Of a stretch of DNA of 40,218 nt, positions 1-40,218 are shown piece by piece (the stretch's first letter is position 1; every line of letters begins with the position of its first letter). The notes under the pieces are model-generated. The model made no database searches. It was given only the letters and a program-made list of their open reading frames with translations, and had not been told where the DNA came from. Made by a program: the position numbers and the translations under genes. Where the stretch lies: positions 1 to 40,218 of IMG/VR virus record IMGVR_UViG_3300013131_000006. One strand, written 5' to 3'. The DNA comes from a virus.

Positions 1-123
1 CGTCTGTTTCAGTTTCTTGAGCCTATACGCGTAATTCTGGAATGCCGATACGGAAGCGCTGCTGTCTTTTCCAGTGTCCATCCGCTTGATGAACTTTGAA
101 ATGAGATAGTCTTTCACGAGAAC
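1..123. repeat. Direct terminal repeat, left copy
   Basis: These 123 bases are identical to 40096-40218. The repeat lies inside one gene whose frame continues exactly from position 1 to position 40095, so the sequence closes into a circle of 40,095 bases. It may be an assembly overlap from a circular or circularly permuted genome rather than a true packaged end. Confidence 0.97.
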
Positions 124-1329
124 CGCATCAGGAACTGATATCGTATCAGTGTCCTTCGTTATCGATGAAAGAGTGGAATAGTAGTCCATCTTATAGTCCA
201 TCTGGTCATGAAGAGAATCCACGAGCGGATAGTGCCACACATACCCTGCAAAAATAGTATAGTATAGCGGTGTTCCGAGTGAAGCGTTCTGAAACACGTC
301 GGTATTGGCAGGATACGAAAGCGTAGATACCGAAGCGAGCGTAAGCACTCCGGTCGATTGGTTGTTTGCCGTATATGATATTTCATTTCCTGCTATCTGT
401 ATCGTTCCTGACTCTTCAAAGTCTGACGTTGACGAAAGCGTTATCGTTCCATCGCCTATTCCGAGAGGTGTCGTAAGATAACTGAACGCAACGTCATAGG
501 TTATGTTTTTCCACTCTGACATATCAACCCACGTCATTGCTGGGTCATTTCCGATTGAAAAGTTCCAAATAGCCTTGTTCGTGTGTGAGTCGTCAATATC
601 GGAAGGAAGTTGAATCCTCCAGTTTCCGATACTTGACTGTGTTGTCGCTCCGAAAACCTGCATCCAGCTCCATCGCTTCAATTCCCTGACCACCTCCATC
701 TGGCAGTTGTTTATCTGCTGAAACGCGAACTCGTCTGAAAACACCTCCGATGTAGGCTTATTTATTTCACCAAGAGCGGAATCGATTATGTATCTCGCCG
801 TGTTGAGAGCGTATGAACCGATCGGAACACCGTCTGAATAGTCAGAGTACGTATTCGTTATCGAGTTCTTGAATCTTGCGAAATAGTACCCGACCGTTAC
901 CGTTGTGTCGTTGTATTTCGTCTCGGTATCAACGTCAAGCTTCATTGTCGTCAGTACGCTCTTCGCTCCTGTAAGAGACGTGGCGTATGACAGTTCAACC
1001 TGGTCGAACGGTATGACATACACATAATCGGAATTGGTGTGCGCCTGTGTCGTAGCAGACGCGAGAGTCACCGTACTTCCTGTCGGTGCGGTTGCCGCAT
1101 GCGTCTTTATGATTTCGCTATTGTCAACGCCTGGCTTTCCGACGAAAAGAATCTTGTTGACAGCAATGCCATATATATTCTGTACTGTCAACGAAGAAAC
1201 TCCTGACGCGAAGTCATTTGTCAAGAACGTCTTCTGAGCGTCTTGAATGAGTACCTGAATCGGTATACGGATTGGTTCGTTTACAGTACCGTACCGTAGC
1301 TTGATTGTCGGTCGTATCTTGTTTGCCAT
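1..1329 (-). CDS. Virion structural protein, first 443 codons (gene crosses the window ends)
   Basis: The frame is open from ATG at 1329 (ATATG context) to position 1 and continues at 40095 to a stop at 39979, giving a 481-residue protein in the circular genome. The N-terminus reads MANKIRPTIKLRYG. The middle is rich in beta-prone Thr, Ser and Val stretches, and the C-terminal 90 residues are helical and basic. It lies between the capsid/decoration genes and the tail-fibre genes, so a head-tail joining or tail-tube role is likely from position alone. I do not recognise a named family. The gene is whole; it is split only by the arbitrary cut of the circle. Confidence 0.85.
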   Translation of the reverse strand, partial: MANKIRPTIKLRYGTVNEPIRIPIQVLIQDAQKTFLTNDFASGVSSLTVQNIYGIAVNKILFVGKPGVDNSEIIKTHAATAPTGSTVTLASATTQAHTNSDYVYVIPFDQVELSYATSLTGAKSVLTTMKLDVDTETKYNDTTVTVGYYFARFKNSITNTYSDYSDGVPIGSYALNTARYIIDSALGEINKPTSEVFSDEFAFQQINNCQMEVVRELKRWSWMQVFGATTQSSIGNWRIQLPSDIDDSHTNKAIWNFSIGNDPAMTWVDMSEWKNITYDVAFSYLTTPLGIGDGTITLSSTSDFEESGTIQIAGNEISYTANNQSTGVLTLASVSTLSYPANTDVFQNASLGTPLYYTIFAGYVWHYPLVDSLHDQMDYKMDYYSTLSSITKDTDTISVPDAVLVKDYLISKFIKRMDTGKDSSASVSAFQNYAYRLKKLKQT

Positions 1330-1332
1330 ATA

Positions 1333-1875
1333 CTAGGCGAGCGTCGGGCAGTCCTTCTTGTGTCTGAATCCTCTGCTTCCGCACAATTCGCATTTAATTC
1401 CGTCATCCTTCACTTCTTCGACAACCTCTTCTTGCTTTGTTTCTTCGATGTCTTCTTTCTTCTCCTCCTCTGCAGGAGCATCAGAGAAGAAATTTTCAGT
1501 GGAGACTTTTTCCTCTTCAGGAGTCATTTCATTGATTGCAGACTCTACTTCTTCCTTCAATGCCTCCATCTTCGATATTTTAGAATCAATTATTTCTTCT
1601 TTCGTGTACAGTCCGTTCGATATTGCCGCACCTTCTCTTCGAGAATCAAGCTCTATCTGAAGTTCAGCCTCCTGTTCCGGCGTTTCAATATAAGACCCTT
1701 TGATATCTTTATAGTCTACCTCTACAAGCGATATCGGAGCCTTAGAAAATTTAGCGTCTACTACCTTCTGTACAAGAGCTTCTTCCTCAGGTGTCTGAAT
1801 AAGCAGACCACCGAGCAATTTTCTGCTCATCATCATCAATTCGTCTTCTGATGGAAACTTCGGGCTGATAGACAT
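1333..1875 (-). CDS. Acidic phage protein with C-terminal zinc-finger-like motif
   Basis: 180 residues with a good ribosome site (AAGGAA, 7 bases before ATG). Two TPE(E/Q)E motifs, near residues 28 and 65, suggest a weak internal repeat. The centre is a long Glu/Lys-rich, probably coiled or disordered stretch. The last 25 residues carry CELCG...HKKDC, a possible CCHC metal site. The gene stops 3 bases before the next gene starts, so the two are probably translated together. Its place between decoration proteins and tail proteins suggests a virion or assembly role. Family not recognised. Confidence 0.8.
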   Translation of the reverse strand: MSISPKFPSEDELMMMSRKLLGGLLIQTPEEEALVQKVVDAKFSKAPISLVEVDYKDIKGSYIETPEQEAELQIELDSRREGAAISNGLYTKEEIIDSKISKMEALKEEVESAINEMTPEEEKVSTENFFSDAPAEEEKKEDIEETKQEEVVEEVKDDGIKCELCGSRGFRHKKDCPTLA

Positions 1876-1891
1876 ATTATTTCCTTATTAT

Positions 1892-2275
1892 TTATCCGCC
1901 ATGAGTAAACAATGCCTTATACGTTCCTGTTCCTGTAACCGTGACAAAAACACGAATGTACTTGAACAAATCGCTATCAGGGAAGAAATGTATAGAGCTT
2001 GTAGCAGAGCTAAGCGTAGGAGCGGCAGCGCGAGTGTCAAACTGTGCGTTTGTATTCGTAACGTTGGAAACGAGCCGGTTATAAACTATCCAGTTCGTCC
2101 CATCGTTCGATACCTCGACTCCGAACGCTCCGCTTCCTGAAGTGAACGCCGAGCAAATGAACTGAATAGACTTCATTTGCGAACGCTCTGCGTCTAGGAT
2201 AGTCGCCGATGTATTTGCAACCGTCGCTGACGTTGATGCCAGCGCTGTATCAGTGTAGGAATAGGGAAGTCCCAT
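1892..2275 (-). CDS. Small beta-rich virion protein
   Basis: 127 residues, rich in Ser, Thr, Ala and Val, without charged clusters or membrane segments, as expected for a virion beta-sandwich. The phrase VSNDGTNWIVYN resembles the surface loops of phage decoration or tail beta domains. It starts at an ATATG start preceded by AAAGAT. It follows a hairpin (2288-2330) and precedes the acidic zinc-finger protein. Structural role inferred from composition and position only. Confidence 0.75.
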   Translation of the reverse strand: MGLPYSYTDTALASTSATVANTSATILDAERSQMKSIQFICSAFTSGSGAFGVEVSNDGTNWIVYNRLVSNVTNTNAQFDTRAAAPTLSSATSSIHFFPDSDLFKYIRVFVTVTGTGTYKALFTHGG

Positions 2276-2287
2276 ATCTTTATTGTT

Positions 2288-2330
2288 AGGCTCTTATCCC
2301 CGCCCCCATTAAGAGGCGGAAGAAGAGCCT
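2288..2330 (-). other. Intergenic hairpin between two virion genes
   Basis: AGGCTCTT (2288-2295) pairs perfectly with AAGAGCCT (2323-2330), and a GC-rich inner stem (CCGCC/GGGCGG) continues it. No T-run follows on the minus strand, so it is more likely an mRNA stability or processing hairpin than a terminator. It lies between the stop at 2341 and the start at 2275. Confidence 0.6.
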
Positions 2331-2340
2331 AATTCGTTGA

Positions 2341-3096
2341 TTAGAGCGTCTCTATGACGTACGTAACGCTGACCTTCGCCGTACCAGCAGCCGTTCCAGG
2401 CTGCGTGAATGCGCCTGTCGCAACATTGATATTGAGAGCCGTCGCCGTAAGAGACGAAAGGTCAATACCTGCTGTCGAGAGCGGGACGAACTGAATGACC
2501 GCGTTGGAGGCCTTTCCGAACGAGTTAGCAGCCGAGATGATACCGGTAATGACCGTCGTACCGAGAGCGAGCGAAACGTTGCCGCCTCCGGTATACGCCG
2601 CCGTAGCGTATGTATACGCGATAGACGCACCGATGAGGCGGATGAACTTTCCGGAAGCAGGAGCTGCTACAAGAGCCTTCATGGTCGTTCCTGACACGAT
2701 ATCTGTGGCAGAAACGGTTACCGAAGCTGTCTGAACCTGACCTGTCTGGAAGCTGAACACACCGGCATTCGTCATCGAAACTACTCCCGAAGGAGTAACC
2801 TCAGCACCTACGTTTGAGCCGTTTCCAGCGATAATCTTACCGTCCGTGAGCGCGATATTCCCAGGAGTATCCGTATTAACGAGCGCGAACGTACAGCTTG
2901 AAGATGTACCGGTGTTCGTGTAGAGAAGACCAGTCGTAGTATTCACGAGAATACAACCCTTCGCGTATCCAGATACTGCCGACGGAATATCAGCCGTCGC
3001 GCACTTGCACTTCGTAATGTTTCCGCTCTCATCATTGAACGCCACGAGCACGCTCGGGGTTGTAGGATGAGGAGCGTAGAATGTAGATCCTGCCAT
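2341..3096 (-). CDS. Virion protein, probable head decoration or fibre
   Basis: 251 residues, almost entirely beta-prone (Thr, Val, Ser, Ala, Gly), with a Cys-containing N-terminal part (KCKCATADI). The composition resembles phage head fibres and decoration proteins that follow the capsid gene. The start is ATG in a GTATG context. It overlaps the 3' end of the nuclease gene by 65 bases, a long overlap that suggests the nuclease gene arrived later. No named family recognised. Confidence 0.75.
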   Translation of the reverse strand: MAGSTFYAPHPTTPSVLVAFNDESGNITKCKCATADIPSAVSGYAKGCILVNTTTGLLYTNTGTSSSCTFALVNTDTPGNIALTDGKIIAGNGSNVGAEVTPSGVVSMTNAGVFSFQTGQVQTASVTVSATDIVSGTTMKALVAAPASGKFIRLIGASIAYTYATAAYTGGGNVSLALGTTVITGIISAANSFGKASNAVIQFVPLSTAGIDLSSLTATALNINVATGAFTQPGTAAGTAKVSVTYVIETL

Positions 3097-3361
3097 ACTG
3101 TTTTATCCATTCTTCAGGGCTTTCCCAGTTGTTGAAATGAATCGGAGTGATTCCTGTTTCGACGAGCTTTCGGATCTTTTTTGCATTCTGTAAGTGACCG
3201 TCAATCTCTATCGCGTACAATCCAATCAAGAAGTCTATTTCCATTCCGTTCACTTTTACCTTCGCACGGAACGGTATTTTGTACCTCTTGAGAAGTTCAA
3301 CGAACTTTCTTTCAGCCTTTGTAGAATGGCCTTTGGTTAATTTGTTTATCTGACGCCTCAT
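3032..3361 (-). CDS. PD-(D/E)XK/Vsr-like endonuclease (DUF559-type)
   Basis: About 109 residues from ATG 3361 (AAAGAG, ATATG context); an upstream GTG at 3424 would give 130. The core reads KAERKFVELL, then MEIDFLIG, then AIEIDG, then GITPIHF. This is the E...D...(I)EIDG pattern of Vsr/DUF559 nucleases, with D in DFLI and E in IEIDG as likely metal ligands. It sits between the capsid gene and a decoration gene and overlaps the latter by 65 bases. Such free-standing nucleases in phage structural operons often act as homing or exclusion endonucleases. That role is inference; the fold assignment rests on the motif pattern. Confidence 0.7.
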   Translation of the reverse strand: MRRQINKLTKGHSTKAERKFVELLKRYKIPFRAKVKVNGMEIDFLIGLYAIEIDGHLQNAKKIRKLVETGITPIHFNNWESPEEWIKQYGRIYILRSSSYNPERARGVQ

Positions 3362-3469
3362 ATTCTCTTTGACCGGTCCTCGTGAGGCAGAGGATAAGGT
3401 ATTATCGAGCCGGCGTAAGGCCACCGGAAACCATCTCTTCTATTCTGTTGTTTTTTGTTTTCTGTCGGA
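3362..3469 (-). other. Capsid-nuclease intergenic stretch with hairpins
   Basis: About 108 bases without a convincing gene. On the minus strand CCGGT and ACCGG bracket two smaller hairpins, one of them CCTC/GAGG. Together they suggest a folded RNA between the capsid stop and the nuclease start. A short start at AGAAGAG-ATG leads only to a 10-codon frame. No T-run follows. Confidence 0.35.
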
Positions 3470-4396
3470 TTAGGCCGTAGCCGCGGAACCGACTGCCCAC
3501 TGGAAGCTCTGGAAACCAGGCTGGAAGTACACCGAAGCGGTATACACCTTAGTCCCGTTCGTGACTACCTTGTCACTATCGAAACGCGGCCTCCAACCCC
3601 AGACCATCTTTGCGAGCTTCGAAGCACGATCGAGGTCAACGAGGAACCAGTAGTTACCATACGCCGCCGGAATCCAGGAAGCGACCTTGTAGTCGATACC
3701 TCCCATTCCGTTCGCGAAGACGTTGGAGACACGGTTCGCCGAATCCGGGTTACCGATTGAGCGAAGGACTTCCTCAGCCTTTTCTTTCTTTTCCTGCGCG
3801 ACGATAAGACGGAGATTCCGACAGACCTGCATCGGTACTCCCTTGTCATCGTACATACGGTCAAGCATCTGCCGAGCAGTCTTGAGGTTATCATACGACA
3901 ACGGAACAGTTCCGAGCGTGTTGCTCTGCGTCGAGCCATCCTTCATCGGATGGTCTGAAGCGAACAGAGCCTTCCCATCACCACCAGTGAAGAAAGTTGT
4001 GCCGAATCCAAGATAGAAAATCTTCGCGGCGTTCTCATCAACGATTTGATTGACAGAATGCGCAGAAGATGTCGTTGTATCATTGATTTCAGGCCAGAGA
4101 TTGAAACGGAGCATTTCCTCAGTTATAACCGCTGCCTTGGTGTACTTCACCGGAGAGATTGTAGCCTTGTATCCGGAAACTTTATCCTCTCGGTTGTACG
4201 GCTCACCCTCACCCGTCAACACTGCCCTGCCGAGACCGGAGAAGTTCTCGTACTGCGGGTCCTTAGCATCAGCTTCGATATCCTTGAAGCCGAAAAGGCT
4301 ATATTCAAGGGTCTTCGAGAGCTGGTCGTTTGTCTCGTTCCAGACACCGCGAACTCTGTGGTCGGCGAGGTCAGCCAATTGCTGAATAGACAACAT
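3470..4396 (-). CDS. Major capsid protein
   Basis: 308 residues. The segments ALFASDHPMKDGSTQSN and YDNLKTARQMLDRMYDDKGVPM are the hallmark of Mu T-like (HK97-fold) major head proteins, and the length matches that family. It follows a scaffold gene and a small decoration-type gene, the usual capsid order. It starts with ATG in an ATATG context with no clear Shine-Dalgarno site and stops with TAA. No membrane or cleavage signal is visible. Family assignment is strong from motifs plus order. Confidence 0.9.
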   Translation of the reverse strand: MLSIQQLADLADHRVRGVWNETNDQLSKTLEYSLFGFKDIEADAKDPQYENFSGLGRAVLTGEGEPYNREDKVSGYKATISPVKYTKAAVITEEMLRFNLWPEINDTTTSSAHSVNQIVDENAAKIFYLGFGTTFFTGGDGKALFASDHPMKDGSTQSNTLGTVPLSYDNLKTARQMLDRMYDDKGVPMQVCRNLRLIVAQEKKEKAEEVLRSIGNPDSANRVSNVFANGMGGIDYKVASWIPAAYGNYWFLVDLDRASKLAKMVWGWRPRFDSDKVVTNGTKVYTASVYFQPGFQSFQWAVGSAATA

Positions 4397-4416
4397 ATGT
4401 CTTGTTCAATTACTGA

Positions 4417-4923
4417 TTACTCGTCGTTGCGAAGGTTGTACACCTTCACGAACTTGAACAGTCCCATCCGGAGACCGGAACCGGAACCTGTACCACCGAG
4501 ACCCTGCGGGTCAACGCCAGTACATACCACAACGCGGTTCGACGTGGTTTGCACCCCCGCGTTAACATCAACCTGCTGCGCACCTGTCCCACCTGCGACG
4601 AGCTTGTAGTAAGCACCAATCGAGGTAATAGCGGAAAGGTCCGCGTTTGTTCCCATCATGAACTCATAGTCCTGACTGATAGGAGTGTACACCGGCTGCA
4701 CCTTCGCGACAGTCTCGTTATTCGAGGCCATCGTAGCGGAGGTTGCAGAGACTCCAACAACGGAGTCAGTAGCGCCAGTGACTTTAAGACCATGCGACGC
4801 ATCAATCGTCAGAACGTCTCCGATAGCGAAAACTTCGCTGTTCTTACCGATGGCATTATGATCGTAATTGACGCCATTGGTCGGAGAAGTCTGCAGTGTC
4901 GCGCCATAAATTGTCGCTGCCAT
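4417..4923 (-). CDS. Capsid-associated decoration/stabilisation protein
   Basis: 168 residues, Ala/Gly/Thr/Val-rich and beta-prone, between scaffold and capsid genes. It resembles the small capsid-accessory proteins (DUF2190-like in layout) that come just before the major head protein: an early FAIGDVLTID stretch followed by VVGVSATSA. The C-terminus is basic and aromatic. Role inferred from position and composition. Confidence 0.65.
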   Translation of the reverse strand: MAATIYGATLQTSPTNGVNYDHNAIGKNSEVFAIGDVLTIDASHGLKVTGATDSVVGVSATSATMASNNETVAKVQPVYTPISQDYEFMMGTNADLSAITSIGAYYKLVAGGTGAQQVDVNAGVQTTSNRVVVCTGVDPQGLGGTGSGSGLRMGLFKFVKVYNLRNDE

Positions 4924-4941
4924 TGCTTTTATCTTCGCTTA

Positions 4942-5661
4942 TTAAGCGTTCGCTTTAGCATACTTGTTATACTCGTCAATGCTTCCGTACATCCTTACGA
5001 CGGCATCTCTTTCTTCCGCTGTAAGTGAATCTGAAGGATTGGCAGCAGTATCAGGCTGCAGAGCGCCCGCGCCGCGTGAGATTCCAGGATTCGAGAAGAG
5101 CATATCCTTACGCGCGTTCTCTGCCCTGTTGTCTCTCGCCCGGCTGATAAGTTCGTCGGAGTAAACGGCAGCAAAAGCCTTGTTGAGGTCACTCAGCACG
5201 CCTTCCTTAGTCCGTTCCGATGCGGTCTTGATTCTGTCATAGACAAACATCAGTTCCTTCACCTTTTCCGGATTCGATGCGAGTCCAGGCTTGTCGGCCA
5301 TAAACTCTTGGAATGCGAACCTACGAATCTCTTCCTTCTCCTTTTCCATCTCGGAATGGAGAGGATTCACCATCTCGCTGATATGCTTGTTCCACGCCTT
5401 TGAGGACGGGTCAGACATATCAATAGAAGGGATTTCTTCATCTTCAGGAGCGGTTCTCTTCGTTTCGCGGATTCTTTTCAGTTCCGCATTAGCCTCTGAG
5501 ATAGCCCGTGAAAGATTTTCTAGCTGCTGCTGTTTCTTCGCTAGCTCATCATCGCCTGTGTTTGGTTTATCCGGTGACGCCGGTTCGGGAGTTGTCATCT
5601 CCTCTCGCGTTTTATCCTCTTGGAGGATTTTGTCCAGCTCGTCCATACGTTTACGATACAT
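4942..5661 (-). CDS. Scaffold / capsid assembly protein
   Basis: 239 residues with a disordered acidic N-terminal third (Pro, Glu, Asp), a heptad-rich coiled coil near residues 42-65 and a helical C-terminal half ending near the tail MYGSIDEYNKYA. This is the usual make-up of phage scaffolds, and the gene lies directly before the capsid block. The start is ATG 5661 in a GTCATG context; a second in-frame ATG lies 5 codons in. A terminator-like hairpin ends about 30 bases before the start, so expression may depend on read-through. Confidence 0.75.
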   Translation of the reverse strand: MYRKRMDELDKILQEDKTREEMTTPEPASPDKPNTGDDELAKKQQQLENLSRAISEANAELKRIRETKRTAPEDEEIPSIDMSDPSSKAWNKHISEMVNPLHSEMEKEKEEIRRFAFQEFMADKPGLASNPEKVKELMFVYDRIKTASERTKEGVLSDLNKAFAAVYSDELISRARDNRAENARKDMLFSNPGISRGAGALQPDTAANPSDSLTAEERDAVVRMYGSIDEYNKYAKANA

Positions 5662-5689
5662 GACCCGGTACCGGCGGGAATTATGGATA

Positions 5690-5716
5690 AACTAAAAGCC
5701 CCGATATTCGGAGCTT
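5690..5716 (-). terminator. Intrinsic terminator or attenuator before the scaffold gene
   Basis: On the minus strand a 9-bp stem (AAGCTCCGA / TCGGGGCTT, one G-U pair, loop ATA) is followed by TTAGTTT. It lies after the portal-side genes and 30 bases before the scaffold start. There is no room for a new promoter between them, so partial termination could set the ratio of upstream to capsid transcripts. Confidence 0.6.
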
Positions 5717-5735
5717 CACGACTAGGAACGGAAAG

Positions 5736-5791
5736 AGCTGTTCAGGAACTTTCCGCGCCCATGCATGAGACGCCGAATCGCTTGAACAGCT
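5736..5791. repeat. 9-bp inverted repeat in the gap before the scaffold gene
   Basis: AGCTGTTCA (5736-5744) and TGAACAGCT (5783-5791) are a perfect inverted repeat with a 38-base loop. On the plus strand it is followed by TTTTACTTATTTT, so it could terminate antisense transcription. On the minus strand the T-run is weak. The gap 5662-5810 otherwise holds no gene. Confidence 0.5.
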
Positions 5792-5810
5792 TTTACTTAT
5801 TTTCAATATT

Positions 5811-6005
5811 CTATTCTTCTACCTCAAACTCACTATCTTCTACGTATGGAAATTTATTACCTGCTTTCCTCCAATCGTCAGGATGAGCCTTCAATAATCT
5901 TTTCTCCCAAACCATGTGCTTACAAGCCTGCAAGCCACCATAATACATTTCACCATCTATCTCTATACCGTATTTATCACCTTGAATTTTTTTTATTTTG
6001 TACAT
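5811..6005 (-). CDS. Small unknown protein, 64 aa
   Basis: Start chosen at ATG 6005 (TTATG context), because the longer frame to 6092 runs over the coding part of the upstream small gene. The protein reads MYKIKKIQGDKYGIEIDGEM..., a short beta-like N-terminus, then a helix, and an acidic tail (EDSEFEVEE). It overlaps the stop of the previous small gene by 29 bases. Function unknown. Confidence 0.6.
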   Translation of the reverse strand: MYKIKKIQGDKYGIEIDGEMYYGGLQACKHMVWEKRLLKAHPDDWRKAGNKFPYVEDSEFEVEE

Positions 6006-6147
6006 AATTCGATTGAATTGACTTATAAACAGGAACCTCAACCTTCTTGCCTTTCTTATTATTTTCCGGTACCAAACCGAATACTTCTGCATGTGTCTTG
6101 TTATAAATCTTCTCGAACCTCTTTGATTTCACGTTCGGTTTATTCAT
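5977..6147 (-). CDS. Small basic protein, 56 aa
   Basis: ATG 6147 (ATATATG) to TGA 5977. It begins MNKPNVKSKRFEKIYNKT and is strongly basic with many Lys and Asn. It overlaps the next small gene by 29 bases. A promoter (6152-6180) places the expected RNA start almost on the AUG, so the message may be leaderless. Family unknown; coding is supported by the clean overlap and start context. Confidence 0.5.
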   Translation of the reverse strand: MNKPNVKSKRFEKIYNKTHAEVFGLVPENNKKGKKVEVPVYKSIQSNYVQNKKNSR

Positions 6148-6151
6148 ATAT

Positions 6152-6180
6152 ATTCTATATCACTTTTTAGATTCTGTCAA
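6152..6180 (-). promoter_or_regulatory. Sigma-70-type promoter inside the late block
   Basis: TTGACA (6175-6180), 17-base spacer, TAGAAT (6152-6157) on the minus strand. It overlaps the end of the gene at 6160-6450. The predicted start point (about 6145) coincides with the AUG at 6147. Confidence 0.7.
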
Positions 6181-6450
6181 GCGTTTTTCCATTTTCTTTA
6201 TCTTGTCATAATCGTAGAAACAAGCCATCGATTGTGATAATATCTTCTCCGCCTGTCTGATTGAGCCTCGGTATTCTGAAAGCTCCTGCATGTTCTCAGA
6301 TTTCATTGCCGATATCACGATAAGACTGTTTATCATGTTTTCGAGATATGACCTGAATCCAGGCATAGCATAACATTTCGCGAGAGCGTCCTTCATCTCC
6401 GTTGTAAGAGCTGCTGGCTTTCTGAATGTTATCTTGATTTCTTCGCTCAT
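6160..6450 (-). CDS. Unknown helical protein next to portal, 96 aa
   Basis: The start ATG overlaps the portal stop (ATGA), so translation is coupled. The protein is almost all helix, has a short hydrophobic stretch (MINSLIVISAM) near residues 39-49 and a basic C-terminus. No family recognised. The tight coupling suggests a head-assembly or head-tail accessory role. Confidence 0.7.
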   Translation of the reverse strand: MSEEIKITFRKPAALTTEMKDALAKCYAMPGFRSYLENMINSLIVISAMKSENMQELSEYRGSIRQAEKILSQSMACFYDYDKIKKMEKRLTESKK

Positions 6451-8420
6451 AACATCTGGTCAAGTCCTAATTGTTTGCCAGGGGCCATAGCTGAAGCGGG
6501 TTGTGGCATGTTTCCTTCCTGCATCTGTTGCATAGGATTCATAGGCTGCTGTTGACCTTGCTTTTGCTCGAACATGTCAGGGTCAACGTCATATGACTCC
6601 TCTACCCACTTAATGAGAGCAGTAACGTCACACGGTGCAAATTGTGCAAGCTGCAACCTCCACGTTGCGAACTCCATTCTCTCTGCCCTGTCCATTAACT
6701 CGTTTTTCTTATACGAAGAGTTCTTGACAACAATGATTTTCGTGTCGTAATCATAGAAAGAATCAACGTTGAGTGCAAGGTGCTCTGACTTGCTATTCGT
6801 CAGCTCTCCCTTCTCTTCTTCGACTGCCATCTCATCGGCTATCTTCTGCTTCCCACCTGCCGAAAGCATGTCGTTGTTCACGAGTCGAAGCTTCTTTGTC
6901 CCGGTAGTACCATCAGACAGTTTCACGTTCGGAATGGTTATGTCGCGATATATGAAGTCTTCTATCTCTTTTCCACTCTTTCCTGTTACCTTTTCAATCT
7001 TCGGGATTGAGTAGTATTGAATGATGCTATTGAGTCGAAGTTCAGTTCGGTCGCGCTCGAAATCCTCAAGATAGTTCATCGTGAATCCAAGTTTCCCTTC
7101 CGCTTCCTGCTGCTTGAGCATAGCCTGGCGCATGGAAACCTTTCCTCCCTTTTGCGTGCTTGCTCCTGCACCTCCTTCATAACCTGAATTTTCCTTTACG
7201 AATCCTATTGCCGCTTGAAGCATCGTCTGCTCTCCTGCGTTCACACCTGGAAGAGTCTCGAACCTCCAATTATTCACGTCTCCGACCTTTCTAATCTTAT
7301 TCGGTTCAAGAACGGTGTCCTCTACGAGGTCGTCGAGATCGGAAGAAAGTCCGAACGGCATCAGCGATCCGTACGTCTTATCAATCATCATGTTCCACAG
7401 CGTATTCACGAGATCCTGGTCTCCCATTATCTTCTGCGGTAGAGCCATTCCCCAGAAGAAATCGTTTCCGAACGGCTCGTGTATTCCCTTAGCGAAAGGA
7501 TAGTTACCATCCTTACGCGGGATAACTCCAGAATACAGTATAATTCCGTTCACTTGGATAATGTGCTTGTTCTTCCTCTTGTTGTAATACCTTATGACCT
7601 CCACCTGACTTGACGTAAGCTCTGTCTGCAACTGATTGCGATAGAACGTAGTCGGCTCTGTGTTTATCGTGTGATTTCCCGGTTTGACGTACTTCCAATT
7701 TTCATAGCCTTCAAACTCTCCGCATGCCTCATCATATTGCTGGATTTTCTTCCAAATTATGAACGGCTGTTTCTGTATTTCTGGCTGGTATGGGTTACCG
7801 ATGTAAAAATCTTCGATGAATACGTTCTCCTGATAGCAGTTGTCGAACATTACCCTGGTTTCCTTCTTCGTCTTGACTTCTCCTGTTTCATGGTCAACGT
7901 CTTCAGGAATCTCTGTTTCCTGCTCGTATTTCATGTACCCTTCGTATTTGATAACCGTTCCCTTTGTAGCTGCTTCAAGTACGCTTCCGACGAATTTTGA
8001 CTGCGCGTTCTCTTCAAGGTTCGAATAGTCTATGAGGTCATTGAATGCGTTTCCCATCTCGACGCTGTTCGTTCCGGTCTTCTTATTCACAGCTATTACC
8101 TTTATATCAGGCAACTGTGCTGCCGCTTTAGAAACGAACGAAATAACAAGATTCCTGGTAAAGTTCAGGAATATGTTCGATCTATCAGCAGTAAGAGTCG
8201 GTGCGATAGGTAGATATCCGTTCCATCTCTTTGTCCAATCATCTATGCAATCGTAAAGAGTCCTGCCGTTGAATTGGTTATATGACTTGTTTATGATGTT
8301 ACGACCAATAACAAGGTTCTTACCAACCTCGTCAAGGTCTTTCTGTTCTTCATGAGTAGGAACCCAAGTTCCGTATTCTTTTTCTGATTCCTCAGCGTTC
8401 TTTTTTGTCTGTTCTGGCAT
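6447..8420 (-). CDS. Portal protein
   Basis: 657 residues, the length of podovirus-type portals, following the large terminase by 2 bases. It has a strong ribosome site (AAGGAGATAAT-ATG). An N-terminal stem-like region with conserved Trp/Tyr residues (CIDDWTKRWNGYLP) is followed by a long alpha/beta middle. The C-terminus is Gln/Met/Pro-rich (QKQGQQQPMNPMQQM), as often seen in portal barrels or tails. The portal forms the twelve-subunit DNA channel at one capsid vertex. Assignment rests on size, order and overall pattern. Confidence 0.85.
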   Translation of the reverse strand: MPEQTKKNAEESEKEYGTWVPTHEEQKDLDEVGKNLVIGRNIINKSYNQFNGRTLYDCIDDWTKRWNGYLPIAPTLTADRSNIFLNFTRNLVISFVSKAAAQLPDIKVIAVNKKTGTNSVEMGNAFNDLIDYSNLEENAQSKFVGSVLEAATKGTVIKYEGYMKYEQETEIPEDVDHETGEVKTKKETRVMFDNCYQENVFIEDFYIGNPYQPEIQKQPFIIWKKIQQYDEACGEFEGYENWKYVKPGNHTINTEPTTFYRNQLQTELTSSQVEVIRYYNKRKNKHIIQVNGIILYSGVIPRKDGNYPFAKGIHEPFGNDFFWGMALPQKIMGDQDLVNTLWNMMIDKTYGSLMPFGLSSDLDDLVEDTVLEPNKIRKVGDVNNWRFETLPGVNAGEQTMLQAAIGFVKENSGYEGGAGASTQKGGKVSMRQAMLKQQEAEGKLGFTMNYLEDFERDRTELRLNSIIQYYSIPKIEKVTGKSGKEIEDFIYRDITIPNVKLSDGTTGTKKLRLVNNDMLSAGGKQKIADEMAVEEEKGELTNSKSEHLALNVDSFYDYDTKIIVVKNSSYKKNELMDRAERMEFATWRLQLAQFAPCDVTALIKWVEESYDVDPDMFEQKQGQQQPMNPMQQMQEGNMPQPASAMAPGKQLGLDQML

Positions 8421-8421
8421 A

Positions 8422-9732
8422 TTATCTCCTTAAATATCTGCTTCCTGTGAAGTATTGTTTTTCTTTCTGTTTGCTGTAATAGTCGAACTTCTTCAGGTCT
8501 TCCTCGTCTTGGTATCTCTTTACAGTGACCATTCTTTCAGGAATGTCCCAAACAGCCAACGCGAGTGACATGATACAATCATCATGCAAGCCTTCAGGTA
8601 CGGCTATTCTTACCTTTCCCCTATCGCTTATCTCGTATCGTAAACTTTTCAACTCGTCAATAAGTATCTGGTCGTTTGGAATCTTTATCTTTCCTTGCTC
8701 TATGAGAAGTTGCAGGTTTACCAATAAATCCCTTCTGCTCTGTTCCGTGAAATGGTACGGGTAAATGTTCTTTATTTTCAGCTTCAAATCATCGTATACC
8801 GGCTCTCCGACTCCGGTTGAGTCCATTATTACCTTCCCCTTTGCGAATTTGTGCCATGAAAGCTCTATGCGCGATTTCTGAAGATTATAGTCAATCTGGT
8901 TGAATCTGTCAGGTGTTCCTACTCTGAATGTCGTGAGGTCAAAAGGAGTGATGACAGTATAATCGTTATATTTCGCCAAGTCGACTCCTAGCTGATATCT
9001 CCTGTTCAAATCAGGAACGAATGGTTCGTTGTATACTATCAAATCGAGGTTCTTGATGAACTGTCCGGCACCTTCGATGAACTTACAGAGATACTCCTGT
9101 TCAAAGAGGTCCTTCGGCATCTGTTTGCGCTCGTTCTCTATCTCTTCTTGCGATATTGCGTTGGTGTCATTTACCGTTAGAATCTGCCAGAACCATCCGC
9201 TCTCCTTCGCCTGTTGAAGAATCTTGAATCCGTGGTTCATCCCGCGAGGGGTATACACGAACAATGCCCACCCTCCGTTTTCCGCCAATATTGGGCGTAT
9301 GAAGTCCCATACATTCGACTTCATCAGTGAGTATTCCGTGAAGACGCATCCGATAGGGTTAGTACCAACGATAGAGTCGATATTATCAGTCCCTATTATC
9401 TGGATTATTGAACCGTTTTTCAATTCTATCTTTAGCTCTGTCTCGTTCTTCTTCACGATAAGGCTTTCCGGTATATGGTCAATGAACTTGAATCCGTCTT
9501 TATCCCTTCCGTCCCATATTATCCTTTTTCCCTGCGCGAACGTAGGAGCGAAATAATAATATGTACCAACTCTCTCGAATGCTTTCTTGATAACGATATT
9601 CCACGCCGTCTTGTCCTTTCCTGAACGACGCGCCCAAACAAGAACCAATCTCTTCACTCCGTTATCTATCGCTTTCAATACTGGAATCTGATATGGTCTC
9701 GGATTGAATCGGTAGGGAATCGTTACTTCCAT
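8422..9732 (-). CDS. terL: Terminase large subunit
   Basis: 436 residues. Walker A is ARRSGKDKT (residues 34-42) and the Walker B/catalytic Glu is FTEY (131-134), with Glu133 the likely catalytic residue. The C-terminal RNase H-like nuclease shows GVDLAKYND near residue 250 and HDDCIMSLALA near residue 390, whose Asp residues bind metal. It cuts and pumps DNA into the prohead through the portal. The start (CTATGG) lies inside the small-subunit gene, a 71-base overlap. It is whole and of typical length. Confidence 0.95.
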   Translation of the reverse strand: MEVTIPYRFNPRPYQIPVLKAIDNGVKRLVLVWARRSGKDKTAWNIVIKKAFERVGTYYYFAPTFAQGKRIIWDGRDKDGFKFIDHIPESLIVKKNETELKIELKNGSIIQIIGTDNIDSIVGTNPIGCVFTEYSLMKSNVWDFIRPILAENGGWALFVYTPRGMNHGFKILQQAKESGWFWQILTVNDTNAISQEEIENERKQMPKDLFEQEYLCKFIEGAGQFIKNLDLIVYNEPFVPDLNRRYQLGVDLAKYNDYTVITPFDLTTFRVGTPDRFNQIDYNLQKSRIELSWHKFAKGKVIMDSTGVGEPVYDDLKLKIKNIYPYHFTEQSRRDLLVNLQLLIEQGKIKIPNDQILIDELKSLRYEISDRGKVRIAVPEGLHDDCIMSLALAVWDIPERMVTVKRYQDEEDLKKFDYYSKQKEKQYFTGSRYLRR

Positions 9733-10087
9733 AGTTGACTACGCTGATTGATATTGGCTTTCCTCCGCTTGTTAAATCAGTTTCTCGCTTGTCAGCATAT
9801 CCAAGATTGTTCTTCGCACTGAATATCCAAACGGTAGGGTTTATCTTTCCTTTCATCGCCATCTGTTCTTGCTTAGATATCACTCTATCCTTTGCACTTT
9901 TTATTGTGTCAAAGTATTCTTCCTTCTCTTCATAGTTACACAACGTTTCTCTTGATGTGTCAAGATATACAGCGAGTCCAGCTATTGTTGGTATTTCTTC
10001 TTTCTGTTCGCAAGATACAAAGAAAGACTCGATATCGTCTTCGAGCTTCTTCTTATCCTCAAACTTTAGAGGTCTTCCCGCTGGCAT
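9662..10087 (-). CDS. terS: Terminase small subunit
   Basis: 141 residues. The segments PTIAGLAVYLDTSRETLCNY (helix-turn-helix) and NPTVWIFSAKNNLGYADK are the signature of gp3/P22-like small terminases, which bind the packaging site and load the large subunit. It overlaps the large subunit by 71 bases and the upstream gene by 29 bases. The start is ATG in an AATAATG context without a clear ribosome site, so coupling to the upstream gene is likely. Confidence 0.9.
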   Translation of the reverse strand: MPAGRPLKFEDKKKLEDDIESFFVSCEQKEEIPTIAGLAVYLDTSRETLCNYEEKEEYFDTIKSAKDRVISKQEQMAMKGKINPTVWIFSAKNNLGYADKRETDLTSGGKPISISVVNYGSNDSLPIQSETISDSSIESDR

Positions 10088-10349
10088 TATTTTTTTTCTT
10101 ATTTTCCTCTGCTTTCAGCTTGCGAAGTCTCTTCTTCTCTTCCTTCTTTGTTCGCTCTTCAATCTCTATGGCGTCTTTCTGGTCTACTATCTTGATTTGG
10201 AATCCCATTCCTGGAAACATCGGAGGGATTACTATGATTTCTACCTCGTTCTTCTTCAGGGTTCTCTGTATTGCTTTGTATGCCGATTGAACCCTTTTGT
10301 TAACCTCTTCTGTGTTTATCTCCTCTTCTGACAGTTTCTTTTTTGCCAT
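10059..10349 (-). CDS. First gene of the late operon, unknown basic protein
   Basis: 96 residues starting MAKKKLSEEE. It has a short central beta stretch (VEIIVIPPMFPGMGFQIKIV, residues 36-55) and then a highly charged Lys/Glu helix to the end. It is the first gene after the late promoter and precedes the small terminase with a 29-base overlap. This may be a DNA-packaging accessory or nucleic-acid-binding protein; no family recognised. Confidence 0.75.
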   Translation of the reverse strand: MAKKKLSEEEINTEEVNKRVQSAYKAIQRTLKKNEVEIIVIPPMFPGMGFQIKIVDQKDAIEIEERTKKEEKKRLRKLKAEENKKKNNASGKTSKV

Positions 10350-10459
10350 AGATTTTGATTATTTGGTTCTTCAGGCGGCATCGATATGGTCATACGACCG
10401 GCCACCTTGGACTCGATAAATCGATTTCCACCTGAAAAAACAAAAAGTACTATACAATA
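10350..10459 (-). promoter_or_regulatory. Folded 5' leader of the late operon
   Basis: The about 100-base leader can fold into an outer stem TTCAGG/CCTGAA extended by GG/CC, with an inner hairpin GGTC-GTAT-GACC and two ATCGAT palindromes. No small gene is visible in it. It separates the late promoter from ATG 10349 and could control translation or termination of the whole late transcript. Confidence 0.5.
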
Positions 10460-10488
10460 AGTATATAGTACTTTTATATATTTGTCAA
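10443..10488 (-). promoter_or_regulatory. Late promoter with overlapping palindromic operator
   Basis: On the minus strand TTGACA (10483-10488), a 17-base spacer and TATACT (10460-10465) form a near-consensus promoter. A perfect 12-bp-arm inverted repeat, AAAAGTACTATA (10443-10454) and TATAGTACTTTT (10464-10475), covers the -10 box and start point. A dimeric repressor or activator binding there would switch the packaging/structural operon. Confidence 0.8.
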
Positions 10489-10492
10489 CCGT

Positions 10493-10606
10493 TTATGAGA
10501 AAAAGTCAAGTATTACACCGAATCTCCTCTCTACTTTTATAAACTCTTCCCATCTGTCTACCTTATGAGAAGAAATATATTTCTTCATTTTTTCTAGTCT
10601 TGTCAT
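10493..10606 (-). CDS. Small protein, 37 aa, just upstream of the late promoter
   Basis: ATG 10606 (CTATG context) to TAA 10493, starting MTRLEKMKKYISSHKVDRW. It is amphipathic and basic with an aromatic tail (ILDFFS). It ends 5 bases before the -35 box of the late promoter and is the only plausible gene downstream of the repeated promoter element at 10715. It could be a small regulator of the late operon (speculative). Confidence 0.4.
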   Translation of the reverse strand: MTRLEKMKKYISSHKVDRWEEFIKVERRFGVILDFFS

Positions 10607-10712
10607 AGCGATTATATTTCATGTCCGGAATCCGTCCGGATGCGGTATGTCTCGATAATTCCGTAGCGGTCCAGGACGCAATGCCTGCGGTTACTTCCTT
10701 ATCTCGATATAT

Positions 10713-10773
10713 CAAGTATACTCCTACGCCGAGGCGTTGTCAAGTGATTTCTAGTTTATGGCTTTATAAAGCA
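10713..10773 (-). repeat. 61-bp duplicated promoter element, copy A
   Basis: 58 of 61 bases match 20005-20065. It contains TTGACA (10738-10743), a 17-base spacer with the palindrome ACGCC-TC-GGCGT, and TATACT (10715-10720) on the minus strand. The matching region at the other site also encodes the end of a gene (20016-20360), which copy A does not need, so copy A looks like a transplanted fragment. Confidence 0.9.
10715..10743 (-). promoter_or_regulatory. Promoter with palindromic spacer, copy A
   Basis: TTGACA-N17-TATACT on the minus strand. The spacer is identical to that of the promoter at 20007-20035 and carries a 12-base palindrome, a good candidate operator. The downstream RNA runs through a folded stretch with two TCCGGA palindromes toward the small gene at 10493-10606 and the late promoter. 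Confidence 0.85.
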
Positions 10774-10781
10774 ATAATCTA

Positions 10782-11186
10782 TCATAATTCATTTATAGTT
10801 TTGTCATATTCATCCCAATCAACTCCAAGCTCTCTCGCGACAATCTTCTCAATTTTTGTGGCGAATATGTGTTCTTTACGGTACGGAGCTCTTTTGTCAT
10901 TTCCTGGCTCTTCGTATGTCCACTTACCATCAATCCTCTCTTTCTCAAACGTTAGGTCAAAATTCGTTATATCTTTCTCTTTTATTCCTCTTTTAAGCGT
11001 TAAATACCATTCGACAAGCTCGTGAATAAATATCAAAAACTCGTAGTCTCTTATTGTCCTTGATATAAAGAACTTTTGAGCCTTTCCGTATCCTGGAAGG
11101 TTTTCGTATAGATAGTCTCCGCACGTTTCATATCTTTGGTTTTTGTGTGTAATCGAATTGCAGAATATACTCGGTAGGTGTTTCAT
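10782..11186 (-). CDS. Unknown protein after TrpRS, 134 aa
   Basis: Its ATG overlaps the TrpRS stop (ATATGA), so the two genes are translationally coupled. It reads HLPSIFCNSITHKNQRYETCGDY near the start. It then shows a helix with FIHELVEWYLTLKRGI, where HELVE looks like part of a zincin-type or other helical metal site but lacks a clear HExxH. The C-terminus is charged (VDWDEYDKTINEL). Function unknown; coupling hints at a link to the synthetase. Confidence 0.75.
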   Translation of the reverse strand: MKHLPSIFCNSITHKNQRYETCGDYLYENLPGYGKAQKFFISRTIRDYEFLIFIHELVEWYLTLKRGIKEKDITNFDLTFEKERIDGKWTYEEPGNDKRAPYRKEHIFATKIEKIVARELGVDWDEYDKTINEL

Positions 11187-11878
11187 ATCATTGTTATAGC
11201 CTCAATAATCATCTCCTTTGTCTCCTTCATATTTCTTTCGTCGAAGTCCACTCCAAATCCAATCGCGATATTCCGTAGGTTCTCTATTCCTTCTGGAGTG
11301 GTAGTAGCCTTCATGATTTTCTTCCTGTTTTCGTCGTCGTCAAAGAGGTACAGACAGTGCTCGTCACCAGCGGATTTACTCATCTTTCTCGTAGGGTCCT
11401 TTATTGACATGATTCTCGGTGTCTCCGTGAGAATCGTTTCAGCTACCTTGCTGATTCCAAGACGCTTACAGGTCCTCCGATAGAACTCCATGTGCTGCAA
11501 CTGGTCTTCTCCAACGATTACTGCGTCTGCTTCTGATAGGATTATATCTGCGGCCATGAGGCACGGATAGGTGAACAGTCCCACGTTCCCCTCACCTTTG
11601 TCCTTGAACTGCGTCATCCGCTTCAGGTCGGACATCGGTGTCTTGCATTGGATTTCCCAGGCTTTAATGATAGAGCTATCCCACTGTATAACCGGTTTCC
11701 CACCGAGTTTTTCTATCGTTTCTACCATTTCTGAATACGAAATCCATTTGCCACTAGTCATTGAGTGCCAACACGCTATCAAAATATCCGCCTCTTTCTC
11801 GATCGCATACCGAAGCCCTCCGAGGTAATTCCCGATATGGATTCGACCGGTCGGTTGGATTCCGTATAGGAGTTTCAT
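11183..11878 (-). CDS. trpS: Compact tryptophanyl-tRNA synthetase
   Basis: 231 residues against about 330 for bacterial TrpRS. Class I motif HIGN (residues 14-17), RMTQFKDK (87-94), YPCLMAADI (104-112, with the Asp that holds the indole nitrogen in TrpRS), GEDQ (123-126) and KMSKS (165-169) are all present, so the catalytic core looks intact. After KMSKS only about 60 residues remain, against about 135 in E. coli, so most of the helical anticodon-binding domain is missing. It charges tRNA-Trp with tryptophan, if active. Neighbours: two tRNA-Tyr genes elsewhere in the genome and a coupled unknown gene. Identification is firm; tRNA choice is open. Confidence 0.93.
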   Translation of the reverse strand: MKLLYGIQPTGRIHIGNYLGGLRYAIEKEADILIACWHSMTSGKWISYSEMVETIEKLGGKPVIQWDSSIIKAWEIQCKTPMSDLKRMTQFKDKGEGNVGLFTYPCLMAADIILSEADAVIVGEDQLQHMEFYRRTCKRLGISKVAETILTETPRIMSIKDPTRKMSKSAGDEHCLYLFDDDENRKKIMKATTTPEGIENLRNIAIGFGVDFDERNMKETKEMIIEAITMI

Positions 11879-11922
11879 ATAATTTTCTATAATTATCGTT
11901 GATTAAAGGCTCCTAGGCGTAC

Positions 11923-12174
11923 TTATCTATCCCATTTAATACAATGTCCCCTCTCAATTCCGACAGGTCTTCCTCCTGATTTTTCAATGGCGGCCTTTTC
12001 GTCGCTCCCCAGATAATAGACGCTTCCCCAGTCATTCACGTAGTATTCGTCAGCACGTTCTACGCACGCCGGTGTTGGAAAGCGTAATATAACAATTGCA
12101 CCTCCGACAAAAAATAATAATGTTACAATAATCATTGACGCGCCAATTATAAATTCTTTCATACCGTTTTTCAT
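11923..12174 (-). CDS. Small membrane protein, 83 aa
   Basis: An N-terminal hydrophobic helix (residues 7-30, IIGASMIIVTLLFFVGGAIV) is followed by a soluble, charged tail with two Cys. The topology suggests a single-pass inner-membrane protein with its tail outside. It lies between tRNA-Tyr and TrpRS. No family recognised. Confidence 0.65.
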   Translation of the reverse strand: MKNGMKEFIIGASMIIVTLLFFVGGAIVILRFPTPACVERADEYYVNDWGSVYYLGSDEKAAIEKSGGRPVGIERGHCIKWDR

Positions 12175-12177
12175 AAA

Positions 12178-12311
12178 TTATCGGGGCTATTTATCATGCG
12201 CTTACCTCTTTTTTTGTGTTACCGGCAAAGTTCTGCGGAGGCGTTCGGCGCGTGCTTTTTTTGGGTGTTTCGCATCACCAGTTGCCCATCTCCGCAGATT
12301 TTTACCGATAA
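12178..12311. other. Nested inverted repeats next to tRNA-Tyr
   Basis: TTATCGG (12178-12184) pairs with CCGATAA (12305-12311), and inside it TCTGCGGAG (12232-12240) pairs perfectly with CTCCGCAGA (12290-12298). The loop holds a smaller hairpin (GGTG/CACC on the minus strand). No open frame fits. It may be a folded 3' part of the tRNA transcript or an independent RNA. Confidence 0.5.
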
Positions 12312-12322
12312 CTAAAGAACTG

Positions 12323-12403
12323 TGGAAGCGGTAGGAATCGAACCTACCCGGCTATTGCGCCTGATTTACAGTCAGGCCCGCGTCCATAACGGTCTACGCT
12401 TCC
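12323..12403 (-). tRNA. tRNA-Tyr (GUA)
   Basis: On the minus strand the acceptor stem GGAAGCG/CGCTTCC, anticodon arm CCTGA-CTGTAAA-TCAGG (anticodon GUA), a long variable arm and T arm GTAGG-TTCGATT-CCTAC are all intact. CCA is not encoded. The D arm pairs poorly (only a shifted CCG/CGG), so function is likely but not certain. Confidence 0.85.
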
Positions 12404-12406
12404 TAT

Positions 12407-12614
12407 CAAAGAGAGAATGGTGGAGACGAGGATTTGTTTCGGTATTACCCTATGGTCACCTCGCTGGACTTTTGTGGTTCAACCCTGACTTGAAGTCATA
12501 GCCACCGTTATGACGGGACCCAACGGACTATCAACCGATGTAATTATCAGAGCCACGCGGTATTCCGTGACCCCTAGCGTCCCACCTATGCGCCACTCCA
12601 CCACTCTCTCTTCG
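12407..12614 (-). ncRNA. 208-base structured element with 19-bp imperfect terminal inverted repeats
   Basis: 12407-12425 and 12596-12614 are inverted repeats matching at 17 of 19 bases. On the minus strand they close a highly folded RNA with inner pairs GCGAGG/CCTCGT, GGGAC/GTCCC, CCGT-CATA-ACGG and a CACGG/CCG hairpin. One hairpin has the loop CTTCAAG, which would read as anticodon UCA. The 3' end is CTCCACCA. I could not fit it to a tRNA, tmRNA or group I intron. It starts 4 bases from the tRNA-Tyr gene. Confidence 0.5.
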
Positions 12615-12624
12615 ATTTGTTACT

Positions 12625-12810
12625 CTAATCAACAATAGTTACTTTTACTTTGACAATTTTATTATTAGACGTCTTTACTTCTCTTGCGTGATTTCTCGAA
12701 TCGTAAATTAACAAGTGTCCATCTATCCAATCAATCCCAGAAATATTTTTTACGATATCACCAGAATCTTTCCATACAATCGCCCACATGATTGTTTCTT
12801 TCTTTTTCAT
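12625..12810 (-). CDS. Small unknown protein, 61 aa
   Basis: MKKKETIMWAIVWKDSGDIV... looks like a small beta barrel or beta hairpin protein. Its start overlaps the stop of the upstream gene (ATGA). No family recognised. Confidence 0.6.
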   Translation of the reverse strand: MKKKETIMWAIVWKDSGDIVKNISGIDWIDGHLLIYDSRNHAREVKTSNNKIVKVKVTIVD

Positions 12811-13088
12811 AACTTTTTATCACTTTCAATTATCAATCCGATCAATTTCTCATTCTCTTCCTCATTTCGCTTCTCTAGCATTCTCTTCGCTGCCTTGGTG
12901 GCGTAGATTATCGCTTCGAGGATGTTTTTCCATCCGTCCATGTATTCGACTCCGCGCTCGGCAAAGACGAAATTCTTTTTTCTTCCGTAACTGTCTATGA
13001 CGCTTATTTTCTTATGACGATAGTCGATCCGTACGGAAACCTTTATTCCGTTGTGTTCAAACTGGAGTTCTTCGAGGAGTGTTTTCAT
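12807..13088 (-). CDS. Unknown protein, 93 aa
   Basis: The N-terminal half is beta-prone and basic (VSVRIDYRHKKISVIDSYGRK) and the C-terminal half is one long charged helix (residues 57-93). It ends in an ATGA overlap with the next gene and starts 2 bases after the stop of a small membrane protein gene. Function unknown. Confidence 0.7.
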   Translation of the reverse strand: MKTLLEELQFEHNGIKVSVRIDYRHKKISVIDSYGRKKNFVFAERGVEYMDGWKNILEAIIYATKAAKRMLEKRNEEENEKLIGLIIESDKKL

Positions 13089-13089
13089 A

Positions 13090-13266
13090 CTATTTTTCTG
13101 ATAATTTTTTTAAACTTTTGGTTATTTCATATAGCATGTCAAAAAGAGCTGCTGGCCAAAGAACTGCTGCATTTAATTTAGTCCAAAATCCTAGTTTTTC
13201 TTTTTCTTCTTCTTCTTTTACGGAGAGGAAGTAAAACATGCAACCAGCGAATATTGAATATATCAT
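13090..13266 (-). CDS. Small protein with hydrophobic ends, 58 aa
   Basis: ATG 13266 (GATATG) to TAG 13090. A hydrophobic N-terminal stretch (IYSIFAGCMFYFLSV), a Glu/Lys-rich linker and a second hydrophobic stretch (LNAAVLWPAALFDMLYEI) suggest a two-segment membrane protein. The next gene starts 2 bases after its stop, which supports it as real. Function unknown. Confidence 0.6.
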   Translation of the reverse strand: MIYSIFAGCMFYFLSVKEEEEKEKLGFWTKLNAAVLWPAALFDMLYEITKSLKKLSEK

Positions 13267-13280
13267 ATCTATTTCTTTAG

Positions 13281-13823
13281 TTACTCAGAATCTTCCTCTG
13301 TTATGATTGTAACATTATTATCAGATTCAATGACATCTACAACAATCACATTTAATGGATGTTCTTTTCCTTTATAGTTTTCTATAGAGGTTGATCCGTA
13401 GTTTGCTACATATACAGCGACGTTTTTGTGCATTGTATAATCTCCTCCCTTGTATCCGACCATGTCCTTACCAGCGATCTCGTTAAGCATGTCAATGAAA
13501 TCGTAAGCGGAAGGTAATTCTGGAAGTTTGTACTCAACTTCTTTATAAGACCGTCCGTAATCTCCATCATGGACAACATCTCCGTTATAAAATGCAGATC
13601 CCCCACCAGTTTCAGAGTATTCAAGTCCCAACTCGCAATAATAACCACGATAGGATGATGCGCCCGATGGTCTCATCCCAAAGTCGAATACGATAGGCTT
13701 ATTCTTGTCTTTCACTACGTCAAGTTTTAGTTTTAGTTCACCAAGAAGCAACTGATTGCTTCTAGAGAGTTTTTCTTCCCTCATTTGTGAACTTAACGCG
13801 TCATAGATTTTTTGAATGTTCAT
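13281..13823 (-). CDS. Unknown acidic protein, 180 aa
   Basis: An N-terminal helix is followed by a Gly/Tyr/Ser-rich beta section (GASSYRGYYCELGLEYSE) and a second alpha/beta half ending in a very acidic tail (ITEEDSE). No membrane segment and no motif I recognise. It is in line with the preceding and following early genes. Confidence 0.75.
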   Translation of the reverse strand: MNIQKIYDALSSQMREEKLSRSNQLLLGELKLKLDVVKDKNKPIVFDFGMRPSGASSYRGYYCELGLEYSETGGGSAFYNGDVVHDGDYGRSYKEVEYKLPELPSAYDFIDMLNEIAGKDMVGYKGGDYTMHKNVAVYVANYGSTSIENYKGKEHPLNVIVVDVIESDNNVTIITEEDSE

Positions 13824-13824
13824 A

Positions 13825-14163
13825 TTATTTCTTTAACTTGATAAACGGAAGATTATCAAGAACGGCTTTCCTCGCTTCAACCATCTCTTCCTCAGAACAT
13901 AGACCGAGCCAATACAGGATGTCCTCATTCGTCACCACCCTGCTTTCCGGCTTCTCGTTCAGCCATTGACGGAGCTGGCCTACTCGTCCAGAGATTATCT
14001 TTTCAGTGTCAGACCGTCCGAGTGCGTAGTATTCCTTCTCTGTTGCAGTAACTATGCTCTTCTGAAATTCTATCAGCATACTCCTTACCAAAGATTTCGT
14101 TTTCGGGATTACGGTCGTGACGTCTCTTACCATCTCATCAATCATGATTTCGGATGTTTTCAT
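13825..14163 (-). CDS. Unknown helical protein, 112 aa
   Basis: Start chosen at ATG 14163 (ATATG); a GTG two codons upstream is possible. It is nearly all helix, with a hydrophobic patch around NEDILYWLGLC and a C-terminal Lys cluster. It begins 9 bases after the stop of the broken Mom-like gene. Function unknown. Confidence 0.7.
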   Translation of the reverse strand: MKTSEIMIDEMVRDVTTVIPKTKSLVRSMLIEFQKSIVTATEKEYYALGRSDTEKIISGRVGQLRQWLNEKPESRVVTNEDILYWLGLCSEEEMVEARKAVLDNLPFIKLKK

Positions 14164-14171
14164 ATTCACAG

Positions 14172-14619
14172 TTATTGAGATGAGTCGTTAGTTGGTAAAA
14201 ATTTCTTATCTAAAATATAAAGAAATCTAAATTGAGAAAATCCTCCTTTAATATGTTTTATGTTTGGATACTCTTTTTCTAAAAATGATTTCGCCCTCGT
14301 TTTATGTCTATGATACATAGATACAGGATGTATCCGCTCTCCATTTTCTAAGATATAGAAATCAACTGGGACTGGTTTTAACCTTATCGCATTTGTCGCT
14401 TTATAAATAGTTCCATTATTACCAACACTTTCATCCGCATAAGTAATGACAAACTTTAAAAGACTTAAATCTGTTTTTTGTTGTTTTGTGTGAATAATGG
14501 TATTTTCTTATAACTTCATCAGCTTTGTTATTTGGACATTCTTTTATTGTTATATTCCCATTGGTCATACCTATCGGGGTCTTTCCCAATAAACCCTGTT
14601 CGTAAATCATAGTTCTCAT
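14172..14619 (-). pseudogene. Broken Mom-like DNA modification gene
   Basis: The first frame (ATG 14619) gives a typical Mom N-terminal part: ITIKECPNNKADEVIRKYHYSHKTT. In the +1 frame the sequence then continues with FVITYADESVGNNGTIYKAT and later HRHKTRAKSF and FRFLYIL, the C-terminal part of Mom-like (GNAT-fold) proteins. Mom proteins have about 60-75 residues between these two blocks and they are missing here, so an internal deletion with a frame change is the simplest reading. Mom modifies adenine in phage DNA to resist restriction. The stop (TAA 14172) lies just before the next gene. The open frame also extends upstream of 14619 without an ATG. Confidence 0.75.
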
Positions 14620-14680
14620 ATATTCATTCCAACAGTTATCGAAATGTGGAGTCGGTAACGCGACGAATAGGTCATTTTTT

Positions 14681-14869
14681 TCAATAAAAGTATTCCTTAA
14701 CGATATTCCAGATGAGATACAGCTTCGAATGCTCGATCTCTATCTCGTCGGGAGTGAACAGATTTACCTCTCCGCCACGTCTCATTGCCCAGAGTCCAAA
14801 CTCATCACCTAGGTATTTCACACGCTTCCCGTCCCATTTATGTCCTGGTCTTGATATTCGGAATGTCAT
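14681..14869 (-). CDS. Small unknown protein, 62 aa
   Basis: Reads MTFRISRPGHKWDGKRVKYLGDE..., with a basic beta-like N-terminal half and a C-terminal amphipathic helix (LYLIWNIVKEYFY). The stop is immediately upstream of the Mom-like remnant. Family unknown. Confidence 0.65.
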   Translation of the reverse strand: MTFRISRPGHKWDGKRVKYLGDEFGLWAMRRGGEVNLFTPDEIEIEHSKLYLIWNIVKEYFY

Positions 14870-14876
14870 ATATTTA

Positions 14877-15383
14877 TTATTCCACTGGTTTCAATTCCTT
14901 CACACGATCAGATACTTCCGACTTCTTATATTTCTTCCCGTCGATTTCGATTGTTTCTTCTTTTGTATTCTTTACTGTGTATCCGTTGTCTCGGAGGTAT
15001 TTAGCGGTAAAAAAGAAAGTTCCAATCTCACAGTTAGTATCGGTAGACAAAAGATAAACAGATCCACACACACCTAGAACAATAAACTCTCCTCCATCAT
15101 CATTCCACACCGAATCCACTACTTCAAGATTGTCGAGTGTCTTTTCCATAAGTTTGAGGTTGGTTACGGAGAAGGCAGCATTTTCTACTGTTTTTTCTTT
15201 GTATGGAGGCCACGTCATCAAAGAAAACTTATATCCGAACAGTTCGTCTGCTGAAAGTCCCATGAATTCATTCTGACAGATAAATCCGGTTCCATCACTA
15301 TTAATCGACACCCTCCCGTCGCATATCTTACTTCCGTGAAAGTCGCAGGTTACCCTGTCGCCGTGTTTGAATTGGTAGGACAT
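14877..15383 (-). CDS. Unknown protein, 168 aa
   Basis: The N-terminal 40 residues look like a small beta barrel (YQFKHGDRVTCDFHGSKICD), reminiscent of SH3-like folds. The rest is mixed, with a Lys-rich C-terminal section containing TIEIDGKKYKKSEV, a phrase common in phage proteins of unknown role. It ends 7 bases before the next gene. No function assigned. Confidence 0.75.
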   Translation of the reverse strand: MSYQFKHGDRVTCDFHGSKICDGRVSINSDGTGFICQNEFMGLSADELFGYKFSLMTWPPYKEKTVENAAFSVTNLKLMEKTLDNLEVVDSVWNDDGGEFIVLGVCGSVYLLSTDTNCEIGTFFFTAKYLRDNGYTVKNTKEETIEIDGKKYKKSEVSDRVKELKPVE

Positions 15384-15384
15384 A

Positions 15385-15615
15385 TCAGTAAACTCTATAA
15401 AATTGAGTTATCGTTACTCCATTCAACCCAAAACGCGCCGCCTGTTGAACTAGCTCTTTGTACATCCTATTCCATACCGCTATAGTTGTTTCTCCTTGAT
15501 GAGACGTTATAATGTTGCCTTGTACTGCTGATTTTATAACACCAGAAAAAAATTCGGCATAGTAAAAATAATACTTTATTTCTTCGTTTTTCATATATTT
15601 ATCCAATAATTTCAA
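15385..15615 (-). CDS. Unknown protein, 76 aa
   Basis: Aromatic helical N-terminus (YYFYYAEFFSGVIKSAV) and a short C-terminal beta end (VTITQFYRVY). It overlaps the upstream gene by 17 bases and is followed by the next start within 2 bases. No family recognised. Confidence 0.65.
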   Translation of the reverse strand: MKLLDKYMKNEEIKYYFYYAEFFSGVIKSAVQGNIITSHQGETTIAVWNRMYKELVQQAARFGLNGVTITQFYRVY

Positions 15616-15817
15616 ATCCTTCCAAGTCGCTCCATCTCTTAGGGTTGCAATTATCCTTGTCTCCTACTTGATTTTGAAATACAATCACTATCTTGTATCC
15701 TAAACCATCACTACTAGAATACGACGGCCGATTAATTTCATAATCGGTGTATTCTCCATCTCCTATAATAATAATCAGGTCCTGATCATTATATTTGTCG
15801 TGGCACTTGATTTTCAT
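15599..15817 (-). CDS. Unknown protein, 72 aa
   Basis: Start chosen at ATG 15817 (CATATG); a GTG three codons upstream also fits. A beta-rich protein with LIIIIGDGEYTDYEI and YKIVIVFQNQV strands and an acidic/aromatic tail. It overlaps the following gene by 17 bases. Unknown function. Confidence 0.65.
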   Translation of the reverse strand: MKIKCHDKYNDQDLIIIIGDGEYTDYEINRPSYSSSDGLGYKIVIVFQNQVGDKDNCNPKRWSDLEGFEIIG

Positions 15818-15822
15818 ATGTT

Positions 15823-16347
15823 TCACTTTTTACTCGTAATAGGCATTATCAATCCGAGCGCGTTCTGTCCGTTTCCTCCTCCTCGGAATACTATCGGGAT
15901 ATTTTCGTATGGATGAATTTCCATATCTACCTCTCCTCTTCCCATTTTTTCCATAACCTGCATCAACTGCCTGAGATATTTTGCGTTCAACTTTATTGTC
16001 TTAATCGCGTATTTGCTTCTCGGTATCACTCGCTGCACGTTAGGATATTCTCCGGATATTTTCTGTATAGGAAACCAAAAGTCTTTGTCTCTTATCTCTA
16101 TTTTTCCATCTTGTTCTACAACAATTTTCTCTTGCGTTTCTTTATCAAAAGTTACTCCTTTAAGTCTTTTTGGATTCGCGATAAAGGGATCGAAAGTTTC
16201 CTTCTCACCTACCGTATCAACAATAATAGCCTTGAAAGAATCCGTGGCGATCGTGTGTTCCGGCGTAAAGTACACGCCTGTAAGTTCTTTTCGACCATCA
16301 TTTTTTGCCGATAATTTCACGATTTCGATATTGTGCTTGTTTATCAT
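15823..16347 (-). CDS. Beta sliding clamp-like protein
   Basis: 174 residues from ATG 16347, about half the length of bacterial DnaN. The segments HTIATDSFKAIIVD, GEYPNVQRVIPR, LNAKYLRQLMQVM and ALGLIMPI follow the order seen in the last domains of beta clamps, including the P-x-x-x-x-VIP loop. It may assemble as a short processivity clamp for the host polymerase or compete with the host clamp. It lies in the early replication block with SSB. Assignment rests on motif order. Confidence 0.65.
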   Translation of the reverse strand: MINKHNIEIVKLSAKNDGRKELTGVYFTPEHTIATDSFKAIIVDTVGEKETFDPFIANPKRLKGVTFDKETQEKIVVEQDGKIEIRDKDFWFPIQKISGEYPNVQRVIPRSKYAIKTIKLNAKYLRQLMQVMEKMGRGEVDMEIHPYENIPIVFRGGGNGQNALGLIMPITSKK

Positions 16348-16352
16348 AGTTT

Positions 16353-16628
16353 TCACTTAATCCCAAGAAACCGTTCGATTGCATCCGCGTCTGATCTGTC
16401 TGGCCCGAGATCGAGTCCCATGCTTCGTCCGTAGGTTTCAACTTTTCCATCAATAATTCTGAAGAATCATGCGCTCATATGATTTACTGTTCCAAGCCTG
16501 TTTATATCCGCAAGCATGTTATGGCTCGGAAAGTCATAATCTCCACCACCGATTGCGATTGTCCCGATGTCATCACCGACGTGCCATCTCACGTAGCGAA
16601 TTTTCATACTTACGTAGCGAATTGTCAT
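16353..16628 (-). CDS. Small gene interrupted by one in-frame UGA
   Basis: The frame runs from ATG 16607 (or 16628) to TGA 16353, with a single in-frame TGA at 16467-16469, codon 47 from 16607. Before it: MKIRYVRWHVGDDIG...; after it: FFRIIDGKVETYGRSMGLD..., ending in IERFLGIK. Both halves look like real protein and the second has no start of its own. Either UGA is read through (Trp fits), or a point mutation from TGG has broken the gene. A 21-bp duplication repeats the start region in frame (M-T/K-IRYV). Function unknown. Confidence 0.6.
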
Positions 16629-16636
16629 ATTACTTA

Positions 16637-16837
16637 CTAAGATTTTAACTTCCAGTTTTTATTAAATGCTTCCTCTGATTCGTATGGACAAGACCACTTA
16701 CCTGCTGGTGTCCGAATCCACGCATATACCTTTCCGCCAAAAACAACGTGCTTTCTTACGTTGTATTCGTTATTTTTCTTTATAAGGAACTTGCTCGTAA
16801 GCTGGTCTTTTTCGTTTCCGATGAATATGTATATCAT
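16637..16837 (-). CDS. Small unknown protein, 66 aa
   Basis: MIYIFIGNEKDQLTSKF..., a likely alpha/beta protein with a Trp-rich C-terminal half (AWIRTPAGKWSCPY). It is followed by the gene with the in-frame UGA. It starts about 50 bases after the lysozyme-like gene. No family recognised. Confidence 0.65.
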   Translation of the reverse strand: MIYIFIGNEKDQLTSKFLIKKNNEYNVRKHVVFGGKVYAWIRTPAGKWSCPYESEEAFNKNWKLKS

Positions 16838-16891
16838 AATATTATGTTATTTGTGATATTCAATACAGATTTTAATAGTTTTTATAGATTT

Positions 16892-17458
16892 TTACATCTT
16901 GTTATACTTACCAAGATATTCACATTTATCCTTTCCTCCAGTGTTATACACACAGAGTGCTTCCTCGACTGTCAGATCCTTCAACTTGTCATTAAACCAC
17001 TCTTTGACCAGTGCGGTTACCTCTTCGTGGCTCGCATAGCACGGTTTCTTCCCGTTGTACCAGCCGTATCCGTACCCGTTGTAGAGTCCTTTCGCTCGAC
17101 AGGAGTCGTTCTTACCGCTTGAGGATTCCAATTGGTACACATTCTTTACGATCTCGTCGATGTCAGTTCCCTCTTCCTTCGGCTGCTCCTTCACTTCCTG
17201 GGCGTGTACCTCGTTTACGACGATTATCTTCTCCGAACTCATGAGGTCTAAATAAACCTTTGGAGCCTGGATGTAGATATACGTCATCGTTGAACCGAGT
17301 GTAGCGCCTACGATGAGCAGGAACGCCTTATAGGTTACCGGGACCATACGGAGACGCAACTTATAATGGAACACTTTTTCCTGGACCTTCTCGACGACCG
17401 CCTTCATTCCGCTGTACTTATACACGAACCGTCCTACCGCCTGTATTGCATTTTTCAT
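16892..17458 (-). CDS. Membrane-anchored lysozyme-like protein
   Basis: 188 residues from ATG 17458 (GTATG); a GTG upstream would add six. A basic N-terminus is followed by one membrane helix (about residues 45-66, YKAFLLIVGATLGSTMTYIY), an acidic linker, and then a domain with YQLESSSGKND (Glu as in the transglycosylase/lysozyme ESxxG motif), YGYGWYNG and EALCVYNTGG. This fits a membrane-tethered lytic transglycosylase. It is the first gene after a consensus promoter, away from the main lysis cassette, so it may act early or in virion release. Domain call is moderately sure. Confidence 0.7.
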   Translation of the reverse strand: MKNAIQAVGRFVYKYSGMKAVVEKVQEKVFHYKLRLRMVPVTYKAFLLIVGATLGSTMTYIYIQAPKVYLDLMSSEKIIVVNEVHAQEVKEQPKEEGTDIDEIVKNVYQLESSSGKNDSCRAKGLYNGYGYGWYNGKKPCYASHEEVTALVKEWFNDKLKDLTVEEALCVYNTGGKDKCEYLGKYNKM

Positions 17459-17510
17459 ACTGCTTCGTTCCGTCACCCGGTCGGAAGCGTTATTAATTGC
17501 TTACAGGTCC

Positions 17511-17540
17511 ATTATAGCATACGCCTTGGCCTTCTGTCAA
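17511..17540 (-). promoter_or_regulatory. Consensus sigma-70 promoter
   Basis: TTGACA (17535-17540), 18-base spacer, TATAAT (17511-17516) on the minus strand: both boxes perfect. The -35 box overlaps the stop codon of the upstream small gene. It drives the lysozyme-like gene and those after it. Confidence 0.88.
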
Positions 17541-17710
17541 TAGTCTGTTTCTTGGCTTGTCTTAGCGTATCTTTTCTGAATGAGTTTCTTCATTTTTTCG
17601 CTTCTCTCCTCCTTTGGAACTTCCTTCCATTTCCGTCTGTTACGCTCCGAAACTACCGCGCTTCCGAGGTCTTTCAGTTCTTCATCGGTAAGCCTCTTGA
17701 GGTTCTTCAT
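17537..17710 (-). CDS. Small charged helical protein, 57 aa
   Basis: Start chosen at ATG 17710 (ATATG). Reads MKNLKRLTDEELKDLGSAVV..., then a Lys/Arg/Glu-rich helix to the end. It may be a small nucleic-acid-binding or regulatory protein. It overlaps the upstream NinB-like gene by 29 bases. Family not recognised. Confidence 0.65.
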   Translation of the reverse strand: MKNLKRLTDEELKDLGSAVVSERNRRKWKEVPKEERSEKMKKLIQKRYAKTSQETDY

Positions 17711-18107
17711 ATTCGTTACTTGGGAACGGCACATAGACTCCGGTCCTTGCCCCTATCTCCCTGTTGATTACGTCGTAAATCTTGTCTATCTCCGTGCTTA
17801 TCAGTTCTGTCGTGCTTTCTTTTCCGATAAGGTGTTTTTGGGTCGGTCTCCACAAATACTCCTTAACGCTGTACTCCGTCCATGGAATATCAATCTTTAT
17901 CGTGTGTTTCATGTCGTACCCGGCGTCGTTTAGCGTCTGTGCCAAAAGTCCGAAGTAAGCGTGGATTGCCTTGTTCTGCTTCGATGTCCTCAGTTTGTCA
18001 GCCTTTGAGCAGGCCAGAACCTCGCATCCAGCTATCTTCAAGAGACCTATTAAAGTCTCCTGGTTCGCTTCCGACTGTATCGTCACTTTGTATTCCATAG
18101 GATTCAT
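17682..18107 (-). CDS. NinB-like recombination protein
   Basis: 141 residues from ATG 18107 (an alternative ATG lies 3 codons later). LRTSKQNKAIHAYFGLLA, DIPWTEYSVKEYLWRPTQK, HLIGKESTTEL and INREIGARTGVYVPFPS follow the order of NinB-type phage proteins, which bind single-stranded DNA and help recombination. The gene lies beside SSB and a strand-annealing protein, which supports this. It overlaps the upstream coiled-coil gene by 110 bases in another frame, an unusually long overlap. Confidence 0.7.
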   Translation of the reverse strand: MNPMEYKVTIQSEANQETLIGLLKIAGCEVLACSKADKLRTSKQNKAIHAYFGLLAQTLNDAGYDMKHTIKIDIPWTEYSVKEYLWRPTQKHLIGKESTTELISTEIDKIYDVINREIGARTGVYVPFPSNEYEEPQEAYR

Positions 18108-18288
18108 GCAAATCAACAGCGTCTTTTCCGCGAATATCAACGAGTAGCGTCCTTTGATTCTCGAACTTCTCCTTGTACTCATTCACCTCGCCTTCAAGTC
18201 TTGATATTCGTTCGTTCTGCCCGTGATACGCCTTCCTTGCACCTCTAATTGATGCCTCTAGCGCGATGATTCGTTCTTCGAGTGACAT
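17998..18288 (-). CDS. Coiled-coil protein, 96 aa
   Basis: ATG 18288 directly after the SSB stop. Residues 1-50 form a clear coiled coil (LEERIIALEASIRG..., then ERISRLEGEVNEYKEKF). The last 35 residues lie in the overlap with the NinB-like gene and are less protein-like. The real end could be earlier if a sequence error is present. Function unknown. Confidence 0.6.
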   Translation of the reverse strand: MSLEERIIALEASIRGARKAYHGQNERISRLEGEVNEYKEKFENQRTLLVDIRGKDAVDLHESYGIQSDDTVGSEPGDFNRSLEDSWMRGSGLLKG

Positions 18289-18289
18289 A

Positions 18290-18727
18290 CTAGAATTGTA
18301 TATCATCAATCATCTTGTTCACGCTCGCGTCATCAACGCCTCCGGAGAACGACATGTTGTCTCCCTGATGCTGTGTCATGAACTCCTGCTTCCTTGATTC
18401 CCTGTCGTTGAAGACTTGGAGATTTTCGGCGACGATTTCGTTTATGACGATTTCAGCTCCTTCATTGTTCATAAACTTGCGATTTTGTATTCTTCCATCG
18501 ATGAAAACGATATCTCCTTTCTTTCCGTACTGTGAGGCATACTCAGCCCCGCGGCCCCATGCCACAACCTTGTGGAACGTAGCCTCCTCTTTCCTGTTTC
18601 CTTCCTTGTCTTTCCATCGAAAGTTAGTCGCTACCGAAAAATTTGAAACGCTTTGTCCTGTCGCAGTCTTTCTTAGTTCGATGTCTGTCGTGAGTCTTCC
18701 GATGATTGTAGCGCGGTTGAAGTTCAT
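18290..18727 (-). CDS. ssb: Single-stranded DNA-binding protein
   Basis: 145 residues with a full OB fold: MNFNRATIIGRLTTDIELR, then ATFHKVVAWGRGAEY, then GDIVFIDGRI. The acidic C-terminal tail ends DDIQF, close to the DDIPF tip that docks replication and repair partners. It coats ssDNA during phage replication and recombination. It sits 1 base from the annealing protein gene upstream. Confidence 0.95.
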   Translation of the reverse strand: MNFNRATIIGRLTTDIELRKTATGQSVSNFSVATNFRWKDKEGNRKEEATFHKVVAWGRGAEYASQYGKKGDIVFIDGRIQNRKFMNNEGAEIVINEIVAENLQVFNDRESRKQEFMTQHQGDNMSFSGGVDDASVNKMIDDIQF

Positions 18728-18728
18728 A

Positions 18729-19295
18729 CTAGTTTGAAATTACCTCTCCTGTGTTTGCGTCGATTACCGGGATATTATCCAATTCGTCACTTATCCTTCT
18801 AACCCTGTCATCAGGCTGCTGCGATGTTTTCGTCTGTGGTGTCATCCAGCATTTTGCGGAACAGTACGCCGTCCCTTTCTGGCTGAGTTTCATTGAAGAG
18901 CCGCACTTACTGCACTTCCCGAGGCCAGATTGCACCTTTTCAGTCTGCTTTGCCTTGTTGATCTCATCTGCCGAGGCTATCGACTCTATCACTCCGATTC
19001 CCATGAACCCGAGAGCTCGCCCTATCGCTGACGTTTCTGCGTTCTCTAGCGCGGAAGTCTTATTGACCATTCCGACTCCCCATACTGCCTGGGAGTACGC
19101 GTTAAACACCCTTGTAGGCTTTTCTACGTCTGGGATAACCGTAGCCTTAAACGTAACGCGTTCGTCTTGCTCGACATATTCAGTAGTGATTGAACCGTTC
19201 GGATAGTTCTCGTTGAAATAGATGATTCTGTCAGAAACGAGGACATACGACTTACCACTGATATTGACTGCCTTGTCTTTAAGCGACTTTTCCAT
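18729..19295 (-). CDS. Single-strand-annealing-type recombinase
   Basis: 188 residues. The segment KTSALENAETSAIGRALGFM (about residues 79-98), followed by IASADEI, matches phage annealing proteins of the ERF/Rad52-like type. The C-terminal part holds a zinc finger CSKCG...YCSAKC. The next gene is SSB, the common partner. It pairs complementary single strands in phage recombination. It has a ribosome site AAAGGA before an ATATG start. Family by motif; exact subfamily unsure. Confidence 0.75.
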   Translation of the reverse strand: MEKSLKDKAVNISGKSYVLVSDRIIYFNENYPNGSITTEYVEQDERVTFKATVIPDVEKPTRVFNAYSQAVWGVGMVNKTSALENAETSAIGRALGFMGIGVIESIASADEINKAKQTEKVQSGLGKCSKCGSSMKLSQKGTAYCSAKCWMTPQTKTSQQPDDRVRRISDELDNIPVIDANTGEVISN

Positions 19296-19506
19296 ATCTC
19301 ATTCCTTTCTTAGTGATTTCAAAACTCATCATTCCGTCAATCAGTCCTGTCCTTTTCAGCAATCCGAGATTCACGAGTTCGGAGCATCGGTTGCTATATT
19401 GTGTCGGGAACCTCCTGATACGCTTCACTTCCATTGCCGGGATGAAGTCGTAGTCGTTGATATATGCGTACTTCGCACGTTCTAGGATGATTTCTTGCTT
19501 GGTCAT
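19279..19506 (-). CDS. Winged-helix-like DNA-binding protein, 75 aa
   Basis: Start chosen at ATG 19506 (ATATG). RRFPTQYSNRCSELVNLGLL followed by a short beta hairpin (MMSFEITKKG) looks like a small winged helix. It may regulate early genes. It overlaps the annealing protein gene by 17 bases. Confidence 0.6.
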   Translation of the reverse strand: MTKQEIILERAKYAYINDYDFIPAMEVKRIRRFPTQYSNRCSELVNLGLLKRTGLIDGMMSFEITKKGMRYGKVA

Positions 19507-19507
19507 A

Positions 19508-19735
19508 TTAGTTTTCGTTAGCACACTGCTCACGCTCCTTGAAGCACTCGTCGCATTCGTCCTCGAAGTGAGTGTGGAAGAAGTGATCCTCCCTCTCTCG
19601 CTTCATCACTTCACGTTCTGCCTTTACTTCCATCGCCGTCCTACGGAACGATTCATCGACGAGTCCGCGCCGGAACTCCGCAACACTGTCCGCGAGAACA
19701 ACGAAGTTCATACCGCTTGTAATTATCTTGTACAT
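19508..19735 (-). CDS. Unknown charged protein with Cys/His, 75 aa
   Basis: Helical, with a Lys/Arg/Glu-rich centre and a C-terminal HTHFEDECDECFKEREQC segment that could bind a metal. It starts 2 bases after the upstream membrane peptide gene stops and ends 1 base before the next start. Function unknown. Confidence 0.65.
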   Translation of the reverse strand: MYKIITSGMNFVVLADSVAEFRRGLVDESFRRTAMEVKAEREVMKREREDHFFHTHFEDECDECFKEREQCANEN

Positions 19736-19737
19736 AT

Positions 19738-19887
19738 TTAATTCAAGTCAAGAAGAAACATAGTTAGAGAATACATCAACGCGAAAAGTATGATTGATAT
19801 CGCTGTATCTTTTTCAGAACAATAAATAAGCAACGCAGAGAGAGAGCCAGACAACAGGGCTATGTCTATCTTTTTACATTTATCCAT
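19738..19887 (-). CDS. Two-pass small membrane protein, 49 aa
   Basis: ATG 19887 (CTATG) to TAA 19738, with the next gene starting immediately. MDKCKKIDIALLSGSLSALL and ISIILFALMYSLTMFLLDLN are two membrane-spanning segments joined by a charged loop. It is the first gene after the repeated promoter element copy B. It could be a superinfection-exclusion or inhibitor peptide (speculation). Confidence 0.6.
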   Translation of the reverse strand: MDKCKKIDIALLSGSLSALLIYCSEKDTAISIILFALMYSLTMFLLDLN

Positions 19888-20004
19888 AGTTAGTAATAGT
19901 TTTTTACATGCCGACCACCTGCGGGATATATCCTTGTGGCAGTCTGTGTAGAGGTGAGCAGTCGAGGTGCTATTTTTTGTGTGGCCTCCGGTTCACTTCT
20001 ACAA
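19888..20004 (-). promoter_or_regulatory. Leader after the repeated promoter, copy B
   Basis: About 115 bases of untranslated leader, with GGATATATCC and other short inverted repeats and no open frame. It leads to the two-pass membrane peptide gene at 19887. Confidence 0.4.
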
Positions 20005-20065
20005 CAAGTATACTCCTACGCCGAGGCGTTGTCAAGTGTTTTCGAGTTTATGGCTTTATCAAGCA
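20005..20065 (-). repeat. 61-bp duplicated promoter element, copy B
   Basis: 58 of 61 bases match 10713-10773. This copy overlaps the last codons and stop of the gene at 20016-20360, so it is probably the original from which copy A was derived. Confidence 0.9.
20007..20035 (-). promoter_or_regulatory. Promoter with palindromic spacer, copy B
   Basis: TTGACA (20030-20035), 17-base spacer ACGCCTCGGCGTAGGAG, TATACT (20007-20012) on the minus strand. The palindrome in the spacer is the same as in copy A and could bind the same regulator. Confidence 0.85.
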
Positions 20066-20360
20066 TTTTTATAAGTCTTGCCATCGTCTCCATTTCCATA
20101 GCAAAGAACTCATCAATTACATAAGTGCTCTCCCCTTTCTTCGCATTTTCTATTATATCAGAGCAGTAACTTATCATCTGTGCCACCTCTGGTTCGTTCA
20201 TATTACCTCTCAATTTTTTTGCATTCTGCATATAAAGCATTCCAAGCTTTATGCCTCTGGTAGCTAGTTCGACAGGGAACAGCGTCGCTTCCATCTCCAT
20301 ACCCCAGCCATACTCGACTTGTGCCTTTTTTAGGCCGTTTTTATCGGTGTATTTATTCAT
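20016..20360 (-). CDS. Unknown helical protein, 114 aa
   Basis: Mostly helix, with Met-rich segments (GWGMEMEATLF, AMEMETMARLIKM) and no Trp-rich or metal motifs. Its last codons encode the DNA of a promoter -35 box and spacer. It starts 4 bases inside the end of the upstream zinc-finger gene. Function unknown. Confidence 0.7.
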   Translation of the reverse strand: MNKYTDKNGLKKAQVEYGWGMEMEATLFPVELATRGIKLGMLYMQNAKKLRGNMNEPEVAQMISYCSDIIENAKKGESTYVIDEFFAMEMETMARLIKMLDKAINSKTLDNASA

Positions 20361-20533
20361 ATGCTTAAATGTTTATACTGTTCTTCAATATCTTTTTTTT
20401 TCTTCTCTTCAATCTCTTTCACTCCTGGAATCAGCTCGCCCATTGGTATATCTGCGCACTTTTCACAGAGAATAAAATTACCATATGGAAGCCTATATTC
20501 TTTTCCTTCTTTTCCACAAAATTCGCAATTCAT
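20357..20533 (-). CDS. Small zinc-finger protein, 58 aa
   Basis: Start chosen at ATG 20533, which overlaps the upstream stop (ATATGA); a longer frame to 20653 runs inside the upstream gene. CEFCG (residues 3-7) and CEKC (about 25-28) form a CxxC...CxxC zinc site, followed by a Lys/Glu helix. Function unknown. Confidence 0.65.
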   Translation of the reverse strand: MNCEFCGKEGKEYRLPYGNFILCEKCADIPMGELIPGVKEIEEKKKKDIEEQYKHLSI

Positions 20534-20907
20534 ATGTTCAATAGTGCATACATATCCTCTGCATTTCCGGTCGTCTCGTTGTTGTCGATGTATCTTTTGA
20601 GTCCGATGAGCATTTGTTCTCTTCCTTTGCCGGTAGCCTTCGACGGTTTCCATGGTTCGAGACTAGAAAAGTCCTTGTATTGCTGCGTTGCCTTCTGCGG
20701 ATACTGTTCCCTGTACGCCGACGGAGAGAGGAGTTTCGAAACCATCGTCATGTTGTACGAGCATCCGTTGATTAGGAATGCTATATTCTTTCCGTGGGAC
20801 GGGAGGAGTTGTTCGTATTGACGCCTGGTTATCTGTTCAAGAGATCCGTCCTTGAATATGATGAAGTGGTCTTTACTTATTGCCGGGAGTTTTTCCTGCA
20901 TAATCAT
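20530..20907 (-). CDS. Unknown protein, 125 aa
   Basis: MIMQEKLPAISKDHFIIFKD..., with a basic QITRRQYEQLL helix, then a Pro/Ser section and a C-terminal ATGKGREQMLIGLKRYIDN helix. It starts in an overlap with the previous stop. No family recognised. Confidence 0.7.
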   Translation of the reverse strand: MIMQEKLPAISKDHFIIFKDGSLEQITRRQYEQLLPSHGKNIAFLINGCSYNMTMVSKLLSPSAYREQYPQKATQQYKDFSSLEPWKPSKATGKGREQMLIGLKRYIDNNETTGNAEDMYALLNI

Positions 20908-21101
20908 ATAAACATAAATTCATTTTCTTTATACAATCTCTCGATATCTTTTGTCTGTGCAAGAAGTTTTCCTTCTTTGGAATAAAGATACAGCACTCGT
21001 GTATATGGGTCTTCTGTTGTTCCGTCTCCTTCGTTTACCTCTACGGCTAATACTTCTATTATCTTCGCTCCTCTGCAATTTGCGTATTTCACGTTTCCCA
21101 T
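20904..21101 (-). CDS. Small beta protein, 65 aa
   Basis: MGNVKYANCRGAKIIEVLAV..., then DPYTRVLYLYSKEGKLLAQT. It looks like a small all-beta domain. It lies between the methyltransferase and the next unknown gene, with a 4-base overlap to the latter. Function unknown. Confidence 0.65.
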   Translation of the reverse strand: MGNVKYANCRGAKIIEVLAVEVNEGDGTTEDPYTRVLYLYSKEGKLLAQTKDIERLYKENEFMFI

Positions 21102-21116
21102 ATGGTTATTTATTGA

Positions 21117-23042
21117 TTAAACATTATTTATCCTTTTCTCTGCTATTTCGTAGTATTCGCTTGATAGTTCGATTCCTATGAAATTACGATCCAATTTTTT
21201 GCAGGCTACCCCAGTCGTTCCACTTCCCATGAAAGGATCTAAGACTGTATCGCCTTCCTTGCTTACTAATCGGATAAGCCAAGACATGACAGATATAGGT
21301 TTGACACAGGGATGATGGTTAGATCTTGGCTTTCCTAATGGATTTTCTCTACCTTCTGCTGGTTTACTTCTCGCACTTGCTGGTGGTTCTCCTAAAGGCA
21401 ACCCCTCGCACCCCTCATTCCTCTCTCTCTTACTTGCCTTTGGGAATTGGAGTAGCCCGTGCTTTTCGCCCCATACATCCTGATTAAATGTGTCAACCTT
21501 ACCGCCCCATTGCTCAGCCATTGCGTCTGCTATGCCCTGAAACGTTTTACTTCTTTCTCCACCTTTACCCCATTTTTCAGCGTACCATTTTGGCATTCTT
21601 TTTCCACTCGCATAGGTTATAAATTCTCCTTTGTCTACGATTTTTGTATGAACAAGACTTGGCAACCCCTTTAACCATAAACAAGTTTTTTTAGAAAAAC
21701 TATCGCCGAATTGATATGGTTGTATTGTCTGGTCTGGCTTTCTTATTTTTGTGCTTATAACTCCAACGGGGTTTTCTAATGCAATTTTCGGAATTGGAGC
21801 ATCAAGTAATTTTTGGACAAAATCTAATGCCCTTTGCTGTCTACCATCTTTTATCTTTTCCTTAAACCAAGCCGCACCACTTACTGCTAAATCTGTGCAG
21901 GGTGGATGTGCAATCATTAAATCCCAACCTTTATCTAACTGCTCTAAAACATCACCTTGTATATGCCATTCTGGGTGTCCACCACTGCAAGGTAAAATAT
22001 CGCAAGAATACGCCTCGTGCCCCAACTTTCTAAATGCTTTACAAACTGCTTGGCTTTCCTCACAAGCAATCAACACTTTCATTCTCTTACTAGCTTTAGG
22101 GAACTGCAACATCCCTTGCTTCTCCCCCCAGACATCTATATCAAAGTATCTAGATTTTGAGCCTGAGTCGGCTTTCCATATTGAATTATCTGTTCCACCG
22201 AAACCTGTTCCTAAAAAAGTTTCTGCATTTTTTGTCGCCTTATTACCTGCTCCACTCTTCGTCATCACCCCATCATTCAAAGCATCATCGGTGCAGATAA
22301 TGTTGGCGGGGAAGCGGCCTTGTTGTGTGATAACTTCTTCTTTTGCCATTGACTTACTTGAACATTTGAAAGTTCCACCTGCTATATTCCCTGTGTTGCT
22401 TTTTAAGGTATTATTCCAATCGTCTTGTCCTTTGAAAGGTATCCTGCACCCATCAATATCAATCGCACCTGTTCCGTATTTCAATACATTCTCTACAATA
22501 GTCTTTTCTGATAAAGGTTTACGAGCCATTATGATTGGTTCGTGGGCTGGTTTAAGAGCTGTCCCAAAGCCGTTGTATTCATTTTGAGCTTTATATGCTC
22601 CGATAGTATTTGAACCTGCTGGTAAATCTCCGCCAGTATCTTTGTCTTTTTGCCCTGATTGTCCAGCTGTTACAAACGCCTTGCCACGATTTTTAGTTAT
22701 TCCATTTATCTTGTCTATATCAAGCCCTATATTCCTACTTTTTGGAAATCCACTTGCATAAATCCATTCCAACATATCCCTTACTTCAAACCCTGCGTCT
22801 TCAATCGCTACTGCCATTCTGTGATAGGTTCTAGTTCCACCAAATGCTAATAAGTGCCCACCAGGCTTCAATACTCTCAAACACTCTTTCCAAAGTTCTA
22901 CATTATAAGCGATACCTGTGCTATCCCACTTCTTACCCATGAAACCGAGTTCGTATGGCGGGTCACTCACAATCGCTTCTACGCTTTCATTTTCCAATTT
23001 CCCCATCTCCTCCAAGCAGTCTCCGTGTATGAGTTTAATCAT
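21117..23042 (-). CDS. Nested DNA methyltransferase: beta-class enzyme with inserted C5-type domain
   Basis: 641 residues in one frame. Residues 1-320 carry the N-terminal half of an N4/N6 beta-class enzyme (DPPY at 27-30). Residues 321-514 are a complete C5-methyltransferase-like protein that begins with its own Met (MKVLIACEES), has HPPC (379-382) and ENP (423-425), and ends SKTFQGIADAMAEQWG. Residues 515-641 return to the beta-class enzyme, with the SAM motif DPFMGSGTTG at 602-611. The junctions are marked by DVWGEK(Q/H)G(M/L)LQFPKASKR at 303-320 and again at 522-539, 16 of 18 residues identical. Such enzymes methylate phage DNA against restriction; this one may do two kinds of methylation. 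It is preceded by the replisome organiser with a 4-base overlap. Confidence 0.9.
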   Translation of the reverse strand: MIKLIHGDCLEEMGKLENESVEAIVSDPPYELGFMGKKWDSTGIAYNVELWKECLRVLKPGGHLLAFGGTRTYHRMAVAIEDAGFEVRDMLEWIYASGFPKSRNIGLDIDKINGITKNRGKAFVTAGQSGQKDKDTGGDLPAGSNTIGAYKAQNEYNGFGTALKPAHEPIIMARKPLSEKTIVENVLKYGTGAIDIDGCRIPFKGQDDWNNTLKSNTGNIAGGTFKCSSKSMAKEEVITQQGRFPANIICTDDALNDGVMTKSGAGNKATKNAETFLGTGFGGTDNSIWKADSGSKSRYFDIDVWGEKQGMLQFPKASKRMKVLIACEESQAVCKAFRKLGHEAYSCDILPCSGGHPEWHIQGDVLEQLDKGWDLMIAHPPCTDLAVSGAAWFKEKIKDGRQQRALDFVQKLLDAPIPKIALENPVGVISTKIRKPDQTIQPYQFGDSFSKKTCLWLKGLPSLVHTKIVDKGEFITYASGKRMPKWYAEKWGKGGERSKTFQGIADAMAEQWGGKVDTFNQDVWGEKHGLLQFPKASKRERNEGCEGLPLGEPPASARSKPAEGRENPLGKPRSNHHPCVKPISVMSWLIRLVSKEGDTVLDPFMGSGTTGVACKKLDRNFIGIELSSEYYEIAEKRINNV

Positions 23043-23743
23043 ATTTCGTCAAGATTTAACGATTTACTGTTGTTACTGGAGAAATAAACCCTAAAGTCGC
23101 CTATCTTTTGCCACATTTGTAGCGGCGTTACGGCCTTAGGACAGAACTTGTCGTTCATCTGCGCCTGCAATACTTGGTCAACCATCCGTAGCGTTTCTTC
23201 TCCTCCCCACTTTGAGAGCATTTCCTCGCAGGCTTTCCGTTGCGTCTTGTTCCCGTAGGTGAGCGATGGTGATAGTTCTTTGAATTTCTCGATTATCTTA
23301 GCGGTGTCCTGCGAAAACTTGTTTTTCGCTGTATCTATTCTCTTCTCTTCTATACTATTCTCCTCTACTCTATACTCCTCTCTCTTAGCATTTGCTAAGC
23401 ATTCGCTAAGCACGTACACATTTTCCTTATTCAAAGCCAATAGTTCCTTCTCGTCAACGTATTCTGTCTTTTTAATCCTTCGAGAGTCAAGCCAGTTGTT
23501 TTTGTGCCAATCCGTGATCACTACAACGCCAGACTTGAAGAGTATCACAAAACTTTTAGCGTTCAGAACCTTCATGTCGTCCTCAGTTCCTCCGTGTATT
23601 CGTAAAACCTTTTTGTAACTTACGAATCCTTCATCGTCTGCTTCCATCCCGAGTAGGAAGTATAGAGCCTTTGCTGATACTGGTAAGTCCATGAATCTGT
23701 CAGTATCTATGACCGCCCTGTCGAACATCCTTTTTGCTGCCAT
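23039..23743 (-). CDS. Replisome organiser / replication initiation protein
   Basis: 234 residues. The N-terminal winged-helix-like region (MFDRAVIDTDRFMDLPVSAK, then DDEGFVSYKKVLR) and the C-terminal DnaD-like helices (MLSKWGGEETLRMVDQVLQA, then VTPLQMWQKIGDF) are the usual layout of phage replication organisers, which open the origin and load the host helicase. The middle is a disordered Glu/Arg linker (about residues 115-135). The start is GTATG. The origin may lie inside or near this gene (inference). Confidence 0.8.
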   Translation of the reverse strand: MAAKRMFDRAVIDTDRFMDLPVSAKALYFLLGMEADDEGFVSYKKVLRIHGGTEDDMKVLNAKSFVILFKSGVVVITDWHKNNWLDSRRIKKTEYVDEKELLALNKENVYVLSECLANAKREEYRVEENSIEEKRIDTAKNKFSQDTAKIIEKFKELSPSLTYGNKTQRKACEEMLSKWGGEETLRMVDQVLQAQMNDKFCPKAVTPLQMWQKIGDFRVYFSSNNSKSLNLDEI

Positions 23744-23754
23744 ACTTTATTTAT

Positions 23755-23848
23755 TTATAAAACTAAATCCCGCCCCCTTGGTCGAGAACGGGACGGGATA
23801 TAGTCTGCAATTATGGTCTCGACGCCGTAATTGCTAGTGTTCATTGTT
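23755..23848 (-). ncRNA. Candidate short RNA or attenuated leader, about 90 bases
   Basis: Transcription from the promoter at 23855-23883 would start near 23848. The RNA has the hairpin GCAATTA/TAATTGC, then a 10-bp terminator stem (23767-23799) followed by TTTAGTTTTAT. GTCGAGA upstream can pair with TCTCGAC in the terminator loop, an antiterminator or pseudoknot option. A 29-codon frame starts at ATG 23844, nearly leaderless. It is either a small RNA or an attenuator for the replication gene at 23743. Confidence 0.55.
23757..23799 (-). terminator. Intrinsic terminator before the replisome gene
   Basis: Minus-strand stem ATCCCGTCCC / GGGGCGGGAT (10 bp with one G-U pair), then TTTAGTTTTAT. 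The loop contains TCTCGAC, complementary to GTCGAGA further upstream. Confidence 0.75.
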
Positions 23849-23854
23849 GTTTCT

Positions 23855-23883
23855 ATTATACTTCCAAAAACAAGAAAAGTCAA
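23855..23883 (-). promoter_or_regulatory. Strong sigma-70-type promoter
   Basis: TTGACT (23878-23883), 17-base spacer, TATAAT (23855-23860) on the minus strand. The predicted start is near 23848, four bases before the ATG of a 29-codon frame. Confidence 0.85.
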
Positions 23884-23904
23884 GAAATGCTTGTAAAAGA
23901 GAAA

Positions 23905-23923
23905 ACGCGCCCTCGCTGCGCGT
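23905..23923 (-). terminator. Intrinsic terminator
   Basis: Perfect 6-bp stem ACGCGC/GCGCGT with a 7-base loop, followed on the minus strand by TTTTCTCTTTT. Ends the transcript from the promoter at 24148-24177, just before the next promoter. Confidence 0.8.
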
Positions 23924-23996
23924 CTTCCCCTGGACAACCCTACTGTTGTTCCGTCAAACACAGTATACAACCTCGTTAAATCCGTGTTAAACGAAA

Positions 23997-24027
23997 AGAC
24001 CCCGCAGCCTGTCAGCGTAAAGGGTCT
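23997..24027 (-). terminator. Terminator-like hairpin
   Basis: AGACCC/GGGTCT stem with an inner CGC/GCG stem, followed on the minus strand by TTTCGTTT. It may be a first, leaky stop about 115 bases into the transcript. Confidence 0.55.
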
Positions 24028-24147
24028 ATCGTTTCTGACTCCCGTAGCTATCCCTTGCGGGAACGCGGAGATGAACGCCACAGTTCGGTACGAGAGCACT
24101 TCCTAAAAGCGCTTTCCTGAACAAACGGAGTGTTTGCCCCCAATTAC

Positions 24148-24177
24148 AGTATAACACACTAAAACAAATCATGTCAA
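24148..24177 (-). promoter_or_regulatory. Sigma-70-type promoter
   Basis: TTGACA (24172-24177), 18-base spacer, TATACT (24148-24153) on the minus strand. It overlaps the end of the zinc-finger gene at 24174. Confidence 0.8.
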
Positions 24178-24407
24178 CCCTTGCGCCCTATATGTCCTGA
24201 ACCAGATGTCCTGAACCAGTGCCAATCCTTTTCCGTCCAGTTCGACCGTCCCTTTTCAATAAGCTCGGAGAGTTCTGGACGGCATTCGTACTGTGGAATT
24301 GATGTTGTGAGTGTTTCTTCTCTCATGAAGTCCTTATAACACGACAAACAAAGCATTTTTTGAAGTTCTTGGTCTTTAGTTCCACATCCTGTGCAGCGTC
24401 CTTTCAT
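24174..24407 (-). CDS. Zinc-finger protein, 77 aa
   Basis: CTGCG (residues 5-9) and CLSCY (20-24) form a CxxC-x11-CxxC zinc ribbon at the N-terminus. The C-terminal half has ELIEKGRSNWTEKDWHWFR, a basic Trp-rich helix. It may bind nucleic acid. Its last codons overlap a promoter. No exact family. Confidence 0.7.
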   Translation of the reverse strand: MKGRCTGCGTKDQELQKMLCLSCYKDFMREETLTTSIPQYECRPELSELIEKGRSNWTEKDWHWFRTSGSGHIGRKG

Positions 24408-24507
24408 ATTATGGCTTGTTTTAGCGATTTCTTTTTTTATTGGTACGTCGGTGTCATATTTGTCACAAAACGTCTCCTGTGTGGCAAATTTTGCGTCTGG
24501 TGACGTT
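24408..24507. other. Gap without a recognised gene
   Basis: 100 bases between the HNH gene and the zinc-finger gene. No open frame over 10 codons with a good start and no clear promoter or hairpin. Confidence 0.5.
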
Positions 24508-24897
24508 CTAGAGAGACTTTAGATACTCAATCTTTCTTTCCCAGAATGTAGAGTCCTTCGGAGTCGTGTCTTTTGCGCGTTCTTTGAGTGTATCGTAGAG
24601 TCCGGGATATCGCTCGTGGAAGAACTCGGCGGCGGCTAACGGATTCTCGTGCCATGAGTCGGACGACCACATATGACAACCGGCGCAGAGACAAAGTATG
24701 TTGTCCAAATCGGCAGACATGCCAGGATAGCGTCCTTCCGGGAGAATGTGACTCCCTTGCGTCTGATTAAGCGGTTCTCCTTTTCCGCACTTTACGCATC
24801 GGAATCCTGATTTTTCTCTTACGATCCGTTTTGCCATGGTTACAGCCCTCTTTCGTAGTCTGCTTTTCTTTTGCTGCTCGGTCAGTTTTTTCGGCAT
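24508..24897 (-). CDS. HNH endonuclease (NinG/Rap-like)
   Basis: 129 residues. A Lys/Arg-rich N-terminus is followed by CVKCG (residues 34-38), the catalytic-type GSHILPEGRYPGMSADLDNI (48-67) and CLCAGCHMW (69-77). Cys34, Cys37, Cys71 and Cys74 fit a zinc site and His50 and Asn66 the HNH pair. Proteins of this shape cut recombination intermediates in phage early regions. The family call between NinG/Rap and general HNH is open. Confidence 0.8.
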   Translation of the reverse strand: MPKKLTEQQKKSRLRKRAVTMAKRIVREKSGFRCVKCGKGEPLNQTQGSHILPEGRYPGMSADLDNILCLCAGCHMWSSDSWHENPLAAAEFFHERYPGLYDTLKERAKDTTPKDSTFWERKIEYLKSL

Positions 24898-24933
24898 ACT
24901 TCAAAATGAGGAGTCTGTTATATTCCGATATGG

Positions 24934-25350
24934 TCAGGATTTGTCTAGGCATTTCTTTCGTATTTCACTTACGAGATATTCCATGAGATAGGCCCTTGCT
25001 TCAAGTTCGTCTTTGAATCCGTGATCGGTTGAAAGAGTATCTACCATGTGCATACATTCATGTATCAGTGTCATGATAAAACCTATCGACCTATCAGGTT
25101 TGTATTTGAAAAGAAGTACTCTTGGTAGTACGAATGTCCCGTCGTCTCTTTTAGAAAGAAGTGTCCTGGCTGAAAAATTGTCTCCGTCATTTGAATCAAC
25201 AGCGGCATCTATGAGTCGAAGATACTCGGTTTCTCCTTTATATTTCCTTCTAGCCCATTGCTTAATCTGCGCGTCTGAATAGCCATGGCATACTATGACA
25301 GTATGATGGAATATACCGAAATCCTGCTCGAATATGAATCTTTTACTCAT
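24934..25350 (-). CDS. Zincin-like metallopeptidase domain protein
   Basis: 138 residues. HECMH (97-101) is a full HExxH zinc motif, followed by ELEARAYLMEYL, whose Glu could be the third ligand. The N-terminal half (FGIFHHTVIVCHGY) is beta-rich. Small SprT-like or phage zincins have this layout; the target is unknown. It is the first gene of the early block and one of few starts without T before ATG. Confidence 0.75.
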   Translation of the reverse strand: MSKRFIFEQDFGIFHHTVIVCHGYSDAQIKQWARRKYKGETEYLRLIDAAVDSNDGDNFSARTLLSKRDDGTFVLPRVLLFKYKPDRSIGFIMTLIHECMHMVDTLSTDHGFKDELEARAYLMEYLVSEIRKKCLDKS

Positions 25351-25539
25351 GAGCCTCGTGTAGGTACTGCCCCCACTTCTGAAGTTTACAAAACTTCCAC
25401 ATCACTTACTATGCTTACGAGGCGGGGCCGTGGGATGAACCCACAAGCCTTATTCTGAGTACCCTGGTCTCCACCGTCATGTGCGTTTGCAACCACCATG
25501 ATACACGGGTTCGCATCGTTGAGAGGCGTGTGTGGTATG
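25351..25539 (-). other. Gap between early block and tRNA-Tyr
   Basis: About 190 bases without a credible gene. It holds a perfect GAAGTTT-TGT-AAACTTC hairpin and GC-rich inverted segments (GTGGGTTCATCCCAC). I tried to fit a further tRNA and could not. Confidence 0.5.
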
Positions 25540-25619
25540 TTGGCCGTGTAGGAATCGAACCTACTTACCCGAAGGCCGCAGATTTACAGTCTGCTGTCCA
25601 CCCATTGAACATACGACCA
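25540..25619 (-). tRNA. tRNA-Tyr (GUA)
   Basis: Minus strand: acceptor TGGTCGT/ACGGCCA with one G-U pair, D stem GTTC/GGAC, anticodon arm GCAGA-CTGTAAA-TCTGC (GUA), long variable arm with a TTCG loop, T arm GTAGG-TTCGATT-CCTAC. All arms pair well. CCA is not encoded. It lies 8 bases after the holin-like gene. Confidence 0.93.
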
Positions 25620-25627
25620 GCCGCTGG

Positions 25628-25780
25628 CTATTTCAATTTCAGAAATCCGCGAACAAACAACAGTGCAATTCCTACACCAACAAAAACGAGTCCTCTTGCG
25701 ATATCCGTGCTGATTGTCGGTACTCCGGTCGCGATTGAGAGTATGCCAATAGAGAGGAGCGATTCTTGTGTTACGTTCAT
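25628..25780 (-). CDS. Holin-like two-pass membrane protein, 50 aa
   Basis: ATG 25780 (ATATG) to TAG 25628. Two hydrophobic segments (SLLSIGILSIATGVPTIS and GLVFVGVGIALLFVRGF) joined by a short polar turn, with a basic tail (FLKLK). This is the size and shape of small class II holins. It lies just behind the M23 endopeptidase and a coiled-coil protein. Role inferred from context. Confidence 0.65.
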   Translation of the reverse strand: MNVTQESLLSIGILSIATGVPTISTDIARGLVFVGVGIALLFVRGFLKLK

Positions 25781-25784
25781 ATCT

Positions 25785-25940
25785 TTAGCATGAATAGTAA
25801 ACTACTGGAAAATATGTAACGTTAGGCTGTGATTGCTGATGATAGTAATGCTTCTCGATGACTGTCTTAGGAGCTTTTTCAAGTTCTTCTATTCTCTTTT
25901 CGAGGGATTCGATTTTCGACTCAAGTTCTTTTGTTGTCAT
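25785..25940 (-). CDS. Small coiled-coil protein, 51 aa
   Basis: ATG 25940 (ATATG) to TAA 25785. Residues 3-25 form a heptad coiled coil (ELESKIESLEKRIEELEKA) and the rest is aromatic (HYYHQQ, YFPVVYYSC). It overlaps the end of the M23 gene by 20 bases and is followed by the holin-like gene, so it belongs to the lysis cassette. Function unknown. Confidence 0.55.
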   Translation of the reverse strand: MTTKELESKIESLEKRIEELEKAPKTVIEKHYYHQQSQPNVTYFPVVYYSC

Positions 25941-26337
25941 ATCGCTTCCAGTCGAACTTCTTCGGGTCGAGAAAATTCGAGAAATTATAGATATTAAGCG
26001 AGTGCTTCGATATGTCGATATGCAGGTGCGCTCCGGTAGTCATGACCCCTGTATTTCCGGTATGAGCAACGAGAGCACCTTTCTTCACCTTTCCTCCGCG
26101 AGTGACGAAATCGTTGAGGTGCATGAAACGGATTACCACGTCTTGTCCGTCCGGCTTGAACAGGATTGTGTTCCCGCCCTGTACGCCTTTCGTCTGTGAC
26201 ACGATATACCCATCAAATGGAGCGAACAGAGGTGTTCCTTTCGATGCCACGTAGTCCGTACCGAGATGGTGTGCCGTGTACCATGCTCTCTGGCCGAAGA
26301 CGTACCCGCCGATTTTCCTTACTTTAAGAGGGAACAT
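25921..26337 (-). CDS. M23 family endopeptidase (endolysin)
   Basis: 138 residues, a bare LytM/M23 domain. Zinc ligands are His24 and Asp28 in HLGTD and His106 in HLHID, with His73 (FMHLND) and His104 as catalytic-site residues. PLFAPFDGYIV and HTGNTGVMTTGAHLH are classic M23 phrases. It cleaves cell-wall cross-bridges at the end of infection. It has no signal peptide, so it needs the nearby membrane proteins to reach the wall. Confidence 0.92.
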   Translation of the reverse strand: MFPLKVRKIGGYVFGQRAWYTAHHLGTDYVASKGTPLFAPFDGYIVSQTKGVQGGNTILFKPDGQDVVIRFMHLNDFVTRGGKVKKGALVAHTGNTGVMTTGAHLHIDISKHSLNIYNFSNFLDPKKFDWKRYDNKRT

Positions 26338-26558
26338 ATGTCAAAAGTGATAATGGTTACGATTCCTCCTAGAAAGACAAAAAATGGCTGAAGTAAGCGA
26401 TAGTGGTTAATCTCCATTTCGTATAATTCACTAGCAATATCACTTCCAGAACTGAATCCAGTCTCATACCCTTTCGCATACGCTTTCTGTTCCGCGATCT
26501 CACACGTATGGAGACCGGGCTTGTTCTCACGCTTACAAACGCCATTCTTGCAGGCCAT
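26319..26558 (-). CDS. Small membrane protein with Cys-rich N-terminus, 79 aa
   Basis: The N-terminus has three Cys (ACKNGVCKRE, TCEIAEQ). The C-terminus has one membrane helix (about residues 56-77, LLQPFFVFLGGIVTIITFDI). It overlaps the endopeptidase start by 19 bases. A holin or anti-holin role is likely by position. Confidence 0.65.
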   Translation of the reverse strand: MACKNGVCKRENKPGLHTCEIAEQKAYAKGYETGFSSGSDIASELYEMEINHYRLLQPFFVFLGGIVTIITFDICSLLK

Positions 26559-26559
26559 A

Positions 26560-26757
26560 TTATTTTTCCCACTGGTTAATTCCCCACTCCCTCGGCTGTG
26601 ACCACTCCGAGGCAGCTTTTACCGAGAAAAGAGCGACAAAAAGAGCGCCGACAATGATGCCGAGATACACAGTATAGAGAGCGTGCCGACGAAGGAAATC
26701 AATACCGCGGTCACGTCCTCGACGAATTGCAGCACAAAGGTCAGCATAGAATGTCAT
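26560..26757 (-). CDS. Single-pass membrane protein, 65 aa
   Basis: A basic N-terminus (AAIRRGRDRGIDFLRRH), one membrane helix (about residues 27-48, TVYLGIIVGALFVALFSV) and a short Trp-containing tail. It is the first gene after the promoter at 26947 and the hairpin at 26782. Candidate holin or spanin-like component. Confidence 0.65.
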   Translation of the reverse strand: MTFYADLCAAIRRGRDRGIDFLRRHALYTVYLGIIVGALFVALFSVKAASEWSQPREWGINQWEK

Positions 26758-26781
26758 AGGGTGCGTTACGTATTATCACCA

Positions 26782-26819
26782 CTATGGGCCTCCAGGTGCG
26801 CCTGTATTGAGACCCATAG
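26782..26819 (-). other. Nested hairpin in the lysis leader
   Basis: CTATGGG (26782-26788) pairs with CCCATAG (26813-26819), and inside it CAGG-TGCG-CCTG forms a second hairpin. No T-run follows. It is in the leader of the lysis genes and could affect translation. Confidence 0.6.
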
Positions 26820-26946
26820 CGCCACACTTCCGGATTCTCGCCGGATCAAATCTCATCCTACTCGCACGCCAGATTCGACGCCATTCGTAGTTTCCAAAAC
26901 AGTCGGTGTGAACGATGCTCCGGATAGTCGAATGACTAGTACAGAA

Positions 26947-26975
26947 ATTATAGCACACTTTCAAATATCACGCAA
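26947..26975 (-). promoter_or_regulatory. Extended -10 promoter before the lysis genes
   Basis: TATAAT (26947-26952) with TG in the extended -10 position (TGC-TATAAT). The -35 box is weak (TTGCGT, 26970-26975, 17-base spacer). It overlaps the end of the small basic gene at 26968. Confidence 0.6.
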
Positions 26976-27099
26976 ACATCGAGAGGATGCTTTTACGCTT
27001 CTTGTACGGAGGCTTCGGCTTCTGTGTCACCTTCTTTACGAGTGTTGCCGTTCCGACTGGTTTCGAGTCCGTCTTCTTCCGCAATACTGCCTTTTTCAT
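26968..27099 (-). CDS. Very basic small protein, 43 aa
   Basis: ATG 27099 (GTATG, ribosome site AAGGA) to TGA 26968. Starts MKKAVLRKKTDSKPVGTATL and is rich in Lys, Pro and Thr. It directly follows the coiled-coil membrane gene. It may be a nucleic-acid or wall-binding peptide. Unknown. Confidence 0.55.
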   Translation of the reverse strand: MKKAVLRKKTDSKPVGTATLVKKVTQKPKPPYKKRKSILSMFA

Positions 27100-27101
27100 A
27101 C

Positions 27102-27533
27102 TTATTCCTTAATGGTGATTTCGTATCCGTCCAACTGATCCCGAACCTCGTCTTTTATGGTCCGGTTAAGACTTTGAAATTCGACGTACATATTGAACAG
27201 CGCTATGGCCGCGGCGACGATGAATACTGTCAACGACCCGAGTATGGTCTTCGTTGCCGCGCTCATTCCGTTTATGGTACCCTGCCAGACTTCGAGCCTG
27301 GTTACCCGTCCGTTCGTCTTCGTCGTCTGCACTTCGACTCGTGATATCTTTTCGTCGACGTTCTTCACCATTGTCCGTATCTCATTGATAAGCGGTGAAA
27401 GTGCCGTCGGAGGCATCTCCGCGTGCATTATTAGAGCCTTTTCAAGTGAATCGAACCTTCCTGCGACAAACTTATCAGACGTGTCTAGACGTGTCTTTAT
27501 GTTACTGTTCAGTTCTTCTATCGTTTCGCACAT
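27102..27533 (-). CDS. Coiled-coil protein with C-terminal membrane helix
   Basis: 143 residues from ATG 27533; a TTG at 27578 would add 15. The N-terminal part is a long coiled coil with heptads (IEELNSNIKTRLDTSDKF, then VDEKISRVEV). One membrane helix (LGSLTVFIVAAAIALFNMYV) comes near the end, followed by a charged tail. The shape is like the Gp-like holin partners and membrane-linked tail proteins next to lysis genes. Function inferred from position. Confidence 0.65.
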   Translation of the reverse strand: MCETIEELNSNIKTRLDTSDKFVAGRFDSLEKALIMHAEMPPTALSPLINEIRTMVKNVDEKISRVEVQTTKTNGRVTRLEVWQGTINGMSAATKTILGSLTVFIVAAAIALFNMYVEFQSLNRTIKDEVRDQLDGYEITIKE

Positions 27534-27582
27534 GATGTTTGTTTTATACGCTTTTATACTTCCTCTGATCACGGACAATGAA

Positions 27583-27948
27583 TTACGAAAACCAAATTAA
27601 CTCTCTGAATAATTTTGTTCCTGTATTTTGTAAAATGTACAAGAATTTTAATCCGTCTTCCGTTTCTATTATCTCAATTCTATTGCCAATTGTTACCGTA
27701 CCGTCCAAATCGGAAATCTGTCCACCACCAGTTACTTTGTTTGCAAGTACATTGTAGGCGAAAACTCTCGTGTTTGCGCCGGAAGCCGTTTTCGTGAAGT
27801 AAATAGTGTCATATCCGTCATAAGCGTAGTATGAACCTGTCGTCGGAGTTTCCGATTGTGGAGAGAAGAAATATCCGTATTTCCACCTGCCTGTAGGTAT
27901 GTCGTAAATGTCGACGGTATTTGACGAACTACCTCTTGGAAAAAACAT
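27583..27948 (-). CDS. Kelch/beta-propeller-like fragment protein, 121 aa
   Basis: The repeated phrases FPRGSSSNTVDIYDIPTGRW, AYDGYDTIYFTK and VFAYNVLANKV look like blades of a Kelch-type propeller, but only two or three are present, so it is either a partial propeller or a small beta domain. The ribosome site AAGGAAG is good. Probably a tail or receptor-linked protein. Confidence 0.6.
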   Translation of the reverse strand: MFFPRGSSSNTVDIYDIPTGRWKYGYFFSPQSETPTTGSYYAYDGYDTIYFTKTASGANTRVFAYNVLANKVTGGGQISDLDGTVTIGNRIEIIETEDGLKFLYILQNTGTKLFRELIWFS

Positions 27949-27978
27949 CCATCTTCCTTTAAGAAATGAATCAATCTT

Positions 27979-28185
27979 TTACGAAATAACCTTTTCTGCC
28001 ATGTCTATGAGCGCCTTGAAAATTCCAGTGTCAACCTTGCTTTTTTCGATTTCTTTTATAATCGACTCCGTGTTCTTTCCGGATTGCTTTTTAAGAATAT
28101 CCAAATCAAGCTCCTTCAATTCTTCAGGAGTAGCTATCTTCGCGAGAAGTTCCCTTAGTTTTCTTTTCTGTTCCTCGGTTATCAT
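27979..28185 (-). CDS. Small helical protein, 68 aa
   Basis: All helix, charged (EEQKRKLRELLAKIATPEEL). The start overlaps the ATP-grasp stop (GATGA). No family recognised. Perhaps a small virion or lysis helper. Confidence 0.6.
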   Translation of the reverse strand: MITEEQKRKLRELLAKIATPEELKELDLDILKKQSGKNTESIIKEIEKSKVDTGIFKALIDMAEKVIS

Positions 28186-29624
28186 CGCTTTAGGATTTCT
28201 TTTATTTGCTTCTTGATCGTCGTAAGCGCGTCTTCATCCTTTTCCTCGTCAAGATATCCCCATTCGATAAGGTCGTTTCTGCTTGAGTGATAATTCGATT
28301 TCTTGAAGTCATTCCTCCAAAATCCGCTCGGTACTACTATCTTTTTCAGAAGATCCTCTGTCCTTTCGGCTGCTTCGTCTACGGTCTTCCCCATTCCAGT
28401 AACCGTTACGACGTATCCTTCATGATTTGCTACCCGAAGCATTCCGTTTTCATTATACACCCCATCGAAGTGGATATTCAAATAATCTTCACGAGACAGC
28501 TTCTGTTTGAACATGACAGGAACACCGTATGAATCGGAAAGCCTCTTGCTCATCATTTTGAAAATCTCATCATCACTGCTAATTTTCTCATTTTTATCTT
28601 CATTCTCTTCCTTCTCTGCAACGGCAGGAAACGGCTTCGTATACAGCCAAGACACTATACAATATCCATGATTGTACTTATAGTTTTCTTGCTGTTCTCC
28701 ATCAGCTATTGCCTTGAAGAACTCTCCCCACGGAGATTCCTGTATAGCTATTTGCGCGGAAGTAGCAGGGACTCCCATCCGCGGAGTGAACTCGAGAAAA
28801 TAGCAACCATCGTCGTTGATAATACAGTTCACGTCTATGTCTCCCCTAAAATCAATCTTTTCAAGCGCCGGACGAAGTTTGTCTAGCGTCTCGGAGAAAA
28901 TCTTTGAATTTTTAGCCTTCACATAGTGCATCACTGTGAACATTTCTCCAGTGCTCTCACCCATATTTCCTGCCATGAGTGGCTTGTGTTCCCAGTTTTC
29001 CTCGCATATCTCGTCACCATCAGCGTCCTTCTGGAACTCGAACCCGTTCCAATATGAGCCGCATGCGAACTCGTGGCCTTCGACCTTTTCTTGTAGTACG
29101 AACTCTTGTTTGAGTCCTTTCGGCCATATTTCAATAAGTTTGTCAGTCTTCGCGATAACGTCCTCGGAATTTTCCATTTTTGCCACTGAATTGAGTCCTT
29201 TTATGATGTCGAGGTGTCCCATCTGCTTGAGAACCCACTTCCCTCCTTCTTTCTCGATGATTTCCTTCGCCTCTTTGAGGTCTTTTACAGGTCTTACTTT
29301 CGGTACCATCAATCCACACGCTTCAGCTATTTTATTCGCTTTCACGCGATCAAGTTCTATCTCGTCTGTCTTTTTACCGCCTCCAATAACAGAAATTCCT
29401 TCCGAACGCAACAATGCTGGCTCTCCGTCCATCTTGTCGTCGTATACGACGAGGTCGCATGTTCTCGCATAGTCAAGACGCTTCTCGAACGGTATCCGCT
29501 TGAGAGTTCCTTTGAGAACGTCGTTTTCTTCTCTTTGCGCTATCGCTATGTCGTTTCCCTCATTCTTCATGCGAAGAGCAAGGTCAGGAGCGAGAAAGTC
29601 GTTTGTTACGTAGAGAATCTTCAT
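28182..29624 (-). CDS. PurD-like ATP-grasp ligase
   Basis: 480 residues from ATG 29624 (ATATG), which follows the upstream stop by 1 base; the open frame reaches 29783 but overlaps that gene. Starts MKILYVTNDFLAPDLALRMK, then an ATP-grasp fold with KWVLKQMG, FVLQEKVEGHEFACGSYW, GDIDVNCIINDDGCYFLEFT (ATP/metal Glu and Asp) and VTVTGMGKTVDEAAERTEDL. The order and length match GAR synthetase (PurD). The neighbours are virion and lysis genes, so it may ligate an amino acid onto something other than phosphoribosylamine. Substrate unknown. Confidence 0.75.
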   Translation of the reverse strand: MKILYVTNDFLAPDLALRMKNEGNDIAIAQREENDVLKGTLKRIPFEKRLDYARTCDLVVYDDKMDGEPALLRSEGISVIGGGKKTDEIELDRVKANKIAEACGLMVPKVRPVKDLKEAKEIIEKEGGKWVLKQMGHLDIIKGLNSVAKMENSEDVIAKTDKLIEIWPKGLKQEFVLQEKVEGHEFACGSYWNGFEFQKDADGDEICEENWEHKPLMAGNMGESTGEMFTVMHYVKAKNSKIFSETLDKLRPALEKIDFRGDIDVNCIINDDGCYFLEFTPRMGVPATSAQIAIQESPWGEFFKAIADGEQQENYKYNHGYCIVSWLYTKPFPAVAEKEENEDKNEKISSDDEIFKMMSKRLSDSYGVPVMFKQKLSREDYLNIHFDGVYNENGMLRVANHEGYVVTVTGMGKTVDEAAERTEDLLKKIVVPSGFWRNDFKKSNYHSSRNDLIEWGYLDEEKDEDALTTIKKQIKEILKR

Positions 29625-29625
29625 A

Positions 29626-32475
29626 TTATTTGGTCTTTCCTGGTGCTTTTGCTTTGTGAGCCTGGTTCCAGATGTCGGTGAGTTGTTGTTTGGTATAAAA
29701 GTTTGGTTTTTCGGTATTCCACAAAACGCTAAATGTTCCCTTCCCAGACATTTTTGGATATACCATTCCATCATAATTTCCACTCTTTCTTATGTTATCT
29801 GCTAATGTTTGTCCAAATACTAGTCCTCCATCTTTTTCTGCTATTTTACTTCCAACAACACTAGACCATAAATCTTTTCCATCAGCAGCGTTTGAACCAT
29901 ATTTTTGTATATCTCTTTCAGAAACTCCATATTTTTTAAGCAAATTTTTTGCGTCTTTTATTGATGCTCCATCTAATTCTTTATTCAAATCAAACATTTT
30001 TGCTCCATTTTTATCAACAGCCATGGTCTCTCCTTTAACCAGAGATGAATAAAAATCAGCATCTCCTTTGCTTGCTGTGTATAATCCTTTCCCATAAGTA
30101 AACGACCCTTCTCCACTTCCTATTTTGGAAGAATCGAATTTGCTAAACGACTTTTTTGCGCCATGGTAATCTTGAAAACTATTCAAAAACTCCTCTGCAC
30201 TCTTATATTTCCGAGCCTCACTGAGTAAGGATTGGTCTGTGGATACTTGGTTGGCTTTATTCCAGATGTCGGTGAGTTGGGATTTGGTAGGGGATACAGA
30301 CTTTGGATTTATAACTACAAGCTCTTTCTCTCCTCCACCGATGTAAACGGCATCAACTTTTTGTTTCCTTAAGAATCCTATGTAGTCCTCCAAATCCACA
30401 GCGTCTTCAATACCATCGATAGAAACAACTCTTGCATTCGGCTTTAACTTAGCCTCAACGATTTTCCCGTCTTTTGTAAGCGTCGAGAAGATTCCTGCCT
30501 CCTTTGGTGTTTCTGCAAATGAAATCGTGCTCTGCATTTTCCCGTATCCGCCACCTCTGTAAGCGCTTTTCGGTAGTTTGCTTCCTGGAATAAACCCAGA
30601 AGACATAATGCTATCGGCGCTACCAGAGCTTGTTCCGTGGTAAAAAGTATCAGATTTTAATGCTACGTCTTTTATTCTACCAGATAACTGTTGTTCAATC
30701 GTTTTTGGAGTCTCTGATATGATATTTACTCCCGCCAGGTCCTCATAAGAAGTTCCTCTCCAATTATTTTTCTTACCAGATAGAATGTCATTTATAGAAT
30801 CCTCATTTAGTATTTGCTTCAAGTATTCAAGATCATTTTTGTCTTGGATGTTTACAGTTGTTTTGTATTTCTTGGCTTCCTCTAATAGTCCTCCATATCC
30901 CTTTTCACCTTTCGAAACGTCTTGAATAGATAGACCGCCTTTTCCTTCCATGTATTTACCGACTCCTCCTCTTATTTTCTCCTTTGTCGGAGCAATAGCG
31001 CCAGGGATTCCACCGATTACGCTTCCTGTTTTTTCGAGAGCTGTACCAGTCGCTTTTGCTGCGACACTAAGAGCTTCTGATATCATGTTTCCTTCACCTG
31101 ATGCAAGCGCATCTGCTATTCTTGACTTTACAGAAGCAGAAAGCGTATTCCATCCGGTAGACTCTGTAAGTTTTACTAGATTTTTCATTATAATACCACC
31201 TTCGACAGCACCTAGCGGTCCTCCATGCGCGAATCCGGCAGCGGTTCCAGCGGCTTGCGCCATCTTCTGTCCGAGAGGAGCAGCCTGTCCTGTCTTTCGT
31301 TCTATCGTAGCAGACAAAACTCCATGCATTCGCTTCCAGAAAGTGAACTCGTTGTTTATTGCAGCTATATCAGGATTAGCTTTTGCCAGCTCGTTACGGA
31401 TAGAATTTGCTACCGTCTTACGAGCAGAGAGGATATCAGAATCCTTCAGTCCGAGTCCGAATCCCTTTCCTGCTTTGTTAATCATCTCGTCAAGTGTCTG
31501 TCTGTACTCACGAAGAAGCCTCGTAGGTGCGTTTTCATCACCGACTATGCTCATAAGCTCGTCACGGAGCTGTCCTAGCTTTCCGTATCTTACGGCGTTT
31601 CCTTCAGGAACGATAAATTTTCCGTCAGCTCCTTTTATCGTAAGTTTGTCCATCGCTCCTGCTATCGATTCTAGTATCGGCTTGACTGATGTCTGATGTT
31701 CTTCTGGCAGTGCCGACCACGCTGCCTCAAGTTGCTGCGATGCTCCAGAAAGCCCTTCCTCCGCCTTAGAAAGAAGTCCTTTTAGTGAAAACGCCTTTAT
31801 TCCACGATTTGCAATTTCCGGCACTATCTTTGCCGTTGTTTGCTTCATTTCCTTTGTTGTCGGAGCAAGAACCTTAGCGTATTGCCTTTCTGCCGCGCTA
31901 CGGAGAGCAGCCGAACCAGCACCAGCCTCCTTCATAAATCCTCCAGCGCTCGTTATAGCCTTTCCGATTATAGGTGCTGCCACTTCTGCTACTTTCCCAG
32001 TAACAGCGCCAATTCCTGCTCCAGTGGCTATACCTCCGATTCCAGCGTTCTCTTCCATAGCGGAACCAGCTCCGAATGCCGCTGCTGATGCTACCGGACC
32101 TCCGAAAATAAGAGAACCGGTCTTTAACGTCGCACCTGCCAATTCTTCAGCCGTTGGTGCCTTAATGTACTTTTTAGCATCTTGACTCACCATGCTCGGA
32201 GCAATAGCACTTCCGAATATGTCTGCCGTCTTTCCAAATCCTGTCTTATCAGCAATCCAGTTAGCCGCCTTTCCTACTATGCCAAAATCACGCTCAGCGG
32301 CAGAAGGACCGCTAACAGATGTACTCGACTGTATAGTAGAATCATTGTAGTCGCTAATCTGGCCCTTGTATTGAGGGTACTTCTGAACCATCTTCTGTAC
32401 TAGTGTCGCGTCGTCGAGACTCTGGTACTGAGGATATTTTTGTTTTACAGACTGAGCGAACTCTTGTGATGTCAT
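29626..32475 (-). CDS. Large internal virion protein with two ADP-ribosyltransferase-like modules
   Basis: 949 residues. The N-terminus has two YPQY motifs (QKYPQYQSLDDATL, QKYPQYKGQI). A Gly/Ala-rich hydrophobic stretch (about residues 105-175) could cross membranes during ejection, followed by helical middle parts. From about residue 530 come two modules, each opening with LL(E/S)EA(K/R)KYK and closing with QLTDIWN(K/Q)A. Module 1 has FYHGTSS near residue 611; module 2 has DYHGAKKSF near 770 and GKGLYT. The YHG-x motifs are typical of the NAD-binding site of ADP-ribosyltransferases. It may be injected to modify host proteins, as T4 Alt is (inference). Confidence 0.75.
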   Translation of the reverse strand: MTSQEFAQSVKQKYPQYQSLDDATLVQKMVQKYPQYKGQISDYNDSTIQSSTSVSGPSAAERDFGIVGKAANWIADKTGFGKTADIFGSAIAPSMVSQDAKKYIKAPTAEELAGATLKTGSLIFGGPVASAAAFGAGSAMEENAGIGGIATGAGIGAVTGKVAEVAAPIIGKAITSAGGFMKEAGAGSAALRSAAERQYAKVLAPTTKEMKQTTAKIVPEIANRGIKAFSLKGLLSKAEEGLSGASQQLEAAWSALPEEHQTSVKPILESIAGAMDKLTIKGADGKFIVPEGNAVRYGKLGQLRDELMSIVGDENAPTRLLREYRQTLDEMINKAGKGFGLGLKDSDILSARKTVANSIRNELAKANPDIAAINNEFTFWKRMHGVLSATIERKTGQAAPLGQKMAQAAGTAAGFAHGGPLGAVEGGIIMKNLVKLTESTGWNTLSASVKSRIADALASGEGNMISEALSVAAKATGTALEKTGSVIGGIPGAIAPTKEKIRGGVGKYMEGKGGLSIQDVSKGEKGYGGLLEEAKKYKTTVNIQDKNDLEYLKQILNEDSINDILSGKKNNWRGTSYEDLAGVNIISETPKTIEQQLSGRIKDVALKSDTFYHGTSSGSADSIMSSGFIPGSKLPKSAYRGGGYGKMQSTISFAETPKEAGIFSTLTKDGKIVEAKLKPNARVVSIDGIEDAVDLEDYIGFLRKQKVDAVYIGGGEKELVVINPKSVSPTKSQLTDIWNKANQVSTDQSLLSEARKYKSAEEFLNSFQDYHGAKKSFSKFDSSKIGSGEGSFTYGKGLYTASKGDADFYSSLVKGETMAVDKNGAKMFDLNKELDGASIKDAKNLLKKYGVSERDIQKYGSNAADGKDLWSSVVGSKIAEKDGGLVFGQTLADNIRKSGNYDGMVYPKMSGKGTFSVLWNTEKPNFYTKQQLTDIWNQAHKAKAPGKTK

Positions 32476-34169
32476 AGTATTCCGAGAGGGTCATTTTCCG
32501 GACCAGAAGAAACAGCTCCTATACCGCTCTGAACAGGAACAACCGGTGACGTGTTTCCTAGAGCGTTGATTCGATAGTTAATGAGACGCTGAACCTCGGT
32601 AAGGGAAGATTGCAACTGGTTGACTCCGTAGTTTGCGTTGATTTGCGAGTTTGCCAATCCCCATGCCGCCTCCGTAGGCGCATATCCTCCCTGAGCAAGG
32701 TTTGCAAACTCTTCCTTGAGCGTGTTGACAGCTGCAAGATATTGAGCAGCGAGTTGACCTGCCGGAGTATTTCCTTGAGTCTGTGATATGACTTCAAGCT
32801 TTGCCTTGTTGTAAAATTGAAGTCCGCTTTGCGCCATCTGCTGCGCAAGTTGAGAAACCTCATTTATTGTACTTACTACTGAACCGGCTAGACCCTGATA
32901 CCGTATCATCTGCGAAGAGTTCATTCCTGTAACCCACTTTTTCGCTGCTGAAAATTTCAGTTCAGCGTTCTGAGGATTATAATTCGGGTCAAGCTTTATA
33001 GCGTCAGCTATTGCTCTATTTCTCGCGCCTCCATACGCAGAAATCATGCTCGGAGCGACTGAGCCGTCAACAAGACTCTGTGCCATTATCTGGCTATCAC
33101 TTTTTACTGTCGTTCCGGTCTTTCTCCTCGCAATCTCATATGCCATCGCCTGAAGTCCTTCAAGCGGGCTATTGTATTTCACGTAGAATCCACCTTCACT
33201 TCCTGGTCTCGGACTTCCCTTTCTGTCCTCTCCCATGTTCGGATTCCATGTAACGCCACCGTAGTTATTATTGACAGAAGCGACGTTTGATGTTCCAAAG
33301 TTAGACTCAAGTTTCATCATTGCCGCAAGCATTTTGATATCTATACCGTACTGGGAAGCCACCTGGTTCATCATGTCTCCGGTTATCGGAGAGTTCGGCG
33401 CTACTCTTGCGATGTAGTCTCCTACGTTATCAGGCATCGTCGAGTATATTGACTGGACGGTAGCTGAATAGTTAGGATTTACTGGGTTGTATGACGCTAT
33501 GTTGTATCCGTTTATTGAGCCTCCTCCTATTCCAAGAGATTCAAGGTATCCTGGCATGCTTTGATTTATCGCGTCTATCGCTCCTGGGTTACTGGAGATT
33601 GTTTTCATGATATCCTGCCTCGCGGTTTCCTGCTGACTCCATACGTCAGAAACCTGCTTGACGGCCTGGTCTATCGTGTTCCTTCTCCCGCTTACCTCAT
33701 CGTTTATAGCTCGTATTTCACTGGCTACGCGATCAATGTTGTTCGAGTCTATCGCGTGCCTAAGAGCAGGAGTGAGAGCTTTTTTCTCCTCGTCTGAAAG
33801 AGGAGTATCGAACATGTGCTTCAGAAGCGTGTTCTTCGTCTTGTTCATCGAAGCATCCTTGTTCAACTGGTCCTGCATTTGTGCGATTACCCTCGTGAAC
33901 GCATACGGGTCTGATTTCGCGGCAGAAGAAGGCATAACGTCAGGAACCGGAAAAGAAGAATTTGCCGTCGTATTTCCGTACTGGTTATTTCCAGTATCAA
34001 TTGATTTCTGATTGCTTATTCCAAACGGGTCTGCAACATCGGCTCCTGGTATGGTGCTGTGCTGATATGGGTCAGTTTGCGGCTGAAGTTGTCCCGCCTG
34101 ATCCTGAAGACCACTTCCTATCTGCGTGAAAATGTTATTCTTCAGGCGGTCCTGTATCCATTCAAACAT
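32472..34169 (-). CDS. Virion-associated murein hydrolase protein
   Basis: 565 residues. The middle domain (about residues 255-350: SPITGDMMNQVASQYGIDIK, MMKLESNFGTSNVAS, YNSPLEGLQAMAYEIARR) is a glucosaminidase/lysozyme-like fold with Glu in KLESNFG as the catalytic residue. The N-terminal part is polar and Gln-rich, the C-terminal part helical. It overlaps the next gene by 4 bases. It probably opens a small hole in the wall during DNA entry, as other internal core proteins do. Confidence 0.8.
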   Translation of the reverse strand: MFEWIQDRLKNNIFTQIGSGLQDQAGQLQPQTDPYQHSTIPGADVADPFGISNQKSIDTGNNQYGNTTANSSFPVPDVMPSSAAKSDPYAFTRVIAQMQDQLNKDASMNKTKNTLLKHMFDTPLSDEEKKALTPALRHAIDSNNIDRVASEIRAINDEVSGRRNTIDQAVKQVSDVWSQQETARQDIMKTISSNPGAIDAINQSMPGYLESLGIGGGSINGYNIASYNPVNPNYSATVQSIYSTMPDNVGDYIARVAPNSPITGDMMNQVASQYGIDIKMLAAMMKLESNFGTSNVASVNNNYGGVTWNPNMGEDRKGSPRPGSEGGFYVKYNSPLEGLQAMAYEIARRKTGTTVKSDSQIMAQSLVDGSVAPSMISAYGGARNRAIADAIKLDPNYNPQNAELKFSAAKKWVTGMNSSQMIRYQGLAGSVVSTINEVSQLAQQMAQSGLQFYNKAKLEVISQTQGNTPAGQLAAQYLAAVNTLKEEFANLAQGGYAPTEAAWGLANSQINANYGVNQLQSSLTEVQRLINYRINALGNTSPVVPVQSGIGAVSSGPENDPLGIL

Positions 34170-34172
34170 AAA

Positions 34173-35039
34173 CTATGACTTTAGTTTTAATAGCGCGGCA
34201 CTCTGAAGGTCCTGGTACTTCTGTTGAACATCGGCAAGTTTAGCCGTTGCCTGTGTTCCTGCAAGTTCAGTGCCATACAAATCAGTCGATACGCCTTCAA
34301 TACCAACACCAGTCTGTGAAGCTGCTACTCCCGGTATAGAAGGAAGCCCCATCGAGTTCAAAGCCGAAGTACCGTACTTTTTCTCGAATCCGCTTGTAAG
34401 TGACTGCAAGTTTGACTTAATTTGAGCCCTCGTTGATGTTATTACGTCTGATTGTGACTTATCAAGCGACGTTTTTGCCTGCTGTTTGAATCCTGAATAA
34501 GAACGACCAGCCGCCGCCTCCTGTTCAGCGAGATTCTTCCTTGCCGTCATTTGATCGGTAGAAATCTGTCCGAGTGATGCCGCGTCGATAGCCGTCATCG
34601 TTGCGAGCGTGTCCTTGAAGTCCTTTTGCGCGGTAGCAAGGTCATCGGCGTAGTATTTCTTTATCGTTTCGTCGTTCTGCGCCTCGCTGTAAAGTTTCTT
34701 TAGAGTCTTCGAATCAAGAACAGCCGGAATGGCGGAATTTGAAGTAAGGAGATTTGATAGATATTTTGAAGAAGTTGACAAAAACGCCTGTCCTCCACTT
34801 GACAGTTGAGACCAATCCTCGGCGGATACTCCACGAGGAATATTCGAAGAAGACGATGCCTTTCCTTGGTTTTTAGCAGACTTGCTATAATCTACTGCGA
34901 CGCCTGCCTTTTGTGCCGCTTTTTCTCTAGCGGAAAGTTTTGACGATGCCTTTCCTTGGTTTTTAGCAGACTTGCTATAATCTACTGCGACGCCTGCCTT
35001 TTGTGCCGCTTTTTCTCTAGCGGAAAGTTTTTTTGCCAT
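34173..35039 (-). CDS. Internal virion or tail protein with duplicated N-terminus
   Basis: 288 residues. Residues 4-63 are two identical copies of a 30-residue unit (KLSAREKAAQKAGVAVDYSK...). Then come Ser-rich parts and long helices (GQISTDQMTARKNLAEQEAA), as in small ejection proteins. A promoter lies just before it, with the expected start on the AUG. Function unknown; role by position. Confidence 0.7.
   Translation of the reverse strand: MAKKLSAREKAAQKAGVAVDYSKSAKNQGKASSKLSAREKAAQKAGVAVDYSKSAKNQGKASSSSNIPRGVSAEDWSQLSSGGQAFLSTSSKYLSNLLTSNSAIPAVLDSKTLKKLYSEAQNDETIKKYYADDLATAQKDFKDTLATMTAIDAASLGQISTDQMTARKNLAEQEAAAGRSYSGFKQQAKTSLDKSQSDVITSTRAQIKSNLQSLTSGFEKKYGTSALNSMGLPSIPGVAASQTGVGIEGVSTDLYGTELAGTQATAKLADVQQKYQDLQSAALLKLKS
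34852..35031 (-). repeat. Perfect 90-bp tandem duplication
   Basis: 34852-34941 and 34942-35031 are identical at all 90 bases, adding 30 codons in frame to the N-terminus of the gene. Identity at third positions means the copy is very recent or kept by recombination. Confidence 0.97.
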
Positions 35040-35045
35040 ACTTTA

Positions 35046-35075
35046 ATTATACCATTTTTTCTTATGTTTTGTCCA
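35046..35075 (-). promoter_or_regulatory. Promoter inside the tail block
   Basis: TGGACA (35070-35075), 18-base spacer, TATAAT (35046-35051) with TGG before the -10 (extended) on the minus strand. The start is expected at 35039, the A of the AUG, so the transcript would be leaderless. Confidence 0.75.
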
Positions 35076-35079
35076 GTGT

Positions 35080-35859
35080 TCACACTATCTTATCTCTCGT
35101 TATGACGTATTTTATATCGTACAGGTCTCCTCCGGTAGCGGAAAAGTTACCAGCGACAAAATATATGTCAGAACTGTCAACGTAATATGTGAATATTGTA
35201 CCGTCAGGATTACCATATGGAATCCTCGACCCGTTGTTGTTTTCGAAAGCGTAAACGATAGGAACATACCCCAACCCATGATGGACGCTCTTTACGGTCA
35301 TGTCATAGTCTACGAGAGTAACGCTAGTCGTTCCTGATATACCGAGGTCTTGCTTGAACGCATTTCCTACGAAAAATTTGAGCTGCCTTACATCGGTTAT
35401 ATCAGTAAGAGATAGTCCGCTTTTCGCTATTTTAAGCTTTCCTGATACATTATCGTTACCGCTTCCAACAGCGTTATTTATTGAATTTCCGAAAATAGAA
35501 TAATAAAAATCAGTCTGTACATAGTCATACGACATTGTAATGTCGTTATATACCGTGTATGTTTCGAAATAGAGCTTATCGCTGTCGATGGTTACGATTC
35601 CTCCGTCAAGAGCGTTTCCGATGAACCCTACGCACGGACTCCAGCAACCATTCGGAACACCGACTATCGTTGACGTCTGAACTTTCATGAATGCCGAATA
35701 CGCCGGATAATACCCTAAAGAATGTTGGAAATATCCAGTATTTGATATGTTTTTAGTCCCAGACTTAATTTCAACGAGACAATCTCTATTGCTTGTTAAA
35801 ACGAGACTCTTCTCATTATCGTAAACTGAATTTCCTGGTTTTGCTATTATTAAAGCCAT
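35080..35859 (-). CDS. Tail fibre-like protein with two HGLGY-type modules
   Basis: 259 residues, beta-rich. The motif HSLGYYPAYSAFM (about residue 46) and HHGLGYVPIVYAF (about 194) mark two copies of a beta module; a third copy is in the next gene upstream. This kind of module is common in phage fibres and receptor-binding proteins. It overlaps the upstream gene by 10 bases. Confidence 0.65.
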   Translation of the reverse strand: MALIIAKPGNSVYDNEKSLVLTSNRDCLVEIKSGTKNISNTGYFQHSLGYYPAYSAFMKVQTSTIVGVPNGCWSPCVGFIGNALDGGIVTIDSDKLYFETYTVYNDITMSYDYVQTDFYYSIFGNSINNAVGSGNDNVSGKLKIAKSGLSLTDITDVRQLKFFVGNAFKQDLGISGTTSVTLVDYDMTVKSVHHGLGYVPIVYAFENNNGSRIPYGNPDGTIFTYYVDSSDIYFVAGNFSATGGDLYDIKYVITRDKIV

Positions 35860-36272
35860 TCATCAAGTGTTATTATATATCCGAATGTGAGCGTTTTACC
35901 ATATTCCGGAGCCTCGATATACAATGTCAAATTGTTTTCGTCTATCGATTGAAATACGTTCAGAAAACTCGCATTATAATAAAATATATACCATCCTGTA
36001 ACATCGGTAACCTTTATCTGTGTGCTTCCGGGATACGAAGGATACGATGAAAAATCAGCGAAAACGAAAGATTGTGGCTTATATCCGAGTCCGTGGTTTA
36101 TAACTGATTGACCATAGTATCCAAGCGCACCACCAGCCGTATTAGTCGATAATGTTTCTGTTCCTTGCGATATTATTTTATATACCGGATAGTCAGAATG
36201 AAGCGCGAACCTCCATATATCGTTTGAATCTATGTCCGTTTCTCCTGTTTTCAGTATCTTAAACTTAGCCAT
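35850..36272 (-). CDS. Tail fibre-like protein with one HGLGY module
   Basis: 140 residues with NHGLGYKPQSFVF, related to the two modules of the downstream gene. Tyr/Phe-rich beta protein. It overlaps both neighbours by a few bases. Likely part of the same fibre or tail tip. Confidence 0.65.
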   Translation of the reverse strand: MAKFKILKTGETDIDSNDIWRFALHSDYPVYKIISQGTETLSTNTAGGALGYYGQSVINHGLGYKPQSFVFADFSSYPSYPGSTQIKVTDVTGWYIFYYNASFLNVFQSIDENNLTLYIEAPEYGKTLTFGYIITLDEWL

Positions 36273-36468
36273 TTGGGTCGAGTATTACGACTACATTACC
36301 GGAAGTATCAACCATCATTATTTTTCCCTGAATGTACGTATTTCCTCGTATTGAACCGCCTGAACCGTAACTGTTTGTCGAATTAGCGTCTGAATACGCG
36401 CCATCAAGAGGTTGATTGATAGCGCTCCCGTCATCATTCGTCATGTTCCCAAAGTTGTCGAAAATCAT
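36265..36468 (-). CDS. Small beta-type virion protein, 67 aa
   Basis: Asn/Gly/Ser-rich N-terminus (NMTNDDGSAINQPLDG), then IQGKIMMVDTSGNVVVILDP, like the short start or linker pieces of phage fibres. It overlaps the next gene by 8 bases. No family recognised. Confidence 0.6.
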   Translation of the reverse strand: MIFDNFGNMTNDDGSAINQPLDGAYSDANSTNSYGSGGSIRGNTYIQGKIMMVDTSGNVVVILDPNG

Positions 36469-36469
36469 A

Positions 36470-37927
36470 TCAGTCAGGTATATATCCCTGGTCCTCGTAT
36501 TCCGGGAACTCCAAACCCTGAAATTCCGGAGGTTGAGATGAATCAGTCACCCCAGACCACTTAAACTTGAAATATCTTCCGTCAAGGTTCGCCGTTTCTA
36601 TAATCGTCACGGAGCTTGTCAGGTCTCCATCGATATCTGAATAATCTCCTCCTTCAGTCTTTACCTGAATCTTCGAATTTTGCCCATTCTTAGTATACGC
36701 CGCTATGTGACCAGACATTTTGTCTGTCGTCCCCCTGCTTCCAAATTCCAATTCCTGCGTTTCAAGCGAGTAGAAAATCGGTGTTCCGCGATCAGTAGAA
36801 CCGAAATTGAGCGTATCGACGTATCCAGCCGAATCGGCTATCCGTATACGCCTTCCATTAGAATCAGTATATTTTGCGAATAATACTGGATTGAACGGAT
36901 AATAATGCACGCTCCAGTTCTGGTCTCTCGTCGAGAATTTCAGGACATAGTAGTTCGTCAATCCGTTCATCGTAATTTGTCCGAGAGACACGTATACGTT
37001 GAACTCGTCGGAACCCATAGAGACGTTCGACCAGTTAGCCTGCGGAACATTGTCGATGAAGTCTTGCACCCCGAGCCTCGAAATCTGTGTAGGATATCCA
37101 CCATTTGTCGAATATATAGCGTTTCCACTGTAAAAATATACCATCCCCTGACATTTTGTGATTGCTTCCTGGCTTACGGCCCCGACGTTATACAACGCCT
37201 CCGGATCAGTAGATTTAGTCACTGTCGAGAGTCTATACAGGTTATTCCTCTTGAATACCAATACGACATTCGAAACATCGGAAAATCCGGTTACATTATC
37301 TCCGTCGTCAGGGTTTACGTCTATCCAATCTCCGGCAGTCGGACTCGTACTCCATGTGAGTGTAGGGCTTGCCGATAGGTCTATGAGCGAAGAAAAGTAT
37401 ATCCTGTCCTTGTTCGCCGAATATCCTGCCGCGAGAAGCCTTCCTGCAAAGCGATATAATAGGCTAGGAACGACCGAATCAGTGGTAATACAGTTAGTTG
37501 TACTCCAAGTGTTTCCATCGCTGCTAGAGAGCATTGTAGCGCCGTTTACGACAAATGAGCGTCCTCCAAGAGACGCGAAACGGCATTTTGCGCTGTTTGA
37601 AAGGCTGGTAAGACCAGAAGTATGCCATGAACCGTCATAATAGTAAAGACTTGCCGTGCTTGCTCCCGTAAAAACAGACAGCATGTAGTTCGGCGTACCA
37701 GAAAGTCCTACAAATTCAGTTAATCCGAGAGGCGTCTTCCCGCTTGCGACAACAGAACCAATGGCAGTAACCCCTTTTCTTACCTTTCCGCTTCCTATCG
37801 TGTCGTCAAAATTGACATTATACGAGTTTGATACCGAATTTGAAGGAATTAAATGAACATTTGCGGAATAATCGGTTATCCGCCCTTTAGAAAAGTCCCT
37901 ATATGTCGGTATCGTTCTTTTTGCCAT
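36470..37927 (-). CDS. Beta-propeller tail protein
   Basis: 485 residues. Begins TIPTYRDFSKGRITDYSANV..., then repeats of blade-like phrases (FAGRLLAAGYSANKDRIYFS, FKRNNLYRLST, GMVYFYSGNAIYSTNGG, HYYPFNPVLFAKY). This is the layout of the large propeller tail proteins (P22-like tail stabilisation/hub) in short-tailed phages. The C-terminal part (FKWSGVTDSSQPPEFQG) is a beta sandwich. The role as a tail hub is inferred. Confidence 0.75.
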   Translation of the reverse strand: MAKRTIPTYRDFSKGRITDYSANVHLIPSNSVSNSYNVNFDDTIGSGKVRKGVTAIGSVVASGKTPLGLTEFVGLSGTPNYMLSVFTGASTASLYYYDGSWHTSGLTSLSNSAKCRFASLGGRSFVVNGATMLSSSDGNTWSTTNCITTDSVVPSLLYRFAGRLLAAGYSANKDRIYFSSLIDLSASPTLTWSTSPTAGDWIDVNPDDGDNVTGFSDVSNVVLVFKRNNLYRLSTVTKSTDPEALYNVGAVSQEAITKCQGMVYFYSGNAIYSTNGGYPTQISRLGVQDFIDNVPQANWSNVSMGSDEFNVYVSLGQITMNGLTNYYVLKFSTRDQNWSVHYYPFNPVLFAKYTDSNGRRIRIADSAGYVDTLNFGSTDRGTPIFYSLETQELEFGSRGTTDKMSGHIAAYTKNGQNSKIQVKTEGGDYSDIDGDLTSSVTIIETANLDGRYFKFKWSGVTDSSQPPEFQGLEFPEYEDQGYIPD

Positions 37928-37966
37928 TACTTTTTCGGTTTACACTTTTTCTTTTTTGGAATAGTA

Positions 37967-38854
37967 TTAAATTAAATATGAACCAGAAACTCTTATTTGG
38001 TGTCCATCTCCAACAGGGTACGTATTATCATATTTCGAAATCTGTATATATGTTGATGCTACGGAACCAGTGAGAGAAAGACCTGTTGATGCGTTCCATC
38101 CATACATAGGGTATTCATTAACAGACGCAGGAGATACCGGGATAGTAGCCCGTAACTTTATTGCGCCAGTTCCATTCGAACTGACCGCTATTGAAGATTT
38201 GAAAAACACTCTTGCACCAACCATTGTGAAATGAATCGTTCCGCTTGCCGTGGTTACGCTTCCCGATTCCGCAGTTATCGTCTGCGTAAAAGAGAAATAA
38301 TTTGGGAATCCCTGTGGATTTTCCGAATACGAATAATATGGAGAAGTAATTGCGGCGCTCGCAAGAGAATAATCACCTCCTCCCGTAACCGTAACAGTCG
38401 TATTCGGAGAAGAATACGAAGAAGAAACAACGTAAAAATACTTTACAGTGCTGTTTGTGAGTTTTAGTTTTGTTCCTTTTGAGTATTTCGCAGTTTGGTC
38501 TCCCGATACGGTGAAAGTGGTTGCTGAGGCGTAGGTCATTCCGTCGGCAGGAAGCCATCCAGTAAGAGTCAGTGTGTCCGCATACGTCCTCACCGCCTTC
38601 TGACTAGCTACGCTTGTATCGGAGTTTCCAGCGAGTGTACCGTCGGTGTCGAGAGTAATTCCCCAATCGGAAGTACCTGTTCCAGAACCTCTCAAAAGTT
38701 TCCCACTTGTAGGAGTGGAAGCACCTGTACCGAGTTTTGTTTCAAGCGCGATAGCGGCGTCATTCGGCTGATTGACGTCTGCCGAATATACGGTATCGAC
38801 GTTATCTGTCTTTGCTGACCACGTATCGAGACTTGAAGGATAATTTGTACTCAT
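37967..38854 (-). CDS. Tail fibre / baseplate-like protein
   Basis: 295 residues from ATG 38854, which overlaps the upstream stop (CTATGAG); the open frame further back is inside that gene. Starts MSTNYPSSLDTWSAKTDNVD, with VNQPNDAAIALETKLG, a common start of phage fibres. The rest is Ser/Thr/Tyr-rich beta. Likely a receptor-binding or fibre protein. Confidence 0.7.
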   Translation of the reverse strand: MSTNYPSSLDTWSAKTDNVDTVYSADVNQPNDAAIALETKLGTGASTPTSGKLLRGSGTGTSDWGITLDTDGTLAGNSDTSVASQKAVRTYADTLTLTGWLPADGMTYASATTFTVSGDQTAKYSKGTKLKLTNSTVKYFYVVSSSYSSPNTTVTVTGGGDYSLASAAITSPYYSYSENPQGFPNYFSFTQTITAESGSVTTASGTIHFTMVGARVFFKSSIAVSSNGTGAIKLRATIPVSPASVNEYPMYGWNASTGLSLTGSVASTYIQISKYDNTYPVGDGHQIRVSGSYLI

Positions 38855-39354
38855 AGCGTGTCGAAGTAAAACTTGATTACCGGACTGTCTGAAGCCTGCG
38901 GAGTCGTTCCTGCGGATACGATTCTCTTTACCCATACGGCATAGACGACATTCGGTGCCATTGTCCCGATAGAAAGTGCGTTTACCTGTCCAGCGGCGGT
39001 AGAAAATGAAACGCCTGTCGGAGATGTTGTCTCGCTGACAATCGTCTGCGCCGGACTTCCGGAAGAAGGCTCTAGTGCTATCTGTATGCTTTCGTCGACA
39101 CCAGTACAGTTCGTTTCAATCCACACCTTCACGTTATACCCTGTAAAAGTCGCGTTAGAGTTCTTGACAAAAAAGCACCTATATGACGTATATCCTACCG
39201 CATGCTGGTCTCCAGTAACGTCAGAAAAGAGATTATTCAGCGTATTATCGGTAATTTGCGTGTTGGAAATAACCCCTCCGAGAGACGCGTTCGGATTCGT
39301 GTTAGATGTTCCTCCAGAGAGGTACGTAAGGATTTCTCCCGTTACTATGGACAT
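38851..39354 (-). CDS. Tail protein, 167 aa
   Basis: Starts MSIVTGEILTYLSGGTSNTN and has LNNLFSDVTGDQHAVGYTSY and YRCFFVKNSNATFTGYNVKV, phrases I associate with phage tail or fibre-attachment proteins. All beta, 2 bases after the repeat protein. It ends in an ATGA overlap with the next gene. Confidence 0.7.
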   Translation of the reverse strand: MSIVTGEILTYLSGGTSNTNPNASLGGVISNTQITDNTLNNLFSDVTGDQHAVGYTSYRCFFVKNSNATFTGYNVKVWIETNCTGVDESIQIALEPSSGSPAQTIVSETTSPTGVSFSTAAGQVNALSIGTMAPNVVYAVWVKRIVSAGTTPQASDSPVIKFYFDTL

Positions 39355-39355
39355 A

Positions 39356-39976
39356 TCAGTTTATTTTTTTCCAATTAGTCTCCGGGACGAGGTTCTTTGT
39401 TCCAAACTTTATCGTTCCGTATTTATGCTGACCGTAGAGATTAGAGACAACGTAGTATTTCTGCTCATATCTCTGTTTTCCCCAGGATATCCCTGATGAT
39501 TCACCTATCTTATCCCAAAGAATACCGCTTGATTCAACAATCTTTCCCCATGATATTCCTGACGATTCTGATACCTTCCCCCAATTCTTTCCAGCGGATA
39601 CCTCGACTTTCTCCCATATTCCGCCTGGTCCGAACAGAGTCCATCGAAACGTCAGGATTCTTATTACACGTAAATACAGTATCCATTTCAATGTAAGCGT
39701 CTTCAATACTCTCACGTATAATCCCCATTTCGTCGTCAGCGTCCTGTACGCTCTTACAAACAGGTTCCATTTTACGGTAGCTGTACGATACGCTCTTACA
39801 AACAGGTTCCATTTTACGGTGATTGTCCTATATACTCTTGCCAATAGGTTCCATTTCGTCGTCAGCGTCCTGTATACTCGTATGAAAAGCGACCACTTAG
39901 TCGTCAGCGTCCTGTATGCGCGAGTGTAGAGGCTTCCATATGTATTTTGAGCGTATTTGAATGTCCCATACTTCAT
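39356..39976 (-). CDS. Repeat protein: seven 14-residue units, then four 11-residue units
   Basis: 206 residues. Residues 19-116 are seven units of the pattern R(A/V)YRTLTxKWxLxx, with Arg and Trp at fixed places. Residues 123-166 are four units near K(I/V)xESSGISWG. The rest is basic and Tyr-rich. Such regular patterns would form a strand-turn ladder or fibrous beta stack. It follows the C-terminal part of the circular-end gene by 2 bases. Probably a tail fibre or spike shaft. Confidence 0.75.
   Translation of the reverse strand: MKYGTFKYAQNTYGSLYTRAYRTLTTKWSLFIRVYRTLTTKWNLLARVYRTITVKWNLFVRAYRTATVKWNLFVRAYRTLTTKWGLYVRVLKTLTLKWILYLRVIRILTFRWTLFGPGGIWEKVEVSAGKNWGKVSESSGISWGKIVESSGILWDKIGESSGISWGKQRYEQKYYVVSNLYGQHKYGTIKFGTKNLVPETNWKKIN
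39629..39922 (-). repeat. Seven 42-bp coding repeats
   Basis: Seven tandem 42-base units code for the 14-residue repeat. Some neighbours are nearly identical (for example the stretch GCTCTTACAAACAGGTTCCA is present twice), others have diverged. Confidence 0.9.
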
Positions 39977-39978
39977 AC

Positions 39979-40218
39979 CTATACGTTAGGAATGAAACCC
40001 TGCAATCTTGTATATTTTGAGTCTCCGTCAATAGCTTCTAGCTGCGAATAGTTGTTATATCTCGGTTTCAGGATTATCTTGTGGTTCGATACTTCCGTCT
40101 GTTTCAGTTTCTTGAGCCTATACGCGTAATTCTGGAATGCCGATACGGAAGCGCTGCTGTCTTTTCCAGTGTCCATCCGCTTGATGAACTTTGAAATGAG
40201 ATAGTCTTTCACGAGAAC
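39979..40218 (-). CDS. Virion structural protein, C-terminal end (continues at 1329..1)
   Basis: In the circle this is codons 444-481 plus stop of the gene that starts at 1329; bases 40096-40218 repeat positions 1-123. The frame is the same on both sides of the join. The end is basic and helical (MDTGKDSSASVSAFQNYAYR, then LKKLKQTEVSNH) and stops 2 bases before the repeat protein gene. Confidence 0.85.
   Translation of the reverse strand, partial: VLVKDYLISKFIKRMDTGKDSSASVSAFQNYAYRLKKLKQTEVSNHKIILKPRYNNYSQLEAIDGDSKYTRLQGFIPNV
40096..40218. repeat. Direct terminal repeat, right copy
   Basis: Identical to 1-123, showing that the contig closes on itself. The unit genome is 40,095 bases. Confidence 0.97.

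What the first reader, a model, noticed from the sequence alone, without database searches (positions are those of the whole stretch)
29640..30895. Two ADP-ribosyltransferase-like cassettes with the same start and end tags
At the end of the 949-aa internal protein, two modules each begin with LL(E/S)EA(K/R)KYK and end with QLTDIWN(K/Q)A. The DNA of the end tag has 20 identical bases in both (TTCCAGATGTCGGTGAGTTG), although the domains between differ strongly. This looks like a cassette system: toxin-like domains swapped by recombination at conserved tags in a protein that probably enters the host with the DNA.
Basis: partly seen in the sequence, partly recalled or inferred. Interest (0 to 1): 0.74.

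Follow-up and report, generated by a model that had tools for sequence, protein, structure and literature searches.

The report
Swappable effector cassettes in phage proteins
Large proteins of many uncultured phages carry toxin-like enzyme domains in a standard slot, with the same short DNA and protein tag at each end, and near-identical phages hold different domains in that slot, so the tags look like handles for trading host-attacking parts between viruses.

Summary
The 949-aa late protein of this complete 40-kb phage ends in two modules, each START (LLxEAxKYKSAEEF) - domain - END (TKSQLTDIWNKA). Independent IMG/VR scans with END, START and an END variant show a paired bracket: 165 START, 148 END, 126 START-to-END pairs, inserts of 55-220 aa and one empty bracket. 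About half or more of the inserts are ADP-ribosyltransferases (ART); others are ParB/Srx-like, GNAT, nucleotidyltransferase or unassigned. The tags are conserved at synonymous DNA sites across phages whose other genes are saturated (serine = TCC in 58/63). Three pairs of near-identical phages carry unrelated inserts, with DNA identity breaking at START and resuming at END. A fourth pair shares one cassette on unrelated upstream sequence; a fifth differs by tandem gain or loss. This is direct evidence of cassette exchange at the tags. Module A has a confident ART fold; module B is probably ART. Homologous or annealing recombination is the favoured mechanism (35 of 36 records lack known site-specific recombinases). 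Delivery with the DNA and host targets are inferred. Closest known: polyvalent proteins and polymorphic toxins. In-frame, two-sided, DNA-conserved handles were not found described. New variant of a known kind.

The parts
29626..32475 (-). 949-aa late protein that carries both cassettes at its C-terminus
   Evidence: ORF list and translation; no PHROG match
30862..30888 (-). START tag of module A, LLEEAKKYK (the SAEEFV part is degenerate)
30289..30861 (-). insert A; ART-fold domain from FYHGT (30645) to VVINP; H of FYHGT, D of VDAVYI and E of EKELVV present
   Evidence: AF2 pLDDT 77; Foldseek and VIA-align hits to ART enzymes, Z up to 9.4; closest relative L019 insert, 85 bits
30253..30288 (-). 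END tag of module A, TKSQLTDIWNKA; 20-nt core 30260-30279
   Evidence: matches the cross-phage DNA core ACCAAATCCCAACTCACCGACATC
30187..30228 (-). START tag of module B, LLSEARKYKSAEEF; DNA AAATATAAGAGTGCAGAGGAGTTT matches the cross-phage core
29695..30186 (-). insert B; ART-PolyVal-like domain with H (DYHGA), Y (GLYTA) and D (YDGMV); 34.5% G+C against 43.9% for the genome
   Evidence: Pfam PF18760 E 4.5e-5, 24.7 bits, cut-off 31.2; AF2 pLDDT 72; AcrIF11 Z 5.5, MbcT Z 5.3; G+C
29659..29694 (-). END tag of module B, TKQQLTDIWNQA; 20-nt core 29666-29685; protein ends 10 aa later
30889..32475 (-). N-terminal part: repeated KYPQY motif, then glycine/alanine-rich stretches
   Evidence: translation; similar N-termini in L085 and L118 and in Maribacter phage Panino
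32472..34169 (-). neighbouring late gene with a glucosaminidase domain, a likely cell-wall-opening virion protein
   Evidence: Pfam PF01832 E 2.8e-9
36470..37927 (-). virion structural protein upstream in the same gene run
   Evidence: phrog_3287 E 2.2e-9

Best explanation
The two modules are instances of an exchangeable effector cassette, START - enzyme domain - END, used in large late proteins (polyvalent-type) of many uncultured tailed phages. The tags work at two levels. As peptides they are short helical boundary segments that let very different folded domains be inserted in frame. As DNA they are about 30-nt homologous handles. When two phages meet in one cell, recombination or strand annealing between handles replaces, adds or removes a cassette and keeps the reading frame and the rest of the protein. 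The protein is most likely packaged and ejected with the DNA, so that the enzyme domains (here two ART domains) modify host molecules early in infection. Shown: the bracket, the diversity of inserts, the DNA-level conservation, the breakpoints at the tags in related genomes, and the ART fold of module A. Inferred: the recombination pathway, ejection, and action on the host.
For: Pairing: HMMs of the tags find 165 START, 148 END and 126 START-to-END pairs in order; 9 of 9 new proteins recruited only by an END-Tyr variant also have START upstream. Unrelated inserts: 39 phmmer clusters of 121 distinct inserts; Pfam finds ART-PolyVal in 33, and also ParB_N, GNAT and nucleotidyltransferase. DNA-level conservation: among 104 cassettes with mutually dissimilar inserts, codon identity is 0.65 vs 0.49 expected (START) and 0.59 vs 0.42 (END), above the maximum of 500 randomisations, with sharp block edges. 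Other gene families on the same contigs give observed/expected 0.80-1.19 where testable. Exchange: L044 (nucleotidyltransferase) vs L070 (ART), 100% over 977 nt upstream and 99% over 2702 nt downstream; L126 vs L158; L031 (ParB-like) vs L058 (ART); identity breaks and resumes inside or next to the tags. L022 and L163 share one cassette (99.2%) on unrelated upstream sequence, identity starting in START; L066 stops at END where its 94%-identical relative L045 continues into a further START. Inserts have lower G+C than the rest of the ORF in 89 of 101. No reverse transcriptase, no serine recombinase and one tyrosine integrase in 36 cassette records, while 6 carry an ERF annealase. Polyvalent company: LPD22, LPD23, LPD38, pesticin lysozyme and RadC in tag-bearing proteins.
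Against: No recombination was observed directly; contigs come from metagenome assemblies, and mis-joins at repeats must be kept in mind, although L031 and L055 reproduce one junction in two assemblies at 99.9%. In L044/L070 the upstream break lies a few codons before START, and L070 carries an extra stretch there. The window itself has no near-identical relative, so exchange was shown in relatives, not in it. Most of the 36 records lack an ERF gene, other annealases were not searched, and many records are fragments. Codon conservation could partly reflect RNA- or translation-level selection. Ejection is not tested.
Confidence: 0.8

Rival explanations
1. The tags are conserved for protein reasons only: START and END helices pack together as a clasp, docking, packaging or processing element, and the cassettes spread by ordinary illegitimate recombination; the tag DNA plays no part.
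For: START and END are the most confident parts of the module B model (pLDDT 90-96 against 50-85 between them); an empty bracket exists (L054); the outer parts of both tags (EA, WNKA) are conserved in protein without DNA-level conservation.
Against: Synonymous sites of the inner parts are strongly conserved across dissimilar cassettes while other conserved proteins on the same contigs show none. Module A's START has low pLDDT. The breakpoints lie in the DNA-conserved blocks.
Confidence: 0.25
2. A dedicated site-specific recombinase or retroelement (integron-, shufflon- or DGR-like) moves the cassettes and the tags are its target sites.
For: Sharply bounded DNA cores of about 30 nt at both ends; START is G-rich and END C-rich with some complementarity above the recoded null (mean z about -1).
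Against: 0 of 36 records with a reverse transcriptase, 0 with a serine recombinase, 1 with a tyrosine integrase; START-END complementarity is no better within a cassette than between cassettes (-11.8 against -11.4 kcal/mol).
Confidence: 0.07
3. The START core (GGAGGAGTTTGTG) is an internal ribosome-binding site and start codon, so that each domain is also made alone, and the DNA conservation reflects translation.
For: GAG GAG TTT is nearly invariant and GTG is preferred at the next codon (53 of 79 valines).
Against: The codon after it is GTG in only about half of all STARTs; conservation continues past it (GCA in 28 of 35); it does not explain END.
Confidence: 0.08
4. Ordinary multidomain polyvalent proteins: the tags are ancestral linker and the apparent swaps are assembly chimeras or coincidence.
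For: Metagenomic assemblies only; tags are short repeats.
Against: Swap pairs come from different metagenomes, one junction is reproduced in two assemblies at 99.9%, the swaps stay in frame, and five independent events fall at the tags.
Confidence: 0.07

Closest known systems
Polyvalent proteins (Iyer et al. 2017, J Bacteriol, PMC5512222)
   Same: Large phage proteins that join ART, ParB, GNAT, Pol-beta nucleotidyltransferase, peptidase, lysozyme and LPD domains; predicted to be injected with the DNA; ART-PolyVal family with an H-Y-D active site
   Different: The paper text has no match for 'linker', 'short motif', 'shuffl', 'swap' or 'conserved motif'; it only raises possible recombinational variability for one Verrucomicrobium locus. 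The paired START/END tags and the exchange at them are not described there.
Polymorphic toxin systems (PMC3482391; Rhs, CdiA with its VENN boundary)
   Same: Toxin domains replaced by recombination with cassettes at a conserved boundary
   Different: There the C-terminal toxin is exchanged, one-sided, with an immunity gene (recalled knowledge). Here the cassette is internal or tandem, bracketed on both sides, in frame on both sides, and belongs to a phage late protein.
MuF polymorphic toxins of temperate phages (BMC Biol 2017, PMC5576092)
   Same: Phage virion protein with varied toxin domains
   Different: Defined by a MuF domain and temperate phages; no MuF domain was found here and 35 of 36 records lack a tyrosine integrase.
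Conserved boundary or linker sequences in mosaic phage genomes and modular T-even adhesins (recalled; not tested)
   Same: Short conserved sequences as recombination points between phage modules
   Different: Those lie between genes or in receptor-binding adhesins; here handles bracket presumed injected-effector domains inside one gene.

Membership tests
Polyvalent proteins (phage) | Large multidomain phage or plasmid protein with unrelated catalytic domains in one polypeptide | tested here: met
   Tag-bearing ORFs up to 3247 aa with ART, ParB-like, GNAT, nucleotidyltransferase, lysozyme, RadC, LPD22/23/38 across the set; in the window two ART-like domains in a 949-aa protein
Polyvalent proteins (phage) | Packaged in the virion and injected with DNA | not testable with these tools
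   Only context: late-gene run with glucosaminidase and structural genes; module A resembles a region of the cyanophage A4 pre-ejectosome protein, Z 7.7
ART-PolyVal (PF18760) / ART superfamily | Profile score above the curated cut-off | tested here: not met
   Module B 24.7 bits against 31.2; module A no hit
ART-PolyVal (PF18760) / ART superfamily | ART fold | tested here: met
   Module A: ART structures fill the match list, Z up to 9.4, 131 aligned, rmsd 3.6. Module B weaker: best Z 5.5, 127 aligned, rmsd 4.6, AcrIF11
ART-PolyVal (PF18760) / ART superfamily | H-Y-D residues in strands 1, 2 and 5 | tested here: inconclusive
   Module B has all three (columns 23/24 H, 15/24 Y, 20/24 D); module A has H and D, with F in the strand-2 place and a Glu in the last strand; placement rests on sequence alignment
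Polymorphic toxin systems | Toxin domain exchanged by recombination at a conserved boundary | tested here: met
   Near-isogenic pairs
Polymorphic toxin systems | Known trafficking domain (Rhs, CdiA, MuF) and cognate immunity gene | tested here: inconclusive
   No such trafficking domain at E <= 1e-4 in 46 tag proteins; immunity genes not searched
Diversity-generating retroelements | Reverse transcriptase gene in the same genome | tested here: not met
   0 of 36 records, some of them fragments
Integron- or shufflon-like site-specific systems | Tyrosine or serine recombinase encoded with the cassettes | tested here: not met
   1 of 36 and 0 of 36; a host-encoded enzyme is not excluded

The most novel reading that the evidence does not exclude
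Uncultured phages share a standardised cassette format for injected effectors. Its two DNA handles are under selection for recombination itself, so that otherwise unrelated phages draw on a common, constantly traded pool of anti-host enzymes, a phage counterpart of integron cassettes that uses homology handles instead of an integrase.
Probability: 0.45. Interest if true: 0.92.

Novelty: new variant of a known kind. Interest (0 to 1): 0.8.

Why it matters
It explains how phages can change host-directed effectors without breaking a large virion protein. It also gives a search key: the tags mark effector domains, so any unknown domain between START and END is a candidate anti-host enzyme (39 insert clusters here, many without a Pfam name). 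And it offers a testable case of selection on DNA sequence for recombination inside a coding region.

Tried and rejected
Inverted-repeat or RNA-stem idea: START and END show weak complementarity, but not cassette-specific. DGR, integrase and resolvase mechanisms: families absent or nearly so. QLTDIWNKA in L091/L092 (solute-binding proteins) and QLTDIWNEF in L016/L053/L059 (PD-(D/E)XK proteins) were set aside as chance matches. INPHARED and PLSDB searches with tag peptides gave no match or only partial ones at about 54% identity and E about 2; short queries limit sensitivity, so absence from cultured phages is likely but not proven. Two flank-specific scans for more swap partners gave only the known contigs or unrelated genes. 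Literature search for LTDIWN and KYKSAEEF gave no paper. Terminase family tests did not give a uniform phage type. The host was not identified; genome contigs with real tags are mostly small MAG contigs of mixed labels. Foldseek of module B alone had no match below E 0.001. Whether START and END pack together could not be seen because no coordinates were returned.

Full report
What is in the sequence. The window is a complete virus record of 40,218 bases with a 123-base direct terminal repeat. The 20-base identity occurs exactly twice in the genome, both times in END. The two domains between the tags are not detectably similar to each other by single-sequence comparison (E about 1.7). Read in its own direction and across the circle, the late gene run goes from a packaging protein (GP3_package) and terminase through portal and major head protein to the far end of the record, then through a virion structural protein, a glucosaminidase protein and the 949-aa protein. 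That is where ejection proteins would be expected.

The tags are a paired bracket. A scan of IMG/VR for DNA encoding QLTDIWN gave 82 stretches, nearly all in frame inside long ORFs. HMMs of both tags gave a clear score gap and 165 START, 148 END and 126 START-to-END pairs, with inserts of 55-220 aa and one empty bracket, in L054. Contigs recruited by START alone had END downstream in 56 cases; many of the remaining STARTs are followed by a divergent END helix of the form LTDFYNQA or lie at contig or ORF ends. Contigs recruited by an END-Tyr variant had START in 9 of 9 new proteins. Tandem brackets occur in the window and in L019, L038, L041, L081, L090, L102, L116, L183 and L186.

The inserts are unrelated. 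121 distinct inserts fall into 39 phmmer clusters; 66 are in one ART-type cluster, though single-linkage may merge subgroups. Pfam finds ART-PolyVal in 33, DUF3990 in 7, ParB_N in 4, GNAT in 3 and a Pol-beta nucleotidyltransferase in 1. L132 looks like a metallopeptidase and L017 like a phosphoribosyltransferase by motif only (inference). Tag-bearing proteins also hold LPD22, LPD23, LPD38, pesticin lysozyme, GH108, RadC and GGDEF domains, the company of polyvalent proteins.

The tags are conserved as DNA. Across contigs, synonymous codons in the inner part of each tag agree far more than codon usage predicts: serine of END is TCC in 58 of 63, serine of START is AGT in 64 of 71, glutamine of END is CAA in 98 of 100, phenylalanine of START is TTT in 94 of 97 (104 cassettes with mutually dissimilar inserts; first seen). 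Totals are 0.65 against 0.49 expected (START) and 0.59 against 0.42 (END), above the maximum of 500 randomisations. The blocks are sharp: START codons -2 to +9 around the Tyr, END codons -4 to +4 around the Gln. The outer tag residues (EA; WNKA) are conserved in protein without any codon excess. The search patterns did not constrain these synonymous sites. As a control, conserved columns of other gene families on the same contigs give ratios of 0.80-1.19.

Cassettes have been exchanged at the tags. L044 and L070 are 100% identical over 977 nt upstream and 99% over 2702 nt downstream, but hold a nucleotidyltransferase and an ART respectively (the upstream break is just before START, and L070 carries an extra stretch there). 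L126 and L158 are 98.75% identical up to the inner edge of START and 99-100% identical from END, with unrelated inserts. L031 and L058 behave the same with a ParB-like insert and an ART. In the opposite sense, L022 and L163 share a 99.2% identical cassette whose identity begins inside START, on unrelated upstream DNA. L066 ends its protein at END while its 94%-identical relative L045 runs on into another START. Inserts are lower in G+C than the rest of their ORF in 89 of 101 cases; insert B of the window is the 11th lowest of 663 windows of its genome. Amino-acid composition may contribute to this.

What the window's domains are. Module A: AF2 model pLDDT 77; its structural matches are ART enzymes, toxins and toxin-antitoxin ARTs, best Z 9.4 over 131 residues, and also a region of a cyanophage A4 pre-ejectosome protein (Z 7.7, 25% identity). 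Module B: pLDDT 72, Pfam ART-PolyVal E 4.5e-5 below cut-off, best structural matches AcrIF11 Z 5.5 and MbcT Z 5.3 (naming 6kyf as AcrIF11, an ART, is recalled knowledge); the profile of its relatives matches a solved ART toxin at E 5e-4. Module B keeps the H, Y and D positions that the polyvalent-protein paper names for this ART family, but not the Glu found in about a third of its relatives. Activity is therefore likely for A and uncertain for B.

Mechanism. The simplest account is homologous exchange or strand annealing at about 30-nt handles during co-infection. Six of 36 cassette records carry an ERF annealase, none a reverse transcriptase or serine recombinase, and one a tyrosine integrase. 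A START-END stem is not supported. START contains a GGAGGAG-TTT-GTG stretch that could act as an internal translation start, but that explains neither END nor the conserved codons beyond it. A protein-level role of the tags is likely as well, because their outer parts are conserved only as protein and both tags are the most confident parts of the module B model.

What is known. Polyvalent proteins (PMC5512222) are the same class of protein and domain set; that paper has no match for linker, short motif, swap or shuffling. Polymorphic toxins exchange C-terminal domains with cassettes (PMC3482391, abstract). No paper in the library contains LTDIWN or KYKSAEEF. Peptide searches of 50,697 phage and 72,556 plasmid records found no convincing tag pair. 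The arrangement described here, two-sided, in frame, and conserved as DNA at both ends, was not found described. I file it as a new variant of a known kind, with a fair chance that the DNA handles make it something new.

Noticed in passing
window 28182-29783 (-): PurD-like ATP-grasp protein (TIGR00877 E 3.5e-22, GARS_A E 1.7e-7) directly downstream of the 949-aa gene; unusual cargo for a phage late region. Its true start is probably after 29626.
   Followed up: no
window 11183-11878 (-); tRNA-Tyr at 12322-12403 and 25539-25619: A 231-aa protein matching class I Trp/Tyr tRNA synthetases (TIGR00233 E 3.9e-35, PF00579 E 7.3e-32) and shorter than the 328-position model, in a genome with two tRNA-Tyr(GTA) genes.
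   Followed up: no
window 15823-16356 (-): 177-aa protein resembling the middle of the DNA polymerase III beta clamp (TIGR00663 E 2.1e-8).
   Followed up: no
window 21117-23042 (-): 641-aa protein with N6/N4 DNA methylase matches in two stretches, possibly a split or doubled methyltransferase.
   Followed up: no
window 32350-32475 (-); L085, L118, L107: N-terminal repeat KYPQY-(about 18 aa)-KYPQY shared with L118 (also a tag protein), L085 and a Maribacter phage Panino protein: perhaps a virion-targeting element independent of the cassettes.
   Followed up: partly
N-termini of tag proteins, e.g. L159, L031, L052, L143: Many tag proteins begin with two to five near-identical short repeats (such as FDLKSAKPI/FDLKTAKPV in L159), different in each phage; function unknown.
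   Followed up: no
L112, L121, L142, L160, L161, L182, L184: A second END lineage, LTDFYNQATKG-like, follows STARTs that lack the QLTDIWN form; it may define a separate exchange group.
   Followed up: partly
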